DNA of 64,000 nucleotides from Vulcanimicrobiota bacterium. GTDB lineage: Bacteria; Vulcanimicrobiota; Xenobia; Xenobiales; JADMJV01. Made by a program: the position numbers and the translations under genes. The stretch is from contig JAHBVR010000013.1 in NCBI GenBank assembly GCA_019637395.1, positions 62,001-126,000 of the forward strand, given 5' to 3'. The notes under the pieces are model-generated. The model saw only the letters and a program-made list of their open reading frames with translations, searched no databases and was not told the origin of the DNA. This document shows positions 1 through 64,000 of the stretch, one piece after another (within the stretch, counting starts at the first letter, position 1; every line of letters starts with the position of its first letter).

Positions 1-138
1 CAGGGGAGTGCGCACCTGGACGGCACGGCGCCAAGGCTCCGCCTGAAGTGAACTGGCATCCAGGCTCCGCAGCGTGGATTCGGGCACAGCCATGCCCTGG
101 TTTTCCGGTGGCTTGAGAAATTCAAGCAACACGTTCAT
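1..138 (-). CDS. Partial CDS, N-terminus of unknown protein
   Basis: This is a minus-strand reading frame starting at ATG (136-138) and open for 46 codons to the window edge. It begins MNVLLEFLKPPENQG. An AGAGGG stretch about six bases upstream makes a credible ribosome site. Too little is present to name a family. It is divergent from the GST-like pair that follows, with about 75 bp between the two starts. Confidence 0.5.
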   Translation of the reverse strand, partial: MNVLLEFLKPPENQGMAVPESTLRSLDASSLQAEPWRRAVQVRTPL

Positions 139-213
139 GTCGGCCCTCTGACCTTATCTTTGTGTATAGGCAGGCAGATTAGCAGGCGGGCCTGAAAAAA
201 TGCTCACGAAACG

Positions 214-786
214 ATGATGAAGCTCTGGTACGCCGCTCAACCCGCCTCAACCCGTATTGCTCGGCTGATGTGTTACGAAATGGAGGTGGAAGTCGAAGAG
301 TGTCTGGTGGATCTGGAGAATGAGAACCACCGGCAGAGCCTGCTGGCCATCGGTATCAACAAATTGCCGGCATTACAAATTCAGGAAGCGCCCGGTTATT
401 TTAGCTTACTGCCCGATATCGCGGAGTACCTGGGCACCCTGGTATCGCCGGAACGGCGCTTGATTCCTTGGGATTCGGAGGGAGGCTTCGAGGTGCGCCG
501 CTGGATCTATTATGTGGGAAATTTGGTGGGCACTCCGATCGGCCTTTTGGAACTCCGCGAGGAAGACAGTGACTGCCGCAAGTTGCTGAGCGGCTCCCTA
601 CCGGCCCTGGAAGCGCGCCTGACCGACCAGGAATACATGGCAGGGGACCGCTTTTCGCTGGCCGACTGCGCGCTGGGCGTTTACCTGGCGGCCTATCGGG
701 CCAAGGCGAAGTGGGAAAGCGAGTATCCACAACTGGCAGCCTATCTGCGGCGCTTTCAGTTACGCACCGCCGTTCGCCGGCTATGA
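214..786 (+). CDS. Glutathione S-transferase-like protein (first of a tandem pair)
   Basis: The protein has 190 residues. An N-terminal thioredoxin-fold part (MKLWYAAQPASTRIARLM, then NKLPALQIQE, whose Leu-Pro matches the cis-proline of GSTs) is followed by a helical C-terminal domain containing FSLADCALGVYL, the usual 'S-x-A-D' N-capping motif of GST C-domains. Family members conjugate or reduce with glutathione or act as scaffolds, but the substrate cannot be read from sequence. Two adjacent ATG codons open the frame. Its stop overlaps the next GST gene in an ATGA junction, so the two are co-translated and may form a heterodimer. No second GST arm is missing, although it is slightly short for the family (about 200-220). 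Confidence 0.8.
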   Translation: MMKLWYAAQPASTRIARLMCYEMEVEVEECLVDLENENHRQSLLAIGINKLPALQIQEAPGYFSLLPDIAEYLGTLVSPERRLIPWDSEGGFEVRRWIYYVGNLVGTPIGLLELREEDSDCRKLLSGSLPALEARLTDQEYMAGDRFSLADCALGVYLAAYRAKAKWESEYPQLAAYLRRFQLRTAVRRL

Positions 787-1484
787 GCATGAAGATTTGG
801 TATCACCCGCTGGATATCTCGTCACAGATGGCTGTTCTGGCTCTATTTGAGTGTGGCGCCGACTTTCAGGCCTGCTCTATCGAGGAAGCCGGCGAAAAGG
901 AGCGCACCGCTTTCTTAAAACGCTGGCCGACCGGCCAACTGCCGGTGCTCCTGGACGATAACTGGGACGACCAGATTTTCGGCTCCAGCGTAATTGCCGA
1001 GTATTTACATGTTTACGGGGGCTTCCCCTCGGAGTTGCTCCCGGACGATCAAGAGGAAGCTCGAGAGGTGCGTAGTCTGACGCGCTTTGTGGCCACCGGC
1101 CTGGCCTGGCCTATGTCTCTCATCTGGAAAGAACAGCTGAGCCTGCCTTCCTGGGTCGAGCCGGGAGAATTGGAGTGGAAATTGGCCGCCCGCCGGCGCG
1201 AGGAAAGCCTGCCTATTTTAGAGGCCCGTCTGGCCGGGCGCTCCGGATGGCTGGCCGGGAACACTTTCTCACTGGCCGACTGCCAGGCGGCCCCGGCCCT
1301 GCTTTGCTACGAGGCCGCGCAAGAGTTGAATCCCTATCCACGACTCCGAGAATATTTGGACCGCTGTTGGCAACGGCCCGCTTTTCAACAGATGCTGCGC
1401 CTGGTCGGCGAGCGCTTTCTGCGCTATGGCAATTTCCTGTCCCCCTCACTGAAGCACAGGCTGCGCCAGGCCAAGGTGATCTGA
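783..1484 (+). CDS. Glutathione S-transferase-like protein (second of a tandem pair)
   Basis: The protein has 233 residues. The start was placed at ATG 783 because this gives an ATGA overlap with the preceding GST and an N-terminus (MSMKIWYHPLDISSQMAVLA) that aligns with it. The thioredoxin-like half has the cis-proline motif TGQLPVLLDD and then SSVIAEYL, the usual Ser region for glutathione gamma-Glu contact. The helical half has NTFSLADCQAAPAL. It is paralogous to its neighbour but longer at both ends. It is likely a cytosolic GST; role unknown. The downstream LCP gene begins within 50 bp, so all three may share a transcript. Confidence 0.8.
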   Translation: MSMKIWYHPLDISSQMAVLALFECGADFQACSIEEAGEKERTAFLKRWPTGQLPVLLDDNWDDQIFGSSVIAEYLHVYGGFPSELLPDDQEEAREVRSLTRFVATGLAWPMSLIWKEQLSLPSWVEPGELEWKLAARRREESLPILEARLAGRSGWLAGNTFSLADCQAAPALLCYEAAQELNPYPRLREYLDRCWQRPAFQQMLRLVGERFLRYGNFLSPSLKHRLRQAKVI

Positions 1485-1528
1485 ATCAGGGAAAGGCCTG
1501 GAGGCGCCGGGCAAGAATTTCTTTCCGG

Positions 1529-2503
1529 TTGCACGATCAAGTTGTCATTCTCAAGGCCCGCGAGGTGGGGCGCTGGGCCTGGCTCAAGAAACTGGGCTGT
1601 TTTCTCGGTCTGCTGCTGCTGGCCGGCTCTCTGGCCGCGGGAGGAATGCTCGGCTATACGGTCCATCAGCAAATCGCCAAAGAGGGCGGCGGTGTGGGTG
1701 ACACCTGGCGCTTTATCACGGATCCGCAGGCCTATGTATTTGGGAAACGCAAGCGCCTCAACATTCTCTGCCTGGGCGTCGACTACAACCACGATTCCAA
1801 GGGAATTCAATACAGCAAGGGGGCGCGTAGCGACACCATCATCGTGCTCAGTCTGCAGGCGGACAACCATAAAGTAACCGCTCTTTCCATTCCGCGCGAT
1901 CTGCGCGTGCGGGTAACCGAATTGGGAGCCCAAGACAAGATCAATTCCGCCTTTTCACTCGGCGGCGCCAGGCGCTCGCGCCAGGTCGTTTCGTGGTTTT
2001 TAGGCGTGCCCATCGACTATTGCCTGGTGGTCAAAGTGGACGCCGCCAGAGAGTTGGTGGACGCCCTGGGCGGTTTGAAGATTAACGTGGAAAAGAATAT
2101 GGATTACGATGACAACTGGGGCAATCTGCACATTCACTTAAAGAAAGGCCCGCGTCTTCTCAACGGGCGCGAAGTGGTGGGTTACTGCCGTTTCCGCCAC
2201 GACGAGGAGAGCGACTTTGGACGCATGCGCCGGCAACAGCAGGTCTTGAGGGTTGCCAGCGCGCGTTTGAGCCAGAGCGTGTCGCCGGAGACCATCGAGA
2301 AACTGGTTAAAATCGTGCGCCGCAACGTAAGCAGTGATCTGAGTTACAGCAAGATGGCCACGCTGGCCCGGCTCTTTCGCGGTTTGGACAAAAACAACGT
2401 GAAAGCTCAGTCACTGGTGGTCCAGGATGACCCGGACGGCTTTGACTTGCTGCCGGTGCCGGAGAAGAACCGGGTGCAGGTCAAAGAAGTCTTTGGCATT
2501 TGA
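1529..2503 (+). CDS. LytR-CpsA-Psr (LCP) family protein
   Basis: The protein has about 324 residues: a short cytoplasmic N-terminus, one membrane helix (about 15-40, LGCFLGLLLLAGSLAAGG) and an extracytoplasmic LCP domain. LCP hallmarks are visible: LNILCLGVD, the Arg-Ser-Asp-Thr motif in KGARSDTIIVLSL, SIPRDLRV, KINSAFSLGG, and C-terminal YCRFRHDEESDFGRMRRQQ. LCP enzymes transfer undecaprenyl-linked glycopolymers onto the cell wall. No ATG lies before the membrane segment. TTG 1529 is chosen; GTG 1565 is an alternative that shortens the N-terminus by 12 residues. Neither has a strong ribosome site. It follows the GST pair closely. Confidence 0.85.
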   Translation: MHDQVVILKAREVGRWAWLKKLGCFLGLLLLAGSLAAGGMLGYTVHQQIAKEGGGVGDTWRFITDPQAYVFGKRKRLNILCLGVDYNHDSKGIQYSKGARSDTIIVLSLQADNHKVTALSIPRDLRVRVTELGAQDKINSAFSLGGARRSRQVVSWFLGVPIDYCLVVKVDAARELVDALGGLKINVEKNMDYDDNWGNLHIHLKKGPRLLNGREVVGYCRFRHDEESDFGRMRRQQQVLRVASARLSQSVSPETIEKLVKIVRRNVSSDLSYSKMATLARLFRGLDKNNVKAQSLVVQDDPDGFDLLPVPEKNRVQVKEVFGI

Positions 2504-2558
2504 ACTTGTCATGGTCTGAGTTGGTGGGATATTAGATGAGTATGGAGAAGGTTTGCAG

Positions 2559-4265
2559 GTGAACACGGTCAACGGCTTTTCTCCCCTCGGAGTCCATTTC
2601 GGCAACACCGCCCGTCCGGTGGCTCCCGCGCCGGTCCAGAGCACTGCGCAGCCGGCCCCGCCCCAGGAGACGGCCACACTCAGCGGCGCGCCGCGCCCCG
2701 TGTGTTTTAGGCAGGACGGTCAGGCCGTCTACCTGCCCAAGGCCGGCGAACAGATGACCTTGGGTCGCGATGCCAAGTGTACGGTGCCCTTTCAGGACGG
2801 CGAAGTGAGCCGGCAACACGCCCGCATCGCCGAAAAGGACGGCAAATATTATCTGCAGGACAGCAACTCCACCAACGGGACCTATCTCAACGGCCAGCGG
2901 CTGGAGCCGGGCCAGTGGGTGGAATACAAGCCGGGGGATTCCCTCAGTCTGGGGCAAAAGATCGAACTCACCCGTTCTCCCCACGACCTTCCCGAGCAAT
3001 TGCCTCAACTGACGCTTCCGCAGAACAATCAGGCCATCACTATCGGCCGCGAGGTGGGCAACAGCCTGCAGACTTCCTGGCCGGATTCCAGCCGCTCGCA
3101 CGCCGTCATCCAGAACAAAGACGGCCAGAACTGGATCATGGATCGGGGCTCCAGCAATGGAACGCTGCTCAACGGCAAAAAAATTCCCAGCCAGCAGTGG
3201 GTGGTGCTCAACCCGGGCGCCAAAGTCCAGTTCGGCTTCTCTCCTCAGGGGGCTTTCAACGTGGCCGCCGCCGAGCAACCCTTACCAGCAGCCCAATCCC
3301 TGAAAACAGCTTTTAATGCCCTGTCTCCCCAACAAGGCCAGGCCATCCTGGCCAGGGCGGAATTTGCCGCCAATCCGTTGGGCTTTCGGGCCGCCGGCGC
3401 CGCCGAGTGCACCAAGGACTTTCTGCTGGCCCAGGGCCTGGAGCCGAAGACCACCTTTGAATGCGGCGACACCAAAGTGCATTTCTCGCAGCCTTATAGC
3501 CTGGGAGACAACCGCGCCGCCTGCGTGGGCTATGTCGAGAACAAAGACGGCCAGATCGACATTCGCGCCTTCTACCGGAGCAATTCCCAAGGACTGTGGC
3601 GGGCCGCTTCCCACGCCGGTTTCAACGGCTGGATCGGGAAAGGCACCGGTGAAGAGAGCACCAATTTGCCCATTCCTTTGCAGATGGCCTTACACAGCCA
3701 GGCCGGCCACCAGGTCAAGAACGTGCCGGAAGAGGTGGCCAGGCAAGCTTTCTACGGCAGCCTGCCGGTGGGTAGCAACAAGCCGCCCAAGGAACTGGAA
3801 CAAGAATTACACGAGCCTCAACACCTGGGTAGTTTCCAGGCCAAGCTGGCGGATGGCTATGGCCGGCCCGAGTCTTACCGTTTCCACGATCCGGCCGACG
3901 CTCCCGACTTTACCCATGACCCGACCAATATCAGTTACTCCTTCGACCACCCGGTTCACGGTAAGGTGGAAGCCAACTGTTTCCGCTCCAAGAGTGGCGA
4001 ATGCTCTTTCATGTTTTACCGCGACAGCAGCGGTCGTTCCTGGCTGGCCCAGATGGAAAAATCCAACAGTCCGTTGACCTCCTGGGGAACCCGCTCCGAT
4101 CCGATCGAGCACGGCGACCTGGCTATGCCCGCCGTGGAGTATCGCCAGCAAATTCCCCAGGATTACGCCGGCCCCCAAATCACCGGATCCTACGCGGACG
4201 CCAGCGCCTACGTGCACAAGCTCCCCGTAGTGGCGGATTATCGAATGCACCTGGGGCTTCGTTAG
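2559..4265 (+). CDS. Protein with two FHA domains and an unknown duplicated C-terminal region
   Basis: The protein has about 568 residues. GTG 2559 is chosen because GGAGAAGG ends seven bases upstream; the in-frame TTG at 2553 is too close to it. Two FHA phosphothreonine-binding domains are clear, at about 50-135 (TLGRDAKC, SRQHARI, NSTNGTYLNG) and 150-235 (TIGREVGN, SRSHAVI, SSNGTLLNG), both keeping the GR, SRxHA and N-G residues. The remaining 330 residues match no family known to me and appear internally duplicated (IRAFYRSNSQGLWRA versus FMFYRDSSGRSWLAQ, each followed by a Leu/Met-Pro segment). A role in reading Ser/Thr phosphorylation is inferred; a Ser/Thr kinase lies at about 30.2-31.2 kb. 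Two small genes follow immediately. Confidence 0.8.
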   Translation: MNTVNGFSPLGVHFGNTARPVAPAPVQSTAQPAPPQETATLSGAPRPVCFRQDGQAVYLPKAGEQMTLGRDAKCTVPFQDGEVSRQHARIAEKDGKYYLQDSNSTNGTYLNGQRLEPGQWVEYKPGDSLSLGQKIELTRSPHDLPEQLPQLTLPQNNQAITIGREVGNSLQTSWPDSSRSHAVIQNKDGQNWIMDRGSSNGTLLNGKKIPSQQWVVLNPGAKVQFGFSPQGAFNVAAAEQPLPAAQSLKTAFNALSPQQGQAILARAEFAANPLGFRAAGAAECTKDFLLAQGLEPKTTFECGDTKVHFSQPYSLGDNRAACVGYVENKDGQIDIRAFYRSNSQGLWRAASHAGFNGWIGKGTGEESTNLPIPLQMALHSQAGHQVKNVPEEVARQAFYGSLPVGSNKPPKELEQELHEPQHLGSFQAKLADGYGRPESYRFHDPADAPDFTHDPTNISYSFDHPVHGKVEANCFRSKSGECSFMFYRDSSGRSWLAQMEKSNSPLTSWGTRSDPIEHGDLAMPAVEYRQQIPQDYAGPQITGSYADASAYVHKLPVVADYRMHLGLR

Positions 4266-4267
4266 TT

Positions 4268-4681
4268 TTGGAGGCGGAAGACCTCTTTCAAAATCTGCGG
4301 CACGGCATCAACCTTTTCAATCTGCTGATGTTCTATCCCGCCCCCGGTAACGAAGCGGTGGTGGCGGCCGTGGACGAGCTTCTGGATGAACACGAGTTGG
4401 CGCTGGCGGTGGCCGACTTGAATCAGTTAGAGGCCAGGCTCCGCCAGTTGCCGGACGGGCCGGGTCCGGAAATGCGGGCGCCGGATTTCCGCGAGCTGGA
4501 GGGCGGGCCGCTGCGAGAGCTGCTCCAGCGCCTGGCCCAGCTCAATGCGCTTTATCTCGGAAAAAAAGACGGCCGAGCCACCCAGGAGGTACAGACCCAA
4601 CTCGCTGGCTCGGCTTTTGGCGACGTGCATACCCTGCAGTTGGCTATCGCGCGCTTGCATCAGCTCAAGGCAGGCGTGTGA
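4268..4681 (+). CDS. Hypothetical helical protein
   Basis: The protein has about 137 residues and is predicted mostly helical, with heptad-like Leu/Arg-rich stretches (LNQLEARLRQLPDGPGPE, LRELLQRLAQLNALYLG). The TTG start at 4268 lies two bases after the FHA stop and has no good ribosome site, so translation is probably coupled. A later ATG (4328) is possible. Its stop overlaps the next gene in a GTGA junction. The three-gene run (FHA protein, this, membrane protein) looks like one operon. No family recognised. Confidence 0.55.
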   Translation: MEAEDLFQNLRHGINLFNLLMFYPAPGNEAVVAAVDELLDEHELALAVADLNQLEARLRQLPDGPGPEMRAPDFRELEGGPLRELLQRLAQLNALYLGKKDGRATQEVQTQLAGSAFGDVHTLQLAIARLHQLKAGV

Positions 4682-5172
4682 TCACCTGGCTGGTAGCCGG
4701 AGGGCTGGCCTTCCTGCTGGTCCCACGCCTTATTTTGCGTCTGTCCCGGGTGGGCGAACCGCCGCTGGTCGAGGGAGAGTGGCAGGTTTGCCAGTATAGC
4801 GGGGGATTGATGGGCTGCGTAAGCGTGATTGGCCTGCTGTTTCTGTTCCTGGTGGGCTTCGCCTACACCCACCCGGGGCGAACGCCAGCGGGGCAGATGC
4901 TGCCAGCCCTGGTGCTTTTTGCCTTCTTTGGAGTGATGGGTCTCTACAGCGCCTGGCAGATGGGCCGAGCGCGCATTCTCTGGAGCGATCGAGAGATCCG
5001 CTCCAGGGGAGTGATCATCCCCTGGGAGGAGCTGCAGGGTGCTAATTTTTTGCGAGCGGCCCAGGCCTTTCAACTCACCGGCGTGAACGGCCAGAAAATC
5101 TGGGTTTACCAGGCCATGAACGGATTTCCCGAACTCTGGAAAAAGGTCGAGGAGTTTCTCGCTCCTACTTGA
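4678..5172 (+). CDS. Small membrane protein with PH-like tail
   Basis: The protein has 164 residues, starting at GTG 4678, which overlaps the previous stop (GTGA). There are three hydrophobic helices: about 2-20, 45-62 (CVSVIGLLFLFLVGFAY) and 78-95 (MLPALVLFAFFGVMGLYSAW). They are followed by a soluble tail (ILWSDREIRSRGVIIPWEEL...) that resembles the 'DUF/PH-like' tails of small bacterial membrane proteins, where a strand-turn-strand precedes a Trp-Glu turn. Function unknown. It is the last gene of the FHA operon and its end overlaps the convergent gene by eight bases. Confidence 0.65.
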   Translation: MITWLVAGGLAFLLVPRLILRLSRVGEPPLVEGEWQVCQYSGGLMGCVSVIGLLFLFLVGFAYTHPGRTPAGQMLPALVLFAFFGVMGLYSAWQMGRARILWSDREIRSRGVIIPWEELQGANFLRAAQAFQLTGVNGQKIWVYQAMNGFPELWKKVEEFLAPT

Positions 5173-5740
5173 GTTCCAGCTTTTCGATGTACTCTTTGGC
5201 GGCCTTTTCGTCGAAGGGCGGCGGCGGGGCGGTGCGTTTAAAGTTGCTGGTGTAGGAGTTGTCGCCATTGCGGTTCTCGCGCAAGCGCTCGCTGGTGACG
5301 CCTTCGGGAGTGGTTTCCACGCGCTCGATGCGCTTCTCTTTGACTTTGTCGCTGGCTTTGCCCGCGCCCCAAGCAGCCAGGCCGCCGAGCAACAGTCCAC
5401 CCAGGGCGGCGCCGATGGAATCTTTCTTTTTGCCACCGAAGAGGGCGGCGCCGATCAGGGTGCCGGCGATGCCGGCGGCGACCTGAAGGCCCCGGGTATC
5501 TTCTTTGACGATCTCTTCGCGCAGCACCACGGTGGAGTTCTTGTCGGCTTTGACGGCCGTCATGGTCTTACCGTTGGCGCTGCCCTGCCAGATGTCGCCC
5601 TGCGGCTTGACCAGGGTGGTGTCACCGCTGAGCTGGACCGAATCACCTTGCGGAGCTTGTTCGATAGCTTTGCGCGCGTCGGAAGCTTCCTTGCGCAGGC
5701 GAACCGAGTTATCGCCGCCGAAAAATTTGCTGATATTCAT
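5165..5740 (-). CDS. Hypothetical protein with glycine-zipper segment
   Basis: The protein has 191 residues, starting MNISKFFGGDNSVRLRKE. The middle (about 95-140) is a Gly/Ala-rich double hydrophobic segment (VAAGIAGTLIGAALFGG and IGAALGGLLLGGLAAWG) typical of glycine-zipper hairpins that insert in or associate with membranes. It is flanked by charged N- and C-terminal regions and ends in a Lys/Glu helix. No signal peptide is seen. No named family. It lies just downstream of the XRE-type gene 5748-6890 on the same strand (seven bases apart), so the two probably share a transcript. Confidence 0.6.
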   Translation of the reverse strand: MNISKFFGGDNSVRLRKEASDARKAIEQAPQGDSVQLSGDTTLVKPQGDIWQGSANGKTMTAVKADKNSTVVLREEIVKEDTRGLQVAAGIAGTLIGAALFGGKKKDSIGAALGGLLLGGLAAWGAGKASDKVKEKRIERVETTPEGVTSERLRENRNGDNSYTSNFKRTAPPPPFDEKAAKEYIEKLELK

Positions 5741-5747
5741 AGGTGGA

Positions 5748-6890
5748 TTAGACCACGGAGCCTGAAAAAATTACTGAAAACCCGGGAGCGATCTCTTCTC
5801 GAGAGAGGACCGGCCAGCGGGGATGTTGGCGCAGCAACTGGCGGACGGGCCGGCGCAGCTCGGGACTCGTGAGGAAAAGCGGAGATTCTTGGTCCAGGCC
5901 GGCTTTTTCCAGGGATTCCTGACTGGGGAGGGCCTCGACACCGATGGCGGTGATGGTTTTTCCGGCTGCGTTCAGGTGGCTGAGCAGAGGAGCGAGGTCG
6001 GCGCGCAGGTTGCGCAGGAGAGTTTCGCGGTCAGACGGGGCGTGGTCGGCCAGGGACTCGAGAATGGCGGCCAGGTCCCGGATCGGCACCAGTTCCTTGA
6101 GTAGCTCGCGCAATACCCAGCGCAGCGTGATGAGGTCGACTTTCTGAGGAACGACTTCTTCGAGCAGGCGGCGGTGCTCGAATTTTTCCAGCCGCCTGGC
6201 CACGTCGTCCAGGCCCAGCAGGCGGTGGGCCTGAAGCTCCACCTGCAGGCGCAGATGCTGCGTGAGCAGGGCCGCCGCCGTAAAGACGGCACAGCCGGAT
6301 TCCCTGGCTCGCTCCGCTTCTTCCGCCTGGATCCAGCGAGCCGGCCGTTGCCAGCAAGGGTCGAGCAGGTCCTGGCCGGACAGCTTCCCCAGTTCGCCCT
6401 GGGAACGAGCCACGGCCAGCAGTTTGTCAGGCTCCAGGCGGCCCTCGGCAACTTTTAACTCGCGCACGAAGATACGGTAGGCTCCGTCTGGAACAGAAAG
6501 GTGATCACAGAGGCGCACACCCGGCATGATCCAGCCATACTCCTGGGCTATGTACTTGCGCAGGCCACTCAGCTTGTCTAAAAGCGGATCCAGGAACGGC
6601 TTGGGGACTTGCCCCAGCAAACTGGTGGAGAGTTCGATCTTGAGAAGATCCAACTGCAACCAGTCGCGCTGCTCGCGCTCGCGATTTGGCTGCGGCAGCG
6701 TGGCTTCCGGTTTGAGCTCGAGCTCTTCGGCCACGCGCCGGATGCTCTCCCAACTGCCCCGGCCGGCCTCCAGCCGGCGCACGGTGCGAATTCCCAGACG
6801 GGTTCGCTCGGACAGCTCTTCCTGTGTCCAGGCTCGCTTCTCACGGGCTTTGCGGACGATCTCACCGTTGACTTCGAGGTGTTTTTTCAT
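5748..6890 (-). CDS. XRE-type helix-turn-helix protein with long unknown C-terminal domain
   Basis: The protein has 380 residues. Residues 8-60 form a Cro/CI-type HTH (GEIVRKAREKRAWTQEELSE, then IRTVRRLEAGRGS), so it should bind DNA. The remaining 300 residues are Leu/Arg-rich and helical with no recognised domain; a short hydrophobic stretch near the C-terminus (PVLSREEIAPGFSVIFSGSVV) is too weak to call a membrane anchor. The start ATG 6890 gives the canonical HTH spacing. It may regulate the glycine-zipper gene lying seven bases downstream; this is inference from position only. Confidence 0.7.
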   Translation of the reverse strand: MKKHLEVNGEIVRKAREKRAWTQEELSERTRLGIRTVRRLEAGRGSWESIRRVAEELELKPEATLPQPNREREQRDWLQLDLLKIELSTSLLGQVPKPFLDPLLDKLSGLRKYIAQEYGWIMPGVRLCDHLSVPDGAYRIFVRELKVAEGRLEPDKLLAVARSQGELGKLSGQDLLDPCWQRPARWIQAEEAERARESGCAVFTAAALLTQHLRLQVELQAHRLLGLDDVARRLEKFEHRRLLEEVVPQKVDLITLRWVLRELLKELVPIRDLAAILESLADHAPSDRETLLRNLRADLAPLLSHLNAAGKTITAIGVEALPSQESLEKAGLDQESPLFLTSPELRRPVRQLLRQHPRWPVLSREEIAPGFSVIFSGSVV

Positions 6891-6956
6891 GGGCTCAGTG
6901 TAGCACCAGGCCGGCGGCCAAATGAAGGCCTGATGGAGGCCAGGTGGAGGCCACGA

Positions 6957-7193
6957 TTAACGAGCCTCTCGGCCCCTTCTCTCCTGGTGAACGCTCATCA
7001 TCATCTCACGGAGTTGTTTCTGCTGCTGAGCCCTTTCCTCCCGGCTGTAATCGCGGTCCGTGGGGATATAGCTGTCGATCAAGGTCTGCCCCCCGAGCGC
7101 GTCGCCCCTGGCCGTCCAGTCACTGCGATGGATCCGGTCCGCCGACTGAAAAATCTTCACCGCTTCGGTTCCCCAGTTATTGTTGATTGCCAT
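6957..7193 (-). CDS. Small hypothetical protein
   Basis: The protein has 78 residues, starting MAINNNWGTEAVKIFQSADR. ATG 7193 is chosen over the upstream in-frame ATG because GGAGGACA lies about nine bases before it. The sequence is charged and rich in Gln, Arg and Met at the C-terminus (REERAQQQKQLREMMMSVHQ), probably one long helix. No signal peptide or membrane segment. Family unknown. Confidence 0.5.
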   Translation of the reverse strand: MAINNNWGTEAVKIFQSADRIHRSDWTARGDALGGQTLIDSYIPTDRDYSREERAQQQKQLREMMMSVHQERRGREAR

Positions 7194-7272
7194 TTTTGTG
7201 TCCTCCATCTATCTGATGGGTTCACCTTAGGGCCTCGAGTACTCCCAAAGTACTCCCAGGGGGTGTCTAATG

Positions 7273-7851
7273 TTAACTTTTTACCTCAGTCAGCTCGGCG
7301 TGGCGGAAGCAGCTCACCACATGATCGTTGACCATGCCGCAGGCCTGCATATGGGCGTAGATGACCACCGGGCCCAGGAATTTAAAACCGCGCTTCTTGA
7401 GGTCCTGACTGTAAGCGACCGCGATCTCGGTCTGAGCGGGGATGTGCGACAGGTCCCGGCGGTTGGGCTGGAGCGGTTGGCCGCCGACGAAGTCCCACTG
7501 GTATTTGGCGAAGGAGCCGAATTCCCGCTGAATCTCCAGGAAGCGGCGGGCATTGTTGAGAGAAGCTTCCAGCTTGAGGCGGTTGCGCACGATACCCGGG
7601 TTCTGCAGCCAGAGCTCCACCTGCTCGGAGCCGAGGGTGGCCAGATGAGCCGGGTCAAAGCCGAAGTAAGCCTCTCGGTAGGCTTCGCGTTTGCGTAGAA
7701 TCGTGATCCAGCTGAGACCGGCCTGAGCCGCCTCCAGGGTGAGGAATTCGAAGAGGCGGGTGTCATCCCAGACCGGTACGCCCCATTCCCGGTCATGGTA
7801 TGCTTGATACAGCGGGTCGGCGCCGCACCAGGCGCAACGAAGCTTTTCCAT
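7273..7851 (-). CDS. tag: DNA-3-methyladenine glycosylase I
   Basis: The protein has 192 residues, close to the E. coli Tag length (187). It starts MEKLRCAWCGADPLYQAYHD, with the family's N-terminal zinc-binding CxWC and YHDxEWG motif, then FEFLTLEAAQAGLSW (helix-hairpin-helix region with the base-binding Glu and Trp), and later C-terminal His/Cys zinc ligands (QACGMVNDHVVSCFRH). It excises 3-methyladenine from alkylated DNA (base excision repair). The start was set at ATG 7851, with GAAGGTG upstream, rather than the longer frame reaching 7890. It is divergent from terC. Confidence 0.93.
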   Translation of the reverse strand: MEKLRCAWCGADPLYQAYHDREWGVPVWDDTRLFEFLTLEAAQAGLSWITILRKREAYREAYFGFDPAHLATLGSEQVELWLQNPGIVRNRLKLEASLNNARRFLEIQREFGSFAKYQWDFVGGQPLQPNRRDLSHIPAQTEIAVAYSQDLKKRGFKFLGPVVIYAHMQACGMVNDHVVSCFRHAELTEVKS

Positions 7852-7935
7852 CCCGGCACCTTCAGTACGGCTCTCCCTGGAACCCGCCACTTCTTTTGCG
7901 TTTTAATAAAAAAAAGGCGAAAGCAGGTGACACTA

Positions 7936-8865
7936 TTGGCAACGATACCGGATAGCTGGTGGCTCTACTTTAATGCCGCCGTCCTGCTGATGCTGGTTCT
8001 AGATCTGGCGGTGGTCCATCGCCAGAATAAAGATGTCTCGATGAAAGACGCGCTCTTCTGGACGGGCGTCTGGGTCAGTCTGGCCTTGGGACTGAACGCC
8101 TTCCTGGCCCATCGTTTGGGCCAGGAAGCCGGCCTCCAGTTCCTGACCGGTTACCTGATCGAGAAATCGTTGTCGGTCGACAATCTCTTTGTCTTCCTGC
8201 TGATCTTCCGCTACTTTCAGGTGCCTGGGGAATACCAGCACAAAATTCTCTTCTGGGGAATTCTGGGCGCGCTGCTGATGCGCGGCCTCATGATTTTCGC
8301 CGGAGTCAGCCTGTTGGATCATTTCGAGTGGTTGGTCTACCTGTTTGGCGCCATGTTGATCTATACCGCCTGGAAGATGTTCAAGGGTACGGATTCTATG
8401 GATCCCACCAAGAGCAAACCGTTCCAGTGGATTCAGCATCACCTGCCCTTTGTGGACAAGCTGGCCGAGGGTAATTTCTTCCTCCAACACAACGGGCGCT
8501 GGATGGCTTCCCGCCTGCTGCTGGTGTTGGTGTGCGTGGAAGTTTCCGACGTGATCTTCGCGGTGGATTCGATTCCGGCCATTCTGGCCGTCACCCGGGA
8601 ACCGTTTCTGATTTACTCGTCTAACGTGATGGCCTTGCTGGGCCTGCGTTCTCTCTACTTTGCGCTGGCCGGCGGCCTGGACAGCTTCCGTTACCTGGAC
8701 CAGGGTCTGGCGGCGGTGCTTAGCTTCGTGGGCTTGAAGATGCTGCTCTCGGACGTGGTGCACGTGCCGACGCCGATTTCGCTGGGCGTGGTGGTGGTCA
8801 TTCTGGCCGTGGCCATCGGAATGTCTCTACGCCATCCGAAACAGGCGGAAATCCCCAAATCCTAG
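7936..8865 (+). CDS. TerC/Alx family integral membrane protein
   Basis: The protein has about 309 residues with seven to nine membrane helices. TerC signatures are clear: EKSLSVDNLFVFLLIFRYF in the first half and EVSDVIFAVDSIPAILAVTR in the second, the paired acidic motifs thought to bind Mn2+ or Ca2+. Relatives export manganese or assist co-translational metallation of secreted proteins. TTG 7936 is preferred (CAGGTGA five bases upstream); GTG 7927 is an alternative with AAGG upstream. Only 84 bp separate it from divergent tag, too little for a yybP-ykoY manganese riboswitch. Confidence 0.9.
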   Translation: MATIPDSWWLYFNAAVLLMLVLDLAVVHRQNKDVSMKDALFWTGVWVSLALGLNAFLAHRLGQEAGLQFLTGYLIEKSLSVDNLFVFLLIFRYFQVPGEYQHKILFWGILGALLMRGLMIFAGVSLLDHFEWLVYLFGAMLIYTAWKMFKGTDSMDPTKSKPFQWIQHHLPFVDKLAEGNFFLQHNGRWMASRLLLVLVCVEVSDVIFAVDSIPAILAVTREPFLIYSSNVMALLGLRSLYFALAGGLDSFRYLDQGLAAVLSFVGLKMLLSDVVHVPTPISLGVVVVILAVAIGMSLRHPKQAEIPKS

Positions 8866-8876
8866 AAAACCCGTCT

Positions 8877-9317
8877 ATGTGGAAACGACTGCTCTGCTGC
8901 TTTCTATTGAGCCGCTGCGCCGGCGCCCAGTTCTGGCCGCAGGGCACCGACTATGCCGGCCCGGACGAACTGCTGCGGGCGGCCCGCGATCTGCGCCTGG
9001 ACATGGGCGACCTGGGGCCGGCTCAATTCCGGGGAGGTGCAAATTTTGGGGCCGGCGTGGGGTTTACAGCCGGCGATCTGAGCAAATTCTCGCAGGCCAT
9101 CAGCTATTTTGAGCGCGCCTGTCTGCACATCCAGGATGTTCGCCAGACTCGGCACGCCTTCGCCGACCTGGATCGGGCCTATCAGCGGGCCTGGCGGCCG
9201 GGGCCCTTCGGCACACCCAGCCTGCGGGATATCACCAGAATCATGGAACGGCTGGAGCGCTTCTACGCCGCCCTGGATCAACAGGCGCCGCCTGAGGAGG
9301 TGCCCGAGGATGAGTAA
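8877..9317 (+). CDS. Secreted hypothetical protein
   Basis: The protein has 146 residues. A signal peptide is predicted at 1-18 ([18 protein letters not shown], cleavage near AGA-QF); a nearby Cys does not form a convincing lipobox. The mature part is helical, with acidic and Arg residues. It starts 12 bp after terC and overlaps the macrodomain start by eight bases, so terC, this gene and the macrodomain gene are one operon. Family unknown. Confidence 0.6.
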
Positions 9318-9828
9318 ATTGACCCTTCAGCGGGGAGACATCACCAGACTGGAGGTGGATGCTATCGTGAACGCGGCCAATTCCAGTCTGCTGGGGGGCG
9401 GCGGCGTGGACGGCGCCATCCATCGCGCTGGAGGACCGGCTATCCTGGAAGAATGCCAGGCCATCCGCGCTCGTCAAGGGGGCTGCAAGACCGGGGAGGC
9501 GGTCATTACTACCGCCGGCAAGCTGCCGGCCGGTTACGTGATCCACACGGTAGGTCCGGTCTGGGGCGGCGGCCAGCGCGATGAGCCGAAATTGCTGGCC
9601 AACTGCTATCGCAATAGTCTGCAATTGGCCCTGGATAAAGGACTCAAGAGAGTGGCTTTCCCTTCTATCAGCACCGGCATTTACGGCTATCCCATCGAGT
9701 TGGCCGCCCCCCTGGCCATTGAAACGGTGCGCAATTTTTGCGCTGAGCACGGTCAGATGGAGGAAGTGATTTTCGTAGTCTTCTCCGAGTCGGATGAGCG
9801 CCTCTATCAGGCTTTACTGAAAGACTGA
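9310..9828 (+). CDS. Macrodomain protein (ADP-ribose / O-acetyl-ADP-ribose hydrolase type)
   Basis: The protein has 172 residues and is a stand-alone macrodomain. It shows [30 protein letters not shown], with the Asn-Ala-Ala-Asn and [10 protein letters not shown] loop of YmdB-type hydrolases, [18 protein letters not shown] and the catalytic/phosphate loop [12 protein letters not shown]. Relatives remove acetyl or ADP-ribose from modified substrates. ATG 9310 is well placed behind GAGGAGGTGCCCGAGG. Its end overlaps the convergent thioredoxin gene by 22 bp. Confidence 0.92.
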
Positions 9829-10133
9829 AAGGCTTTTTCCAGGCTGGATTGATCGGGGCGGGCCAGTTGCGCGAGCACCTTCCCATCCTGGAGGAAAACC
9901 AGGTTGGGCCAGAGCTTGACCGCGTAGGAGCGGCCCAGGGGACGGCCTTTGCCGTCCTCGACCTTCAGATGGCGCACTTGCGGATGGACCTCGAGCAGGC
10001 TGCGCAGGCCGGGTTGCACGGCCTGGCAATGAGGACACCATTCGGCTCCGAACTCCAGCACGGTAAAGCCCGCCAGGGCATCGACTTCAGCCCGCGTGGG
10101 CTCGCTGGTTGAGTAATCCGCGATATATGACAT
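9807..10133 (-). CDS. Thioredoxin-like protein
   Basis: The protein has 108 residues. It has the thioredoxin fold pattern [20 protein letters not shown] with active site WCPHC (CPxC rather than the usual CGPC, as in some glutaredoxin- and DsbA-like enzymes), then [24 protein letters not shown] with the cis-proline. No signal peptide, so cytosolic disulfide reduction is likely. ATG 10133 is chosen because GGTGGAGGAAA lies upstream; the frame extends further but without support. Confidence 0.88.
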
Positions 10134-10184
10134 TGGAAATTTCCTCCACCCAGGCGCCGCCCGTTTTTTGCCGAACGGGCACCT

Positions 10185-10511
10185 ATGCTGATGCACTACG
10201 CCATGTTTCTTCTACCCAATCTGTTGCTGGCCGTCGATTGCGCCCTCAACCGGCGCGAGTTGACCTGGTTCTTCATTCTCGGCCTTTTGGGCCCGATTGG
10301 TGCAGTGGCCTATTTGATTTACTTTTGGGAATCGATTACCTTTCCGTTCCCACTGGCCAGGTTCTTTCGCGCCGCCAGCCAGGGCAAAACGCAGAAGCGC
10401 TGCCCCCACTGCAATCAATGGGTCGATCGCCTGCATCCCTTCCAGGATGGTCGCCAGGAACGGCAGCTCTGTTCGATCTGCCGCGATCAGCTGGCGGCCG
10501 CTCAGAGATAA
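10185..10511 (+). CDS. Small membrane protein with zinc-ribbon tail
   Basis: The protein has 108 residues. Two hydrophobic helices (MFLLPNLLLAVDCALN and LTWFFILGLLGPIGAVAYLI) resemble the PLDc_N / 'phospholipase D-nuclease N-terminal' type hairpins. A soluble tail has two Cys pairs (RCPHCNQW and LCSICRDQL), a likely zinc ribbon. Function unknown. It is divergent from the thioredoxin gene, with about 50 bp between starts. Confidence 0.6.
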   Translation: MLMHYAMFLLPNLLLAVDCALNRRELTWFFILGLLGPIGAVAYLIYFWESITFPFPLARFFRAASQGKTQKRCPHCNQWVDRLHPFQDGRQERQLCSICRDQLAAAQR

Positions 10512-10696
10512 AACCAGCAAAACAGCCTTTAACACCGCCACTACGGGCTATGCGCTTCGAGGCGTTAAAGCGGCATAAATCCGCCGACAAAGATTTTACT
10601 TTTTCACCCAACTTCCGCAACATATCGGCAACAGATGCCGCATCTTGTTACAAAACCGCACCATGCGCGGAGGCGCCCGGCGGCTATGCTAAGAGC

Positions 10697-12100
10697 ATGA
10701 TGATCGCCCAAAAACCCCATCCCGGCAATCGCCCGGTTCTCGTCAAAGAGTTCCAGGGGGATAAGCAGATCCGCTTTGAACGCGATAAAGACGGAGTGGT
10801 CACCAGCCCGGACATCAGTCCGGACGATGCCGGTTGGCTGGCGCGCAGCAAAACCAAGATCCTGAATTCCCTGGTTCCCGAGAACCTTTCGCAAAGCGTG
10901 AGTAAAGACTACGTCACCACCCGCAAGTGGCAACTGGCCCGCGATTTTCTGGGCGCTTTCGCGGGCACGGCCTCGCTGGCCGCCGTCATGACGGCGGTGG
11001 CTCCGGCCAACACGGCTCTGGCGGCGCTGAGCATCGCCGGCCTGACCGTGGCCAACGTCAACTGGTTTAAAGACAGAATGGGCCAGGTGAGCAGCATCGC
11101 CGCCACCAACATCGCGCGCATCGCGGAAAAGAATCCCCGTCCCTGGATGATGGCCAGCGATATCATTCAAAACGTGGGCACGGTAGTGGACGCAGCCACC
11201 TGCGTGCTGCCTCCCCTGGTCTATTTCCCTCTGCTGACCGGCATGGGCATCGTGCGGGCCGTGGGCGGCGCCGCCGGTGGAGCGGCCGGCGCTAACGTGG
11301 GCCCGCGCCAGGCCATCAAGGGCAATCTCGGAGAGGTTTCCGTGAAAAACGGCAACCAGGGCACTCTGGCCACCTTCGCCGGCGCCACCGCCGGAATTGC
11401 CACGCTGGGCGCCCTGGGCAGCTTTATGTCCTTCGGCTCGGCGGTGATGGCCGTGGCCGGCATCGGGGCGGTGGGCTGCCTGGTGACTTACTACAAAATG
11501 CTGCAAGCGCTTGACTATAATCCCGTCAACGAAAAGGGCATGCGCTACGTGATGGATCACATGCAGGCCAACAACGGCGAAATTCCGCCCCCGTCGCGCA
11601 ATCTGATGGGCCAGGTGGCCGGGCTGGTCAAACGCGACACGCTGGTGGCGGGCAATAAAATCAAGCCGCTGTTGGAAGACAAGAATTTCAACGCGCTGCG
11701 CGATACCTTCAAAGACCGTCCCTACATCATGAGCATTCGCGAGGGCAAACCGTATCTGGTGCTCAAACACGAAGAAGGTAGCCACGACCAGCCTCAAGTG
11801 GGGACCAAGCCGTTGCCGGAGAACAGCGACTTTATCACCAAAATGGCCCAGACCCAGGCCGTGTATCAAGGCATCATGGCCGAGCGCCTGCTGGCCTCGC
11901 CCGACTACGCCAGTAAGAAAGCCGAGGACGAGGAGGCGGCCAACCGCTGGGTCATCGACGAGAGCTTAAAGCAAACCCCCGCTGATATACGCCCCTTCCT
12001 GACCCAGATGCAGGAAGCCGGCTGGAGCGTGGATACGGTCCGCTTCTGGGGCGAAGAGCGGCCGGCCACTTTGGAGAATGCCTCGGGCTCCAAGTCCTAA
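10697..12100 (+). CDS. RUS / DUF647 (root UVB-sensitive) family-like protein
   Basis: The protein has 467 residues. ATG 10697 (or 10700) follows AAGAGC; upstream in-frame sequence looks non-coding. Residues about 60-245 follow the eukaryotic RUS (DUF647) plan: NLSQSVSKDYVTTRKWQLAR, then ANVNWFKDRMGQ matching the RUS 'W.lRD..GM' step, ASDIIQNVGTVVDAATCVLP matching 'ADvlNDvg...ll.P', GIVRAVGGAAGGA, and EVSVKNGNQGTLATF matching 'DvSaKeGSQET'. Residues 265-310 (ALDYNPVNEKGMRYVMDHMQ and EIPPPSR) match the RUS 'mntLNrqR...f...G.vPsP' segment. Several hydrophobic Gly/Ala segments suggest membrane association. In plants RUS1/2 act in UV-B response and auxin transport; no bacterial function is assumed. 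The last 150 residues are unlike RUS. Confidence 0.65.
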   Translation: MMIAQKPHPGNRPVLVKEFQGDKQIRFERDKDGVVTSPDISPDDAGWLARSKTKILNSLVPENLSQSVSKDYVTTRKWQLARDFLGAFAGTASLAAVMTAVAPANTALAALSIAGLTVANVNWFKDRMGQVSSIAATNIARIAEKNPRPWMMASDIIQNVGTVVDAATCVLPPLVYFPLLTGMGIVRAVGGAAGGAAGANVGPRQAIKGNLGEVSVKNGNQGTLATFAGATAGIATLGALGSFMSFGSAVMAVAGIGAVGCLVTYYKMLQALDYNPVNEKGMRYVMDHMQANNGEIPPPSRNLMGQVAGLVKRDTLVAGNKIKPLLEDKNFNALRDTFKDRPYIMSIREGKPYLVLKHEEGSHDQPQVGTKPLPENSDFITKMAQTQAVYQGIMAERLLASPDYASKKAEDEEAANRWVIDESLKQTPADIRPFLTQMQEAGWSVDTVRFWGEERPATLENASGSKS

Positions 12101-13059
12101 CCTTGGATTTTGCGCAGGCGTACCAGATGAGCCAGTTGGGTGAGCTTGGAGGGCTTGCGCAACGCTCCCAGGTCGTTTGACTGGAATTCCGGTCCGGGCC
12201 TGACCGGCTCCACCGCCGGCATGCTCAACAGGCCACGGGCGGCGCTTTCGGGATAGCGCACGCAGAAATCGGCCAGTTGCGCGTCCGTCTCGAGCCGCTC
12301 TGCGTAGAGCTGGCTGAGGTGAGCCGCCAAAGCGGCCAGGTAGGCCGGCGCGTTCTGCGCCTCCAGCAGCGGCTCGCGCAAGTGCAGGCGAAACGGATCA
12401 GGACGGAACCAGTTGCGCAGGACGGAAACAGGCACCAACTCGAGCAAAGCATTCATAGTGGTCATGGGCACCTTCAGCATCACGGTGGCTCGACTGGGGG
12501 TCAGTTCGGGGTCGACGGCCACCGTCGCGGAGCTTCGCAGCAGCACCAGCAACAGCACCGCTGGCAGCAAGTCGGCGCGCGCATACCAGGCGCCCAGGCT
12601 GACCGCCGCCCAGACCAGCCAGGCCCACCCGCCGGGCAGTCTGAGCAGCCCCAAGGAACGCCAGCTACGCCGCGCTCCCTCACTGCTCACCAGGGCCAGG
12701 CAAAGCATCCCCAGCAGGGCTTCAAAGCCCAGCGGGCGCACCGCCCCGGGCACCGCCAGACCCAGCAAGAGACCGCCGCGCATCAGCGGCAGCAACCAAC
12801 CCAACAGGGAACGGGAACCGGACAGGAGCGGCGACAGCTTGCCGCGCTTCTGCACAAACCAGAGCACCAGGGCACCCACCGCCGGGGCCAGGGACTGGCC
12901 CGCCATTTGCTCCTTCAAGGTCAGGCTCCAGCCAAACAGCCCCAGATAAGCCAGGCCCAGCAGCGCCATCAGCATCACCGGCAAACGCGGAAAGAACTTT
13001 AAAACGGCCAGCCAGACCAGGGCCAGCGCCAGACAGAGCAAAAAAGCCAAAGTAACCAT
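12097..13059 (-). CDS. Hypothetical membrane protein
   Basis: The protein has 320 residues. About seven to eight hydrophobic helices occupy residues 1-190 (MVTLAFLLCLALALVWLAVL onward). A cytoplasmic tail of about 130 residues follows, rich in Leu/Glu/Arg, with ELVPVSVLRNWFRPDPFRLH and a run of helices. No family recognised. It lies downstream of the 359-residue gene 13083-14162 on the same strand, 23 bp away, so they probably form an operon. Its end overlaps the convergent RUS-like gene by four bases. Confidence 0.6.
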   Translation of the reverse strand: MVTLAFLLCLALALVWLAVLKFFPRLPVMLMALLGLAYLGLFGWSLTLKEQMAGQSLAPAVGALVLWFVQKRGKLSPLLSGSRSLLGWLLPLMRGGLLLGLAVPGAVRPLGFEALLGMLCLALVSSEGARRSWRSLGLLRLPGGWAWLVWAAVSLGAWYARADLLPAVLLLVLLRSSATVAVDPELTPSRATVMLKVPMTTMNALLELVPVSVLRNWFRPDPFRLHLREPLLEAQNAPAYLAALAAHLSQLYAERLETDAQLADFCVRYPESAARGLLSMPAVEPVRPGPEFQSNDLGALRKPSKLTQLAHLVRLRKIQG

Positions 13060-13082
13060 CGCTATACCCCATTAACGCCCGG

Positions 13083-14162
13083 CTAAAGCCGGGGAATGGT
13101 CAGAGGCCCGGGATCCTGGCCAAAAAGCCGGGATTTACGGAAAAATTCACGGAAGCGCTCATCTTCGACAAACTGCAGGGTGGTAAGGTCGGTGGTCAAT
13201 TCGCAGCCATCCACCACCACTACGTAAGCCGTATCCGTGGCATCCAATTGCATACGCCGCAACACCACTCCGTCACGCAGCATGAAAAAGTGGTGCGCGC
13301 CCTGACGACTTAGCTGAGCAGCGTAGGCTCCATAACGGTGAGAGGTGGAGCGTCCCAGGCTCAAACTGGCCTGGTTCCAGGGCGGCAGACGGAAGCCCGG
13401 CGCCTCCTCCGCGGGAAAGCAATGTTCGCTCACGAATACTTCCCGCTTTGGCCAGAAGCCCTGAAAGCGCCGGAAGCTGAACACCGCAGGCTGGAGCGGC
13501 CGGCCGTTGATGGTGATTTCCAGCGGCGCCAGATCACCGGTTCCGTGCAGCAGGCGCTGTTCGTTGTCGTAGCCGGCGCTGCCCCCAAACAACATGCTGA
13601 AAACCGGCCGGCCGTGCAGTTTTTCCTTGAGTTCGCGAAAAAGGTCCTCGCGCGCCCGCTCCAGCACCACCCGGCACACCGGCGGACCGTCAAACTTCCA
13701 CTCTTCCACTGTCTGGCCGCTCACCCGCCATTGCATGCGCAGTCCGCGTTGTCCATTCCAATAGGCCAGGGAGATACTCTGGGCCCGCGTGCCCAGGCTG
13801 CTGTGCAGACCCACCGCCAGGTGCTCCAGAGCCGGGTCGCCCGAGCGCGTCTCCTCGAGCAGTTCCAGGAAGATGGTGGGCAGTCGGTCGAGGGGCAAAG
13901 CGACACCCTGCATGGAGACCTGCACCTGCCCGGTGCCGCTTTGTAAGTGAAAGGCGCCGGCTCCGCCTCGCACCGCCGCCTGGAGCAGCTTCAAAATGTA
14001 GGCATGGGGATCGGGCAGACGAAAGCGCTTGAGTTTCGGTAAAGCCTGGGAGGGGTCGAGGGTGAAGCGACCACTCGAGTCCTTCTCTCCCTGGCGCTGC
14101 AGGTCTTCGAGAATGCTCTCCAGAGTGAGTTCGCCCACCCCAAATCCTTTGAGGTAACTCAC
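13083..14162 (-). CDS. Hypothetical protein
   Basis: The protein has 359 residues, starting at GTG 14162 (MSYLKGFGVGELTLESILED). The segment LPDPHAYILKLLQAAVRGGA followed by FHLQSGTGQVQVSMQG distantly resembles the first helix and strand of GHKL ATPases (the 'L.ELlQNAvDAga' motif), but the N-box Asn and Gly-rich lid motifs are not evident, so I do not call it an ATPase. Cytosolic, no signal peptide. Operon partner of the membrane protein downstream. Confidence 0.55.
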   Translation of the reverse strand: MSYLKGFGVGELTLESILEDLQRQGEKDSSGRFTLDPSQALPKLKRFRLPDPHAYILKLLQAAVRGGAGAFHLQSGTGQVQVSMQGVALPLDRLPTIFLELLEETRSGDPALEHLAVGLHSSLGTRAQSISLAYWNGQRGLRMQWRVSGQTVEEWKFDGPPVCRVVLERAREDLFRELKEKLHGRPVFSMLFGGSAGYDNEQRLLHGTGDLAPLEITINGRPLQPAVFSFRRFQGFWPKREVFVSEHCFPAEEAPGFRLPPWNQASLSLGRSTSHRYGAYAAQLSRQGAHHFFMLRDGVVLRRMQLDATDTAYVVVVDGCELTTDLTTLQFVEDERFREFFRKSRLFGQDPGPLTIPRL

Positions 14163-14263
14163 CGAGCGCCTGCCCGGGTATCTTTATACTGCTTGAGGGA
14201 AACGTCGGTCACTGCCCCGGGCCGTCCGCACCGAGTTACGCTGGGAACGACAGGAGGTGTTCC

Positions 14264-14548
14264 ATGTTCAGCACCAATCTCTACGAGGACGACTTTCAGG
14301 CCGACGCCAAAATTCGCTTCCAGGGACCTCGTTGGGAGAATTGCCACTACCAGGATTTCCAGCCGGCCTATGGCTACGGCAGCGAACTGGCTCACGATAT
14401 GCACCTGCGCGATTGTGACTGGAGCGAGGTGGAAGGCGAAGCCCGCCAGAACTGGCCACCCCATTTTACTCTGAAGTGGGACGACCTCAAGGGGGCCGTC
14501 CAATACGGCTACGAGCGGGTCAGCAGCGGTTTGATCGCCCCTCTTTAA
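14264..14548 (+). CDS. Small acidic protein of the PAYxYG / DWxxVExEAR type
   Basis: The protein has 94 residues with a strong ribosome site (ACAGGAGGTGTTCC before ATG 14264). The central part, QPAYGYGSELAHDMHLRDCD then WSEVEGEARQNWP and LKGAVQYGYERV, follows a pattern seen in small stress-associated bacterial proteins (PAYxYG...DWxxVExEAR..W...KxAVxxGWE), recalled from memory rather than searched. Function unknown. Its end overlaps the convergent SRPBCC gene by four bases. Confidence 0.6.
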   Translation: MFSTNLYEDDFQADAKIRFQGPRWENCHYQDFQPAYGYGSELAHDMHLRDCDWSEVEGEARQNWPPHFTLKWDDLKGAVQYGYERVSSGLIAPL

Positions 14549-15075
14549 TTCTTCTCGCAGTAGGCTTTGAGTTTGGCCAGTCCCTCATCAAAGTTCTTGG
14601 CCAGCGTGGCTGACATCATGGGGGCGAAGGCTTTGGCCATCAGGTTGGCGTGCTTCCCTTTCATGGTCCAGGTCACCACCTGGCTGCCATCTCCCGCCGG
14701 AGCCAGGGACCAGCGCACGGTGGCCTGGCTGGCGAAGGGACGGAAGAACTCCAACCGCAGGTCCACGCCTTCATCCTTTTGCGTGTCCAGCACGGTCATG
14801 GTGCCTTCTCCAACTTCTTTGTTGCCCGACCAGTGATAGTAGGAGCCGATGGCGCCCGCCTCTCCCTCGATGGTTTTCTCCATCTTGGGGTCGAGCTTCT
14901 CCCAGGGCGACCAATGCTCGAACTGGTGAAAGTCTCTGAGGACGGCGAAGAGCTCCGAGGGGCTGGCATTGATCTTGACGGAACGGTCGATTCGGTAATT
15001 TTCGTCGCGAGTGGCTATAGCCATGAAGCCCACCGCCGCCACCACGGCCACCCCGCTCAATAGGATCGGTATCAT
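14545..15075 (-). CDS. SRPBCC / polyketide cyclase-like protein, membrane anchored
   Basis: The protein has 176 residues. An N-terminal hydrophobic helix (MIPILLSGVAVVAAVGFMAI) precedes a START/Bet v 1-like fold starting RIDRSVKINASPSELFAVLR and FHQFEHWSPWEKLDPKMEK, ending with the long C-terminal helix MSATLAKNFDEGLAKLKAYC. This layout is typical of polyketide_cyc2-annotated proteins, which bind small hydrophobic ligands. Ligand unknown. Confidence 0.8.
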   Translation of the reverse strand: MIPILLSGVAVVAAVGFMAIATRDENYRIDRSVKINASPSELFAVLRDFHQFEHWSPWEKLDPKMEKTIEGEAGAIGSYYHWSGNKEVGEGTMTVLDTQKDEGVDLRLEFFRPFASQATVRWSLAPAGDGSQVVTWTMKGKHANLMAKAFAPMMSATLAKNFDEGLAKLKAYCEKN

Positions 15076-15163
15076 TCAGGGAGTGTTCAAGACGACGGCC
15101 GTCCCGACCTCTCGGTACGCTGGCCACTCGGCCCGTTGCCGCGGTCAGAATTAGAGTAGAGGG

Positions 15164-16237
15164 ATGACGCGTTCGCATCCCCCCGCCAAATGGGTATTGC
15201 TGCTGGCCTTGTTGGCCGGAGTGCTCTATCTGTGCAGCCGGGTCTTGCTGCCGTTTCTCAGCATCATCCTGTGGGCCGGAGTGTTTGCCGTTCTTTTCAA
15301 GCCGACCCACCAGAGAATTCTGGCGCGCACTCCCAACTCCCCGGCGGCGGCCGCCTTTTACACCACCGCCCTGGTTTTCTTCGCCATTATTCTACCGATC
15401 CTGGGCGTAGGTTTAGCTGTAAGTTCGGAACTGCACACGGCCTTGCTCAAGGCGCCGGCCCAATTGCTGCAAATCGTGCAGCATCCTGACCCGCGCTACG
15501 CACACTTTGTGGATCGCTCGCTGAACCTGCTGGAAACTCGTTTTGGAGTCGGAGAAGAACAGGTCCGCGACCAGCTTCAGGTGATGGCCACGCAGCTCAG
15601 CACGATTCTGGTGCAGGGCACCATGAACGTAGTGGGCGGGCTGATTCAATTTGTGGTGGCGCTGTGCATGATTTTGTTCACTCTCTTCTACTGCTTTCGC
15701 GATGGGGAACGCATGGTGGCCGTGCTGGCCGACTGGATTCCCCTGGAGCCGGTGCGCTCGCGTAGCCTGTTGGCCCGCATCGCTGAGTTGATCCATGCCA
15801 GCGTCTATGGAGTGGTGGTGTTGGCTCTCATCCAGGGCGCCTTGGGAACATTGGCCTTCTGGGTTCTCGGGCTTCCTTCGCCGCTGCTCTGGGGCCTGGT
15901 GATGAGCATGTTCGCCACCATTCCCATGCTGGGGACCTTTGTCGTCTGGATCCCGGCCGTCATCTACCTGTTCTTTCAGGCGCAATATGGTGCGGCCCTG
16001 GGACTCTTTCTTTGGGGCAGCCTGGTCATCGGCATGTCCGACAATCTGCTGCGCCCCATCCTGGTTGGACAGCGCACCCAAATGCACGAGCTGCTGATCT
16101 TCTTTTCGGTGCTGGGAGGTCTCAATGTTTTCGGCATTCTGGGCATCCTGATGGGTCCCGTGCTCATGGCCATGGCTACCGCCCTGCTGACGGCTTTCCG
16201 CGCCACCGACTATCCGGATCTGCTGGCCGAGCCTTAG
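15164..16237 (+). CDS. AI-2E family transporter (UPF0118)
   Basis: The protein has 357 residues and about eight membrane helices. Family features are the paired N-terminal helices (YLCSRVLLPFLSIILWAGVF), a periplasmic helical stretch, and C-terminal signatures ALIQGALGTLAFWVLGLPSP, PMLGTFVVWIPAVIYLFFQ and SDNLLRPILVG. Members are implicated in export of AI-2 or in Na+/H+ exchange; substrate is not deducible here. It is divergent from the SRPBCC gene. Confidence 0.9.
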   Translation: MTRSHPPAKWVLLLALLAGVLYLCSRVLLPFLSIILWAGVFAVLFKPTHQRILARTPNSPAAAAFYTTALVFFAIILPILGVGLAVSSELHTALLKAPAQLLQIVQHPDPRYAHFVDRSLNLLETRFGVGEEQVRDQLQVMATQLSTILVQGTMNVVGGLIQFVVALCMILFTLFYCFRDGERMVAVLADWIPLEPVRSRSLLARIAELIHASVYGVVVLALIQGALGTLAFWVLGLPSPLLWGLVMSMFATIPMLGTFVVWIPAVIYLFFQAQYGAALGLFLWGSLVIGMSDNLLRPILVGQRTQMHELLIFFSVLGGLNVFGILGILMGPVLMAMATALLTAFRATDYPDLLAEP

Positions 16238-16276
16238 CCCCGGGCGTGCAGGCACGATGGGGGGTGAGGAGAAGCC

Positions 16277-16642
16277 GTGGGCATGGATTCGGCTGAGTTT
16301 TCCCTGGAGATCGGGCGCAACTGGATGACGCGCGCTCGTGAGCAGGACCCCCAGGGCTATCAGCGCACCGCCTGGCGACTGTATTGCGAAGCCCCCGATG
16401 AGATTTTGATGGCGGCCTTGTTGAGCGAGTTGTCGGCCGGGTTGAGCGAGGAGGCTCTGGACTTGCGAGCCACTTCCGAGAAGGCCCGAGCGGTCCCCGC
16501 CGAGGATTTGCTGCGCTCGGGGATGCTGGCCTTGCAGGTGGCCCTGGAGGGTCTGCGCCACGAAGATTGGGAATACGTGGTGGAAAGGGCCCAGGCCATG
16601 GCCCTGGACGCCATGTCGAGGCGGGCCGATCGCCCTGACTAG
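16277..16642 (+). CDS. Hypothetical helical protein
   Basis: The protein has 121 residues. GTG 16277 (GAGGAG five bases upstream) is taken; ATG 16283 is equally possible. The sequence is acidic and helical (MGMDSAEFSLEIGRNWMTRA, later VALEGLRHEDWEYVVERAQA). No family recognised. It ends four bases into the convergent helicase gene. Confidence 0.5.
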   Translation: MGMDSAEFSLEIGRNWMTRAREQDPQGYQRTAWRLYCEAPDEILMAALLSELSAGLSEEALDLRATSEKARAVPAEDLLRSGMLALQVALEGLRHEDWEYVVERAQAMALDAMSRRADRPD

Positions 16643-18369
16643 GCCGGGCGCGTGTTCCAGGCTTCAGGGGCGGAGCGGGCCAGGAAGTCGAGGCGAGACT
16701 GGGGCCAGGCTTCCCACCAGCGTTGCCAGGCCAGGGGGCGTTCGAAGCGCTCGAAGTTTTCGGTGAAGTCGACGATCAGGCAGCGTTCGGTACCCCCTAC
16801 GCGGGGGCCGCGCAGCCCGCGTCCGACCATCTGCTCATAGAGGATGCCGCTGAAAGTGGGGCGGCAGAGCATCAGCGTGTCCACGTGGGGAATGTCGAAG
16901 CCGGTGGTGAGCACCTCGACGTTGAGCAGGACCTGCATCTTGCGCTTGCGGTATTGTTCCAGAATCCAGTGGCGGTCGCGCAGATCCATTTCCCCGGTAA
17001 CCGCACCCGCATCCAGACCCTCGAGAAGTAGCAGGTCTTGAAGCAACTTGGCCTGCTGCACGCTGCAGCAGAAAATCAAAGGCCGGCGGCCTTTTTTGAC
17101 CATCTGGGCGGCGACCTTAAGGATATGGGCATTGCGCCGCGGGTCCCGGCCCAGGCGTTCGAGCACGGCCAGGGGCAGGTCTTCCTCTTGCTCGATCTGC
17201 TCCCGCAGTTTGGCGGTCAGGCGGGAAGGCAGGTGCATGCGCTGATGGTCAATCCGCGAAAGATAGCCGTGCTTTTGGAACCATTGCAGAGGCGAACGCC
17301 CCTGATTGACGTCGGGAATAACCAGGCAGCCGTGAAATAGTTGGCCCAGAGCCGCGCTTTCCTGGGGAGAAATTAAATCGCTGCGGCCGGGGGTGGCCGA
17401 AAGACCCAGCACGCGGTGGGTTTCCCCCCGGATGCTCTCGTAGTCGGCCAGCAGGTCCTGGTAGCCGGCTGCCAGGGCCATGTGGGCCTCATCCACCACC
17501 AGCAGGTCGGTCTTGCCCAGCCAATCGATCAGATTCGTATCTCCGGCCCGGAGGCGCAGAACTACCTGCTGGTTGCTGCAGAAAATCACGTTGATTTGAT
17601 CTTCAGCCAGTTCACATTCATCGAGTTCGTTGCCGCCATAGTAACGCATCACGCGCAGGGACAGGCCGCGGGTGAGATGCGGCCAGATACGTTTGAGGGT
17701 AGCGATGGCCTGCTCCAATAGCTCGGCTTTGTGAGCCGCCCAAATCACCGTCGCGCTACGCCGGTTCTGCAAACTGCGGCAGAGTATTTCCATGCCCATG
17801 CGGGTCTTGCCCGTGCCGGTATAGCAGCTGAGCATGGCTCGGGATTCGGTCTGGAGCAATTTGAGCAATTCCTCCACCAGTTGCTGCTGGTAGCGAAAAA
17901 GCGGGTGATATTCGAAAGCAGCCGGCACGACCTCGCTGCGGGGAGCCGGCGTGTCGTCGGCTTGGCCGGCGAAAACCGCGGGCAGTCCCAAGGCCCCGGT
18001 AATCAAGAGACTGTTACGGCTACCGCGCACCCAGGGATAAGTGGACAATTCATGGAGCATTCTGCGGCGATTGCGCGAGCGCACGCTGCGCCCGCGCAAT
18101 TGGCTGAGCAAGGCGCGTAATTCGGTATCGTCCAACTGTTTCAACAATTCGAGACGGGGCGAGCCGCGGTAGCCGGCGCCCGGGCGGCCAGCCAGAAGTG
18201 TGGGACCATAACGGGCCAGCAGCAGCCTGGCCAGCTCGTTTTTGGCGGGCTGCTGTCCACGAATACTCTGCGCCTGGCGCAGGGTGAGATGCCCAACCAG
18301 TTCACGCAAACTGCTCACAGGCAGGCGCTTGAGTCGAGCCAGTGCTTCTTCGCCGCTCTTGCTGTCCAT
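16639..18369 (-). CDS. DEAD/DEAH-box superfamily 2 helicase
   Basis: The protein has 576 residues. An N-terminal region of about 160 residues is Arg/Leu-rich and may bind nucleic acid. The SF2 core then shows the Q-like FRYQQQLVEELL, Walker A SCYTGTGKTRMGM, Walker B VVDEAHMA (DEAH), SATPGR (motif III), and in the second RecA lobe VLLNVEVLTTGFDIP (motif V) and QMVGRGLRGPR (motif VI). This order resembles UvrB/RecG-like and type I restriction-type helicases acting on DNA. Stand-alone: no nuclease or methylase neighbour is seen. Confidence 0.87.
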   Translation of the reverse strand: MDSKSGEEALARLKRLPVSSLRELVGHLTLRQAQSIRGQQPAKNELARLLLARYGPTLLAGRPGAGYRGSPRLELLKQLDDTELRALLSQLRGRSVRSRNRRRMLHELSTYPWVRGSRNSLLITGALGLPAVFAGQADDTPAPRSEVVPAAFEYHPLFRYQQQLVEELLKLLQTESRAMLSCYTGTGKTRMGMEILCRSLQNRRSATVIWAAHKAELLEQAIATLKRIWPHLTRGLSLRVMRYYGGNELDECELAEDQINVIFCSNQQVVLRLRAGDTNLIDWLGKTDLLVVDEAHMALAAGYQDLLADYESIRGETHRVLGLSATPGRSDLISPQESAALGQLFHGCLVIPDVNQGRSPLQWFQKHGYLSRIDHQRMHLPSRLTAKLREQIEQEEDLPLAVLERLGRDPRRNAHILKVAAQMVKKGRRPLIFCCSVQQAKLLQDLLLLEGLDAGAVTGEMDLRDRHWILEQYRKRKMQVLLNVEVLTTGFDIPHVDTLMLCRPTFSGILYEQMVGRGLRGPRVGGTERCLIVDFTENFERFERPLAWQRWWEAWPQSRLDFLARSAPEAWNTRPA

Positions 18370-18508
18370 GCTCCCCAGGGTAGCGGAATTCCTGAAGCAG
18401 AACGGAGTATGAGGGTACCGTTTTGAGGGTGATTTGGCGACCTCCGGTTTCCAGGTTCAGGTCTCCTACACTGAAATCGGAGGGAATTTCTGACGGGAGC
18501 GCTGGACG

Positions 18509-18817
18509 ATGGATTTAATGGTAAAACCGCAATGGACGGAAAAGCAGGAACTGGCCTGGGCAACGGTGCGCGGCAGCCTGTTGGGATTGTGGGAATCGCA
18601 CTACGGAGACGCAAGTTTTCGCCAAAATGAGGACGCTCTGAAATACGGCTTCACCGCCTGCCGCCATTTTGACCAGCCCTGGGACGACGTGCTCGAGATG
18701 AGCCTGGCCGCCAGCTTCGCGGGAGACTGGAAAAAGAGCCTGATGTTCGTGCGGCGCGGCTGGGAAATGGCGCAGGACCCGTGCATTCTGGATCGATTGC
18801 AACGTTTTGAGGCTTAG
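18509..18817 (+). CDS. Hypothetical protein
   Basis: The protein has 102 residues. GACGGGAGCGCTGG precedes ATG 18509. It looks like two helical hairpins (TEKQELAWATVRGSLLGLWE; DQPWDDVLEMSLAASFAGDW), possibly TPR-like, ending DRLQRFEA. Its stop overlaps the DUF2585 frame by 11 bases. No family recognised. Confidence 0.5.
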   Translation: MDLMVKPQWTEKQELAWATVRGSLLGLWESHYGDASFRQNEDALKYGFTACRHFDQPWDDVLEMSLAASFAGDWKKSLMFVRRGWEMAQDPCILDRLQRFEA

Positions 18818-19358
18818 CCCCAAACGGCTGACCGGAGGGTTGGTCGCCTTGCAAACCCTGGTGCTGGCCTGGCTGGGCCGAGGCTGGTGGTGCAAGTGCG
18901 GCCAGTTCTTTTTATGGGCCGGCGCCAAGGGAAGCCACAATTCGCAGCATCTGGCCGACGCCTACACCGGCTCGCACTTGCAGCACGGTTTTCTATTTTA
19001 TTTTCTGGCCTGGAAGTTTTTTCGCGAGCGGAGCTGGTGGTGGCGCCTGAACGCGGCCCTGGCTCTGGAAATCGCCTGGGAAATCTGGGAAAACACCCCG
19101 TTCATTATCGATAAATATCGAAAAGATACGGTCTCTTTGGACTATGTGGGGGACTCCATTCTGAATTCCTTGGGAGATGTACTGGCCTGTGCCCTCGGCT
19201 ATGTCATGGCGGGCTCTTTCCCTATCGCTCTATCCGTGCTGATCTACCTGGGGGTCGAGATGGCCATGCTGCTGACCATTCGCGATTCCCTCACCCTCAA
19301 CGTGATCATGCTGGTGGCCCCCATCCAGTCGATCAAGACCTGGCAGTCCACCGTTTGA
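18807..19358 (+). CDS. DUF2585 (UPF0314) membrane protein
   Basis: The protein has 183 residues with about five membrane helices. The family pattern is visible: CKCGQFFLWAGAKGSHNSQH then DAYTGSHLQHGFLFY, a Cys-x-Cys with conserved Ser-Gln-His and Ser-His-x-x-His-Gly, and a later EIAWEIWENTPFIID followed by DSILNSLGDVLACALG. Function of the family is unknown; the His/Glu/Asp pattern suggests a membrane metal-dependent enzyme (inference). TTG 18807 overlaps the preceding gene; an alternative TTG 18849 has CGGAGGG nine bases upstream and would remove 14 residues. Confidence 0.82.
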   Translation: MRLSPKRLTGGLVALQTLVLAWLGRGWWCKCGQFFLWAGAKGSHNSQHLADAYTGSHLQHGFLFYFLAWKFFRERSWWWRLNAALALEIAWEIWENTPFIIDKYRKDTVSLDYVGDSILNSLGDVLACALGYVMAGSFPIALSVLIYLGVEMAMLLTIRDSLTLNVIMLVAPIQSIKTWQSTV

Positions 19359-20319
19359 TCTCAGCCGCGCTCATCATGTTGAGAATGCGCTCCGAGGGGA
19401 TGTGAGCACGGTAGGCGGCCTCCAGGCCAAGTTCCATGAAATGGAGTTGGTGGGCGGCGTGGGCGTCCGTCCCCAGAGAGATGCGCACGCCGCTCTGGCG
19501 GGCCAGTTCCAGGGTGACCAGATCCAGGTCCTGGCGGTCGGGGAAACAATCGATCTCCACCGCCTTGTCGAGTTCCGCGGCCAGCCCGAAGACACGTTTC
19601 CAATCCGCTCGTAGACCCAGTCTGAAATTGAAAATACGGCCGCGGGGATGGCCGAGGATATGGACTTTGGGATTGCGTAGCGCGGCCAGGTAGCGCTCGG
19701 TTTGATCTTCTGGGAGGCGCAACTTGGAGTGAAAGCAAGCCAGCACCAGGTCGAGCCGGCTGGTGTCCTGGACGTCGATGGACCCGTCGGGAGCCAGATT
19801 GGCTTCCACCGAGCGCAAGATCACGAAGCCCTGGGAGCGGGCATTGAGCGCCTCGATTTCCTGACCCTGAGCGGCCAGCCGTTCGGTGCTCAGCCCGTTG
19901 GCGATTTTGAGACCGCCGGCGTGGTCGGTGATGGCGATGTATTCGTAACCGCGTGCCCGGGCGGCCTCGGCCATGTCGGAAATCTCACTGGAACCATCGC
20001 TCCAGACCGTATGCATCTGCAAATCACCACGTGCCTTCCAGGGGTGCGAGAGCATACTCCAGGTGAGGAAGTGAGCGCGCAGCGGGTCCCAATCGTCAAA
20101 GTCCGGCGGCTGCTCGAACCACTCGCCGAGCAGCCGGGAAAGCACCGGGCCAACCCCTTCCAGCTTCTGAAGAGGTTGGCCCTGGGCCCACAGCAGGTGG
20201 GCCTCATACGGCCAGGTGAGCGAGCGCCGGGCGGCTTTCTTGAGCGCCCTTTGCCAGTGGCCGGTTTCGCTCTGGGCGCGCCGCGCCAGCAGCTCGCTCA
20301 AGTGGGCGTTGGTCAGCAT
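19333..20319 (-). CDS. PHP-domain phosphoesterase with N-terminal HhH region (PolX-like)
   Basis: The protein has 328 residues. The N-terminal part (LEGVGPVLSRLLGEWF) resembles a helix-hairpin-helix DNA-binding segment. The PHP domain follows with metal-binding motifs: GDLQMHTVWSDGSSE (HxH), YIAITDHAGG (DH), VEANLAPDGSID (E), ACFHSKL (H) and a C-terminal LGTDAHAAHQ (DAH). This is the plan of the C-terminal half of PolX DNA polymerases and of histidinol-phosphatase-like enzymes; a DNA-repair exonuclease or phosphatase is likely. It lies just downstream of the host-attachment-like gene (two bases). Confidence 0.85.
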   Translation of the reverse strand: MLTNAHLSELLARRAQSETGHWQRALKKAARRSLTWPYEAHLLWAQGQPLQKLEGVGPVLSRLLGEWFEQPPDFDDWDPLRAHFLTWSMLSHPWKARGDLQMHTVWSDGSSEISDMAEAARARGYEYIAITDHAGGLKIANGLSTERLAAQGQEIEALNARSQGFVILRSVEANLAPDGSIDVQDTSRLDLVLACFHSKLRLPEDQTERYLAALRNPKVHILGHPRGRIFNFRLGLRADWKRVFGLAAELDKAVEIDCFPDRQDLDLVTLELARQSGVRISLGTDAHAAHQLHFMELGLEAAYRAHIPSERILNMMSAAEIKRWTARS

Positions 20320-20321
20320 AT

Positions 20322-20738
20322 CTATAGAGTGACGGTTTCGGCTTCCATGAGTCGCTGGTGAACTTCCTGCGGCTTTAGATGAGTGAAGTCGCGCGTCAGA
20401 GTTGACAGCTTCTGATTGATGGCCGGGGTCAGATGGGAGCGCAGTTCGCCCAGGAACTTGGGAGGGGCGGCGATGACGATACGCTCGAAGTCCTTTTCCT
20501 TCTGCTTGACATCGTGCATAAGTTCCTTGGCGAAAAGCTGCTGGGCGTGGCGCTGGGCGTCCACTTCCGCGTCATAGGCGTTGCCTCCGAAAGAGCCATG
20601 CTTGTCGCTGTTGGTTTCTCCGGGCAGATGACGAGCCTGGGGGCTGTCCCAGGAGCTGATCTGTTCGAAGTTGTGGACGTTCCAATGGACAAAGAGACGA
20701 GCGCGGCTGCCGTCGGCCGCCAGCACGAGAGTTTTCAT
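20322..20738 (-). CDS. Host attachment protein family (baeRF-like)
   Basis: The protein has 138 residues. It begins MKTLVLAADGSRARLFVHWN, the usual 'vvvad...ARl' start of the PF10116 'protein required for attachment to host cells' family, and has FERIVIAAPPKFLGELRSHL, its conserved central strand-helix. The fold is related to the eRF1/archaeal release-factor-like (baeRF) superfamily, so a ribosome-linked or stress role is plausible. It forms a two-gene unit with the PHP gene downstream. Confidence 0.8.
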   Translation of the reverse strand: MKTLVLAADGSRARLFVHWNVHNFEQISSWDSPQARHLPGETNSDKHGSFGGNAYDAEVDAQRHAQQLFAKELMHDVKQKEKDFERIVIAAPPKFLGELRSHLTPAINQKLSTLTRDFTHLKPQEVHQRLMEAETVTL

Positions 20739-20755
20739 AGAGCCTCCTCAAGGCA

Positions 20756-20797
20756 AAAGCCCGGCTCAGTTTCGGCTGGACCGGGCTTTCTGTTTTT
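20756..20797 (-). terminator. Rho-independent terminator
   Basis: AAAGCCCGG (20756-20764) pairs with CCGGGCTTT (20781-20789), with T-tracts on both sides. Read on the minus strand it ends the YqjD-like gene whose stop is at 20803 and separates it from the host-attachment gene. The A/T flanks would also allow termination on the plus strand. Confidence 0.8.
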
Positions 20798-20802
20798 TAG
20801 TT

Positions 20803-21177
20803 TTAAGCGCGCCAGGCACCGCGCGCGCGGCTGAAGGCCATACCGATGAGTCCCCCCACCACCAGGCCGGCGGCCAGCGACTGCAGCGGATGCTTGCGCA
20901 CGAAGCCGGCCAGGTCCTGGCTGATCTCCTGCACGCTGGCCTCGGCCAGAAACTCACCGGCGCTCTCGACCTGAGCAGCCGCGGCGCCGATGGCGTCGCC
21001 GATGCGGCCCTCGGGAGCGTTCTCCCAGAGCTTGGCACCGGCTTCGGAGATCTTTTCTCCGGCCGTGTTCAGGCGAGCGTTGGCGGCATCCAGGGCCTCG
21101 CCGACTTTCTCGCCGGCGGCCGCCTTTACGTTTTCGAGCTGCTCTTTGGCGCTCTCGGTTGCATTGTCGAAATTCAT
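20803..21177 (-). CDS. DUF883/YqjD-ElaB-like ribosome- or membrane-associated protein
   Basis: The protein has 124 residues. A long Ala/Glu-rich amphipathic helix (about 1-90) is followed by KHPLQSLAAGLVVGGLIGMA, the C-terminal 'P..sl..a.gvGflLG' membrane anchor typical of DUF883 proteins. E. coli YqjD and ElaB bind stationary-phase ribosomes at the inner membrane; the same role is inferred. CGGGAGGATCGAGTT before the ATG provides a good ribosome site. It is expressed alone, ended by the terminator at 20756. Confidence 0.75.
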   Translation of the reverse strand: MNFDNATESAKEQLENVKAAAGEKVGEALDAANARLNTAGEKISEAGAKLWENAPEGRIGDAIGAAAAQVESAGEFLAEASVQEISQDLAGFVRKHPLQSLAAGLVVGGLIGMAFSRARGAWRA

Positions 21178-21382
21178 AACTCGATCCTCCCGGTATGTTG
21201 GCTGTGCTCAGACTAACCGGCCGCCGCGGGGGAGGGTCAGATGATCCCGTCCTTTGCCCGTGGTATTGCGGTCCTACGGTGATTGTCATCCCAAGGATCG
21301 GGTACTCGGGTAGCGGTGACCCGGGCCTGTTAGGGACTAAGCTAAAGCGGCATACAAAAGCACGAACTGAGAGGCACTCTTT

Positions 21383-22084
21383 ATGAAGAACACCGCAAAA
21401 CTGGCCCTGTGCGCCTTTACCCTGTGGGGCGCCACCGCCTTTACTTTCGCCCAGCAGCCTTCCACCAGCGCCAACCCGCCGTTGCCGGCCGGAGGCGCTC
21501 CCGCTGACGTAGGCACTCCCAGCGCCAGCCCCAATCCGGGCGGCCTCAATCTTCCTCAGGGAACTCCCAGCATGACCCCGCAGCCGGCCGTGCCCAATGC
21601 CACTTCGCTCAATCCTGGCGGAGACATCGTACGCGGCGTAGACGGCAACCCCGGCCTCCCTTCAGCCAAAGCCAGCGCTCGCGACCGTAACTTCATGGTC
21701 CAGGCCGCCCAGGGCGGCATGGCTGAAGTGCAAATGGCCCAACTGGCTCTGAAGAAAACCAACAACCCCAAGGTGCGTGACTTCGCTCAGATGATGGTCA
21801 AAGATCATTCCGAGCTGAATTCCAAGTTGACTCCCATGGCGACCCAACTGGGCGTTTCGCTGCCCACCCGGATGACGGCGGCCGACGCCGGCGCGCTCAG
21901 CCGCTTGAGCCGCCAGTCGGGCTCGACCTTCGATCGGAACTACATGGCCGTGCAGAAGAGCGCTCATACCAAGGCTCTGGCTCTGTTTCAGGAAGCCGGC
22001 GCCCAGGCGGACAACCTCACTCTGCGTAACTTCTTCGCCCAAAACGCCGAGACCATCGCCATGCATCTCGAGATGCTCAAGTAA
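21383..22084 (+). CDS. Exported DUF4142 protein
   Basis: The protein has 233 residues. A signal peptide (MKNTAKLALCAFTLWGATAF, cleavage after TFA) and a Pro/Gly/Ala-rich linker (to about 95) precede a DUF4142 ferritin-like helical bundle: DRNFMVQAAQGGMAEVQMAQ, DFAQMMVKDHSELNSKL and FDRNYMAVQKSAHTKALALF. DUF4142 proteins are periplasmic, stress-associated and of unknown activity; conserved His/Glu residues could bind metal (inference). AGAGG lies eight bases before the ATG. A strong terminator follows, so it is monocistronic. Confidence 0.87.
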   Translation: MKNTAKLALCAFTLWGATAFTFAQQPSTSANPPLPAGGAPADVGTPSASPNPGGLNLPQGTPSMTPQPAVPNATSLNPGGDIVRGVDGNPGLPSAKASARDRNFMVQAAQGGMAEVQMAQLALKKTNNPKVRDFAQMMVKDHSELNSKLTPMATQLGVSLPTRMTAADAGALSRLSRQSGSTFDRNYMAVQKSAHTKALALFQEAGAQADNLTLRNFFAQNAETIAMHLEMLK

Positions 22085-22096
22085 CTTCATCCCGCC

Positions 22097-22129
22097 GCCC
22101 GCGTCTTGCTTAAGACGCGGGCTTTTTTT
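22097..22129 (+). terminator. Rho-independent terminator of the DUF4142 gene
   Basis: A perfect 11-bp stem, GCCCGCGTCTT (22097-22107) and AAGACGCGGGC (22112-22122), with a GCTT loop, is followed by seven T residues. It begins 13 bp after the DUF4142 stop. Confidence 0.95.
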
Positions 22130-22193
22130 ATTCATCAAATCCTCATCTTCTCCTTAAGAGGGGGGTGGTCGGGTGCTCAGAAGGCCTTAGGAT

Positions 22194-22868
22194 ATGTTGG
22201 TTTTATTGGTGGAGGACGATCCGGCCGTACAGGCCTCCGTGCGGCGGCGGCTGGCCTTTGAAGGGTTTTCGGTGGAGACGGCCGAGCGCGGCGATGAGGT
22301 GCTGCAGCAAGTGCGCACCCTGAATCCCGATGTGGTCATTCTCGATGTAATGCTGCCGGAGATGGACGGCTTCGAAGTGGCCGAGCAGGTTCGCGTGCAC
22401 AGCGACGTACCTATTTTGATGTTGACGGCGCGGGACAGCGTGCAGGACCGCATTCAAGGACTGGCCTGCGGCGCCGATGACTACCTGGTCAAGCCTTTCG
22501 CCGTGGAGGAACTGCTGGCCCGCATCCGAGCCTTGCTGCGCCGGGCCAGCCTGGCCCAGCCGCGGGCCAGCGAAACTCTGACCTGCGCGACTTTGAGCCT
22601 GAACGAAAGCACTCGGGAGGTCTTTAGCGACGGGCATCCAGTGACGCTGACCCCCAGAGAGTTCAGCCTGTTGCAGTACCTGCTGCGCCACGCCCGCCAG
22701 GTTTTGACGCGCGACCAGATCCTGGAAGCGGTTTGGGGTCACGATCATCTGGGAGACTCCAACGTCATCGACGTCTACGTGCGCCAACTGCGCGAAAAGC
22801 TGGAGGCCCAAAGTCAGGAGCGCCTGCTCCATACCGTACGCGGAGTCGGTTACACCTTGCGCTGGTGA
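22194..22868 (+). CDS. OmpR/PhoB-family response regulator
   Basis: The protein has 224 residues. The receiver domain (1-115) has acidic pocket EDD, phospho-acceptor Asp in VVILDVMLPEMDGFEV, the Thr switch (LMLTARD) and the Lys in DYLVKPFAVEELLAR. The winged-helix domain (about 125-224) has LTPREFSLLQYLLRHARQVL, VIDVYVRQLREKLE and VRGVGYTLRW. It binds DNA when phosphorylated. No cognate histidine kinase is adjacent, so it is an orphan here. A 42-residue ORF and the SulP transporter start within 60 bp downstream and may belong to its transcript. Confidence 0.93.
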   Translation: MLVLLVEDDPAVQASVRRRLAFEGFSVETAERGDEVLQQVRTLNPDVVILDVMLPEMDGFEVAEQVRVHSDVPILMLTARDSVQDRIQGLACGADDYLVKPFAVEELLARIRALLRRASLAQPRASETLTCATLSLNESTREVFSDGHPVTLTPREFSLLQYLLRHARQVLTRDQILEAVWGHDHLGDSNVIDVYVRQLREKLEAQSQERLLHTVRGVGYTLRW

Positions 22869-22928
22869 TGAGGAATTCCTCATTCCTTCCTCAGAGATTC
22901 CCCAGACGGCCCTTTTACCATATACAGT

Positions 22929-23057
22929 ATGGAAAAATATGCGAAAGAGCCGGTCTACTGGGTAGTGGGTTTCCTCTTCCTGTGGCTGGCCTATTACTTA
23001 CACGGACCTTGGGGCCGCCAATGGGCTAACGGCTTCTCCAGTTTTTGGGGATCCTGA
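22929..23057 (+). CDS. 42-residue single-pass membrane peptide linked to SulP
   Basis: This short frame starts at ATG 22929 and ends TGA 23055-23057, three bases before the SulP start. Product: MEKYAKEPVYWVVGFLFLWL then AYYLHGPWGRQWANGFSSFW plus GS. It has one clean hydrophobic helix (about 9-24) with aromatic edges, like accessory peptides of transporters (KdpF-type). No strong ribosome site is seen, which lowers confidence. The codon pattern, aromatic-rich end and 3-bp spacing to SulP argue that it is real and may stabilise or regulate the transporter. Confidence 0.6.
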   Translation: MEKYAKEPVYWVVGFLFLWLAYYLHGPWGRQWANGFSSFWGS

Positions 23058-23060
23058 CCT

Positions 23061-24434
23061 ATGACTTTGGGCGAACGTCTCAAGCTATTCTTTACTTTCC
23101 GCGACAGCCGCTGGGAAGATCTTCACTGGCATAATTGGAAAACCACCGTTTACCGCGACTTCAGCGCCGGTTTGATCGTGGCCATGACGGCCATTCCCAT
23201 GGCCATGGGCTTTGCCATGGCCATGGGTCTCCGACCCGAGCAGGGCATCATCGCCGGTGCGCTGGCCTGCGTGATCGGCCGTACTTTTGGGGGGTCCAAG
23301 TACCAGGTCTACGGACCCACGGCGGCCTTCATTCCGATCATCGCCGGTCTGATTTCCAAGTATGGGCCGGAGCAGGGCCATGGTTTCCTGGTGCTGGTAT
23401 CCATGATCGCCGGGTTTATTTTGATGTTGATGGGCGTCTTCGGACTGGGCCGCTTCGCCAAGTATGTGCCGAACTCCATTGTGGTCGGCTTTACCGTGGG
23501 CATCGCCGTGGCTATTGCCTTGACCAACATGGAGGATGTTCTGGGGGTGGAAAACTTTCGTGATCTGGTCGGCCAGGACGAAGATATCCACGGTGGCCTG
23601 CTTCACAATATAGCCAACCTGCAGCTCGGCAAGATCAACCTGTGGTCGGTGGTGCTGGGCCTGGCCACCTTCGGCCTCACCAAGGGGTTACTGCGTGTCT
23701 CCATCTTCATCCCGGCTCCCCTGCTGGCCATCGGCTTTTGCACTCTGCTGAACTCAACCGTGCTACGCCAGGCCGGCAACGTGGTGGTGCGCGACATCTA
23801 CGGAGCAATTCCCACCAACTTCTTCGTCTTCACGCCACCGGTCTTGCCGGCCATGACCGGCGCGGTTATGGTTGACATCCTTTACTTCTCGCTGGCCATC
23901 GTGTTTGTTTCGGGGGTGGAGAGCCTGCTCTGCTCCTCGATGGCCGACCGGATGGCCGAAAACAAAGGCACGCCTTTCAATCCCGACAAGGAATTCTGGG
24001 GCCAGGGGTTGGTGCAGGTCATCACCCCGCTGGTCAACGGTTTCCCCTGCACCGGCGCGCTGGCGCGCACGGCCACCAGCATCAAGGCCGGAGCTCTGAC
24101 GCCGCTGGCCGGCTACTTCAAAGCCTTTCTGAAGCTGGCCATGGCCTTTTACCTGGCTTCTTTCCTGGAGTCGGTGCCGATGGCCTGTATCGGCGGAATC
24201 CTGCTCTGGGTGGCTTCGAACATGATCAAACCCTCGGAAATCCGCGAAGTAATGGCTACCGGCCGCTTCGAGACGCTGATGATGGCCTACACGGCCATCA
24301 TGGTGCCGCTGACCGACTTTCTGACGGGCGTGCTTTCGGCGCTGATCCTCTATGCGCTGGCGCGCCGCTGCTTCCCTAACCTGACTTCCGGCAACTTCGA
24401 GCCGGAAGAGCAGGATCAGGGCTTGTGCAACTGA
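23061..24434 (+). CDS. SulP family anion transporter lacking a STAS domain
   Basis: The protein has 457 residues and is almost entirely membrane helices. SulP core features: DFSAGLIVAMTAIPMAMGFA, YQVYGPTAAFIPIIAGLISK, a later EFWGQGLVQVITPLVNGFPC with TGALARTATSIKAGALTPLAG (the SulP 'NigCaf'-like helix-break motif). Relatives carry sulfate, bicarbonate or other anions. The cytoplasmic STAS domain that normally follows helix 14 is absent: the protein stops about 20 residues after the last helix. The preceding 42-residue membrane peptide may compensate (inference). Its end overlaps the convergent SDR gene by 19 bases. Confidence 0.9.
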   Translation: MTLGERLKLFFTFRDSRWEDLHWHNWKTTVYRDFSAGLIVAMTAIPMAMGFAMAMGLRPEQGIIAGALACVIGRTFGGSKYQVYGPTAAFIPIIAGLISKYGPEQGHGFLVLVSMIAGFILMLMGVFGLGRFAKYVPNSIVVGFTVGIAVAIALTNMEDVLGVENFRDLVGQDEDIHGGLLHNIANLQLGKINLWSVVLGLATFGLTKGLLRVSIFIPAPLLAIGFCTLLNSTVLRQAGNVVVRDIYGAIPTNFFVFTPPVLPAMTGAVMVDILYFSLAIVFVSGVESLLCSSMADRMAENKGTPFNPDKEFWGQGLVQVITPLVNGFPCTGALARTATSIKAGALTPLAGYFKAFLKLAMAFYLASFLESVPMACIGGILLWVASNMIKPSEIREVMATGRFETLMMAYTAIMVPLTDFLTGVLSALILYALARRCFPNLTSGNFEPEEQDQGLCN

Positions 24435-25447
24435 TACTGCCGCCGGGCCGCCTTGCCCAACAGGGTAAGGCGGTCCAACCAGGCCGGCATCTGATCGGCC
24501 AGCTCCTGACCTTCGATGGTGATACCGGGACGGGGCGGAGCACCGGGTAATTGGGAGTTGACCATAGCCAACAGTTCGTTGACGAGTCCCGGCATGAGGC
24601 CGTGAACGCCGGCCAGAATTTGGGCGGCCAGGGTGACTCGATGCTCCCCTTTGTCCGCGGCCAGGGCGCGCAAAAGCTGGCGGGCGGCGCGGCGGGCGTC
24701 CATGCTGAGGCCGGGGAGATTGTCGGAAAGCGTAAACCAGGCGTATTCGTCCGCCTGATGTCCGCGGAACAGCGCGTTCTGATAAGAACCGGTTCGCATG
24801 AGCCCGGGTACAGCGGTAAGCACACGAATGTTTTTGCCACGAGTTTCCTGGCGAATACCTTCCGAGAAAGCCACCGCGGCGGCTTTGGCGCAGCAGTAGG
24901 GCAGCAAGTGGGGCACGGTGACGCGGCCGCCGATGGAAGTGACATTGAGAATGCTGCCGCCCCGCTCCAACATGTCGGGCAGGACTCCCAAGGTAGTGTA
25001 GACATGCGCGTAAAACATCGCCTCCATGCAAAATTGGAAGTCGGCCGCCTCCATCGCCTCGACGGGCCCCACCACAATCGACCCGGCATTGTTGATGAGG
25101 ATATCGATGGGACCGAAATTGTGCCGGGCCGCTTCGAGCATATGCTTCACCTCTTGAGCCTGGGAAACGTCGCACACCAGAGGCAAGACCTCGGCTCCCC
25201 GGGCCATCAACTCGGCACCGGCACCGGTCAGTTCTTCCGGCCGGCGGGCACAGAGCACGAGGCGGCAGCGGGCGTCGGCCAGTTCACGGGCCAGGGCCAA
25301 ACCCAGACCCCGGGTTCCCCCCGTAATCAGGACGGTCCGGTTGCGCAGCAGTTCGGGTAAAGGTTGGACGGAACGCCATTGCTGAATAGCCCAGGCCAGT
25401 CCGGCCAAACCGGCGCCGGCCAGCCAGGCTTTAGTGTGGGTTTGCAT
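24416..25447 (-). CDS. Short-chain dehydrogenase/reductase, membrane anchored
   Basis: The protein has 343 residues. An N-terminal hydrophobic stretch (AWLAGAGLAGLAWAIQ) precedes an SDR fold: TVLITGGTRGLGLALARELA (cofactor-binding TGxxxGxG), ILINNAGSI (NNAG), SILNVTSIGG (catalytic Ser) and YCCAKAAAVAF (YxxxK). Arg after the first strand (LCARRPEEL) suggests NADP preference. A C-terminal extension of about 80 residues is typical of 'classical' SDRs acting on lipid-like substrates. AAGGAG precedes the ATG. Substrate unknown. Confidence 0.9.
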   Translation of the reverse strand: MQTHTKAWLAGAGLAGLAWAIQQWRSVQPLPELLRNRTVLITGGTRGLGLALARELADARCRLVLCARRPEELTGAGAELMARGAEVLPLVCDVSQAQEVKHMLEAARHNFGPIDILINNAGSIVVGPVEAMEAADFQFCMEAMFYAHVYTTLGVLPDMLERGGSILNVTSIGGRVTVPHLLPYCCAKAAAVAFSEGIRQETRGKNIRVLTAVPGLMRTGSYQNALFRGHQADEYAWFTLSDNLPGLSMDARRAARQLLRALAADKGEHRVTLAAQILAGVHGLMPGLVNELLAMVNSQLPGAPPRPGITIEGQELADQMPAWLDRLTLLGKAARRQYQLHKP

Positions 25448-25617
25448 AGGAAAGAGTCTCCTTTTTGCTTATTCTAAGAGCCTTCCCGGAGCGCCGGAGA
25501 GCCACCGGCATACCCGCCCCCCCGGATGCCGATCCTCGCAGTACTCCAGTACCAGGCGTACACCCCCCAAGTGTCCTATGCTTCTATCAGAAGAAATGAG
25601 CTAGGAGCGAAGGAGTC

Positions 25618-25725
25618 ATGAACGAGATCACCACCGGTCAGGTCCCGCAACCAACCAAACGATATGACATTGTGGATGATGACTTTTTATTGCACGATTT
25701 CGTACTCTTGATCGACCTCTCTTAG
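25618..25725 (+). CDS. 35-residue acidic small ORF
   Basis: ATG 25618 is preceded by GCGAAGGAGTC, a strong ribosome site. Product starts MNEITTGQVPQPTKRYDIVD and continues DDFLLHDFVLLIDLS. It has an acidic, hydrophobic C-terminal half. It lies alone in a 340-bp gap between the SDR gene and the Rcp1-like receiver gene, on the same strand as the latter. No family is recognised; it could be a leader peptide or a small regulator. The ribosome site is the main support. Confidence 0.45.
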   Translation: MNEITTGQVPQPTKRYDIVDDDFLLHDFVLLIDLS

Positions 25726-25786
25726 CTGTCCCGGCGGGGTACTACCGTCCCTTGAGGGCCATATTGCTGGATGGTAAGTTCTGATT

Positions 25787-26206
25787 GTGAAGTGCGATAC
25801 GATTCATCTGGTGGAGGATAGTGAGGCCGACGTGATAGCTTTTTCGCGCGCCGTACGCAAGTTGGCGCCCGAGGCCAAAATCATGCGCTGGCCCAACGCT
25901 CAAGACGCGCTCGACGCAATCGAGCAAGGTAAAGTTTCCTCCCCGGATATCTTCTTCATCGATCTGAACCTGCCCGGCATGAGCGGCTTGGAATTCTTAC
26001 GCCGAGTCCGCGCCCATCGGGACCTCAAGTGGATACCCGCGGTGGTTTTGACCACCAGCAGCGACCCCAAAGAGGTACAGCAGAGCTTCCTGGAGGGAGC
26101 CGGCGGACATCTGGTCAAGCCGACCGGATTCGAGCAGTTGGTCAAGCTGCTGCGAAACTGCCTTTCTTACTGGTTCGAGACGACGCTTCTGCCTCTGGCC
26201 AGGTGA
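25787..26206 (+). CDS. Rcp1-like single-domain response regulator
   Basis: The protein has 139 residues and is only a receiver. Acidic pocket HLVEDSEADV, phospho-acceptor Asp in IFFIDLNLPGMSGLEFLRRV, Thr switch VVLTTSSDPKEV and Lys in GGHLVKPTGFEQL. This pattern, with the 'HRDLKWIPAVVLTTS' insertion, is that of cyanobacterial Rcp1, the partner of phytochrome Cph1. GTG 25787 is the start. Its stop overlaps the next gene in a GTGA junction. Partner is likely the convergent phytochrome kinase or the adjacent hybrid kinase. Confidence 0.88.
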   Translation: MKCDTIHLVEDSEADVIAFSRAVRKLAPEAKIMRWPNAQDALDAIEQGKVSSPDIFFIDLNLPGMSGLEFLRRVRAHRDLKWIPAVVLTTSSDPKEVQQSFLEGAGGHLVKPTGFEQLVKLLRNCLSYWFETTLLPLAR

Positions 26207-27750
26207 CGGTCCAAAAAATACTGATCGTCGACGACGCCCCCGCTGACCGCTTGATGCTCTCGCGATGCTTGCGGGCCCGTCAACCCGACATCGAGATAGT
26301 TCAAGTCGAGAGAGCCGAGGAAGCGCTGGTCTTTCTGCGCCAGCAGGTCACCGATTGCATGTTCCTGGATATTCACCTACCCGGGCATTCCGGCATCGAG
26401 TTCCTGGAGGGGCTGCGCCAGGCCGGCTTGATGCCTTGCGCGGTGGTGGCCATGACGGGCTCGGGCTCGGACCGGGTAGCCGTGGAAGCGCTCAAGTCGG
26501 GAGCCCACGATTATCTGCCCAAAGGCAGGGTCAATGAGGTTTCCCTGTGGGACGCATTGGCTTACGCGGTGTCGCGCTACCAGTTGCAGCGGGAAACGCG
26601 CCAGCGCGAGTTGCAGCTCGAGGAACTCAACCAGGAACTGGAGCGAAAAGATCGGATCAAGACGCAATTTGTAGCCAACGCCAGCCACGAATTGCGCACC
26701 CCGGTGGCGGCCATCACCGGCTTGATCGGTTTGATGCAGCGCACCGAGCTGGTGGAGGAACAGCGCAAGCTGATCTCCAGCATGAAGTCTTGCTGCGACA
26801 CTTTGTTGCTGGTGGTCGACGATCTGATCGATCTGACCAAGATCGAGTCCGGGGCTCTGGAACTGCACAACCGTCCTTTCCGCTTGGGACAAGTCTGCGA
26901 GCAAGTGCTGGAAACGGTGCAAATCCTGGCCCAGGATAAGGGATTGGAGCTCCACTGCCGCGTCGACTCGGAGATCTCCAGGTGGGTCCATGGCGATCCA
27001 TCCCGACTGCGCCAGATTCTTTACAACCTGGTGGGCAACGCCATCAAATTCACCCCCAGCGGTAGCGTGAGCATAAGCGTGGCGGAGAAAGGGGCGGACT
27101 GCTTGCGCTTTGAGGTGATGGACAGCGGTATCGGAATTTCCGAGGCCGTCCAGCAGCGTCTCTTTGAACCGCATTTCCAGACGGGCAGCCTGGACCACCG
27201 GGCCAAAGGCAGCGGCCTGGGTCTGGCTATCGTACGCTCGCTGGTGCAACGCATGGGTGGAGAGGTAGGAGTGCTCAGCCGGCCCGGCCGGGGCTCCACT
27301 TTCTGGTTCGAGGTGCCGCTGGCGGGAGCGCCCGAAGGCCAGGAAGAATCCGCCCCTACGGCCCAGGGTTCTCAGCACGAGCGTGGCTTTCGTCTGCTGG
27401 TGGCGGAGGACAATCCCATCGCGGCGCGGGTACTGGCTTTACAACTGCAGCATCTGGGCCACGAGGTGACGGTGGTCAGCGACGGCCGCCGGGCCGTGGA
27501 ACTGGCCTCCAGCGGCCAATATCAAGCCGTCATCATGGATTGTCAAATGCCGGAACTGGACGGTTTCGAGGCGACCCGGCGGTTGCGGGAGAGCTATTCA
27601 CAGCACCAACTGCCGATCATCGCTTTGACCGCCAATGCCCTGTTGGGTGAGTCCACGCGCTGTCAGGCGGCCGGCATGAACGACTACCTGGTCAAGCCGG
27701 CTCCGGTGGCCGATCTGCAGCGTCTTCTGGAACATTGGGTTGCCCGCTGA
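26203..27750 (+). CDS. Hybrid histidine kinase, receiver-HisKA-HATPase-receiver
   Basis: The protein has 515 residues and starts at GTG 26203 (GTGA overlap with the Rcp1-like gene). Receiver 1 (about 1-120) has ILIVDDAPADRL and CMFLDIHLPGHSG; a coiled-coil linker is followed by HisKA (about 150-215) with NASHELRTPVAAITGLIGLM (phospho-His), HATPase (about 255-370) with the N box YNLVGNAIKFTPSGSVSISV and G boxes DSGIGISE and GSGLGLAIV, and receiver 2 (about 395-515) with AVIMDCQMPELDGFEATRRL. There is no membrane segment or sensor domain, so it takes input from its first receiver. It is convergent with, and overlaps by 59 bp, the phytochrome gene. Confidence 0.93.
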   Translation: MTVQKILIVDDAPADRLMLSRCLRARQPDIEIVQVERAEEALVFLRQQVTDCMFLDIHLPGHSGIEFLEGLRQAGLMPCAVVAMTGSGSDRVAVEALKSGAHDYLPKGRVNEVSLWDALAYAVSRYQLQRETRQRELQLEELNQELERKDRIKTQFVANASHELRTPVAAITGLIGLMQRTELVEEQRKLISSMKSCCDTLLLVVDDLIDLTKIESGALELHNRPFRLGQVCEQVLETVQILAQDKGLELHCRVDSEISRWVHGDPSRLRQILYNLVGNAIKFTPSGSVSISVAEKGADCLRFEVMDSGIGISEAVQQRLFEPHFQTGSLDHRAKGSGLGLAIVRSLVQRMGGEVGVLSRPGRGSTFWFEVPLAGAPEGQEESAPTAQGSQHERGFRLLVAEDNPIAARVLALQLQHLGHEVTVVSDGRRAVELASSGQYQAVIMDCQMPELDGFEATRRLRESYSQHQLPIIALTANALLGESTRCQAAGMNDYLVKPAPVADLQRLLEHWVAR

Positions 27751-29923
27751 GGGTGACGTAGAAAGTGCTGCCCTGTCCGGGTGCCGATTCGAGTTCCACC
27801 GTCCCGCCGTGCCGCTCCACCATGCGACGCACGATGGTCAGCCCGGCTCCCACTCCGCCTCCCCGCTCATCGGGTAGATGCAGACGGCGAAACAGTTGGA
27901 AGACACGCTCGTGAAATTCGGGCGGGATACCCACCCCATTATCGCGCACATAAAAGGTTACCCGGCCATCGGCTGGTTGGCGAGGTCGCGAGCCAATTTC
28001 GATATAGCGGTCTTCGTCGCTGTATTTGATGGCGTTGCTGATCAGGTTGGAGAGGATTTGTTCCAGGAAGGGAGGATGAGCATAGACCAGGGGTAGGCCC
28101 GGTTGCACCTCGATGCGCCCCGATAGCTTGCGCGAACGAAAAAGAATAGTAGCCGACTCTTCGGCCATGCGCTGCAGATCGCAGGGTGCGCAGGTCAGAT
28201 GCTGGTGATTGAGGCGCGAATAGGCCAAAAGAGACGAAATCAGCGATTCCATACGCAGAGTTAATCCAACCACGCCAGCCAGCATTTGCTTCCCTTCGTT
28301 CGGTAAGGTGTGGCCGTAGTCTTCACTCAAAAACTGCGCATAATGATGAATACCGCGCAGTGGTTCGCGCAAATCATGGGAAGCCATAAAAGCGAAGGAA
28401 TCCAGTTCTTCGTTGCTGCGCTGTAGAGCGAAGTTGGAGGCCTGCATGCGCCGGGTATGGCGAGCCGCGCTGGTGTCGAGCACGCGCAGCAACTGATTGA
28501 CTTTCCAGAGTTCAAAATTACTCCAGGGCCGGGAATGGCCGCTGGCGCGCTCGATATATTCAGCAAAGGAAGCGCGTGGATGGAGGCGGGGCCCATTGGG
28601 CCCGTAGCGGATCTCTTTGCTGTCGGGATGGCCGGCCCAGCGCACGGTGGACGCTTCTTCAGGACGAAACCAGAAGGCGAGTTCCCCATCCGGTCCATGG
28701 GCGGCCAGAGCCAGCAGACCGCAATGCCGCTCCGGATGTTCCAATTGGCAGAGTTCCGACAGGCGGTCGGTAAGGAAGATGCGCTGCCCCTCCACGGGCA
28801 GGCTCCGGCGAATTTTTTCCAGCTCGCTTTCACAGGGGACGTCCCCGATGGAATACCAACCGCGCTGCTGCGAAACGACCACGCCGGTGCTGGCCAGCAC
28901 CGTCTGCAACATGGGTAGGGCGGCGAAAAGTCCGGCCTGGTCCTCGCGCTCCAAACGCTCGCTCAGGTCCTCCAAAGCGCTGGCCAGGACCGCGCGTTCG
29001 TCCTCAGTGGCCGCTTCCTGAAGTTGTTGGATGCGCTGGGAAATGACCCGGGCGAACAGCTCCAACGAGGCCCGTTGTGGCTGCCGCAGGCTGAGCGGAG
29101 CGTAATGGTGACAGGCCACCAGTCCCCAGAGCTGGCCGTCGACGCGCAGGGAACAGGAAACGGTGCCCCGCACTCCCATGTTGTTGAGATATTCCACGTG
29201 CATGGGCGAGACGGCGCGCAAGACGCTGTAGGTAAGATCCAGCGGCTGCCCCGTCTCGGGGTGCACCAGCGGTTCGATGGCGACCGGTTCGGCGGCCGCG
29301 TCCTGGATGACGCGCAGCCAGACTTTTTCATAAATGGCGCGGGCCGGAGCGGGAATGTCGCTGGCCGGGAAATGCAGGCCCAGGTAGCGCGTATCCAGTT
29401 TGGGATGGGCGGTCTCGGCCAGCACTTCGCCACTCCAATCCGGGTGAAAGCGGTAGACCATGACCCGGTCGATGTCAAACAGGGTGTGCAACTCCCGGGT
29501 GAGTTGTTGGGTGAGGGAGTGCAGGTCGCAGCAGGTTTCCAGACGCGCCAGGGCGGCCTGGGTGCCCAGGAGCAGGCGGGCGGATTGGGCGGGAGCGGGT
29601 TCCCATTCGAGGATGAACACGTCCGCCAGGCGGTGAGCAATCAACTGCAGCCCCCGCCGGTCGCCGGCGGGCACGCACACCGGCGAGGTGGCCGGAACCA
29701 CCAGTTGCTGGACTTCGGCCCACAGCCCGGGTTGCCAGTCCTCCAGGGCTGTGCCGAGCAACTCGTTCGCGGCTTTCCCCAGCAGTTGCTCGGTGTTGCG
29801 GGCGGCCTGGAGGATCCGCCCGTCCTGGCCGCCGACGACCAGCAGCGTGCCATGCGGCATCAGGCAACCCGGCGTGTGGACGGGTTCGCGGTCGCAATTG
29901 TTCAAGGTGACCGAACCGGTCAA
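27692..29923 (-). CDS. Bacteriophytochrome histidine kinase
   Basis: The protein has about 743 residues. N-terminal biliverdin attachment region CDREPVHTPGCLMPHG holds the bacteriophytochrome Cys about 10 residues in (C10). PAS (about 20-115) is followed by GAF (about 140-300) with LGLHFPASDIPAPARAIYEK, the PxSDIPxxAR signature around the chromophore. PHY (about 310-490) has the tongue-like HPRASFAEYIERASGHSRPW. HisKA has FMASHDLREPLRGIHHYAQF and HATPase has NLISNAIKYSDEDR and GAGLTIVRRMVE. It senses red/far-red light. TTG 29923 is chosen; TTG 29905 would place the Cys near residue 4. The terminator-like hairpin 60 bp upstream separates it from the kinase operon. No heme oxygenase is nearby. 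Confidence 0.93.
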   Translation of the reverse strand: MTGSVTLNNCDREPVHTPGCLMPHGTLLVVGGQDGRILQAARNTEQLLGKAANELLGTALEDWQPGLWAEVQQLVVPATSPVCVPAGDRRGLQLIAHRLADVFILEWEPAPAQSARLLLGTQAALARLETCCDLHSLTQQLTRELHTLFDIDRVMVYRFHPDWSGEVLAETAHPKLDTRYLGLHFPASDIPAPARAIYEKVWLRVIQDAAAEPVAIEPLVHPETGQPLDLTYSVLRAVSPMHVEYLNNMGVRGTVSCSLRVDGQLWGLVACHHYAPLSLRQPQRASLELFARVISQRIQQLQEAATEDERAVLASALEDLSERLEREDQAGLFAALPMLQTVLASTGVVVSQQRGWYSIGDVPCESELEKIRRSLPVEGQRIFLTDRLSELCQLEHPERHCGLLALAAHGPDGELAFWFRPEEASTVRWAGHPDSKEIRYGPNGPRLHPRASFAEYIERASGHSRPWSNFELWKVNQLLRVLDTSAARHTRRMQASNFALQRSNEELDSFAFMASHDLREPLRGIHHYAQFLSEDYGHTLPNEGKQMLAGVVGLTLRMESLISSLLAYSRLNHQHLTCAPCDLQRMAEESATILFRSRKLSGRIEVQPGLPLVYAHPPFLEQILSNLISNAIKYSDEDRYIEIGSRPRQPADGRVTFYVRDNGVGIPPEFHERVFQLFRRLHLPDERGGGVGAGLTIVRRMVERHGGTVELESAPGQGSTFYVTLSGQPNVPEDAADRPPEPA

Positions 29924-29984
29924 CTGGTTATAAGGCTGTTCCAGTGGGTTTCTCCCCTAACTTGGCAGGTCCGCATGAAACAAA

Positions 29985-30018
29985 GAATACCCCCTCCTGA
30001 GTCAGGAGCAGGGTATTC
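29985..30018 (-). terminator. Hairpin, likely Rho-independent terminator
   Basis: GAATACCC (29985-29992) pairs with GGGTATTC (30011-30018), and CTCCT with AGGAG inside. On the minus strand the hairpin is followed by TTCTTTGTTTC. It lies downstream of the 31-residue ORF and the kinase gene and 62 bp before the phytochrome start, so termination or a regulatory hairpin for the phytochrome are both possible. Confidence 0.6.
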
Positions 30019-30036
30019 ATCGGTCTGCTTTTGAGT

Positions 30037-30132
30037 CTATCGTTTCCTGACTTTGACAGGAACGGGCCTGGGCTGATTGTTCTGAGTGAGGAGCCAGAGC
30101 GCGGCAGTGCCGGCAATCAGTATGGTGAGCAT
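30037..30132 (-). CDS. 31-residue putative membrane peptide
   Basis: ATG at 30130-30132, TAG at 30037. Product MLTILIAGTAALWLLTQNNQ then PRPVPVKVRKR: one hydrophobic helix with a basic tail, the correct charge pattern for a single-pass peptide. No convincing ribosome site is seen. It lies between the Ser/Thr kinase and the terminator-like hairpin. Weakly supported. Confidence 0.3.
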   Translation of the reverse strand: MLTILIAGTAALWLLTQNNQPRPVPVKVRKR

Positions 30133-30172
30133 AAGAATGTTAATTCTATGTAAACTCGGATTCCCTGCCAGG

Positions 30173-31159
30173 TCATTCGTTTCTTTTTAAGCACATTTTC
30201 AGGAACTCGGCCAGAGCGGCCTGCATGTTCTCAAACCGGTCTTCCGGCTTTTTGGCCAGCAGCTTCATTACGAAGCGGTCGACCGCTTCGGGGATACTGG
30301 CGTCCAGGCTGCGCGGCGCGGGGGGCACCTCCTGCATCTGCTTGGTGATGACGGCGGCCACATCCAGTCCGCGCGCAATGGCCGGTTGTCCGGTCAGCAT
30401 TTCATAGGCGATGAGTCCCAGAGAATACTGATCGGAGGCCGGCGTGGTCTGGCAGAGCAGGCGCTCGGGCGCCATGTAGGCGGGGGTGCCGGCCACCGAG
30501 TTGTCCATGGTCTCAAAGGTGTTGCGCTGGGCGTTGCGCGAGAAGCCGAAGTCGAGCAGGCGAAGCTGGCCGTTTTCGTTGAGCATGAGGTTTTCCGGCT
30601 TGAGGTCGCGGTGGATGATGTTGCGATCGTGGGCGTAGGCCAGCGACTCAAGCAGAGACTGGCAATGGTGCAACGCTTCGGCCTGACTGAGACGAGTCGT
30701 CTGCAGGTGCTCGCGCAAGGTGCAACCGTTGATTTTCTCGAGGACCATGTAGTGCTGGCCGCGATGTTCCCCGTAATCACATAGAGAAACGATGCCGGGA
30801 TGCTGCAGATCGCGCATCAGTTTGACTTCGCGGCGCATGCGGGCGACCGCGTCCTGGTCCATAGCAGGCTCGCCTTTTAAGAGCTTGAGGGCGTAAGTCT
30901 GGCCGGTGGGTTTATGGACGGCGGCATAGACGACGGCCGTGCCGCCGCGCCCGAGTTCCGCCTGTAAGGTGTAGCCCGGGACGATTTCTTCCTCTTGCGC
31001 CGGGGCGGAGCGGAAGCGCAGTGCGGCCAGACCGAGCACGGGAAGCATCAGCCAGGCAAGCTGCATGGGACGGCGGTGAGCCGGAGCGGGCTTCAGAGGT
31101 TCCGCCGATAGAGATGCGCTCAAGCAAGCGAGTAATACGAGGGCGGCTTTGAATTTCAA
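30173..31159 (-). CDS. Membrane-associated Ser/Thr protein kinase
   Basis: The protein has 328 residues from TTG 31159 (a longer frame to GTG 31261 adds a poorly composed basic stretch). Signal-anchor-like LKFKAALVLLACLSASLSA and a second hydrophobic segment (LAWLMLPVLGLAALRF) come first. Hanks-type kinase follows: GRGGTAVVYAA (Gly-rich loop), ALKLLKGE (VAIK-like Lys), HRDLKPENLMLN (catalytic Asp), LLDFGFSRN (DFG) and GTPAYMAPERLL (APE). An active kinase is expected, catalytic domain in the cytoplasm. It precedes the CHAT gene's end; the FHA protein at 2.6-4.3 kb could read its phosphorylation (inference). Confidence 0.9.
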   Translation of the reverse strand: MKFKAALVLLACLSASLSAEPLKPAPAHRRPMQLAWLMLPVLGLAALRFRSAPAQEEEIVPGYTLQAELGRGGTAVVYAAVHKPTGQTYALKLLKGEPAMDQDAVARMRREVKLMRDLQHPGIVSLCDYGEHRGQHYMVLEKINGCTLREHLQTTRLSQAEALHHCQSLLESLAYAHDRNIIHRDLKPENLMLNENGQLRLLDFGFSRNAQRNTFETMDNSVAGTPAYMAPERLLCQTTPASDQYSLGLIAYEMLTGQPAIARGLDVAAVITKQMQEVPPAPRSLDASIPEAVDRFVMKLLAKKPEDRFENMQAALAEFLKMCLKRNE

Positions 31160-31333
31160 GCGAGAGCGAGTCCGTTTCTTCCGAGATTCAGTCCATTGAA
31201 TCCTATCTACCCCCGGTGGCGCAAAAGACGGATGTGCTATTTTTTGGTCAAAGACAACCACTGGTGCGCAGGTATTGATCCGGGGGGTTGCGGCTGGGGC
31301 GGTAACCGCGAGGGTGTTGCCGGGGGGCGAAGT

Positions 31334-34300
31334 TCAGGGTTGACCGATGAGTTGATAGGCTCCCCAGCCCCAGGGGGGTTCGGCCAGGCTGTCCAGGCGG
31401 GCCTGGCGCAGGGCTTTGGAGGTCGAGCCGGATTGGAGCAGGCGAGCGTAGTAGCGCCTGAAGAACTGCATGGAGGTATCGTCCTCGACGCGCCACAGAG
31501 TGGCCACCACCGAGGAGGCTCCACCGACCAGAAAAGCGGTGGCCAGGCTGGAGACTTCGCGCCCGGGGTCGCTCTGGCCCAGGGCGCTCTCGCAGGAGCT
31601 GAGCACCACCCGGCAGCGGGGGCGCAGGTGCAGTCCGTAGACCTGCTCCAGGGTAAAGGGGCCGTCGCTCAGCTCGATGTAGCTCTGATTGAGGCTCGCG
31701 CTCACCCCGCTGTGAGTGGCCAGGTGCAGGATGTCGGCCTGGGGAGCCCAGCGGATCAACTCCTGGCTGTTGGCCTGGGCCCCGACCAGTGCCTGAGAGG
31801 GAGAGAAAAGAGAAGACACCATACGCGCCTCCTCTCCGGTGGCCGGCAAATCCGGGTTGCTGCCGCCCAGAGCCACCAGCTGGCCCACCTTCGCGCTTCC
31901 CTGATTGGCGAAGCGCGAGCGCAGCAGTTCGGACGGGGAAACGCAGCTCCATTCCAGCGTTTCCACCAGATAGCGGTCTTGCCCGTCTTTGAGCACATCC
32001 CAGGGCAGATACCAGAAAAGGCCGCCGGGAATCACTTGAACCTGCTTGCCTTCCAGCTCCGGCCCCAGCGAGGCCACCAGAGCGGCGTGCAAACGGTGGG
32101 CGGCCCGTTCCGGCAAGGGTTTGCGCTGGCTCAAAGCCAGGCGCACTTCCTGAATCCAGCCGCGCAGGACTTCCTTCTCCACAGCCATCTGAATCAGCCG
32201 GCAACCCTGGCTGTCCACACGCATGGCGTAAAGGTCGGCTTCGCCGGCGAAATACTGCACCAGCACTCGATCGGCCGGCATGATTTCCTGGAGGGCCACC
32301 AGGTCCGAAGGAGAGACGCCCATTTCGTTGTCCATGCGCGGATAGCGCTGGCGCACTTCGTTGAGGCGCGCCAAAAAGCTCCGCCGGCTCTGGCGCGAGT
32401 CCACTAGCGGTTGGTCCCGGTGAGACGGGAAGAGTCTCTGGGTCAGAGGCTGGTCCAGCAAGCGCTCGCGCACTTCGGCGGGATACTGCAGGAAAAGCCG
32501 GGTGAGGCGGGCGCGGGTCTCCTCCTCTAATTTCAAGGCTTCGGCTTCCCGGCCGGCGCGCCGCAGACTGGCCGCCCAGTCCAGGCAGACCTCACGCACC
32601 AGCAGGCTGTCTTTGCGCTTGGCCAGCTCGTAGGCGGCCTGATAGAGAGAATCGGGTTGTTCCGAGCAACGAGCCTGGAAAACCAACCGTCCCAGCTCGC
32701 TCAAGTCGTCCTGGAAATGGCAGCGGGCAAAGGCCTGCTCGGCTTCCGAGCGGCGCTTCAGTTCGAGCAGGCAGCGTCCGGACAAGAAAATCGACCAGGC
32801 ATCAGGGTCCTGACAGAGCGGCAAGGCTTCGGCGGCCCGTCCGCTACGCAGCCAAAAATAAGCGCGCAGACGCCGGCAGTTCTGACCTTCCTGTTGGTCT
32901 TGCGCACTGGCGCTGGAGGCGTAGAGGAGTTCGGCCTGCCGGCAAGCCTCGATGGCTCGATCGTACAGGCCCATCGACCAGCGCAACTCGGCCTGCATGC
33001 GCAGAGCCTGGGCTTCCTGTTGGGACAGGCCACCTTTGCGGGCGAAGTCGCCCATTTTCTCGACCGCCAGCGAAGCCTCGGGACCTCGGCCCTGGGCCAA
33101 CAACAGGCGGGCCCGATCCAGATAGGCCCGGCATGACTCTTGCGGGCTCTTGGCGCGCCGAATCTGGTCGTAAACTTCCCGGTCCAGGCGCAACTGAAGT
33201 TCCGAGTCGGCCAGCAGTTCCTGGAGGAAGACCATCACCGGAGACTCGGCCCGGGGACGCAGGTCATCGGTCAGGAAAAGCTGGGCCAGATGGCGCGAAC
33301 CTCCATCCAGGTCGACCATTTGGGCGCGCACCAGGGCCAGCGCCGGCTCATCCAGGGGTGATGATTTGATGAGCTCCAGCAGTTGCTGCAAACTGCGCCG
33401 GGCCGCGGTCATGGCGCCGAGCTGGGCGCAGCGATTCATTTGAAAGCAGAGCACCCGCAGGCGGGCGGTGCGATCCGGACTGAGGGCCAGTGCCTTGTCG
33501 AAGAGCTGATCGGCTTGCTCCGGTTGTTGAGGGAGGTAGGTCTCGGCCAGCGCCGCCCAGATCCCATAAGGAGGCAACTTTTGAGCCACCTCGTCCTCAG
33601 GCTGGAGGGGTCCCAACCGGGCCAGGTCTGCCTGGATGTGGAGCAACTGGCGGCGGCGGCCTGCCTGATCGGAGGTGGGCGTGAGCAGATAACGTTCGGC
33701 CAGCAGGCGCACCTCCAATTTGTTGGGCGGACAGAGTTCGACGGCCCGGTCCAGCGTGGCCAGCCCGGCGGCTCTCTGGTTCAAACCCAGGGCCTGCAGG
33801 CGGGCCAACTGGCTGAGTAAATGCAGGCGCGAGGGTCCCCGCAGAGTTTTCTCGGCCGTTTGGAGGGTTTTGAGGCAGCGCCGGGCCTGGGCCTGATCGG
33901 TGCTGCGCAGCAACTGTTGATCCACCCAATAGGTGCAAATCCTTTCGATCAACCAGGCCTCGGAGAGGCCGGCGGCCGTATGCAAGGCGGCTTCGCAATT
34001 GTCCGCGAAAGCTTCCCAGTCGGCCAGCTCCGCCTCGGTCTCGGCGACTTTGAGCTGAACCAGGGCCAGCAAGGCCGGCAGCTTTTCCGATTGAGCCAGG
34101 GCGCGCGCGTTCACCAGCGTCATGAGCGACTGGTCGTGGCGATCTTTTTGAATCTGGCGATCGGCCTGGGCCAGGGCCACGTGAATCACCCAGGCGCCGC
34201 GCTGGGGTTGCATCTCGCTGGCCAGGTGGGCGGCTTCGACCCAGTATTCATCGGCCTGAGCGGTCTGCGCCCGGGCGTCCAGACCTTGGGCCAGGGCGAG

Positions 34301-34627
34301 CAAGCCAAGCAGGCGCAAGCCCGGGGGACTGGAGGGCGCCACCACGCCGTGCAAATTCTGTTCGGCCAAATTCCACCGGCTGTCGCGCAGCAACTGTGCG
34401 CGCAACCAGAAGAACTCGGGCGGTTGCCGGCCGGGTTGATAGGTGGCTTCCAGTTGGCGCAATAGACGCCAGGCCTCTCCTACGTCGCCTTCGGCCTGGG
34501 CCAATTGAGCCGACTGCAGCAGGGAGGGAGATTTCACGCGCTGGCGGGCCAGACCGGGACGACCTTGCTGGATCAGATCCCAGGTGGGGTCGGCCTGGCT
34601 GCTCAGGCTGAGCAACCAGACCAGCAA
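31334..34627 (-). CDS. TPR-CHAT protease-like protein
   Basis: The protein has about 1097 residues. An N-terminal hydrophobic segment (LVWLLSLSSQADP) suggests export. Residues about 30-700 are tandem TPR-like helices. The C-terminal CHAT (caspase-like) domain (about 790-1097) has the catalytic His in DILHLATHSGVSASLNQSYI and Cys in VVLSSCESALGQSDPGREVS, with GASSVVATLWRVED near the end, so both catalytic residues are present. No ATG exists; TTG 34627 is 15 bp after the upstream gene's stop with no ribosome site, so translation is probably coupled. An ATT codon further up would give a more basic signal start. It is co-oriented with the cysteine-rich gene upstream. Confidence 0.87.
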   Translation of the reverse strand: MLVWLLSLSSQADPTWDLIQQGRPGLARQRVKSPSLLQSAQLAQAEGDVGEAWRLLRQLEATYQPGRQPPEFFWLRAQLLRDSRWNLAEQNLHGVVAPSSPPGLRLLGLLALAQGLDARAQTAQADEYWVEAAHLASEMQPQRGAWVIHVALAQADRQIQKDRHDQSLMTLVNARALAQSEKLPALLALVQLKVAETEAELADWEAFADNCEAALHTAAGLSEAWLIERICTYWVDQQLLRSTDQAQARRCLKTLQTAEKTLRGPSRLHLLSQLARLQALGLNQRAAGLATLDRAVELCPPNKLEVRLLAERYLLTPTSDQAGRRRQLLHIQADLARLGPLQPEDEVAQKLPPYGIWAALAETYLPQQPEQADQLFDKALALSPDRTARLRVLCFQMNRCAQLGAMTAARRSLQQLLELIKSSPLDEPALALVRAQMVDLDGGSRHLAQLFLTDDLRPRAESPVMVFLQELLADSELQLRLDREVYDQIRRAKSPQESCRAYLDRARLLLAQGRGPEASLAVEKMGDFARKGGLSQQEAQALRMQAELRWSMGLYDRAIEACRQAELLYASSASAQDQQEGQNCRRLRAYFWLRSGRAAEALPLCQDPDAWSIFLSGRCLLELKRRSEAEQAFARCHFQDDLSELGRLVFQARCSEQPDSLYQAAYELAKRKDSLLVREVCLDWAASLRRAGREAEALKLEEETRARLTRLFLQYPAEVRERLLDQPLTQRLFPSHRDQPLVDSRQSRRSFLARLNEVRQRYPRMDNEMGVSPSDLVALQEIMPADRVLVQYFAGEADLYAMRVDSQGCRLIQMAVEKEVLRGWIQEVRLALSQRKPLPERAAHRLHAALVASLGPELEGKQVQVIPGGLFWYLPWDVLKDGQDRYLVETLEWSCVSPSELLRSRFANQGSAKVGQLVALGGSNPDLPATGEEARMVSSLFSPSQALVGAQANSQELIRWAPQADILHLATHSGVSASLNQSYIELSDGPFTLEQVYGLHLRPRCRVVLSSCESALGQSDPGREVSSLATAFLVGGASSVVATLWRVEDDTSMQFFRRYYARLLQSGSTSKALRQARLDSLAEPPWGWGAYQLIGQP

Positions 34628-34641
34628 GAGAATGCGAGTCT

Positions 34642-35055
34642 TTATAATTTACCGGTGCCTGAGCAATGATAGCAGCGGCCCGTGCCGTTGCAGCCTCCGT
34701 CCGTCTGGTTGGAATAATTGCGGCCGCAACCGGGAGGATAGTCGTTGGCGCACATGCCGTTGCCGGAGCAATAATAGCAGTCGGCAGCCCCGCGCAACTT
34801 GACTTTATTGGGGTTGTCGATTTTGACTTCCACTTTGTGGGCCTGATCATCGCGGTGCAAGGTGACGGTGTACTGATCGTCGTCGCCGGCGGCCGGCAGG
34901 GTGATGGGCACCAGCAGAGTTTCTTTGTCGCGCTCGACCTGAATATTGGAGGGATGGCCGTTAACGAACACCTGATAGGTTTCGCTGGCGGCAATTCCCA
35001 GGCCGAGGCCGAGGCCGGTGCAGAAAATCAAGAGAACGATGAACTTATTTCGCAT
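34642..35055 (-). CDS. Secreted cysteine-rich protein with CxxCxGxG-like repeats
   Basis: The protein has 137 residues. Signal peptide MRNKFIVLLIFCTGLGLGLG then IAASE. A beta-rich central domain (YQVFVNGHPSNIQVERD) precedes a Cys-rich tail with CYYCSGNGMC and GRCYHCSGTGK, which look like DnaJ-type zinc-finger repeats (CxxCxGxG) but on an exported protein, where disulfides or metal are equally possible. It sits between the 250-residue hypothetical gene (10-bp overlap upstream) and the CHAT gene, so it is part of their operon. Confidence 0.7.
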   Translation of the reverse strand: MRNKFIVLLIFCTGLGLGLGIAASETYQVFVNGHPSNIQVERDKETLLVPITLPAAGDDDQYTVTLHRDDQAHKVEVKIDNPNKVKLRGAADCYYCSGNGMCANDYPPGCGRNYSNQTDGGCNGTGRCYHCSGTGKL

Positions 35056-35797
35056 TGGGAGAGTCTATCAGCTTGTCGGTCAGCCAGTAAATAGCCGCGT
35101 CGGTTTTTTGGCGGAAGCCTTCGTGGTTCATATAGGCGAATTCGGTAAGACCGAGGGCACTCTGGATGCACAGAGCGGGCACGACACCGTAGCCGGCCCG
35201 CAGCATTCCGGTGGAAACGGCAAAGCCGGCTTCAAAGACCGTCTTCATACGCTGGATCTGGGTGAAATCGTGGGGACGGGCGATGACCAGGCCGGTTTTC
35301 AGGGTGGCGGCGGCGATGTTCATGACCAGCGAGGTGCCGGGAAAGCCGGCCGCCACCACCGCGGAAGAAGTGCCGCCGATCAGGTCAGCCGCTCCCATGG
35401 CCATCATGGGCTTGTTGTTGGTGCGCACGCCGTGGGCGATTTCCAGGCAACCCACGCTGCCGTCGATGAGGGCGCCGGCCACCTGTCCGCCGCGGTAGAG
35501 ATAGCTGAAGGGGGCGGTCGGGTTGACGGCGCGGTGAACCAACCCTTCGATGGCCGTTTGGGCGGCGCCGGTCTGACCGTGAAGGAGGTGGGTGCCGATG
35601 GTCTGCAATTCGCCCAGGGTCTGGCCGGGGGTAAAGGCCAGGCCCAGGGTCATGCCGATAGGGTCCAAGAGATTGACTACAGTAGAGCGGCGCTTGAGGT
35701 TATCGATCTGTTGTAAGTAAGGATCGGGAGGCTGAGGCTGCCCTGGCTTGGGCAGCCGCTTGGGCCTGGGAGGTGGAGGAGCGGCCGCGATTCTCAC
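35045..35797 (-). CDS. Hypothetical protein with hydrophobic Gly/Ala-rich middle
   Basis: The protein has 250 residues, starting at GTG 35797. A Pro-rich N-terminus (APPPPRPKRLPKPGQPQPPD) is followed by several moderately hydrophobic Gly/Ala segments (DLIGGTSSAVVAAGFPGTSL, FEAGFAVSTGMLRAGYGVVP). No family recognised. It starts 57 bp downstream of the ftsK stop and shares its strand. Confidence 0.5.
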   Translation of the reverse strand: MRIAAAPPPPRPKRLPKPGQPQPPDPYLQQIDNLKRRSTVVNLLDPIGMTLGLAFTPGQTLGELQTIGTHLLHGQTGAAQTAIEGLVHRAVNPTAPFSYLYRGGQVAGALIDGSVGCLEIAHGVRTNNKPMMAMGAADLIGGTSSAVVAAGFPGTSLVMNIAAATLKTGLVIARPHDFTQIQRMKTVFEAGFAVSTGMLRAGYGVVPALCIQSALGLTEFAYMNHEGFRQKTDAAIYWLTDKLIDSPNAK

Positions 35798-35854
35798 GCC
35801 TGGTAGCTAACCACGCCGGCTTTGCCGGGGGGTGAAGAAGTTATTACAACTTGG

Positions 35855-38509
35855 TCAGGGAGCGGTGGCCAGGATCTTGCGCGGTTTGCTGCCTTCGGCC
35901 GGTCCGATGTAGCCTTTCTTTTCCATGAGATAAATGAGGCGGCGGGCGCGGGCGTAGCCGACCTTGAGTTCGGTCTGGAGCAGCGAGGCCGAGGCTTGCT
36001 GGCGTCGGAGCACGACCGAAAGAGCTTGCTCGACCAGTTGATCGTCGGCGTCGCCTTCTTCTTCGTCGGCGGCCTCTTCAGGGGTCTCGCCGACTTTGAG
36101 CTGAATGAGGTTGTCGGGAGTCCCCTGGGCGCGCCACCATTCCACCACTCGCAGAATCTCTTCGTTGGTCACGTAGCAACCCTGCAGTCGGCGCGGATCG
36201 GAGGCGTCCACCGGGCAAAACAGCATGTCGCCTTTGCCCAGCAGTTGCTCCGCGCCGCCCGTATCCAGAATCACGCGAGAGTCGACCTGGGAAGAGACGG
36301 CAAAGGCGATACGGCTAGGCACATTGACCTTGATCAGACCGGTGATGACGTCGGCCGAGGGGCGCTGCGTGGCCAACACCAGGTGAATGCCGGCGGCGCG
36401 GGCTTTCTGGGCAATGCGGCAAATCGAGGTTTCCACCGACTTGGAGGCCACCATCATAAGGTCGGCCAGCTCGTCAATCAGCACTACCACCCAGGGCAGC
36501 GGGTCTTCGGCCTGCTCGTTGAATTCGTCCAGATTGCGCACGCGGGCGGAAGCGAAGAGACCGTAGCGGAACTCCATGAGTTCGACGATCTGGTTGAGGG
36601 CCAGGGCGGCCCGTTTCGGATCGCAGATGATGGCGCCCTCGTTCTTGTTGTCGCCCGCTCCTTTGGCCAACGAGATGAGGTGGGGAATGCCTTCGTAGAT
36701 GGAGAGTTCGACCTGTTTGGGGTCGATCATGAGTAGCTGCAGTTCGCGCGGAGTGAAGCGGTAGAGCAGGCTCATGATCAGACCATTGATACACACGGAT
36801 TTACCCGAACCGGTGGTGCCGGCCACCAGTAAGTGAGGCATTTTCTGCAGAGGCGCGAAGGTGGGGGTGCCGCTCAGGTCTTTGCCCAGGGCGATGCTCA
36901 TGCCGGTGGACTTGCGGAATTTGGGCGCGGCCAGAATATCGCGCAGAACCACCAGCTCCGTATTCTCGTTGGGGATTTCGATGCCGATAGCCGACTTACC
37001 CGGGATGGGCGCTTCAATGCGCACGGCTTTGGCGGCCAGGGCCAGGGCGATGTCGTTGGTCAGCGAGGTGAAGCGGCTGACTTTGACGCCACGGGCCGGC
37101 TGCAGTTCATAGCGGGTGACGGTGGGACCCTGGACGATGGCCAGCAGGCTGGCCTGCACGCCGAAGCTGGCCAGCGAGTCGAGCAGGGCCACGGATTTGT
37201 CTTCGATCTGAGGGCGCTGGTAGCTGAGCGGCAGTTCGTCGAGCAGGGCCAGCGGAGGCAGTTGATAGACGACTCTTTCCGGTGCTTTTTCCATGGTAGG
37301 GAAAAGGCGCATCTGTCCATCCGGCTCGACGTAGACTTCTTTGAGGTTGGCCGGTTTTTCGGCGGGCACGGGTTCGGCCGAGACGAATTCCTCGATCTCT
37401 TCGGCGTCCAGCTTGGCCGGGGGCGGTTCGAGCAAAACAGCCGGTTCTTGACTGACCTCCAGCGACTCCTCGGGGAGGGGCTCCTCGGATTCGTACTCGG
37501 GAGCTTCGAGCGGTGGTGGAGGGGGCGGCAAATAGCGAGGCTCCGGTTTGGCCTGGACGGGCTCCACCGGTAGCTCCGGCTCGGGCGGCTGGGGAACGGG
37601 CGTTTCCCTTTTAAAAGTAATTTTCTCCGTGTTAAAAGGCACCAGCGGCACCGTGACATCGTCGAGTTCACGGGCGTAGAGAGGTTCAGAGCGAGCTGTG
37701 GCGGGCTGAGATGGAGGTAGGTGAGCCCCCGTAGTGCGCGGCCGGGCGGGGGCTTCCAGCGAGAAAAATTGCGGATCGCGCACTTCGGGAGCGACCGGCA
37801 GCTCTTCGTCACTCTCTGCGAAGGAGACTTCTTCTTCGGGCTGAGGACGGGGTTGGGGCAGGCGGAAAGCAGGCAGTTTGGGCACCGGTAGATGCACGCT
37901 GTGGGCCCATTTGACGCTGACTTCCAGACCGTGCACCAGCGTTTGGGCGGTTTTGCGCACCACCGTGGTGAAGGGGATGCGGCACACCGCCAGAGCGGTG
38001 GCGGCCAGTCCCAGACTGGCTCCCATCCAGGAGCCCATGGGGCCGACGGCGGCCACCATCATGCCGTCGAAGGCGGCGCCGAAGAGGCCCCCTTGCTGCC
38101 CCATGCGCTGGGACAGCCAGACCAGGTCCAGCCACATAAGGGTGGGGGCCCAGCTGAGTTGCAGCGGGCGTTTGTCCCGGGGCAGCAAAAAGTGCAGGCC
38201 CAGGCTGGCGGTGGCGGCAGGCAACAGCAGGGCGGTGATGCCGAAACTGCCGTAGAGTCCCTGAGCCAGCCAGGCGCCGGCGCCGCCGGTCCAGTTGGGC
38301 AGAGTGAGGGAAACAAAGGTGAAGGGGCTGACCACCGCGCACAAGCCCAGACCGGCCCAATGCCAGGAGTCGTCCCACCAGGACTCGCCCTGGATAGGGA
38401 GATTCTCGCTGCTTTGCGGCTTCTTTTTTAGCTTCTTCTTTTTGGGAAGCTTGCGCTCCCGTTTGGGTTTCTGCGGCTCAAATTCGGCCGAGCCAAGAGC
38501 TGGACTCAT
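35855..38509 (-). CDS. ftsK: FtsK/SpoIIIE DNA translocase
   Basis: The protein has 884 residues. Basic N-terminus (KPKRERKLPKKKKLKKK), about four membrane helices (45-190), a Pro/Glu linker (about 220-400), then the RecA-type motor with Walker A VAGTTGSGKSVCINGL, Walker B VVVLIDELADLMMV and LATQRPSADVITGLIKVNVP. The C-terminal winged-helix gamma domain (about 805-870, LLQTELKVGYARARRLIYLM) recognises KOPS-like sites. It pumps chromosome DNA at the septum before XerCD resolution. It is monocistronic or leads the operon below it. Confidence 0.95.
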   Translation of the reverse strand: MSPALGSAEFEPQKPKRERKLPKKKKLKKKPQSSENLPIQGESWWDDSWHWAGLGLCAVVSPFTFVSLTLPNWTGGAGAWLAQGLYGSFGITALLLPAATASLGLHFLLPRDKRPLQLSWAPTLMWLDLVWLSQRMGQQGGLFGAAFDGMMVAAVGPMGSWMGASLGLAATALAVCRIPFTTVVRKTAQTLVHGLEVSVKWAHSVHLPVPKLPAFRLPQPRPQPEEEVSFAESDEELPVAPEVRDPQFFSLEAPARPRTTGAHLPPSQPATARSEPLYARELDDVTVPLVPFNTEKITFKRETPVPQPPEPELPVEPVQAKPEPRYLPPPPPPLEAPEYESEEPLPEESLEVSQEPAVLLEPPPAKLDAEEIEEFVSAEPVPAEKPANLKEVYVEPDGQMRLFPTMEKAPERVVYQLPPLALLDELPLSYQRPQIEDKSVALLDSLASFGVQASLLAIVQGPTVTRYELQPARGVKVSRFTSLTNDIALALAAKAVRIEAPIPGKSAIGIEIPNENTELVVLRDILAAPKFRKSTGMSIALGKDLSGTPTFAPLQKMPHLLVAGTTGSGKSVCINGLIMSLLYRFTPRELQLLMIDPKQVELSIYEGIPHLISLAKGAGDNKNEGAIICDPKRAALALNQIVELMEFRYGLFASARVRNLDEFNEQAEDPLPWVVVLIDELADLMMVASKSVETSICRIAQKARAAGIHLVLATQRPSADVITGLIKVNVPSRIAFAVSSQVDSRVILDTGGAEQLLGKGDMLFCPVDASDPRRLQGCYVTNEEILRVVEWWRAQGTPDNLIQLKVGETPEEAADEEEGDADDQLVEQALSVVLRRQQASASLLQTELKVGYARARRLIYLMEKKGYIGPAEGSKPRKILATAP

Positions 38510-38691
38510 GAGGCGAAATTTCTTTCGCTTTATGAATATCCTTCAATGCAAAGGAAAAGGCTTGAGGGGCGGGGGTCAGGACCGCACGGCGGGAGCGGCT
38601 TGCAGGATCAGGCAAGGAGGGGGCAGGATTGGCGCTTGGCGGGTGGGTCTCGGGAGGGTAGTCTGTGGTCAGTTTTCGTTAGGAGATTTCC

Positions 38692-39741
38692 ATGCAGACT
38701 TTTGGATATGCCGCTCACAATGCCACTTCGGCCCTGGCTCCCTTTCACTTTGAACGCAAGGACGCAGGCGCTCAGGATGTGGTCATCGATATCCTTTATT
38801 GCGGGGTATGCCACTCCGACATTCACCAGGCCCGCAACGAGTGGAACAACTCGAATTACCCCATGGTGCCAGGGCACGAAATCGTGGGGCGGATTTCGTT
38901 TATAGGCAAGGAGGTGAGCAAGTTCCGCGTCGGCGATCTGGGCGGTGTGGGCTGCATGCTGGACAGTTGCCGGGAGTGCGCCAACTGCAAAGACGGCGAA
39001 GAGCACTTCTGCGACCAGGGACCCATCTTGACTTATAATGGATTCTACGCCGACGGCACGCCTACTTACGGCGGCTACTCCAAGCAGATCGTGGTGCACC
39101 AGGATTTCGCCCTGAAGATCTCCGAGAAACTCGAGCCGGCGGCCGCCGCTCCCCTGTTGTGCGCGGGCATCACCACCTACTCGCCTTTGCATCACTGGAA
39201 GGTAGGACCGGGACAGCGAGTGGGCGTGATCGGTTTGGGCGGCCTGGGTCATATGGGCCTGAAGTTCGCGCACGCACTGGGAGCTCACGTGACTCAATTC
39301 ACTACTTCCGCGAGCAAGGAAGCCGACGCGCGCCGCCTGGGCGCGGACGAAGTGGTGAATACGCGCGTGGAAGGCGCTCTGGAGAACCTGGCTCCCTTTG
39401 ACTTTATCCTGGACACGGTGGCGGCGCCCCACGACATCAACGCGTTCTTGCGCCTGCTGCGCCGGGATGGCACGCTGGCCCTGGTGGGCGTGCCCGAAGT
39501 CCCGCTTTCCGTAGAGTCTTTCGCCGTGGTGGCCGGGCGCAAGTCGCTATCCGGATCGATGATCGGCGGCATTCGCGAGACTCAAGAGATGCTGGACTTC
39601 TGCGCCGAACGCGGCATCGTCGCGGACATCGAGCTGCTTCCCATTCAAAAGATCAACCAGGCCTATGAACGCACCATCAAGAGCGATGTGAAGTATCGCT
39701 TCGTCATCGATATGAGCACGCTCCAGGCGCCGCAATTATGA
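38692..39741 (+). CDS. Zinc-dependent NAD(P)-alcohol dehydrogenase
   Basis: The protein has 349 residues of the MDR family (YahK/CAD-like). Catalytic zinc ligands CGVCHSDIHQ and GHEIVG, structural zinc site CRECANCKDGEEHFC, cofactor motif GVIGLGGLGHMGLKFAHALG. The substrate Cys-His pair and the C-G-V-C-H-S-D motif match broad-specificity aldehyde reductases. TTAGGAGATTTCC precedes ATG 38692. It is divergent from ftsK. Confidence 0.93.
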   Translation: MQTFGYAAHNATSALAPFHFERKDAGAQDVVIDILYCGVCHSDIHQARNEWNNSNYPMVPGHEIVGRISFIGKEVSKFRVGDLGGVGCMLDSCRECANCKDGEEHFCDQGPILTYNGFYADGTPTYGGYSKQIVVHQDFALKISEKLEPAAAAPLLCAGITTYSPLHHWKVGPGQRVGVIGLGGLGHMGLKFAHALGAHVTQFTTSASKEADARRLGADEVVNTRVEGALENLAPFDFILDTVAAPHDINAFLRLLRRDGTLALVGVPEVPLSVESFAVVAGRKSLSGSMIGGIRETQEMLDFCAERGIVADIELLPIQKINQAYERTIKSDVKYRFVIDMSTLQAPQL

Positions 39742-39910
39742 GCGTTTTGCTGCGTCAAGAAACATCTCTCGAAAGCCACAGGACTTGACGAGCTGTTCAC
39801 AGTTTAGCAACAACTCGGGCGAACTTTGGATACATAATCGGAGCAAGGAAGCCGACCGGTGAGTAAGACCACTCGGAAGCGACCGTCTCCTGTGTGTATA
39901 GTGTGTGTGT
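39742..39910. other. Intergenic stretch, possible small RNA
   Basis: This 170-bp gap between the dehydrogenase stop and the terminator contains a TACATAAT box (about 39829-39836), a short imperfect hairpin (GAGTAAGACCACTC) and a GT dinucleotide run (39892-39910) before the terminator. A short transcript ending at the terminator is conceivable, but no known RNA family was recognised. Confidence 0.25.
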
Positions 39911-39945
39911 AAAAAGGTCCCGCCAATAACGGGGCCTTTTTTATT
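39911..39945. terminator. Bidirectional Rho-independent terminator
   Basis: AAAAAGGTCCCG (39911-39922) pairs with CGGGGCCTTTTTT (39930-39942) with one mismatch and a loop. Flanking A and T tracts allow termination on both strands: the TPR-like gene ending at 39941 on minus, and the dehydrogenase transcript on plus. Confidence 0.8.
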
Positions 39946-41374
39946 TCCCCCTGGCCTCGCGCTGGGGTGGCTGGGGCTCATGCGGGTAGGCCAATTTCCA
40001 GGCGGCCACACCCAGGGTCAGCAGAATGGCGACCAGCAAGCCGATCACCACCGGGTTCGATTTTGCCGGCGGAGGCGGGCTTTGTCTCTCGGAAGGCTCG
40101 AGAAGCCGGGGCTTGGGTCCCGGCAAGGCGGTGCCGATTTGGGTGGGCAGCGGGTGATCGAAGGGGTCGAGCAGGTGGCCCGCCTTGAGGGCGTCCGCCA
40201 GCTTTTCCAGCTTATAACGGCGTAACAAGGCCAACTCGGGCTCCAGGGAGTCGGCCCTGATGCAACGGGTGCGAGCACGGTTGTAGAAAGTGCGCGCCTC
40301 GCTTTCCTCTCCCTGGGCGTGAGCCAGCAGCGCTTGCAGATTTCCCAAGAGGACTTCTCGAGCAGGCCCATCGTCGAGTTGCAGGCCGAGATTGTCGAGG
40401 AGCCGCCGGCACTCGTAGAGATTGCCACGTACAAATTGTTCGAGAGCCTCCTCCAGGCGAGGCATCCATTCGGGAGCCTCGGGAGCCTGCCATTCTCCGC
40501 GGGCCACGCCGGTGTGCAGGTCGGTCCAGGGGTCGATCAACGGGAACTGATTCTGGGCGCTGCGGCTCATGAAGAGCACGGCCGCGCTCTCTTGACCGGC
40601 GGCCCGCAACGCCAGGGCAAAGCGTTGCAGGTCCTCGCGATCGCGCTCCGGAGTGCGCCAGAGTTCCCTGGCGGTATCGCGGGCTCTTTCCGCCTGGGAA
40701 TAGCAGCCGGCCAGGAAAGCCCCGATAGATTCGGCACAATAGACCAACGCCAACAGGTGGGGATGGGTGACGCGGCGATCCACCACCCGGTGGCGGGCTT
40801 CGTCAAAAAGGTTCTGAGCACGCGGAAAATTGGCCCGTCCGGCCAGCTCCAGGGCCCGGGTCAGCAGTTCGTCCCAAGTTCCATCGGAGGAGCGGTTGCG
40901 CTGCGTGGACACGGTTTTCCCACCCATGGGGGCGTAGCCCGGCTCGGGGGCGGCCGCCGCGGGCACGATGGCCGTGGGAGGATCGTTTTCCGATAGCCAG
41001 GGGTCGATCAAGGGAGGACGCGAAATTCTGTGCTGGCGCCTCAAATGCAGCGCTCGTTCGGGAAAGCGGTAGTGCTCCAAGAGGTCGCCGAACCAGTCCA
41101 AAGTAGCGCTGAGTTCCGAGCTGCCGGCTTTAAGACCGGCGGCGCTCCAGCACTTCTGGGCAGCTTCCCAGTGGTGGCGTGCTTGCTCCCACTGACCGGT
41201 TTCCTGGCAAAGCAGCGCCAGTTGATTTTCCACAAAGGCTCGCCAGATGGTCATCTCGTCACCCTGGCAGCCGGCCAGCACGCGGTGAAAGGCCTGGGCG
41301 GCTCGGTCCGGACGGATGGCGGCCCATTCCTCAAGAGCGGTGTGGAGCTGGCTGGACCAGTTGGCGTCGGCCAC
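39941..41374 (-). CDS. TPR-like protein with C-terminal membrane anchor
   Basis: The protein has 477 residues. Helical repeats with TPR spacing (QAFHRVLAGCQGDEMTIWRA, ENQLALLCQETGQWEQARHH, FPRAQNLFDEARHRVVDRRV, EESEARTFYNRARTRCIRAD) are broken by a Pro-rich linker (about 130-160). A C-terminal helix (NPVVIGLLVAILLTLGVAAW) anchors it, with a short basic/Pro tail outside. It looks like a cytoplasmic scaffold; function unknown. It is monocistronic, between the terminator and a 300-bp non-coding stretch. Confidence 0.65.
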   Translation of the reverse strand: MADANWSSQLHTALEEWAAIRPDRAAQAFHRVLAGCQGDEMTIWRAFVENQLALLCQETGQWEQARHHWEAAQKCWSAAGLKAGSSELSATLDWFGDLLEHYRFPERALHLRRQHRISRPPLIDPWLSENDPPTAIVPAAAAPEPGYAPMGGKTVSTQRNRSSDGTWDELLTRALELAGRANFPRAQNLFDEARHRVVDRRVTHPHLLALVYCAESIGAFLAGCYSQAERARDTARELWRTPERDREDLQRFALALRAAGQESAAVLFMSRSAQNQFPLIDPWTDLHTGVARGEWQAPEAPEWMPRLEEALEQFVRGNLYECRRLLDNLGLQLDDGPAREVLLGNLQALLAHAQGEESEARTFYNRARTRCIRADSLEPELALLRRYKLEKLADALKAGHLLDPFDHPLPTQIGTALPGPKPRLLEPSERQSPPPPAKSNPVVIGLLVAILLTLGVAAWKLAYPHEPQPPQREARGK

Positions 41375-41674
41375 CTGAGGAGCTTCTCAGCCTCACCCCC
41401 AGTTCCTACTTGCTTTCCGTCGCCGCTGGGGACAACCGGCGGCCCTGCGAGTCGTGGGCGTTGAGGCTCCACCGGGGAGGTGATGGTGATCGGCCTTGCT
41501 CCTTAACCCAGGCGGAGCGGACATTTCGGCGACGCTGGCTTCGAACTCGCCAGTTGGGCCGCCAAGCTCGGGACACTATCCCACCCCTTCGAGAGGATGC
41601 CCTTGTGAGCGTAAGCTGGCCGAGTAGGCGCCCCGTTGTCAGACCATACCGGGGAATGGGAGTCAATTTGGCAG
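41375..41674. other. Non-coding stretch beside an IS110 remnant
   Basis: About 300 bp without a credible gene. It holds the promoter side of the TPR-like gene and the flank beyond the 3' end of the frameshifted IS110-type transposase. Antisense frames here have poor composition and I see no clear repeats or terminator. Confidence 0.5.
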
Positions 41675-42846
41675 TCACAATACTGGCGCAGGCATCAGAA
41701 TACGCCGGTAGGCCAGCTGCTGCAGAAGCGCTAGCTGACCTTGGAGCACCTGATGTTGACGTTGCTTTTGCACTTCGACAAACAGGCTGGCAGCCTTGAA
41801 GCGGCGTTCCCTCCGTTCTAACTTGCCCTGCACCAGTTCAGGCTCAACGTCTCGGAAGGACTCGTTGCGGGTCAACATGCACCAGATAGCGGTCAGCAGT
41901 TTACGGGCACTGGCAGTGGCCGCAACCCCCTTGCCCTTGCCTTTGCGCTTGCAAAGGTTACGGTAGGGCCCGTCCACCCTGCATAGGCTCTGGGCGGCCT
42001 CGGTGAGGCCCAACGCAGCTTCTTGGAGCCAGCCTTCGTAATACTCCCGTTCCGGGATTTGCCGGCGGAAGATCGTTGTCGAGGAGATAGCCCGGCGTAG
42101 TTGACCAGGCTGCTGGCGGTGGCGAATCGGTCAATCCGGCCGATTACAGCCACAATCGTGAAGGCGGTCAGCACATTCACGCCCCGAATCGTCATAAGGA
42201 GGGCCACTTCCGGCCAACGGCCCGCTCGAACCTCGATCACCGGCTCGAGCCGGTGCAGGCGCTCTTCCAGCAGAGCCAACTCCTCCAGCTGGTTGGCCAG
42301 CACCTCCCGCGACGCCCACGGCAGGCGAGCTCTCAGCGTCAATAGGAAGCGCTGGGCGCAAGCACTGTTCACGTCCGCCCCGTCCCAGGTCAAACCGTGC
42401 TCGGCCATCTGGGCTCGGATCCGATTCTTGACCCGTGTCATGTGCTGTACGAGGCTGGTCCGGTAACTCAGGATCTCCCGGTCTTGGCGAGTCTCCTGGT
42501 CTGGCGTCCAGACCGTCCGTAGCATGCCCAAAGCCAGAAGCAATGCCAAGGAATTCGAGTCGTTTCGATCATTCTTGGCGTTCTTGCTGAAGAACTGGAG
42601 TTTACTGGGGTTGGCTACCGAGACCGAGGCGACCAGGCCGGACAAGCGATTCACGTAGTAGCAGCTTCCCCGAGTCGCTTCCAGAGCCACTTGGTCGCCT
42701 CTGCCCAGTGTGGCCAGGAACGCGGTCAGGTCCTTTTCGCGTGTGGTGATTTCATACTGCTCGACAGTGCCTTCCTCAATGGACAGCTCCGTCACATAAA
42801 TACGGTCCCGGTGAATATCGAGCCCGTAATACTTGGGTTTCTTCAT
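41675..42846 (-). pseudogene. Frameshifted IS110-family transposase
   Basis: The reading frame from ATG 42846 has the N-terminal DEDD RuvC-like domain (GLDIHRDRIYVTELS, LEATRGS, KNDRNDSNSLALL) and the C-terminal Tnp20-like domain (MTIRGVNVLTAFTIVAVIGR, NYAGLSPRQRSSAGKSRNGS). It then loses frame near 42010 after KAGSKKLRW. The expected continuation (GLTEAAQSLCRVDGPYRNLC through LTAIWCMLTRNESFRD) resumes one frame away, to 41675. The sequence TGGGCCTCACC looks like loss of one base. Combined length near 390 residues suits IS110. The break truncates the protein before its last conserved helices, so it is probably inactive. GGAGACG precedes the ATG. Confidence 0.85.
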
Positions 42847-42983
42847 CTCGTCTCCATTCGGATTCCCCTGACATCATCGGCAATCATTTCTTCGAGCGCT
42901 TGCTCTCGCAGCAACGCTCCGGCCGGATGCGCGCCTTCAGCGATGTCTTGGGCCAATTCAAAAAATCGGTCTGTAAAACCCAT
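42843..42983 (-). CDS. 46-residue ORF overlapping the IS110 transposase start
   Basis: ATG at 42981-42983 runs to TGA 42843-42845, which overlaps the transposase ATG (ATGA). Product begins MGFTDRFFELAQDIAEGAHP, continues AGALLREQALEEMIADDVRG and ends IRMETR: acidic, amphipathic, predicted helical. No match is known to me. The exact ATGA coupling and good composition support it. IS110 ends usually carry non-coding bridge-RNA sequence upstream of the transposase, so a coding frame here is unusual. Confidence 0.45.
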   Translation of the reverse strand: MGFTDRFFELAQDIAEGAHPAGALLREQALEEMIADDVRGIRMETR

Positions 42984-43260
42984 TGCTGGTCCGGCCTCTC
43001 GGGATACTCATCCGACCGCCGGCTCTTTGAGACTATGAAGGAACTTCAACGTCTTGAGCTAGAAAATCTGGCGAAGACCACTTATGCTATACCTGCCTGG
43101 TCAATAACTCCCTATTTCTGAGTGAAAGCCGGGCTTTTTCGCGTCCGCACGAGGTTGGGTTCGGCGGTCCCTCCTGAGCCAGTCCTTCGTAAGAGTCAAA
43201 ACAAGCATTTGGGCAGAACCGACCGTCGAACGGATCGGCCGCCGGGCCGAGAATACCGGG
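42984..43260. other. Non-coding gap between the two IS110-type genes
   Basis: About 280 bp. It would include the upstream end of the first element and the downstream end of the second. Short plus-strand frames exist but have no ribosome site. IS110 elements have no simple terminal inverted repeats, and I could not locate the boundaries. Confidence 0.4.
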
Positions 43261-44316
43261 CTACTCCGTTTCGGCGGCTTTCGGTTCTCTTTTCTTGCGG
43301 TCCAATCGCTTGAGTTTCAGAGCGTGGCGCTCCTCGCGACCCTTGTAGGGAACATTTCGCGTCCAGACATGCCACACGGCAACCAGTAGTCTGCGCGCGC
43401 ACGCCGTCATGGCCACCGCCTTAGGCCGCCGCTCGGCGAGCCTCTCCTTAAATTGCTTGACTGAATCGTCCACCCGACTGGCGCTCATGGCTGCCAGACC
43501 CATAGCCCAACGGAGACTGCGGCGGCCAGCCTTGGTGATGCCGCCACTGCGATGACTCTGACCCGACGAATGCACTCGGGGAACCAGTCCTGCATAGGCG
43601 CAGAGTTTGCCGGGGGAACTGAAGCGTTTGATATCCCCAACCTGAGCGACAATGCAAGCGGCCACCAACGTCCCAACGCCGGGAATCGACATCAGAAGCC
43701 GGGCGTCTTTCGAGCCGCGGCACCACTCGTGGAAGATGGCATCGAGGCGGGCACTCTCTTCCTCAAAGGCAGCTCCCAGACGAAACAGGGCGCTGCAAAA
43801 TTCTTGCATCGTGCTGTCGCTCGGGATTGCCGCCTTGAGGTCCGTCTCTTTGAGTTTGCCTTCGGGAGCCAGTTCCTGGCGCGATAGTGCCCGCAATCGG
43901 TTATTGGCGCCGACACGAAAGCGAGCGAGCTTCACGCGAAGTTCGATAAGATTGCGCAAGGAGCGGATCTCTTGGGGCGGCACCCAAACGGCACGAACAA
44001 AATCAGATGCGAGGAGGCGGGCCAGCGCTTCGGCCGAGCTGCGGTCTGTGGTGGCCGCTCCTGACGAGGCGCCCCGCGTCTGGGCGGGATCAGCCACCAC
44101 GAGTTTGCCCACGTGTGGACGGAGCTCATCCGCCAGGCGGAAACTATTGGTGGAAGCTTCCATCACCAACTGAACCGTCGAATCGAGTCGTTCCTTGAAC
44201 TTCGCTAGACCACCAGGAATGGCCACGCGGTATTCTTGCTTTTGTCCCTCCCGTAACTCCACCACATAAGCGTAAGATTTGTGTGCATCAAAACCGATAA
44301 TCGGGCCACCGTTCAC
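43261..44316 (-). mobile_element. IS110-family insertion sequence, transposase intact
   Basis: The transposase has 351 residues from GTG 44316. DEDD residues are seen in IIGFDAHKSYAYVVE, VMEASTNSF and TTDRSSAEALARLL; the C-terminal domain has LMSIPGVGTLVAACIVAQVG, CAYAGLVPRVHSSGQSHRSG and GITKAGRRSLRWAMGLAAM with the catalytic Ser region. It is a different subgroup from the frameshifted copy next door. It would use a bridge RNA encoded in its non-coding end to select target sites; the 44317-44500 region is the candidate. It is intact over its whole length. Confidence 0.88.
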
Positions 44317-44647
44317 CTCCAGAATTCGTAAGCCGAGGGTGCGATATCCATTTCTCGCGCTCCAGGGCGCAGACTGGTCAGTTCAGCGCAGAGAGGCCAG
44401 GGGTTCTAACGAGCTTACAGCTGATAGCTCAAGTTTACTGGGGGCCGCTCCCACTCAACCACGGCCGCAGTGAGTCAAGACAATGAGTTCAACCAAGCCA
44501 TCGGCCTCAGAGGCCATTGGGCACACGTTCTCGTTGCCGAGGGGTCACTGCTGACCGCCTGGGGCAACATACCAGCAAGCCAAATCAACACTGGGGAGCC
44601 AGGCGAAAGCTTTAAAGGGGCGGAGTGCTACACGGAAGCGGAGTGCC

Positions 44648-44684
44648 AGCCCGGCCCCGGAACTGACGTTCCGGGGGCCGGGCT
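44648..44684. repeat. Strong GC-rich inverted repeat
   Basis: Arms 44648-44663 (AGCCCGGCCCCGGAAC) and 44668-44684 pair over about 16 bp with a single bulged G and a TGAC loop. There is no T-tract on the plus strand and no gene edge nearby, so its role is unclear. Confidence 0.7.
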
Positions 44685-44701
44685 GTCGGTGGGCGATAGC
44701 G

Positions 44702-44810
44702 GAGAGGCTGGCGCAAGCGCCAGAACAAAGAAAAAGCGGGCTCGCGGGCCCGCTTAAAGATCGGCTTGGTTGAAAGACTTCCGGTATTTCGACCCGGCGG
44801 CCGAGGGTTC
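44702..44810. repeat. Terminator-containing repeat, copy 1 (copy 2 at 53686-53793)
   Basis: About 108 bp shared with 53686-53793: GAGAGGCTGGCGCAAGCGCC, then an A-rich stretch and GCGGGC...GCCCGC stem, then TTAAAGATCG...GAAAGAC...ATTTCGAC. The first 39 bases are identical and the rest diverges moderately. Both copies lie directly downstream (minus strand) of an Rhs immunity gene, so the repeat travels with the toxin-immunity module. Confidence 0.85.
44730..44755 (-). terminator. Rho-independent terminator of the orphan immunity gene
   Basis: On the minus strand AAGCGGGC (44748-44755) pairs with GCCCGCTT (44734-44741) and is followed by TTTCTTTG. It lies 140 bp after the putative immunity gene stop (44893). 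An identical-type terminator ends the second copy at 53711-53739. Confidence 0.8.
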
Positions 44811-44840
44811 GTGGTTGGGGCTCACGCCCCAACCACGAAC
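44807..44840. repeat. Perfect 15-bp hairpin
   Basis: GTTCGTGGTTGGGGC (44807-44821) and its exact complement (44826-44840) flank a TCAC loop. It touches the end of the terminator repeat, 53 bp from the immunity gene stop. It is not present at the 53.8-kb copy. Confidence 0.75.
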
Positions 44841-44892
44841 TCACAGCATACTCCCCCAAGCTGAGAACCGAGCCTGGTCGGTACTATTAAAG

Positions 44893-45420
44893 TCAGTTTG
44901 CCAAGCGCAGTTGCGAAACTGACTTCATTACAAAGTCCAGAGTATCTTCTGGAGATCGAAATGCTAATTTCCAATTGCCAGGACCCTTAACTTGCCGAAC
45001 ATAGACGATGATCTCTTGCGGAATAAGCTCTTCCCCTGAATCCATTCGCCTAAGTCGATAGTATGTGACTATAAGAGAATCGAAATTGCCGCCTTTTATA
45101 CGTATCACGTCAGGGGTCAACTGGTAGCAGGCTACTGATACCAGCAAGCCTAGCCAGTTCTCACTACCAACAAGTAGGGAATGACTTACCCAGCGGCAGA
45201 CGTATCTGCGAAAAGACCTTGGAAGAAGTGATACCACTGTTCGGACCGTCCGGGTAACTGTTTGCGCAATTCCCGGTACCTCACATACTCCTAGATCCAA
45301 ATAGGTTCCATCAGAAAGTGTAACCGAAAACCGCTCCACGGAATTTTCCAGACCATCTGAGTTTAGCTGAATGATGTCGTCGGCAAGTGGGATAGTAAGC
45401 TTACAAGCTGAGAGTTCCAC
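44893..45420 (-). CDS. Putative immunity protein of the orphan Rhs module
   Basis: The protein has 175 residues, starting at GTG 45420 (CGGAG nine bases upstream). It is a cytosolic, mixed alpha-beta sequence starting MELSACKLTIPLADDIIQLN, with no known family. Base composition is clearly more AT-rich than the neighbouring chromosome, as is common for toxin-immunity cassettes. It follows the orphan Rhs C-terminus by 66 bp on the same strand, the standard immunity position. The role is inferred from position. Confidence 0.55.
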   Translation of the reverse strand: MELSACKLTIPLADDIIQLNSDGLENSVERFSVTLSDGTYLDLGVCEVPGIAQTVTRTVRTVVSLLPRSFRRYVCRWVSHSLLVGSENWLGLLVSVACYQLTPDVIRIKGGNFDSLIVTYYRLRRMDSGEELIPQEIIVYVRQVKGPGNWKLAFRSPEDTLDFVMKSVSQLRLAN

Positions 45421-45486
45421 CAGTTTAATCTCCGTTCTAGTGCCATTCTTAGACCTGATATTCCCTTCTCTACAGTGTAATAAGCG

Positions 45487-46671
45487 CTATTTTCTAGGCA
45501 CTCGGCGAATGCCGTGGTCAAGGTCGATCTCAGGAGCAGGATTATCAGACGGATATTCGGGTGGAAACCATTGATCATAGTCCGGTTCTTCATACTCTCC
45601 GCAAGTGTAGCAGCTTTTAAGCCTGTCGCCACCGCAAAAACCTTTACACCATGATTCAATTGATTGCCCCCGAGGAGCACTCTTCTTACGCCTCATGCAG
45701 ACCTCCACGCAATCGTCAAAAGCGGCGTTGCAGCGGAACAAATAGAGCAGGCTTGTGCCAGCTTTCTTCAAGCTATCGAGCCAACTGCCTCCACTCTTGC
45801 CAGAGCTTTGAGATTGATCGCTACCACCCGTGCTCGCTCTTTCGCGGTTCGGGCGAGGCAACCAGTCCGGCACCGGCCGGCCCATCGAGTCGAGCCAGTT
45901 AGAATATCCTTGTAGACTTCCGGTCATCATCTCCCTTTCAGTGAAGAAATCTGACTCAGTTTGCGGCGGTCCGTAAGGCCAAACTCCGCTGCCAGGAGAG
46001 TTCGGAGGAGCGACTGCCTGATTAGGGCTGTAGCCGGCAGGCCGAGTGCTAGAGGCGGGTATTCCCGCTCCTCGTGAGGGGATTGTAGAGGGTTGATAGC
46101 TTGGACGGGGGATGGGTTCAAGCCCGAATGGGTCGATTCTTATGCTGGGATTGTTCAAGGCATACGAGTAGAGGTTTACTCCACCGCCAAATCCGATCGG
46201 ATCTCTCGAAATGAACCGTCGTAAGGTCGGATCATACCAGCGCTGGCACATGTAGAGCAGAGAGCCGATGGGCTCTATACGGCAGCCGGCTGCGCCGACA
46301 AACCCATACTGGAAGCCACCAGACACATTGTCGAAACTAGCATCGAGTTGATTACCCCAGGCATCGAATTCTCTACGCAGAACGACGTCGCCATTTTCAT
46401 CGGTCACCATTTTAATGGACATCACGTGGTCAGTGTGAACGTCATACCGACCACCGTCCCGGATGAAGCTCATTAGTTGCCCTCCAGGAACGCAGTAGGT
46501 AGTCGTTGAGATGCCCGTTGTTTCGCGTACAACCCTCCATCCATCCCAGACGAAGGTGGTCACATCCGAACCATCGTCTCGGCTCATCATTCTGCCGGCC
46601 CAATCGTAGCTGTAGGCCACATCAACGCTTCCAGGCCCCTGCACACGGACCAACCGGTTCTCATCGTTCAA
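45487..46671 (-). pseudogene. Orphan Rhs C-terminal fragment with its own toxin-like tip
   Basis: The fragment has 394 residues and no Rhs N-terminus. Residues 1-186 are the end of an Rhs core (ENRLVRVQGPGSVDVAYSYD through RWYDPTLRRFISRDP to RIDPFGLEP, the usual core/tip boundary). They align closely with the end of the 2202-residue Rhs gene (boundary DPYGLEP). The 208-residue tip differs completely: Pro/Ser-rich, then Cys-rich (CNAAFDDCVEVCMRRKK, WCKGFCGGDRLKSCYTCGEY). It starts exactly where homology with the full Rhs begins (about 46669), next to the recombinase gene. Without an N-terminus it cannot be delivered; it may still be expressed or recombine back. Confidence 0.85.
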
Positions 46672-46679
46672 AAAACCGG

Positions 46680-47441
46680 TTAGGTAATTTCACCCATGCT
46701 CTCCTTTTTCGCCGCAGCCAGAATTCCGGAATGTCTTTGCTCGGCTTCGGCGGCGTGGGCCAGGCGAGATTGATTCAAAAGTCGCGGTGTCAGGCGTCGC
46801 TTCAAGACGTGGTCATATCGATACAGGCGAAACTTTATGGCTGCGTCGCTGCGGAAAGGTCCGCGGGCACCCTGAATCAGGTAGGGGTTTGGGGTTTGCA
46901 GTTGTTCGGGCCGGCCTTGCTCCAGGTAGCGGGAGAGAGCCAGCTGCAGCGCCTGGTCGTCCGGTAGCTCGTCCAGTTGGTCCAGGCGCAAGCAACGGCA
47001 GCGCTCGGCAGAAAAGCCCTGATAGAGCAGGTGCAGCAAAACCAGGTCGGCCTGGCCGGCGGGCTTGGAGAGGTCGGGAGCATTAAAGGCCTTTAATGCT
47101 TCAAGCACAGTCAGGGGTCGGCGCTCGGGTTGGGGCGGTCGCGGCAGCGTCCAGCCTTCCATCGGGTTCTTCCGCACCAGGCCCTGGCCGTGTGCCCAAA
47201 CGTAGAGATGGCGCAGAAATCGGAGGCCCTGGTCGATGGTGTTGGCAGTCTGCAGGCGGCCCAGTCGGGTGGGTTTCCAGAGCTGTTGGCGCTGGAATTC
47301 CTCGATGTGGCGGCGCTCGGCCTGGTGCCACGCCACGGGCAGAAATTGTTGCCATTCCAGCCACCAGGCCAGGTAGGCGGCCACCGTGGCCGCGCCCCAG
47401 TTGGGTCGGCTGGCCACCAGGTCGTCAAAGGCGTCGCGCAC
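46680..47441 (-). CDS. Third tyrosine recombinase of a RIT-like trio (degenerate, short)
   Basis: The protein has 253 residues from GTG 47441, overlapping the second recombinase by 17 bp. The N-terminal core-binding part (YLAWWLEWQQFLPVAWHQAE) and TIDQGLRFLRHLYVWAHGQG match the phage-integrase SAM-like domain, then LVLLHLLYQGFSAERCRCLR marks the start of the catalytic domain. The HxxR, H/W and final Tyr boxes are not recognisable: the C-terminus (TPRLLNQSRLAHAAEAEQRH) ends early at the junction with the orphan Rhs fragment. It is probably truncated or non-catalytic. In RIT elements the third gene (ritC) lies here. Confidence 0.7.
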   Translation of the reverse strand: MRDAFDDLVASRPNWGAATVAAYLAWWLEWQQFLPVAWHQAERRHIEEFQRQQLWKPTRLGRLQTANTIDQGLRFLRHLYVWAHGQGLVRKNPMEGWTLPRPPQPERRPLTVLEALKAFNAPDLSKPAGQADLVLLHLLYQGFSAERCRCLRLDQLDELPDDQALQLALSRYLEQGRPEQLQTPNPYLIQGARGPFRSDAAIKFRLYRYDHVLKRRLTPRLLNQSRLAHAAEAEQRHSGILAAAKKESMGEIT

Positions 47442-48309
47442 GCGCTCGCGCTCTCGGATGGAATCGGCCGTGCTCTTCGCGGAGGTCCTCCAGGCTGGTC
47501 TGGGTGTAGTGCATCGTCGTTTCCGGGCTCTGATGGCTCAGAAGTTGCTGCAAATGGTGAATGGCAGCGCCGTTTTGCAGCATGTGGTTGGCGTAGGCCC
47601 GGCGCAGCGAATGCACGGTCAATTTCGGTAATTCTAATTGTCGTCGGTAGCGACGCACCAGCTCGGCCACGTTGTAATGCGCCAGGCGCCGTCCGGAGCG
47701 GGTCAGCAGCAATGCCGTCTCCTCGGGGGCCGGTCGCAATTCGGGGCGGACCTTGGTCACATACGTGTCGATCCGGATCGCTAAAGACTCGCCCACAGGT
47801 TGGAGCCGGTCCTTCTGGCCTTTGCTTTGGCGGACCCAGAGGCACGAAAGCTCTCGGTCCCAGTCGCGAACATCCAGCGCAGAGCACTCGGAGCGGCGCA
47901 GGCCGGCACCGTAGAGAATCTCCAGCACCACCTGGTCGCGCTGGCCCAGCTTGGTGTCCGCAGGCGCCGCCAGTAACGCCAAAACCTGATCGGGCGCCGG
48001 AATCCAGGCCTGTGCGCGTTGTTTTGTAAGGGTCCACCCGGCGGCCAGATCCCTGTGCCAGTGGCCTTCCGCGTGGCCCCACCTCAAAAAGCAGCGGACC
48101 TGGCGGCTGCGCTCGGCGCGGGTTGCCGGCGTGAATTGCTCCAGCCATTGGCGGTAGTCCGCCAGGCGCTCCAAAGTGCAGCTGGCCTCGCCCAGATGCT
48201 CTCTGAAAGCTGTCAGATTGGCCCGGTAGTCAGACAGTGTACGCGCGGCCAGCGGTCGCTCGGCCAACTCCGCCAGGTAGACCTCGATCAGCCCGGCTCT
48301 CAAAATCAT
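47425..48309 (-). CDS. Second tyrosine recombinase of a RIT-like trio
   Basis: The protein has 294 residues. ATG 48309 is chosen because it makes an ATGA overlap with the upstream recombinase. The catalytic set is intact: Arg in LYGAGLRRSECSALDV, Lys region QSKGQKDRLQPV, His-x-x-Arg in LTVHSLRRAYANHML, His in LLSHQSPETT and nucleophile Tyr in MHYTQTS. It should cut and rejoin DNA at specific sites. Overlapping tandem arrangement with the flanking recombinases is the signature of 'recombinase in trio' elements. Confidence 0.88.
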   Translation of the reverse strand: MILRAGLIEVYLAELAERPLAARTLSDYRANLTAFREHLGEASCTLERLADYRQWLEQFTPATRAERSRQVRCFLRWGHAEGHWHRDLAAGWTLTKQRAQAWIPAPDQVLALLAAPADTKLGQRDQVVLEILYGAGLRRSECSALDVRDWDRELSCLWVRQSKGQKDRLQPVGESLAIRIDTYVTKVRPELRPAPEETALLLTRSGRRLAHYNVAELVRRYRRQLELPKLTVHSLRRAYANHMLQNGAAIHHLQQLLSHQSPETTMHYTQTSLEDLREEHGRFHPRARARARRL

Positions 48310-49220
48310 CGCTCGCGGGGGTGGCAGCGGCGCAGCACCTGGCGCAGCTCGCTCAGCTCCACCCGCGTGTAGCCCTGCGTTGTCTGGATCGATTCGTGGC
48401 CCAGCAGCGTCTGCAGGTGCTTCAAATTGGCTCCACGCTTCAACATGTGGGTGGCGCAACTATGGCGCAGGCAGTGCGGCGTAACGTGCTTTTCCAGGCC
48501 CACGCGCTTGCCCCAGCGGGCCACGATTTCGGCCAGCTGGCTCACGCCCAGCGGTCGGCCGGTGCGGCTCAGGAACAGCGTTTCCTCGTGCCCGCGCGCC
48601 AACGCCGGCCTTCCCCTTGCCAGATATTCCTGGAGCCAGGCTTCGGCCTCTTCTCCCATCGGCACCCAGCGCTGCTTGCGGCCCTTGCCCTCAGCCACGA
48701 ACAACAGGTGTCGGGCCCAGTCCAGCTCGCTCAGTTTTAAGACACGGAGCTCGCTGTTGCGCAGGCCAGTGCCGTAAAACAGTTCTAAGAGGGCGCGGTC
48801 GCGTATTTCCAGGGGCGTTTGGTCGCTGGGACCCTCCAGCAAACGCAAAGTTTCTCCCTCGCTCAAAATCACGCGCGGCAACGTGCGCGCCTTCTTGGGC
48901 AGCTTCAGACCCCGCGACACATCGATCAGCAGAAAATCGTTGCGCACCAAGAACCGCACAAACCCCAGAGCCGCGCCCAGACGGCCGCGCAGGTTGGCGT
49001 TGCTCAGCTTCTTCTGGCGGCGGTCCTGGACGGTGTAGAGATGCAGCCAGTAGGCTTTCAGGTGCTGGGCGGTCAGCGCGCCCAGGCTCTTCAAACCCTG
49101 GCTGCGCCAGTGTTCCAGCATCTTCGGGATTTCATAGTGATACCGGGCCAGCGATCGTGGCGAAAGGCTCAGGACCTGGGGATCCTGGGCAAATCGTTGC
49201 TGCCACAGGGCCGGGTCCAT
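48306..49220 (-). CDS. First tyrosine recombinase of a RIT-like trio
   Basis: The protein has 304 residues from ATG 49220 (GTG 49229 is an alternative, GAGG four bases upstream). Core-binding N-domain (RYHYEIPKMLEHWRSQGLKS) and full catalytic set: Arg in GTGLRNSELRVL, Lys in GKGRKQRWVPM, HCLRHSCATHML (HxxR), LLGHESIQTT (His) and QGYTRVEL (Tyr). XerC/D-like. It precedes the other two recombinases with overlapping genes, so all three are co-translated. Confidence 0.88.
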   Translation of the reverse strand: MDPALWQQRFAQDPQVLSLSPRSLARYHYEIPKMLEHWRSQGLKSLGALTAQHLKAYWLHLYTVQDRRQKKLSNANLRGRLGAALGFVRFLVRNDFLLIDVSRGLKLPKKARTLPRVILSEGETLRLLEGPSDQTPLEIRDRALLELFYGTGLRNSELRVLKLSELDWARHLLFVAEGKGRKQRWVPMGEEAEAWLQEYLARGRPALARGHEETLFLSRTGRPLGVSQLAEIVARWGKRVGLEKHVTPHCLRHSCATHMLKRGANLKHLQTLLGHESIQTTQGYTRVELSELRQVLRRCHPRER

Positions 49221-49357
49221 CTCGTTCACGCTGCCTCGCCTGCAAAAAGGCAATAGGAGGCCATCTCAAGAGTGTACTTGCTCACAACAACACCCTTAAG
49301 TCTGGTAAAGAAGATTCGGTTGAAAGGAAAAGTGGGTTTTTCTCGGTCCTGAATTGC

Positions 49358-49600
49358 CCGCAAGCTCGCAAGGTTGTTCTTTAACGTCCTCAAAGCGTGG
49401 TGGCAAAAGGCTTTCAGCTTGCAGGCAAGGTTTCGCAAGGTCCCGCAAAGTTGCTCTTCGCAAAAGAGCGATTGTGTTTTTTTCTTGTCTGCTTTTCGCC
49501 GCAAGCTCGCAAGGTCGGTCGAAATCGCGAGAAGGCCCCTTTGCAATGGGGCTTTCAGCTTGCACGCAAGGTCGCGCAAGGTTCCGCAAGGTCCGGCCAG
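49358..49600. repeat. 141-bp direct tandem repeat made of iterated GCAAGGT motifs
   Basis: CCGCAAGCTCGCAAGGT occurs at 49358 and 49499; GGCTTTCAGCTTGCA at 49409 and 49550. Both pairs are 141 bp apart, so the unit is a tandem duplication with a diverged middle. After the second motif, 10-bp iterons follow in phase: GCAAGGTTTC, GCAAGGTCCC, GCAAAG in copy 1 and GCAAGGTCGC, GCAAGGTTCC, GCAAGGTCC in copy 2. It lies in the 395-bp gap between the first recombinase and the primase gene. Frames here are translations of the repeat, not genes. Confidence 0.85.
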
Positions 49601-49614
49601 ACAGTGCAAAATCA

Positions 49615-52200
49615 TCACCGCGACAAACGGCGCTCCAGGTCTTCGGGCGACAGCAGGGCCACCGGCGCTTCCTGTTCGTGGGCCACCAGCAGGCGATACT
49701 GAAAGGCCCGCCCATTCTGGCCCGCGGCCACCTCCACGTATTCCATGTCCACCAGCTCCTGCAGCGCCGCCCGCAGCTGGTGGTCCTCGATGTCCGTCAC
49801 CCGCCGCAGGTCGCGCCGGGTAAAGAGAAACTCACGGGTGCGGTCATCGGCCTGGGCGTGGACCCAGGCCCGAATCAGCTGCCACAGGTCTTTGGCGCCG
49901 CGGCTCAGCTCGTGCAGCGTCAAGGAAAGCACCTCGTGTGCCAGTTGATAGGCCAGTCGGTAGTCTTCCAACGCCGCCATCACGTAATCGTCGCCGTCTT
50001 CGGTGCGGCCACGTTCGCGCTGATATTGGTGCAAGAACGCAGACGCCTCGATCAGGCACAAGAATCTTTCGTGATCTCGCCGGTTGCGCAGCTTTTTGGT
50101 CGGAAACACCAGCTGGTCCGCGAACGGGATGAAGACCAAGACCGGCTCCAAAAGGCGCTGGGCGTTGTGGTGGCACTCCTGAATTGCCTCGGCCTGGCGG
50201 TGCCGGTTCTTTCGGGTCGGCATCCTCCAGGCGCGCTGCGCCTGCAGAATCCGCTCCGTCTGCTCCTGGCTTTCGTCCAGCGTGATTTCAAAGCACCGGG
50301 TGGCATTTTCGTGATTAATCCTGGGGTCAGTGGTCGTCTCCAGATAAGCCACCGGCCCTTCTACAGTAATGATTTGGGTGGCGATCTTGCCGGTCGCGGG
50401 GTCTTTCTGAGGCACGGCCTGGGTCAGCTTCTGTCGGGACTGCAAAATCCGAATACTGTATTCGGCGGACTCGGCGCCGGTGCGCTCCTCCACGATGATC
50501 AACTTGCCTTTTAAGAGAAACTGGGCCATATACTGCAGCGCCTGGGCGGTGATGCGCGTGAACATCATCACGTCTTCCGGCGGCGTCAGTTGTTCTATAA
50601 AATCGGTCAGCGTGGACTTGCCGCAGCCAGACTGCGAGATGATGATTCCCGACAGCGGTTTTGGCAGTTTCCGCGAGATGCCGATCAGGTAAGCCAGCAG
50701 CTTCGGGTTTTCCTCACCGATGTAACCGAGGTTTTCCAGGTCGGTCAGGATGGCCCGCGCCAGGTTGGGCGTTCTCAAGAAGGCCAGGGCTTCTTGTTTC
50801 TGCTTCTCGGTCAGCTGAACCGTGTCGTTCTCGGCCTTTTCCGGGGCTTTGCGGTCCTTCGCCCATTCCTCGGCGGCGGCCATCAGCTCGGCCAGGTGCT
50901 GGCTGGCCGTGGTGCGGCTCAGCTGCAGTTGCGAGACCAACTGGCGCTCCAGCTTGGCCCGGTCGCGGTGCACATAAAAGTCGATGCGGTCCTGCGTCCA
51001 GCGGCCGCTGTTGTGGGCGGCCAGCACGTTGGCCTTTAGCCGGCTGCTAAACGGCCCGATCATTTCCACCCGGTATTTGGTGTCCGTTATTTGCAGTTCA
51101 AAGCCTTTGTCGCTGGTGATTCGTGACGTGGGAGAAACGGGTGCGCACGGTGCTTCTTTCTGTGTCTGGGTCAGCAACTTTTGGAGAACTTCGGGGCCTT
51201 GCTCCTGGAGGATTTGGCACGGGTCCTGGCCATCCGCCAGCCGAACCGCGGTCACGGTCCGGTCCATTTCACGAAGGGCCTGCGAAAGAGTCTGGGTGGC
51301 TTCCAGGCCAGCTCGGTCGCCGTCCATCACGAGAACCACCTCGCGCACTTCAAAGCGCTCCAGGAGCGCTTTCAGGGGCTCTGGTAAGCCCTGGGTGCCA
51401 TACAGACAACTCACGTTGCGCACGCCTGCCTGCCAGACTGCCATCGCGTCCAGCACGCTCTCGGTAAACACGATTCGTCCCGAAGACTTGAAGGATTGCC
51501 AGTTCAAAACGCCCTGGTGCGGCCCGGGTAAATAAAGGTGGCGGTTCTTGGCGTCAGTGCGGATGCGGCGGCCGTAAAGCCCCACGATGCCCTGGTCCGG
51601 ATGCGTCAACGGCACCACCACGCACCCCCGAAGCAGCTCTTTCTTGTCGCTGTTCAAGATGCCGATGGCCTGCAGGGCTTCCACGATGGGGCCCTCGTCC
51701 GGCAGCGTTTTCAGCAGAGAACCATCGCAAAACCCCACCTGAAAGGCTTTCCAGGTCTCCACGGCGGAAATACCGCGAGACTCAAGATAGCTTTTGCCGT
51801 CGGTGGTCTCGGCGAATCGGCGCTGGTAAAGTTCCGCCACCCGGTTCAAAAGATCTTGGCGGCGGAAACCGCCGGGTAATTCCGTGACAGTGGGCAGAGG
51901 CGCGCTGGGCTCGGCGGAAGCGCAGCGTCGCAACCGCTCCAGGGCGGCCGGAAACTCCAGCTTTTCCTTTAACCGTAGGAAATCGAAGGCGTCGCCGGCG
52001 GCCTTGCACGAAAAGCATTGCCACAGCCGGCGCTCGTTGTTGATCGATAGCGAAGCCTCCCGATCGTCGTGAAACGGGCAGATGCACAGCCAATTCTTGC
52101 CCTTCTTACGCGGCTGGAGTCCGGAATCGCGAAAAAGATCAACCAGGTCGACGCGGGCTTTCAGCTCGTCCAGTTCTTTGCGGTCCAGGGTCGGCGTCAC
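49615..52200 (-). CDS. Primase-helicase (CHC2 zinc finger, Toprim, P-loop ATPase)
   Basis: The protein has 861 residues. GTG 52200 is chosen (TGGAG six bases upstream). CHC2 zinc finger: C41-P-F-H44 and C62-F-S-C65. The Toprim domain (about 230-330) has GRIVFTESVLDAMAVW and VVLVMDGDRAGLEATQTLSQ. The helicase-like ATPase has Walker A IISQSGCGKSTLTDFI and LKGKLIIVEERTGAESAEYS (Walker B/sensor). The order, primase then helicase, is that of P4 alpha and many satellite-element replication proteins. It suggests the element can prime its own replication. A 33-residue gene precedes it, two bases away. Confidence 0.88.
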   Translation of the reverse strand: MTPTLDRKELDELKARVDLVDLFRDSGLQPRKKGKNWLCICPFHDDREASLSINNERRLWQCFSCKAAGDAFDFLRLKEKLEFPAALERLRRCASAEPSAPLPTVTELPGGFRRQDLLNRVAELYQRRFAETTDGKSYLESRGISAVETWKAFQVGFCDGSLLKTLPDEGPIVEALQAIGILNSDKKELLRGCVVVPLTHPDQGIVGLYGRRIRTDAKNRHLYLPGPHQGVLNWQSFKSSGRIVFTESVLDAMAVWQAGVRNVSCLYGTQGLPEPLKALLERFEVREVVLVMDGDRAGLEATQTLSQALREMDRTVTAVRLADGQDPCQILQEQGPEVLQKLLTQTQKEAPCAPVSPTSRITSDKGFELQITDTKYRVEMIGPFSSRLKANVLAAHNSGRWTQDRIDFYVHRDRAKLERQLVSQLQLSRTTASQHLAELMAAAEEWAKDRKAPEKAENDTVQLTEKQKQEALAFLRTPNLARAILTDLENLGYIGEENPKLLAYLIGISRKLPKPLSGIIISQSGCGKSTLTDFIEQLTPPEDVMMFTRITAQALQYMAQFLLKGKLIIVEERTGAESAEYSIRILQSRQKLTQAVPQKDPATGKIATQIITVEGPVAYLETTTDPRINHENATRCFEITLDESQEQTERILQAQRAWRMPTRKNRHRQAEAIQECHHNAQRLLEPVLVFIPFADQLVFPTKKLRNRRDHERFLCLIEASAFLHQYQRERGRTEDGDDYVMAALEDYRLAYQLAHEVLSLTLHELSRGAKDLWQLIRAWVHAQADDRTREFLFTRRDLRRVTDIEDHQLRAALQELVDMEYVEVAAGQNGRAFQYRLLVAHEQEAPVALLSPEDLERRLSR

Positions 52201-52202
52201 AG

Positions 52203-52304
52203 CTACTCCATCTCCTGGCACAGTTCTGCCAGTTCGTCGCAAAGATCAAATAGCCGGTCGGCGGCCTCTCGGGGTGTGTCTCCGTCCAAGGGGGGTAGGG
52301 TCAT
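52203..52304 (-). CDS. 33-residue acidic peptide upstream of the primase gene
   Basis: ATG 52304 has GGAGG nine bases upstream and the stop at 52203 lies two bases before the primase GTG. Product MTLPPLDGDTPREAADRLFD then LCDELAELCQEME: acidic and helical. It is a credible small gene, co-translated with the primase. Function unknown; could be an inhibitor, cofactor or translational leader. Confidence 0.6.
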   Translation of the reverse strand: MTLPPLDGDTPREAADRLFDLCDELAELCQEME

Positions 52305-52379
52305 CCAGCAAATCCTCCAGAGATGGGCCAGACTTCACAGTCGAGCCTGAAGTGAAACTTTGAAAAACAGAGATGAATT

Positions 52380-52409
52380 TTTATATCACATACAAGTTCA
52401 CTCTGCCAA
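52380..52409 (-). promoter_or_regulatory. Putative promoter of the primase operon
   Basis: On the minus strand TTGGCA (52404-52409) and TATAAA (52380-52385) are 18 bp apart, 76 bp upstream of the 33-residue ORF. It faces away from the XRE promoter, so this 170-bp region is a divergent control region. Confidence 0.5.
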
Positions 52410-52439
52410 GACTTTGCCAGATCAGATGACTTTCCTGAC

Positions 52440-52468
52440 TTGAGGGCCGCCCTCGGAGATGCTAGTAT
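52440..52468 (+). promoter_or_regulatory. Promoter of the XRE gene with palindromic operator, likely leaderless
   Basis: TTGAGG (52440-52445) and TAGTAT (52463-52468) are 17 bp apart. A perfect palindrome GAGGGCCGCCCTC (52442-52454) overlaps the -35 and spacer. The start codon ATG is at 52475, only seven bases after the -10, so transcription should start at or next to the A of ATG. Autorepression by the encoded XRE protein is inferred. Confidence 0.6.
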
Positions 52469-52474
52469 TTGCCT

Positions 52475-52843
52475 ATGTCTGTAGGCCAAAAGATCGTCAG
52501 CTTGCGTAAACAAAAAAACTGGAGACAGCAAGATCTTGCTGACAAACTGGGCGTCACTCCGCGCCAGCTCATCCGCTGGGAGAACGACCAGGTGGAGATT
52601 AGCAACAAAACGATCCGTAAGATCGCTGAGGTCTTCGGCCTCACTCCGGAAGAACTCACCGCCGCTCCGGCTCAGAGCCCTTTTGAACAGGTGGAAGACG
52701 TCGAGCTGCGCGAGCTGCTCAGTTTTGTGCCCGAGTTAGGCGACCAGCAGACGCTGGCCCTCAAGATCATCCTGCGCGAGATGGTCACCTGCCACCAGAT
52801 CTCTCGGTATGCCAACAAAAACCGCGAGAAAGTCGCCAGTTAG
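52475..52843 (+). CDS. XRE-family regulator of the mobile element
   Basis: The protein has 122 residues. HTH (about 1-60): VGQKIVSLRKQKNWRQQDLA and VTPRQLIRWENDQVEISNKT, then KIAEVFGLTPEEL. The C-terminal 60 residues are acidic and helical (probable dimerisation). There is no ribosome site; the ATG coincides with the predicted transcription start (leaderless). It is divergent from the primase operon and upstream of the toxin-antitoxin pair, as expected for an element repressor. Confidence 0.82.
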   Translation: MSVGQKIVSLRKQKNWRQQDLADKLGVTPRQLIRWENDQVEISNKTIRKIAEVFGLTPEELTAAPAQSPFEQVEDVELRELLSFVPELGDQQTLALKIILREMVTCHQISRYANKNREKVAS

Positions 52844-52853
52844 CGAGGACCCG

Positions 52854-53045
52854 ATGACCGCCAAGCAAGCATTGATCGCCACCGCCGCCACCATCGATGA
52901 GAACACCAGCTGGGAAGAAGCCTATGCCCAGCTCGAGCTTCGCCGCAAGATTGACGCCAGCGAAGCAGCCGTAAAGCGGGGCGAATGGGTCAGCAACGAT
53001 GAAATTTTGGCCGAGATCGATCAGTGGATCCAAGACACTCCGTAA
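52854..53045 (+). CDS. Antitoxin of RelE/ParE-type pair
   Basis: The protein has 63 residues (MTAKQALIATAATIDENTSW...). ATG 52854 has GCGAGGACCCG upstream. Small, acidic (EEAYAQLELRRKIDASEAAV, then DEILAEIDQWI) with an upstream neighbour toxin: the overlap with the toxin frame is 22 bp. It resembles ParD/RHH-less antitoxins of RelE systems. It is the first gene of the toxin-antitoxin operon; 10 bp after the XRE gene. Confidence 0.7.
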   Translation: MTAKQALIATAATIDENTSWEEAYAQLELRRKIDASEAAVKRGEWVSNDEILAEIDQWIQDTP

Positions 53046-53350
53046 TCTGGTCCCATCTCGCCCGTCTGGACCTGCGTAGCCTCGGCGAACGCATTCGCCA
53101 GGACTCTCCGGACAATGCCCGCCGCTTCCTTAAGAAGCTGCGTGACGCGGCGGCCACCCTGGGCAACTTCCCAGAAAAGCTCTCGGTCGTTCCGGAGCTG
53201 GGCCTGCCTTATCGCGAACGCCTGGTGGGCCGATATCGCATCATTTACCGAGTGCAGGAAGACCAGGTCATTGTTCTGGCCGTCGAGCACAGCGCCAGAG
53301 ATCTGCTCGGCGCCATCGGCCACCGCTTCCAGGAAGAAGAATCCCCTTAG
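53024..53350 (+). CDS. RelE/ParE-family toxin
   Basis: The protein has 108 residues from GTG 53024. HSVIWSHLARLDLRSLGERI, RRFLKKLRDAAATLGNFPEK and GLPYRERLVGRYRIIYRVQE with a C-terminal VIVLAVEHSARDL are the usual RelE/ParE plan (basic helices, then a beta-sheet ending in an aliphatic strand). Relatives either cleave mRNA on ribosomes or poison gyrase; sequence does not decide which. A 40-bp palindrome follows within three bases. Confidence 0.8.
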   Translation: MDPRHSVIWSHLARLDLRSLGERIRQDSPDNARRFLKKLRDAAATLGNFPEKLSVVPELGLPYRERLVGRYRIIYRVQEDQVIVLAVEHSARDLLGAIGHRFQEEESP

Positions 53351-53352
53351 CG

Positions 53353-53392
53353 TTCGTCACTTCCGGCCGCCAGGCCGGAGAGAAGTGACGAA
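53353..53392. repeat. Long inverted repeat after the toxin gene
   Basis: TTCGTCACTT (53353-53362) is complementary to AAGTGACGAA (53383-53392), and inside it CCGGCC pairs with GGCCGG (53363-53368 / 53373-53378). No T-tract follows, so it is not a clear terminator. It could be a recombinase target or mRNA-stabilising hairpin. Confidence 0.7.
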
Positions 53393-53685
53393 CCCCGGCC
53401 GTCGGGCCGCATACCGCGCGCCACCTGCAACCACCGGCGCACCGCGCAGCTGGCCGGCGCCAAGCAAACCATGCCTGAAGGTGCGGAGAACGCCGTCGTC
53501 CAGGTCTGCCCGTCCCGTTCGCGCTGGCTGAGGTCCCGGCTCGCGCTGGGCTGCCGGCGTTGGCCTCGTGCCCCAGGTTCTGGGACGCCCGCCACCGCGG
53601 CCCCGGGGCGGTTTCTGTGCACCAGGTCGACGGCCTGGCGGGGCGGCGTTGGCGGGGGGGCCGGGCCGAATCTTGGGCGCTTGCT
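53393..53685. other. GC-rich non-coding stretch
   Basis: About 290 bp between the palindrome and the terminator repeat. Frames on both strands are Arg/Pro/Gly-rich and have no ribosome sites. GGGGGGCCGGGCC (53654-53666) resembles part of the hairpin near 44.67 kb, so a weak version of the same flank may extend here. Nothing else supportable. Confidence 0.4.
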
Positions 53686-53793
53686 GAGAGGCTGGCGCAA
53701 GCGCCAGAACAAAGAAAAAGCGGGCCTTGCGGCCCGCTTAAAGATCGTCTGGCTGAAAGACCTCCAGCATTTCGACTCGGCAACGAGGGGTCG
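53686..53793 (-). repeat. Terminator-containing repeat, copy 2
   Basis: Homologous to 44702-44810. The stem GCGGGCC / GGCCCGC around 53720-53737 with the T-rich minus-strand tail (TTTTTCTTTG, 53711-53720) forms the terminator of the Rhs operon, about 35 bp after the immunity stop. A second stem, CTGGCGCAAGCGCCAG, precedes it on the plus strand. Confidence 0.85.
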
Positions 53794-53827
53794 GCGGTTG
53801 ATCTCCTCACCAGCCACAAACTAGACG

Positions 53828-54121
53828 CTACGAATAGGGTAAATGCTCCAAAACTTTTTGCACTACTTCTTCAACGCTGTGACCGGCGATAGCGCTCCAG
53901 TTAGCATGACCATCCGCAATAAGAATCTCTTTACCCCACAACTCGTCGGGACCCGTTGCGGGCAACAGTTTGTAGGTTTCAGCCCTAAAGACTTTGACCC
54001 GAAAACCGCCATCAGAGCAGTGTCGTAGGACTTCTAGCCTTAGTTTAACTGCCTCTTCATTCTTGTCAGCCGACTCTAATGCTTCAAGATAGAGTATCTT
54101 TACCACTTCGTATTCAATCAT
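53828..54121 (-). CDS. Putative immunity protein of the full-length Rhs toxin
   Basis: The protein has 97 residues. ATG 54121 (AAGGA eight bases upstream) is preferred over ATG 54139. Starts MIEYEVVKILYLEALESADK, is acidic and cytosolic and has no match I know. It lies 27 bp after the Rhs stop on the same strand, has a more AT-rich composition than its surroundings, and is followed by the terminator repeat. Immunity role is inferred from position. Confidence 0.6.
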   Translation of the reverse strand: MIEYEVVKILYLEALESADKNEEAVKLRLEVLRHCSDGGFRVKVFRAETYKLLPATGPDELWGKEILIADGHANWSAIAGHSVEEVVQKVLEHLPYS

Positions 54122-54148
54122 CGAATCCGTCCTTTCCATTCGCCATCT

Positions 54149-57100
54149 TCAACCCCAATGCTCGGACTCGCGCCATTGCCAGTTCCAGCTTTTACATCTG
54201 CATTGACAATGCCTCGTATACCAACGTCCCTCTGGCATTTGGATAGAACCTTTCGAGCTTTCACATAGTACGCGAGTCGTAAAATCGCCAGTGGCGTATA
54301 AACCATACAATTGTTGGGCTTGACGGTTGTCGGGGCACTTACTTTTTTTGTCCTTAATCGGAATGACGTAACACTTAGCCTGGCAGGAATCACTAGAACC
54401 TGTTCCTGGATCGGGTCCGAGATGCGGTTCACGTTTGGGCTGCTTCTTCGGAGTTTCCTTTGGAGGAGTTACTGGAGTGGGATCTGGCTTCTTTTTGCCC
54501 ATGCTCCATAGGATGATTCCCGCCTTCATAACGATATTGGCACTTCCCCGTTGTACTCTTCGCCATCCGTCAGTCGCGACAATCCCTCCCGCGACGTCAG
54601 CAGGCCCAGGAACAGGGCTGTCTGCCTGAGTAATTGCTGCCCCGGCCGGAATCTCCACGCCTCCCAAGATCAGGTCGCCCAAATCTTGCAACAACGTAGT
54701 GCCCACAGGCTCAAGCCCATAGGGGTCTATCAATGACAAAGGAGTGCCGGCTGCATAACAATACAGATTTGCGCCGCCTTGGATGCCGAATGGATCGCGA
54801 CTAATAAAAGACTGGAGGGTTGGATCATACCATCGTTTTCGCATGTAGAATAGTCCACTATCGTCGTCAAATCTAACGCCGAGGGAGCCAACCCAAGAAT
54901 ACCGCATCCCTCCGGGCACATTATCGAAGCTGGAAGCCAACTGGTTGCCCCAAGCATCGAACTCTTTGCGCAGGACGACATCGCCATTGTCGTCCGTCAC
55001 AAGGCGGACCGAACCCAGGGCATCCGTGTGGACATCAAACCGGTCGCCGTCCCGAATGAAGCTCGTCAGAACGCCTTCCGGAGTGCAGTAAGTGGTCGTC
55101 GACAAACCGGTCGTCTCGCGGATGCAGTCAAATCCATCCCATAAGAACGTGGTAACATCCGTGCCATCGTCCCGACTCAACATCCGCCCGAGCATGTCGT
55201 AGCTATACGCGACATCCACGCTCCCCGGCCCCTGCACACGGACCAACCGGTTCTCATCGTTCCAGGTATAGGTCCACGTGTCCACACCGTTGGTCTTACC
55301 CGTCATGTTTCCGTTGTCATCGTAGCTAAAGGTCCAGGTATCACCACCTACATCCTGCCGCATGACCTGATTCAACGAATTCACGCGCTCTTCAGGATCC
55401 CAGCCGTCGTCGTCGCGGACGTCTTCAGAGACGCCGTTATCGTCTATAGTCGTGATCTTCAGGATATTTCCGGCTTCGTCGAAACGATACCTGCGGACCC
55501 GCGAACCGGTATCGCTACCGGCGTTGCAGGTCAGCTGGATGTCCGACAGCGTGGGCGTGTCCGTCCCGTTTCCGGTCAGCACCGCCCGCACCATCGCATA
55601 CCGGCCCGTTTTGCCCGAGGGCAGCGCCTCGCCGGTGGGCGTGGTAAACTTGCCACCGCCTGAGGGCCCGAACCAGGCCGGAGGACTCACAAAGTCCTCG
55701 AACTCGGCGTAGTCGTCGGCCACGCAGACCTCCAGCTCCACGTCGCAGCCGGTGGGCAGGTCCTCCGCCCAGGAGAGCCTATCCCAACTTACGATACGAC
55801 CCGCGTCATAGATACCCGAGGTATAGATGCCCGAGGTGGCCAGGGCATTGCCGCTCACCCGTTGGAGGTTGCTCAACCGGATGGTTCCGGTATTCCGCTC
55901 GGCGCCAAGACTGAGGTAGACATACAGATCGTCAGTTCGCACCGGGGAATGAGTATACATGCTGGTCCAGGTGGACGCTCCCTGCGCCCGGTAGTAGGCC
56001 GCCAGGCTCGACCCCGTGCGAGCCAATCGAATTTGTCCTTCGGCCGGCCTGCTATAGCTTCCCGTATTATACACATACTCCCGATGGGCAGTGAATACGA
56101 TGTAGCTGTAGACGCCTTTCACCAGGTCGATGCTGTAGAACATGTCCGTGCTGGTGGCCGGATCCATCGGCAAACGCGGGCAAACCGCCAGCCGGGTTAC
56201 GAAGTTGTATCCCGAGGAGCCTGTGAGATCCTGATAGTCCAGGGAGATGTCAAAATCGCCGCTCAGCTTTTCCGCGTGGCGTATATCAAGGGCCCACGGT
56301 CTCCCGTCCACCTGCTCCGGGTAGGCAGAGGTGGTGTAATCACCATATTGAAAATTACATTCTGAGCCCACCGAATTGTCCACAGGCGCTCGGTGCACAA
56401 AGCTCTGGTTGTGCATGGCCCTGGGATAGGTAAAACGCAGACCATTCTTCTGGCGCAACTCCATGCCCACCGCATTCAGCTCGCTCCAGTCAGACCAATC
56501 CTGTGGACGCTGGCGGCTATCCACGGTCCAACGCTGCAGATTCAGCTCCGTCCCCGAGAAGTCATCCGCGAAGGGAAGGAGTTTCATGGTCTGGGCGCTC
56601 TCGTCAAAGTCCAACCGCTCCCACTCACCCTGCTTCCAAATGGCGGGGTGATGGATGCAGAATCGATTGTGGCTTTCTTCCACCAGGCGTCCGGCTGCGT
56701 CGGTGAGGTAGGTGAAGGTATCCAGGTCCGTCTGCTGGGCAATGCGATCGCCGGCCAGGCTATAGCCGTAGTGCATTTCCATCAGAGTTTCGCTGCCCTC
56801 CACTCGCTTGCTGAGCAGCTTGCCCACGATGTCATAGTCCATCAGGTCGCTCAAGGAGTTGTTGTGGTCGATGCGTTGGCAGCGGCCGTCGATATCGTAG
56901 CTCATCTGGGTGGCATCGGAATTCACGTCCTCCACCACCAGTAGCCGGCCCACCTCGTCGCGCCCATTGCTGGGCACCGTCCAGATCGGGTCCCCGCCTC
57001 CGTAGGAGGAAGCCCCGAAGCGGGACAAACCATACAGGGAGCTGGACTCTCGTAGAGCCAGGCGCTGGCCGGTCTCGTTGTATTCCGACTTCAAGGCCAC

Positions 57101-60100
57101 CTGGTCGGTGTATTGTTGGCCGACCAGACGATTCAAAGCATCGTAGTGGTAGCTCCAGCCCTGGCTGTCCCTCTCCACCGTCGAAAGCAGGTTCCCCACC
57201 TTGTCGTAGCTTAGAGCCACGGTGGTTGTGTCTGCATAAGTGATGAGATCCAGGCGATGCAACTCGTCGTAATGATAGCTCCGCTCCTGGGACAGGTTGT
57301 CCTCGTAATGAACCAGGTCCCCGGCCGGGCTGTAATCAAACAGCTCGGTCGTGGCATCTGGATAGGTAATGGCCTTGAGGCGATGCAGGGCATCCCACTC
57401 AAACTCGGTATCCTGGTCCACTCCCTGCGAGCGCAGGCGGAAAAGCACCAGATCCATTTTTTCGTCATATTCGAAAAAGAGCTCGTTGCCCAGGCTGTCC
57501 ACCACGCGCACGACTCGGTCCAGAGCATCAAACTCCCGCAGAATCGTGCGGCCGTCCGGGTCACGCGTCAGGAAAGCCCGGCCCAGCCGGTCATACTCGG
57601 TGCGTTGGCGGGCACCGTCGGGAAAGCAGACCTCGCGCAGATTCTCACCGTCGAATTCAAAGCAAGTGCTCAGCTTCTGCAACTGCAGATTCTTCGCCCC
57701 CAACGGCGCGCTACCCGAGGCCAACTTGAGACGAGCCGAAACCAATCCCGGACGATGCAGCGAAGACTGGATGTCACCCGGGATGTCCAGCCGGCTTGGC
57801 CCGGACGGTTCCCATTCTTCGCTGCTGGGCTCATAAGCGTCTCCCTGAATGGTGCTGGAAAGCACCGTATGCGTGGTCGCGGGGTAGTCCTTGTGCAAAC
57901 GATACTGAAATTCCATTCGCGCCGTGGTTGCCCCCACCGTATCATCTTCTTTGCGAGCCATAAATCTCGCCAGGTAACGAGCCCCAGCACTCACTGGAAT
58001 ATGCTTTTGTTCCCAAGTATGGACGGTGGAATTGACGGGAAAATAGGCCTGCCCGTTTGTTTCCATCTCCCGATTGGCGCTGGTGTTGGGGGTCCAATAG
58101 CGCGGCGGGAGTTCCCCCAGCGGGTCATCCCAGCTGTCCAGGTGGAACGGCCGGTTGTCCTGACCGCTGGGATTGAACAGGGCGTTTTTGGCCCCTTCCA
58201 CCACGATCGCATCCAGGTCGGTCTGATTCCCGTTCGGCGAGGTCACGCCCGCTATCCGTCCCAGAGAGTCGCGTGCATACACGAGTTTAGCCTGGTCGGC
58301 AGACTCGGTTTCGATCAACTGGTTGCAGGCATCGTAGGTGAAGGTTGTCGATTTCCCGCGCGCATCCGTGACCGTGGCAACCTCGCCCGAGTCTCGATAC
58401 GTCATGAAAGTCGCCTGCTCCAGGGCGTCGGTGACTTTCCACAGCCGCTGATGCTTGTAGGCAAAGGCGGTAATACGTTCTTCCTGATCCTGGCTCTGCA
58501 CCAACCGCCCGCCGGCGTCATAGGTGCGGAAGCTGTCATTTCCCAAAGCGTCCTGGACCTGCACCACTCGATTGCGTCCGTCCAGAGTAAAAATGGTGGT
58601 GCGCTCGTCCGCGTCCGTCACACTGGTCAGGTTGCCGTTCTCATCATAGGTCAGGACAGTAACCCCCTCCAGAGGGTCTTCGATACGGGTCAGATTCTTG
58701 TAGTCGTCCTCATACGAGTAGAGGGTCGGGTTGGCCTGGCCGGGCTCCAGACTGCTGGTCAGGGTACCGTCGGTTTCGTCATAGGTTCTGGTCCAGGCAT
58801 TACCCATACCGTCCACCACGCCGATCAACTGGCCGGCATCATTGTAGGCCATGCGGGTGGACCGGTTTTCGAAAGGGTCAAAAGCGATGGCCGACAAGAC
58901 GGCGTCGCCCACCACACTCAAATCTTCGTCCATATCGCCCACCTGCGTCGCGTTGTTGCCACGGGCGCGAATTTCCACCAACACATCGCCCTCGCCGGGC
59001 TGAACCGGGAAGGTCGCCCAGCAACCCCCCGCGTTGTTGGGAATGCGGAAGGCCTGGGTGCCGATCGAGTCGGTCACCAACATTTCCACGTCATAGCCCC
59101 ACTGCTCCTGATAGGTGAGAGGGAGGACCGCAAAAGGTTTCAGGTTCGTTGCGCAGGTATACAGAGAAAGGTTGAAGTTCGTTTCCGTTTCCATTTCCAG
59201 GGTGAACTGGAAGCGCCGGTAGGGAATATCTTCTTCATCCAAGGCCGAGGTCCAATACCCGACCGTCGACTTCAGCGAATCTCCATCCAAATAGCGCAGG
59301 TTCCGCGGATCGCGCACATTGTAAGTGTCGGGAGAGCCGACCGGAAGTAAGATAGCCTTGGTCACCGGCTCCACCTCGCCGGTTCCCTTGGTTAGCGCCG
59401 AAATGTAAGCCGGCAGCGAGGCCACATCCGCGCTCCCGGTGGCGCCACAGATCAAGTGCCCGTGGCGGCCATAATGTCCCTGCCACTCGCCCTGTACGGA
59501 GAAATTGGCCCGGCCCGGCGTAACCGCCACCAACCGGTCATCCAGATATTCATAATGAGTCATCAGACCATTACCATCCAGTGAAAGCAGCATATTTCCT
59601 CGCAGGTCGTAGCTGTATCGGCGAAACCGCATGTTCGCCTGATCGCGAATACCCATGTAAGCATTGCTGCCGGCTCCATAATTCCAGGGGTCAAAGTTCA
59701 AGTGCCCGGCGGCCTCATAGAGGAGCTGGGATTGAGGACTCCAGAAAAACCGGCGCTGATGCCCACCGGGATCCATGATGCGGCGCAAGTTGCCGGCCAG
59801 GTCAAAGACGAACTGCCAGTCCTCATCGTTGGCATCGTTGAGGGTGGTCAGACGGAAATACGTCAGCGGCTGGAGGACTTCCGGACCGGAAGTATGCTCC
59901 TGGTAGGTTTCGGAATAGCTATAGGTCAGGGTCACATTGCGGGAATCGGTCACCGTCAGCAGTTCACCCGATTCTCCGAAGGTGTAAGCCCAGCTCTGGT
60001 CGACCAGGGGAAGCTCTTCCGGGTCACGAGGCACCGGATCGATCCGTTCGGTAATCAGGTGGTCCTCAGGGTCGTTGTAGCCGAAAGTGGTCACACAACC

Positions 60101-60757
60101 CTCAGGACCTTCCAGTTGTTCCAGATTGCCCTCTTCATCCAGGTGGAGCACCCAAGCGTGGCTGCGCGGATCGGTGATGGTCACGGTGTCGGTGCCGTAG
60201 GCAAAAAGGATGGTGCGGCCTACGGTCACACCGATGGCGTTCTCCTCCACCTGAGTCAGCTGGCCACCGCCGTTATAGGTTAACTCCAGAGAATTACCGA
60301 TGGTGTCCAAACACCGCAGCATCCGACCCGTGTCGTCGAACTGAAAGACGGCGCCGTCAGGATAGTAGCTGAGCTGCCATTCGTCACCGGGTAGAGAGGT
60401 GAGCGTGAGCTGCTCAAAGAGACCTTCGTCCAGATCAAGCCGCCAGTTGCCGCCGTCGTCCAGGAAGGTAAAACGCCGTCCGCTATGGTCTACGAAGACC
60501 GGGGCCGTTGAACTCGGCTCGATGCGAGCCTGGTAGTTGTGAGTCCAGCCGTAGCCGAACCCGCACGTATTCTCGACCGCTCGACTGTTGTAGACCAGCG
60601 TGAAAGCCAGAGAAGGTCCGATGGTGGGAACGGAAATGAGATTCATGGTGCGCACGAGGTTCCCGGTTTCGAGTCGCACTTTTTCACTCAGGGCGCAGCC
60701 CTGGAAGAGAGTTTGGTAGCCGTCCACGCCGGCCGATTGAGGAAATAATGGATTCAT
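54149..60757 (-). CDS. Full-length Rhs/YD-repeat polymorphic toxin
   Basis: The protein has 2202 residues. ATG 60757 has TTGGAG about 10 bases upstream. A short N-terminus (no PAAR, no signal peptide) leads to DUF6531-like segments (GNLVRTMNLISVPTIGPSLA) and tens of YD repeats (for example LSYDKVGNLLSTVERDSQGW, YDALNRLVGQQY). A lectin/LamG-like insert lies at about 1390-1640 (DDFSGTELNLQRWTVDSRQR; FDISLDYQDLTGSSGYNFVT). The core ends with RWYDPTLQSFISRDPFG and DPYGLEP (about 2018). The tip of 183 residues is unlike the orphan one: a Lys/Pro linker, then Cys-rich CQAKCYVIPIKDKKSKCPDN and YTRHCQCRCKSWNW. Toxin activity unknown. No VgrG or T6SS gene is nearby. Confidence 0.92.
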   Translation of the reverse strand: MNPLFPQSAGVDGYQTLFQGCALSEKVRLETGNLVRTMNLISVPTIGPSLAFTLVYNSRAVENTCGFGYGWTHNYQARIEPSSTAPVFVDHSGRRFTFLDDGGNWRLDLDEGLFEQLTLTSLPGDEWQLSYYPDGAVFQFDDTGRMLRCLDTIGNSLELTYNGGGQLTQVEENAIGVTVGRTILFAYGTDTVTITDPRSHAWVLHLDEEGNLEQLEGPEGCVTTFGYNDPEDHLITERIDPVPRDPEELPLVDQSWAYTFGESGELLTVTDSRNVTLTYSYSETYQEHTSGPEVLQPLTYFRLTTLNDANDEDWQFVFDLAGNLRRIMDPGGHQRRFFWSPQSQLLYEAAGHLNFDPWNYGAGSNAYMGIRDQANMRFRRYSYDLRGNMLLSLDGNGLMTHYEYLDDRLVAVTPGRANFSVQGEWQGHYGRHGHLICGATGSADVASLPAYISALTKGTGEVEPVTKAILLPVGSPDTYNVRDPRNLRYLDGDSLKSTVGYWTSALDEEDIPYRRFQFTLEMETETNFNLSLYTCATNLKPFAVLPLTYQEQWGYDVEMLVTDSIGTQAFRIPNNAGGCWATFPVQPGEGDVLVEIRARGNNATQVGDMDEDLSVVGDAVLSAIAFDPFENRSTRMAYNDAGQLIGVVDGMGNAWTRTYDETDGTLTSSLEPGQANPTLYSYEDDYKNLTRIEDPLEGVTVLTYDENGNLTSVTDADERTTIFTLDGRNRVVQVQDALGNDSFRTYDAGGRLVQSQDQEERITAFAYKHQRLWKVTDALEQATFMTYRDSGEVATVTDARGKSTTFTYDACNQLIETESADQAKLVYARDSLGRIAGVTSPNGNQTDLDAIVVEGAKNALFNPSGQDNRPFHLDSWDDPLGELPPRYWTPNTSANREMETNGQAYFPVNSTVHTWEQKHIPVSAGARYLARFMARKEDDTVGATTARMEFQYRLHKDYPATTHTVLSSTIQGDAYEPSSEEWEPSGPSRLDIPGDIQSSLHRPGLVSARLKLASGSAPLGAKNLQLQKLSTCFEFDGENLREVCFPDGARQRTEYDRLGRAFLTRDPDGRTILREFDALDRVVRVVDSLGNELFFEYDEKMDLVLFRLRSQGVDQDTEFEWDALHRLKAITYPDATTELFDYSPAGDLVHYEDNLSQERSYHYDELHRLDLITYADTTTVALSYDKVGNLLSTVERDSQGWSYHYDALNRLVGQQYTDQVALKSEYNETGQRLALRESSSLYGLSRFGASSYGGGDPIWTVPSNGRDEVGRLLVVEDVNSDATQMSYDIDGRCQRIDHNNSLSDLMDYDIVGKLLSKRVEGSETLMEMHYGYSLAGDRIAQQTDLDTFTYLTDAAGRLVEESHNRFCIHHPAIWKQGEWERLDFDESAQTMKLLPFADDFSGTELNLQRWTVDSRQRPQDWSDWSELNAVGMELRQKNGLRFTYPRAMHNQSFVHRAPVDNSVGSECNFQYGDYTTSAYPEQVDGRPWALDIRHAEKLSGDFDISLDYQDLTGSSGYNFVTRLAVCPRLPMDPATSTDMFYSIDLVKGVYSYIVFTAHREYVYNTGSYSRPAEGQIRLARTGSSLAAYYRAQGASTWTSMYTHSPVRTDDLYVYLSLGAERNTGTIRLSNLQRVSGNALATSGIYTSGIYDAGRIVSWDRLSWAEDLPTGCDVELEVCVADDYAEFEDFVSPPAWFGPSGGGKFTTPTGEALPSGKTGRYAMVRAVLTGNGTDTPTLSDIQLTCNAGSDTGSRVRRYRFDEAGNILKITTIDDNGVSEDVRDDDGWDPEERVNSLNQVMRQDVGGDTWTFSYDDNGNMTGKTNGVDTWTYTWNDENRLVRVQGPGSVDVAYSYDMLGRMLSRDDGTDVTTFLWDGFDCIRETTGLSTTTYCTPEGVLTSFIRDGDRFDVHTDALGSVRLVTDDNGDVVLRKEFDAWGNQLASSFDNVPGGMRYSWVGSLGVRFDDDSGLFYMRKRWYDPTLQSFISRDPFGIQGGANLYCYAAGTPLSLIDPYGLEPVGTTLLQDLGDLILGGVEIPAGAAITQADSPVPGPADVAGGIVATDGWRRVQRGSANIVMKAGIILWSMGKKKPDPTPVTPPKETPKKQPKREPHLGPDPGTGSSDSCQAKCYVIPIKDKKSKCPDNRQAQQLYGLYATGDFTTRVLCESSKGSIQMPEGRWYTRHCQCRCKSWNWQWRESEHWG

Positions 60758-60785
60758 TTTTAAATTCTCCAATTCGTTTCGTTGA

Positions 60786-61391
60786 TTATTTTTTATTCGG
60801 GTTGTTAGGGGGATGGGGACAGGTCTTAGAGCCGTCCTTGCTGGGGTCAGGACGAGGTTTGTTCCTCTGAGTCGACAATAGGTGCATGCTGCTGGAGTCG
60901 GTGCCGCCTACGCTACCGGTGCCGTCATAACGACCGCCCTGGCCTCCCGGCTCTTCGGCCAGACTCATCATTCTCAGCGAGCCGCCGCCAAAGCCCGGCA
61001 CCGGCAACGCCTCGAACTCGGTGAGGTTGTCGACATTCAACGGGGAGAAGCGGAAATTGGTGCCGTCGGTGAAGAAGCGCCCGATCTCCTGGCCTCCGAC
61101 CGGCACGCCACCGCAGGCGCCGTTGCTGCCGCCCGCGGCCACCACAGCGGCACCGCTAAACGAACCGCTCCCGGCGCCGGCGGGGCCCCCGCCAGGACCG
61201 GCCGCCCCGCCGCACAGACTGGCGGTTCCACCCGCCGAGGCCAGGCTTTGCTGCGCCAGTGCGACCAGACGATTTCTTTGCTGGGTCAGTAAAATATTTC
61301 CCGTCGCGCCCTTCAGGCCATCCGACACGAAGGGCGTGTAAACGCTGCGGGCATTGATCAGTTGACTGATTCTGGGATGTAAAAGGAACAT
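60786..61391 (-). CDS. Gly/Ser/Cys-rich protein, possible radical-SAM substrate
   Basis: The protein has 201 residues. ATG 61391 has GGAGG seven bases upstream. An N-terminal conserved-looking leader-like part (MFLLHPRISQLINARSVYTP then FVSDGLKGATGNILLTQQRN) is followed by low-complexity Gly/Ala/Ser with two Cys-Gly-Gly motifs (SLCGGAAGPGGG; GACGGVPVGGQ), then a globular-looking end and a basic tail. It starts two bases after the radical SAM gene stop and ends 28 bp before the Rhs start. Gly/Cys-rich substrates with a helical leader are typical of SPASM-modified peptides, but this one is larger; the substrate role is inference. Fibre-like or adhesive roles are alternatives. Confidence 0.6.
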   Translation of the reverse strand: MFLLHPRISQLINARSVYTPFVSDGLKGATGNILLTQQRNRLVALAQQSLASAGGTASLCGGAAGPGGGPAGAGSGSFSGAAVVAAGGSNGACGGVPVGGQEIGRFFTDGTNFRFSPLNVDNLTEFEALPVPGFGGGSLRMMSLAEEPGGQGGRYDGTGSVGGTDSSSMHLLSTQRNKPRPDPSKDGSKTCPHPPNNPNKK

Positions 61392-61393
61392 AA

Positions 61394-62569
61394 CTAAACC
61401 TCCATAGAAATTGGTTTGGCCTCCTGAAACATCAGGGGCATTTGCTGGTGTGACAAAAGGGTGGTTAGAAACTCGGGGTGACCTCGTAACTTTTGATAGA
61501 CCCGGTCGACCTGGGTGACCAGCTCCCGAGTCAGCAGGCACTGATTGGGATGAACGCCGTTCAAGCCCAGGCCGGCCTCCAAGGGAATCACGCGGCAACC
61601 GCCCCCACAGACCGTGCGGGCGATGCACCCGGCGCAATCGGGAATCTCCCCCCGCGATAGGTGAACAAAGTCCCAGCGGCGGCTGGGCAATCCCACTTGG
61701 CGGCCGGCTACGCCGAAGCGTTCATGCTTGCGGTACAGATAACGGTGGCAGGGCAGAATGTTGCCGGCAGTATCAAAGGCGAGCAGCGACGTTCCGAGTG
61801 GACAGGCCTTATCGGGCCGTTTCTCGGTGCCGTAGCGCAAATGATAGTCGACCAGGCAGTTCCAGTAATGATGTAAAGGAGCGATCCGGCCCGCTTCAAA
61901 TTCGGCCACGAACCAGTCGGCCAGACGCTGCGATTGCTCCCGTAAGGCTTCCTCGTGCCCACTCCAGTCCGCTTCCACCACCGGAGCCAGCAAAATCCAG
62001 CCCGCCCCCAGTGAGAGAGCCGCCTGAATCTTCTCCAGCAGATTTAGAGATTGGGGATGGAAGGTCATGCGAATGCTGGCACAATCGCTCCACCGGATCA
62101 GGTTGCGCAGGTTGCGACGCAGATGCTCCCACGAGGGCGCGCCGGAAACCTTCGGTCGAAAGCGATGGCTTTCTTCATCTCCATCCAGGCTGATGAGCAA
62201 CTGCACCTTCCCCTCCTGAAGGAAGCGTCGCACCGTATCGCCAGCCAGCGTGCCGTTGGTGGTCACGCCGATCACCACACGGTCGCCGCCCGGCCGCCCC
62301 CTCAAGTAGTGAAGCAGCCGCAACAGCAGCTCACTGCGCAACAGGGGTTCCCCGCCAAAGAAATTCAGGCCGAGCGGCTCGCGTCCAGAAACCTCCGGCT
62401 GCAAGCAGTAGTCCACCACCTTCTTGGCGGTATCCCAGGCCATGTGGCGGGGCTGCTTATTAACGAAGCAGTAACTGCAGCGTAAATTGCATTCCTCGGT
62501 CACATAGATCATAAAAGTGGTCACTGGAACAAACGGTCGGTTCTCGCGAACCGGCAAAGACATAAGCAC
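61394..62569 (-). CDS. Radical SAM / SPASM-domain peptide-modifying enzyme
   Basis: The protein has 391 residues. GTG 62569 is chosen (AAGGAGG eight bases upstream); ATG 62563 is an alternative. The radical SAM motif is CNLRCSYC (CxxxCxxC), with FFGGEPLLR (GGEP) and TTNGTL. A SPASM-type C-terminal Cys set (CPLG, PCHRYL, CAGCIARTVCGGGCR, NQCLLTR) should bind auxiliary Fe-S clusters. The plan is that of anSME/sactisynthase-like peptide maturases, which install crosslinks or oxidise Ser/Cys. It lies between a NifU-like gene and the Gly/Cys-rich gene. Confidence 0.93.
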   Translation of the reverse strand: MLMSLPVRENRPFVPVTTFMIYVTEECNLRCSYCFVNKQPRHMAWDTAKKVVDYCLQPEVSGREPLGLNFFGGEPLLRSELLLRLLHYLRGRPGGDRVVIGVTTNGTLAGDTVRRFLQEGKVQLLISLDGDEESHRFRPKVSGAPSWEHLRRNLRNLIRWSDCASIRMTFHPQSLNLLEKIQAALSLGAGWILLAPVVEADWSGHEEALREQSQRLADWFVAEFEAGRIAPLHHYWNCLVDYHLRYGTEKRPDKACPLGTSLLAFDTAGNILPCHRYLYRKHERFGVAGRQVGLPSRRWDFVHLSRGEIPDCAGCIARTVCGGGCRVIPLEAGLGLNGVHPNQCLLTRELVTQVDRVYQKLRGHPEFLTTLLSHQQMPLMFQEAKPISMEV

Positions 62570-62582
62570 AGCCAGATCCTCC

Positions 62583-62927
62583 TTAATTGAGCGCCAGGCA
62601 GACGGCCTTGACGGCCATCCAGGCATAAAAGCAACGTTGTGGCGGCAACCCGCCCAGGTCCCGAACGATCTGCTCGACCGTCAGCTCCTGGTCCGCCCTG
62701 CGCCCCACCAATCGCTCGTAGAGGTAGCCTCCACAGGCGATGGCGGGCACACAACGGGGACAAGAGAACGCCAGGGCTTTCACGATGCCGTGTGCGTCGA
62801 TTTCCAGTTGTAGTTGAAAGTAGTGGCCCTGTTCCGCGCTTCCCACCCTACTTTGATGAGTCGGGGCGTCCAGCGAACCGAAGCCCCGAGCATTGTCGAA
62901 GTAGCGCCGGGTTTGCGGGGAGAACAT
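62583..62927 (-). CDS. NifU/IscU-like Fe-S scaffold protein (degenerate)
   Basis: The protein has 114 residues. FSPQTRRYFDNARGFGS fits the N-terminal start of NifU/IscU (YS..V..HF.NPrNvG), FQLQLEIDAHGIVKALAFSC fits its strands, and CPRCVPAIACGGYLYERLVG plus VRDLGGLPPQRC match the second and third IscU cysteine regions (GCGSAIAS..., LGGLPPxKxHC). The first IscU Cys-Gly-Asp is missing (EQGHYFQ instead). It probably supplies or holds a cluster for the radical SAM enzyme; this is inference from the 13-base gap between them. Confidence 0.8.
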   Translation of the reverse strand: MFSPQTRRYFDNARGFGSLDAPTHQSRVGSAEQGHYFQLQLEIDAHGIVKALAFSCPRCVPAIACGGYLYERLVGRRADQELTVEQIVRDLGGLPPQRCFYAWMAVKAVCLALN

Positions 62928-62932
62928 GGCGC

Positions 62933-63277
62933 TTAGACGGCTACCGGGTTAACGAATTGAGGGGAGCCCATGAGCAGCCGGTAAGCCTGGGCACGCAAGT
63001 TATCACCTTCGGCCGGGCCTGCGGGGACCTCGAAATGCTCCAGCATCTCCCGGTCGGCGCCGGTCAGCTCCAGCGAAAACCCACTCAGCGCCGGCTCCTG
63101 GGTTTTGTGTCCATCCCAACGACCGTCCGAGTCCAGGATTTTCGCGGCCGCTCCGGCCGAAAACCAGGTCCGAACCGTCACCATGGTGCGGTTGCCTTCC
63201 ACCGCGATGCTTTCGATTCTCGAGTAGGCTTGCGGGGCGGGCACCCCGCAAAAAGTTGCTTCCGATTGAATTGCCAT
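62933..63277 (-). CDS. 114-residue hypothetical protein
   Basis: TTTTAGGAGGATAAA precedes ATG 63277, a strong ribosome site. Product MAIQSEATFCGVPAPQAYSR then IESIAVEGNRTMVTVRTWFS: probably beta-rich, with the sequence pattern of a small structural domain rather than an enzyme. It lies between the fibre-like gene (9-bp gap) and the NifU-like gene (5-bp gap), so it is a component of the operon. No family recognised. Confidence 0.6.
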   Translation of the reverse strand: MAIQSEATFCGVPAPQAYSRIESIAVEGNRTMVTVRTWFSAGAAAKILDSDGRWDGHKTQEPALSGFSLELTGADREMLEHFEVPAGPAEGDNLRAQAYRLLMGSPQFVNPVAV

Positions 63278-63286
63278 TTTATCCTC

Positions 63287-64000
63287 CTAAAATTCCACAT
63301 CTCTAACGACCCAGCCGATTGTGCGGGCCGCCGAACTTCCCAGGACCATTTGCAGGTTGGAGCCACTCACGTTCAGACCCACCTCACCGGAGGCCGGACT
63401 GCCCGAGAGGACCCAGGCCGCCGACCCCGACTCAATCACCGGTGTGCCGGCGCCCATAAAGCGGACGATGGCCCAGTCGTCGTTGGAGTCGAAGAACTCG
63501 ATCCGCCCCCGGCGATTGCTCAAAGAGAGAATCGTGGTGGTGGAAGAGTCGGCATAGCTCTGTCCCTTACTCGTGACCGAGGCGGACTGTTGCGTGCCGG
63601 TTTTGCGGAAGGTATCTCCGATGTTGACCTGGCCATTCTCGGTGGCCGAAGCCAGGCTGACGGAGTCGCCAATTGCGATGCAATGGGAACCGGTCGTCAG
63701 ATTGGTGGCGCAAGAGGAGCCCAGGATGGTGTTGTAGTTGCCACTGGTGATGGCGGAGCCGGCGTTGTAGCCCACAGCCACGCAACCGGCTCCGGTCGCG
63801 GCATACAGGGCCGAGTGGCCCATGGAGGTGTGGTAGGATCCCGTCGAGTTCTGGCGGAGAGACATCGTCCCGAAGGCGCTGTTATAACCGCCGGTGGTAT
63901 TCGTATAGGCCGATTCCCGCCCCAAAAAGGAGTTACCGGCCCCCGAAGTGGTGTTGTAGCCCGCCGCATAGCCGGCGGCCGTGTTGTAGCCAGCCGTGCA
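63287..64000 (-). CDS. Fibre-like GYN-repeat protein (partial)
   Basis: At least 238 residues; the frame is open to the window edge, so the start lies to the right. Repeats of the type TAGYNTAAGYAAGYNTTSGA, YTNTTGGYNSAFGTMSL, GHSALYAATGAGCVAVGYNA are the beta-roll 'head' repeats of trimeric adhesins and phage-tail or tail-like fibres (GYN.xA.G). A C-terminal globular part (SNRRGRIEFFDSNDDWAIVR) follows. It is the first gene visible in the tight operon that ends in Rhs. Identity beyond 'fibre-like' is unknown. Confidence 0.75.
   Translation of the reverse strand, partial: CTAGYNTAAGYAAGYNTTSGAGNSFLGRESAYTNTTGGYNSAFGTMSLRQNSTGSYHTSMGHSALYAATGAGCVAVGYNAGSAITSGNYNTILGSSCATNLTTGSHCIAIGDSVSLASATENGQVNIGDTFRKTGTQQSASVTSKGQSYADSSTTTILSLSNRRGRIEFFDSNDDWAIVRFMGAGTPVIESGSAAWVLSGSPASGEVGLNVSGSNLQMVLGSSAARTIGWVVRDVEF

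Follow-up and report, generated by a model that had tools for sequence, protein, structure and literature searches.

A predicted bacterial RUS (DUF647) membrane protein from a multi-paralog set in an uncultured genus of Vulcanimicrobiota

The window, a stretch of 64,000 nucleotides from the genome of a Vulcanimicrobiota bacterium, carries on its forward strand an open reading frame of 467 amino acids with an uninterrupted translation. A TTG at 10109 is a mechanically possible in-frame start, and the ATG at 10697 lies approximately where close conservation with two orthologs begins. A TATGCT box and a conserved dyad precede this ATG. The gene, its upstream elements and the segments of its product are as follows:

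10630–10655, forward strand: upstream element AACAGAT-N5-ATCTTGTTACAAAA; arms kept in three species, spacer varying
10681–10696, forward strand: conserved CGGCTATGCTAAGAGC directly 5' of the ATG; identical in the window and relative L031, near-identical in L032
10697–12100, forward strand: RUS-family (DUF647) coding gene, stop codon included
10697–10852, forward strand: N-terminal tail, residues 1–52; M-x-I start, then a variable Pro/Lys/Ser-rich stretch
10853–11566, forward strand: DUF647 core (PF04884), residues 53–290; Pfam match
10940–11062, forward strand: hydrophobic block 1, residues 82–122; room for two membrane helices
11138–11140, forward strand: R148, matching AtRUS1 K281 in spacing; basic (K or R) in all 29 members
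11162–11290, forward strand: hydrophobic block 2, residues 156–198; room for two membrane helices
11189–11191, forward strand: D165, matching AtRUS1 E298 in spacing; acidic (E or D) in 15 of 29
11324–11326, forward strand: N210, matching AtRUS1 N342 in spacing; kept as N in 23 of 29 and in human RUSF1
11345–11347, forward strand: K217, matching AtRUS1 K349 in spacing; kept as K in 23 of 29 and in human RUSF1
11372–11494, forward strand: hydrophobic block 3, residues 226–266; room for two membrane helices
11849–12037, forward strand: C-terminal RUS domain (PF24160) match, residues 385–447; weak alone, E 0.025

It is possible that CGGCTATGCTAAGAGC represents a -10 box with a near-leaderless start. 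The upstream dyad was considered as a regulon motif and rejected, since it occurs only once in the genome. Both relatives show synteny with the window for the upstream neighbours (TerC, a small protein, a macro domain protein and thioredoxin) and an inversion of the downstream block. An explanation through operon partners was likewise rejected, as the gene stands alone between these two blocks. Comparison of the window gene with its two orthologs gives a dN/dS of approximately 0.08, and the gene is under purifying selection.

Elsewhere in the window, two adjoining transposase-like frames were recognised by reading at 41893–44316 (reverse strand), beside which the GC content falls locally to 54% (44–46 kb). 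A peptide of the form 'GP..PLFLCSGACASLSA' is common to the frames at 44545–44859 and 53268–53819 (both reverse strand), which suggests a repeated element flanking a 9 kb stretch. At 54149–60772 (reverse strand) lies a 2207-residue frame that on reading resembles an RHS/YD-repeat protein, and a smaller, similar-looking frame is found at 45487–46671.

The RUS landmarks named in the original prediction are all present in the translation and follow one another in the predicted order: WFKDRMGQ (residues 123–130), ASDIIQNVGTVVDA (153–166), RAVGGAAGGA (187–196), EVSVKNGNQGT (213–223), NPVNEKGMRYVM (275–286) and EIPPPSR (295–301). The DUF647 profile search that it had proposed gave 103 bits (E 2.7e-29) against a curated cut-off of 28.3 bits for PF04884, a model that carries the Pfam title 'Vitamin B6 photo-protection and homoeostasis domain'; the match covers profile positions 9–238 of 241. 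A single-sequence phmmer search of the PDB returned 9sdh_A, 'RUS family member 1' (human RUSF1), as its sole match (E 3.7e-14), and the PHROGs and PADLOC models gave no match of the window protein to phage or defence proteins. The assignment to the RUS/DUF647 family is thus borne out by the Pfam model, by the profile match to the human RUSF1 chain and by the conserved interaction residues described below. Judged from its sequence, the window protein is a genuine bacterial member of this membrane-protein family.

A profile made from an alignment of 29 bacterial RUS members matched human RUSF1 (PDB code: 9sdh, which contains two chains of RUSF1 sequence) with E 5.2e-62 over RUSF1 residues 56–467 in one collinear stretch, spanning the DUF647 core as well as the C-terminal domain. 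RUSF1 (C16orf58) is the single animal RUS protein and the orthologue of plant RUS3 (PMC8146622). The C-terminal PF24160 model is matched by 20 of the 29 bacterial members at E 0.01 or better (best 1e-18), and the window protein alone scores 15.4 bits, under the threshold of 20.7. Because the family profile is collinear with RUSF1 and most members match PF24160, the C-terminal half is best described as an ordinary RUS C-terminal domain, and the distinct C-terminal half that had been predicted is not borne out. The window protein is a taxonomically surprising member of the family with an otherwise ordinary architecture.

The human and bacterial proteins have in common the motifs SVS-x-DY and QA-x-x-NN...VSAK together with the pairing positions. 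The bacterial members differ from human RUSF1 in their N-terminal tail, which starts with a conserved M-x-I, and in forming several divergent paralogs. The member closest to RUSF1 is not the window protein; L004 and L005 score higher, with single-sequence E values of 3e-25 and 6e-25, and L003 alone gave no detectable match to RUSF1. A predicted structure of the window protein, computed from an input alignment of three close sequences, has a pLDDT of 32.8, too low for a comparison with the solved RUSF1 chain; homology to 9sdh implies a RUSF1-like fold. No functional paper on RUSF1 or on 9sdh was found in the literature searched.

Eight positions, namely the initial M, P61, Y72, R76, W78, P147, Q221 and Y343, are invariant in all 29 members. 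In Arabidopsis RUS1, residues K281, E298, N342 and K349 are needed for interaction with RUS2 (PMC10943365, citing earlier work). Their 17-44-7 spacing fits R148, D165, N210 and K217 of the window protein if one additional residue near P173 is allowed for, and the same spacing in human RUSF1 gives K, E, N and K; the equivalence is based on spacing and the human alignment rather than on the AtRUS1 sequence. Two of the four window residues are conservative replacements relative to AtRUS1, and the complete set is kept in 15 of the 29 members, the window protein included. The pairing residues are not kept by all paralogs: in some members position 217 is I or A and position 210 is A or T, and a divergent clade (L003, L026–L028) has lost the N and K of the set.

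A genome search identified three RUS paralogs in the host, and the family is present in 10 of 149 genomes of the host phylum, with up to six copies per genome. Genomes of one uncultured bacterial genus carry three to six RUS genes, and the window gene is part of such a set. Outside the phylum, no RUS match was returned from 239 genomes sampled as relatives or from about 800 genomes of other bacterial groups (with some overlap), approximately 1,000 sampled genomes in total. Rarity, rather than absence, is what these searches show, because the last four were run without a positive control of their own. Plasmid and phage collections gave no RUS match, nor did viral contigs scanned with two RUS members. 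The earlier statement that DUF647 is known mainly from eukaryotes agrees with published accounts (PMC8146622, PMC13115044) and with this very patchy bacterial distribution. Within a partial library, no report of bacterial RUS members was found in the literature, and they may sit unremarked in Pfam.

RUS proteins occur widely among eukaryotes (PMC8146622) and seldom in the sampled bacteria, a pattern that might be expected if the match came from eukaryotic DNA contaminating the assembly. That explanation is refuted by the locus itself and its relatives, and we consider it vanishingly improbable: the frame is uninterrupted, the flanking genes are bacterial with synteny kept in two other assemblies, the GC content of the gene is 61.7% versus about 60% for the window, the two closest orthologs have 88% identity and come from independently assembled genomes, and diverse RUS members occur in ten genomes of the phylum.

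In a maximum-likelihood tree the bacterial members form at least eight paralog clades, although several long branches make the deep joins unsure. Some clades join different families of the class (L023 with L024, and L009 with L012), and therefore the duplications are old or the genes have been exchanged. The plant proteins RUS1–RUS6, which have the PF04884 core in common with the bacterial members, similarly form a multigene family with evidence for pairing between paralogs (PMC8146622, PMC10943365). Plant RUS 1, 2, 4 and 6 are plastid proteins (PMC10943365), and the bacterial clades are found within one bacterial phylum. A link to the UV-B response had also been drawn in the original prediction; it holds for the two plant paralogs from which it stems, and nothing in it bears directly on the window protein.

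Family-averaged hydropathy delineates three hydrophobic blocks of about 40 residues each, with conserved polar loops between them, a layout compatible with three hairpins. A six-helix model of a plant RUS protein superposes on half of melibiose permease, a GPH-family transporter with the major facilitator fold, with a DALI Z-score of 14.7, and a dimeric transporter has been proposed (PMC10943365); CrRUS1 has been described as transporter-like with four transmembrane helices (PMC13115044). From homology and this literature we tentatively propose, at a little under an even chance, that the window gene encodes a half-transporter of six helices, dimerising with itself or with paralogs. In this RUS-family product, integral to the membrane, each hydrophobic block would fold as one helical hairpin, and the three hairpins would pack into a six-helix bundle that resembles half of a major-facilitator transporter, the arrangement reported for the plant model. 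Two halves may then meet at the conserved polar face and so complete a pathway for small solutes in the cytoplasmic membrane. These halves could be identical or different paralogs; mixed dimers are possible because there are several paralogs per genome. The C-terminal domain would serve as a regulatory or binding part. A candidate substrate, guessed from plant genetics, is a vitamin B6-type or other small anionic metabolite.

The bacterial hydrophobic layout is compatible with melibiose permease, from which RUS proteins differ in having half the helices and an extra C-terminal domain, but no convincing relationship was found between the sequence profiles. Comparison with five E. coli melibiose-permease relatives gave a probability of 8.5% (E 0.004, not significant), better than the two comparison families in the same test, which gave E 0.6 and 0.29. 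With the permease profile scoring so low, the sequences themselves do not confirm the likeness to a transporter.

The literature searched contained no demonstration of transport by any RUS protein. The same membrane protein could instead serve cytosolic enzymes such as PLP-dependent aminotransferases as a scaffold or chaperone, with the DUF647 dimer as a docking surface, and transport nothing. A protein-protein interface has been put forward as another reading of the conserved polar face (PMC10943365). In Arabidopsis, mutations in the PLP pocket of an aspartate aminotransferase suppress the rus1 and rus2 mutants, and adding vitamin B6 rescues them in part (PMC8146622). We nevertheless regard this alternative as rather unlikely, since no PLP enzyme was recognised adjoining the gene in the window or among its conserved neighbours, and three hydrophobic blocks exceed the needs of a scaffold. 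The neighbours of the other paralogs, assessed by reading and for the most part not profile-searched, also include no recurring partner.

The remaining segment of the protein is its N-terminal tail, for most of the first 50 residues outside the RUSF1 match. Of 15 clade representatives, 11 have I or V at position 3, versus 13.6% of 469 host genes (p about 2e-7; background starts called by a simple script, gene statistics from about 0.5 Mb of genome), and because the clades are related by descent this statistic measures constraint rather than independent gain. The residues that follow the start are rich in Pro, Lys, Asn, Thr, Gln and Ser and poor in Leu (P enriched 2.0-fold, L at 0.5-fold).

One possibility is that the paralogs are secreted, with the tail as a flagellar-type (type III) export signal, and work in the membrane of a partner cell, eukaryotic or bacterial. 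The conserved start would fit such a signal, as it persists while the next 30–50 residues vary, and so would the tail composition, but that composition fits any disordered tail. Unrelated proteins of the lineage have the same start, several with D-x-V-x-[LI]-[ST] at residues 27–55, and they include a homolog of the GHL10 glycosyl hydrolases without an evident signal peptide. In other proteins, however, similar tails precede apparent Sec-like signal peptides, and the tail may therefore be a cytosolic anchor and not an export signal. The genome, 97.9% complete, has two export apparatuses, with two full-length FlhA-type and two FliF-type proteins encoded, and gave no Pfam match to flagellin; the eukaryote-like family is, moreover, present in several scattered, stand-alone copies. 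Against this, multi-helix membrane proteins are hard to export by a flagellar-type route, and no chaperone gene was identified adjoining the RUS genes. We consider export improbable. An extended scenario, to which we give little credence, is that eukaryotic-type RUS half-transporters were acquired and expanded in one phylum, gained a lineage-specific N-terminal signal and reach the membranes of partner cells through a flagellar-type secretion system that lacks flagellin.

Several observations on these components were made alongside. Flagellar-type export genes read as FliI, FliJ, FlgG-like, FliP, FliR, FlhB, FlhA and FliQ lie at G000:C34:97501-113494 and on G000:C21/C23 (L058, L059, L088, L089) of the host genome, together with the two FliF-type and two full-length FlhA-type proteins. 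At 5748–6890 of the window (reverse strand) an N-terminal helix-turn-helix is fused to a cytosolic FlhA/SctV-type (FHIPEP) domain. Besides the two full-length FHIPEP proteins, the host has some 15 partial matches; most are stand-alone C-terminal FHIPEP domains, and some apparently have signal peptides. Several genomes of the phylum likewise have high FHIPEP copy numbers. Unrelated proteins with the M-x-[IVL] start are encoded at L036 3776–4870 (reverse strand), L045 9659–10678 (reverse strand), L065 10725–12383, L068 3685–5163 and window 5165–5740 (reverse strand). They have a disordered tail, often with D-x-V-x-[LI]-S, a motif found at a rate of 2.8% in residues 10–70 versus 0–0.9% further in, and these shared features may constitute a lineage-specific targeting signal. 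One protein with such a start is encoded near the flagellar-type export genes.

RUS6 is essential in Arabidopsis embryos, and in the literature searched no molecular activity was found for any RUS protein. The bacterial members that keep the pairing residues offer compact proteins for expression, structure determination and transport tests. The apparent restriction of the bacterial family to one phylum also raises a sharp question, namely the direction of transfer between this phylum and the eukaryotes.
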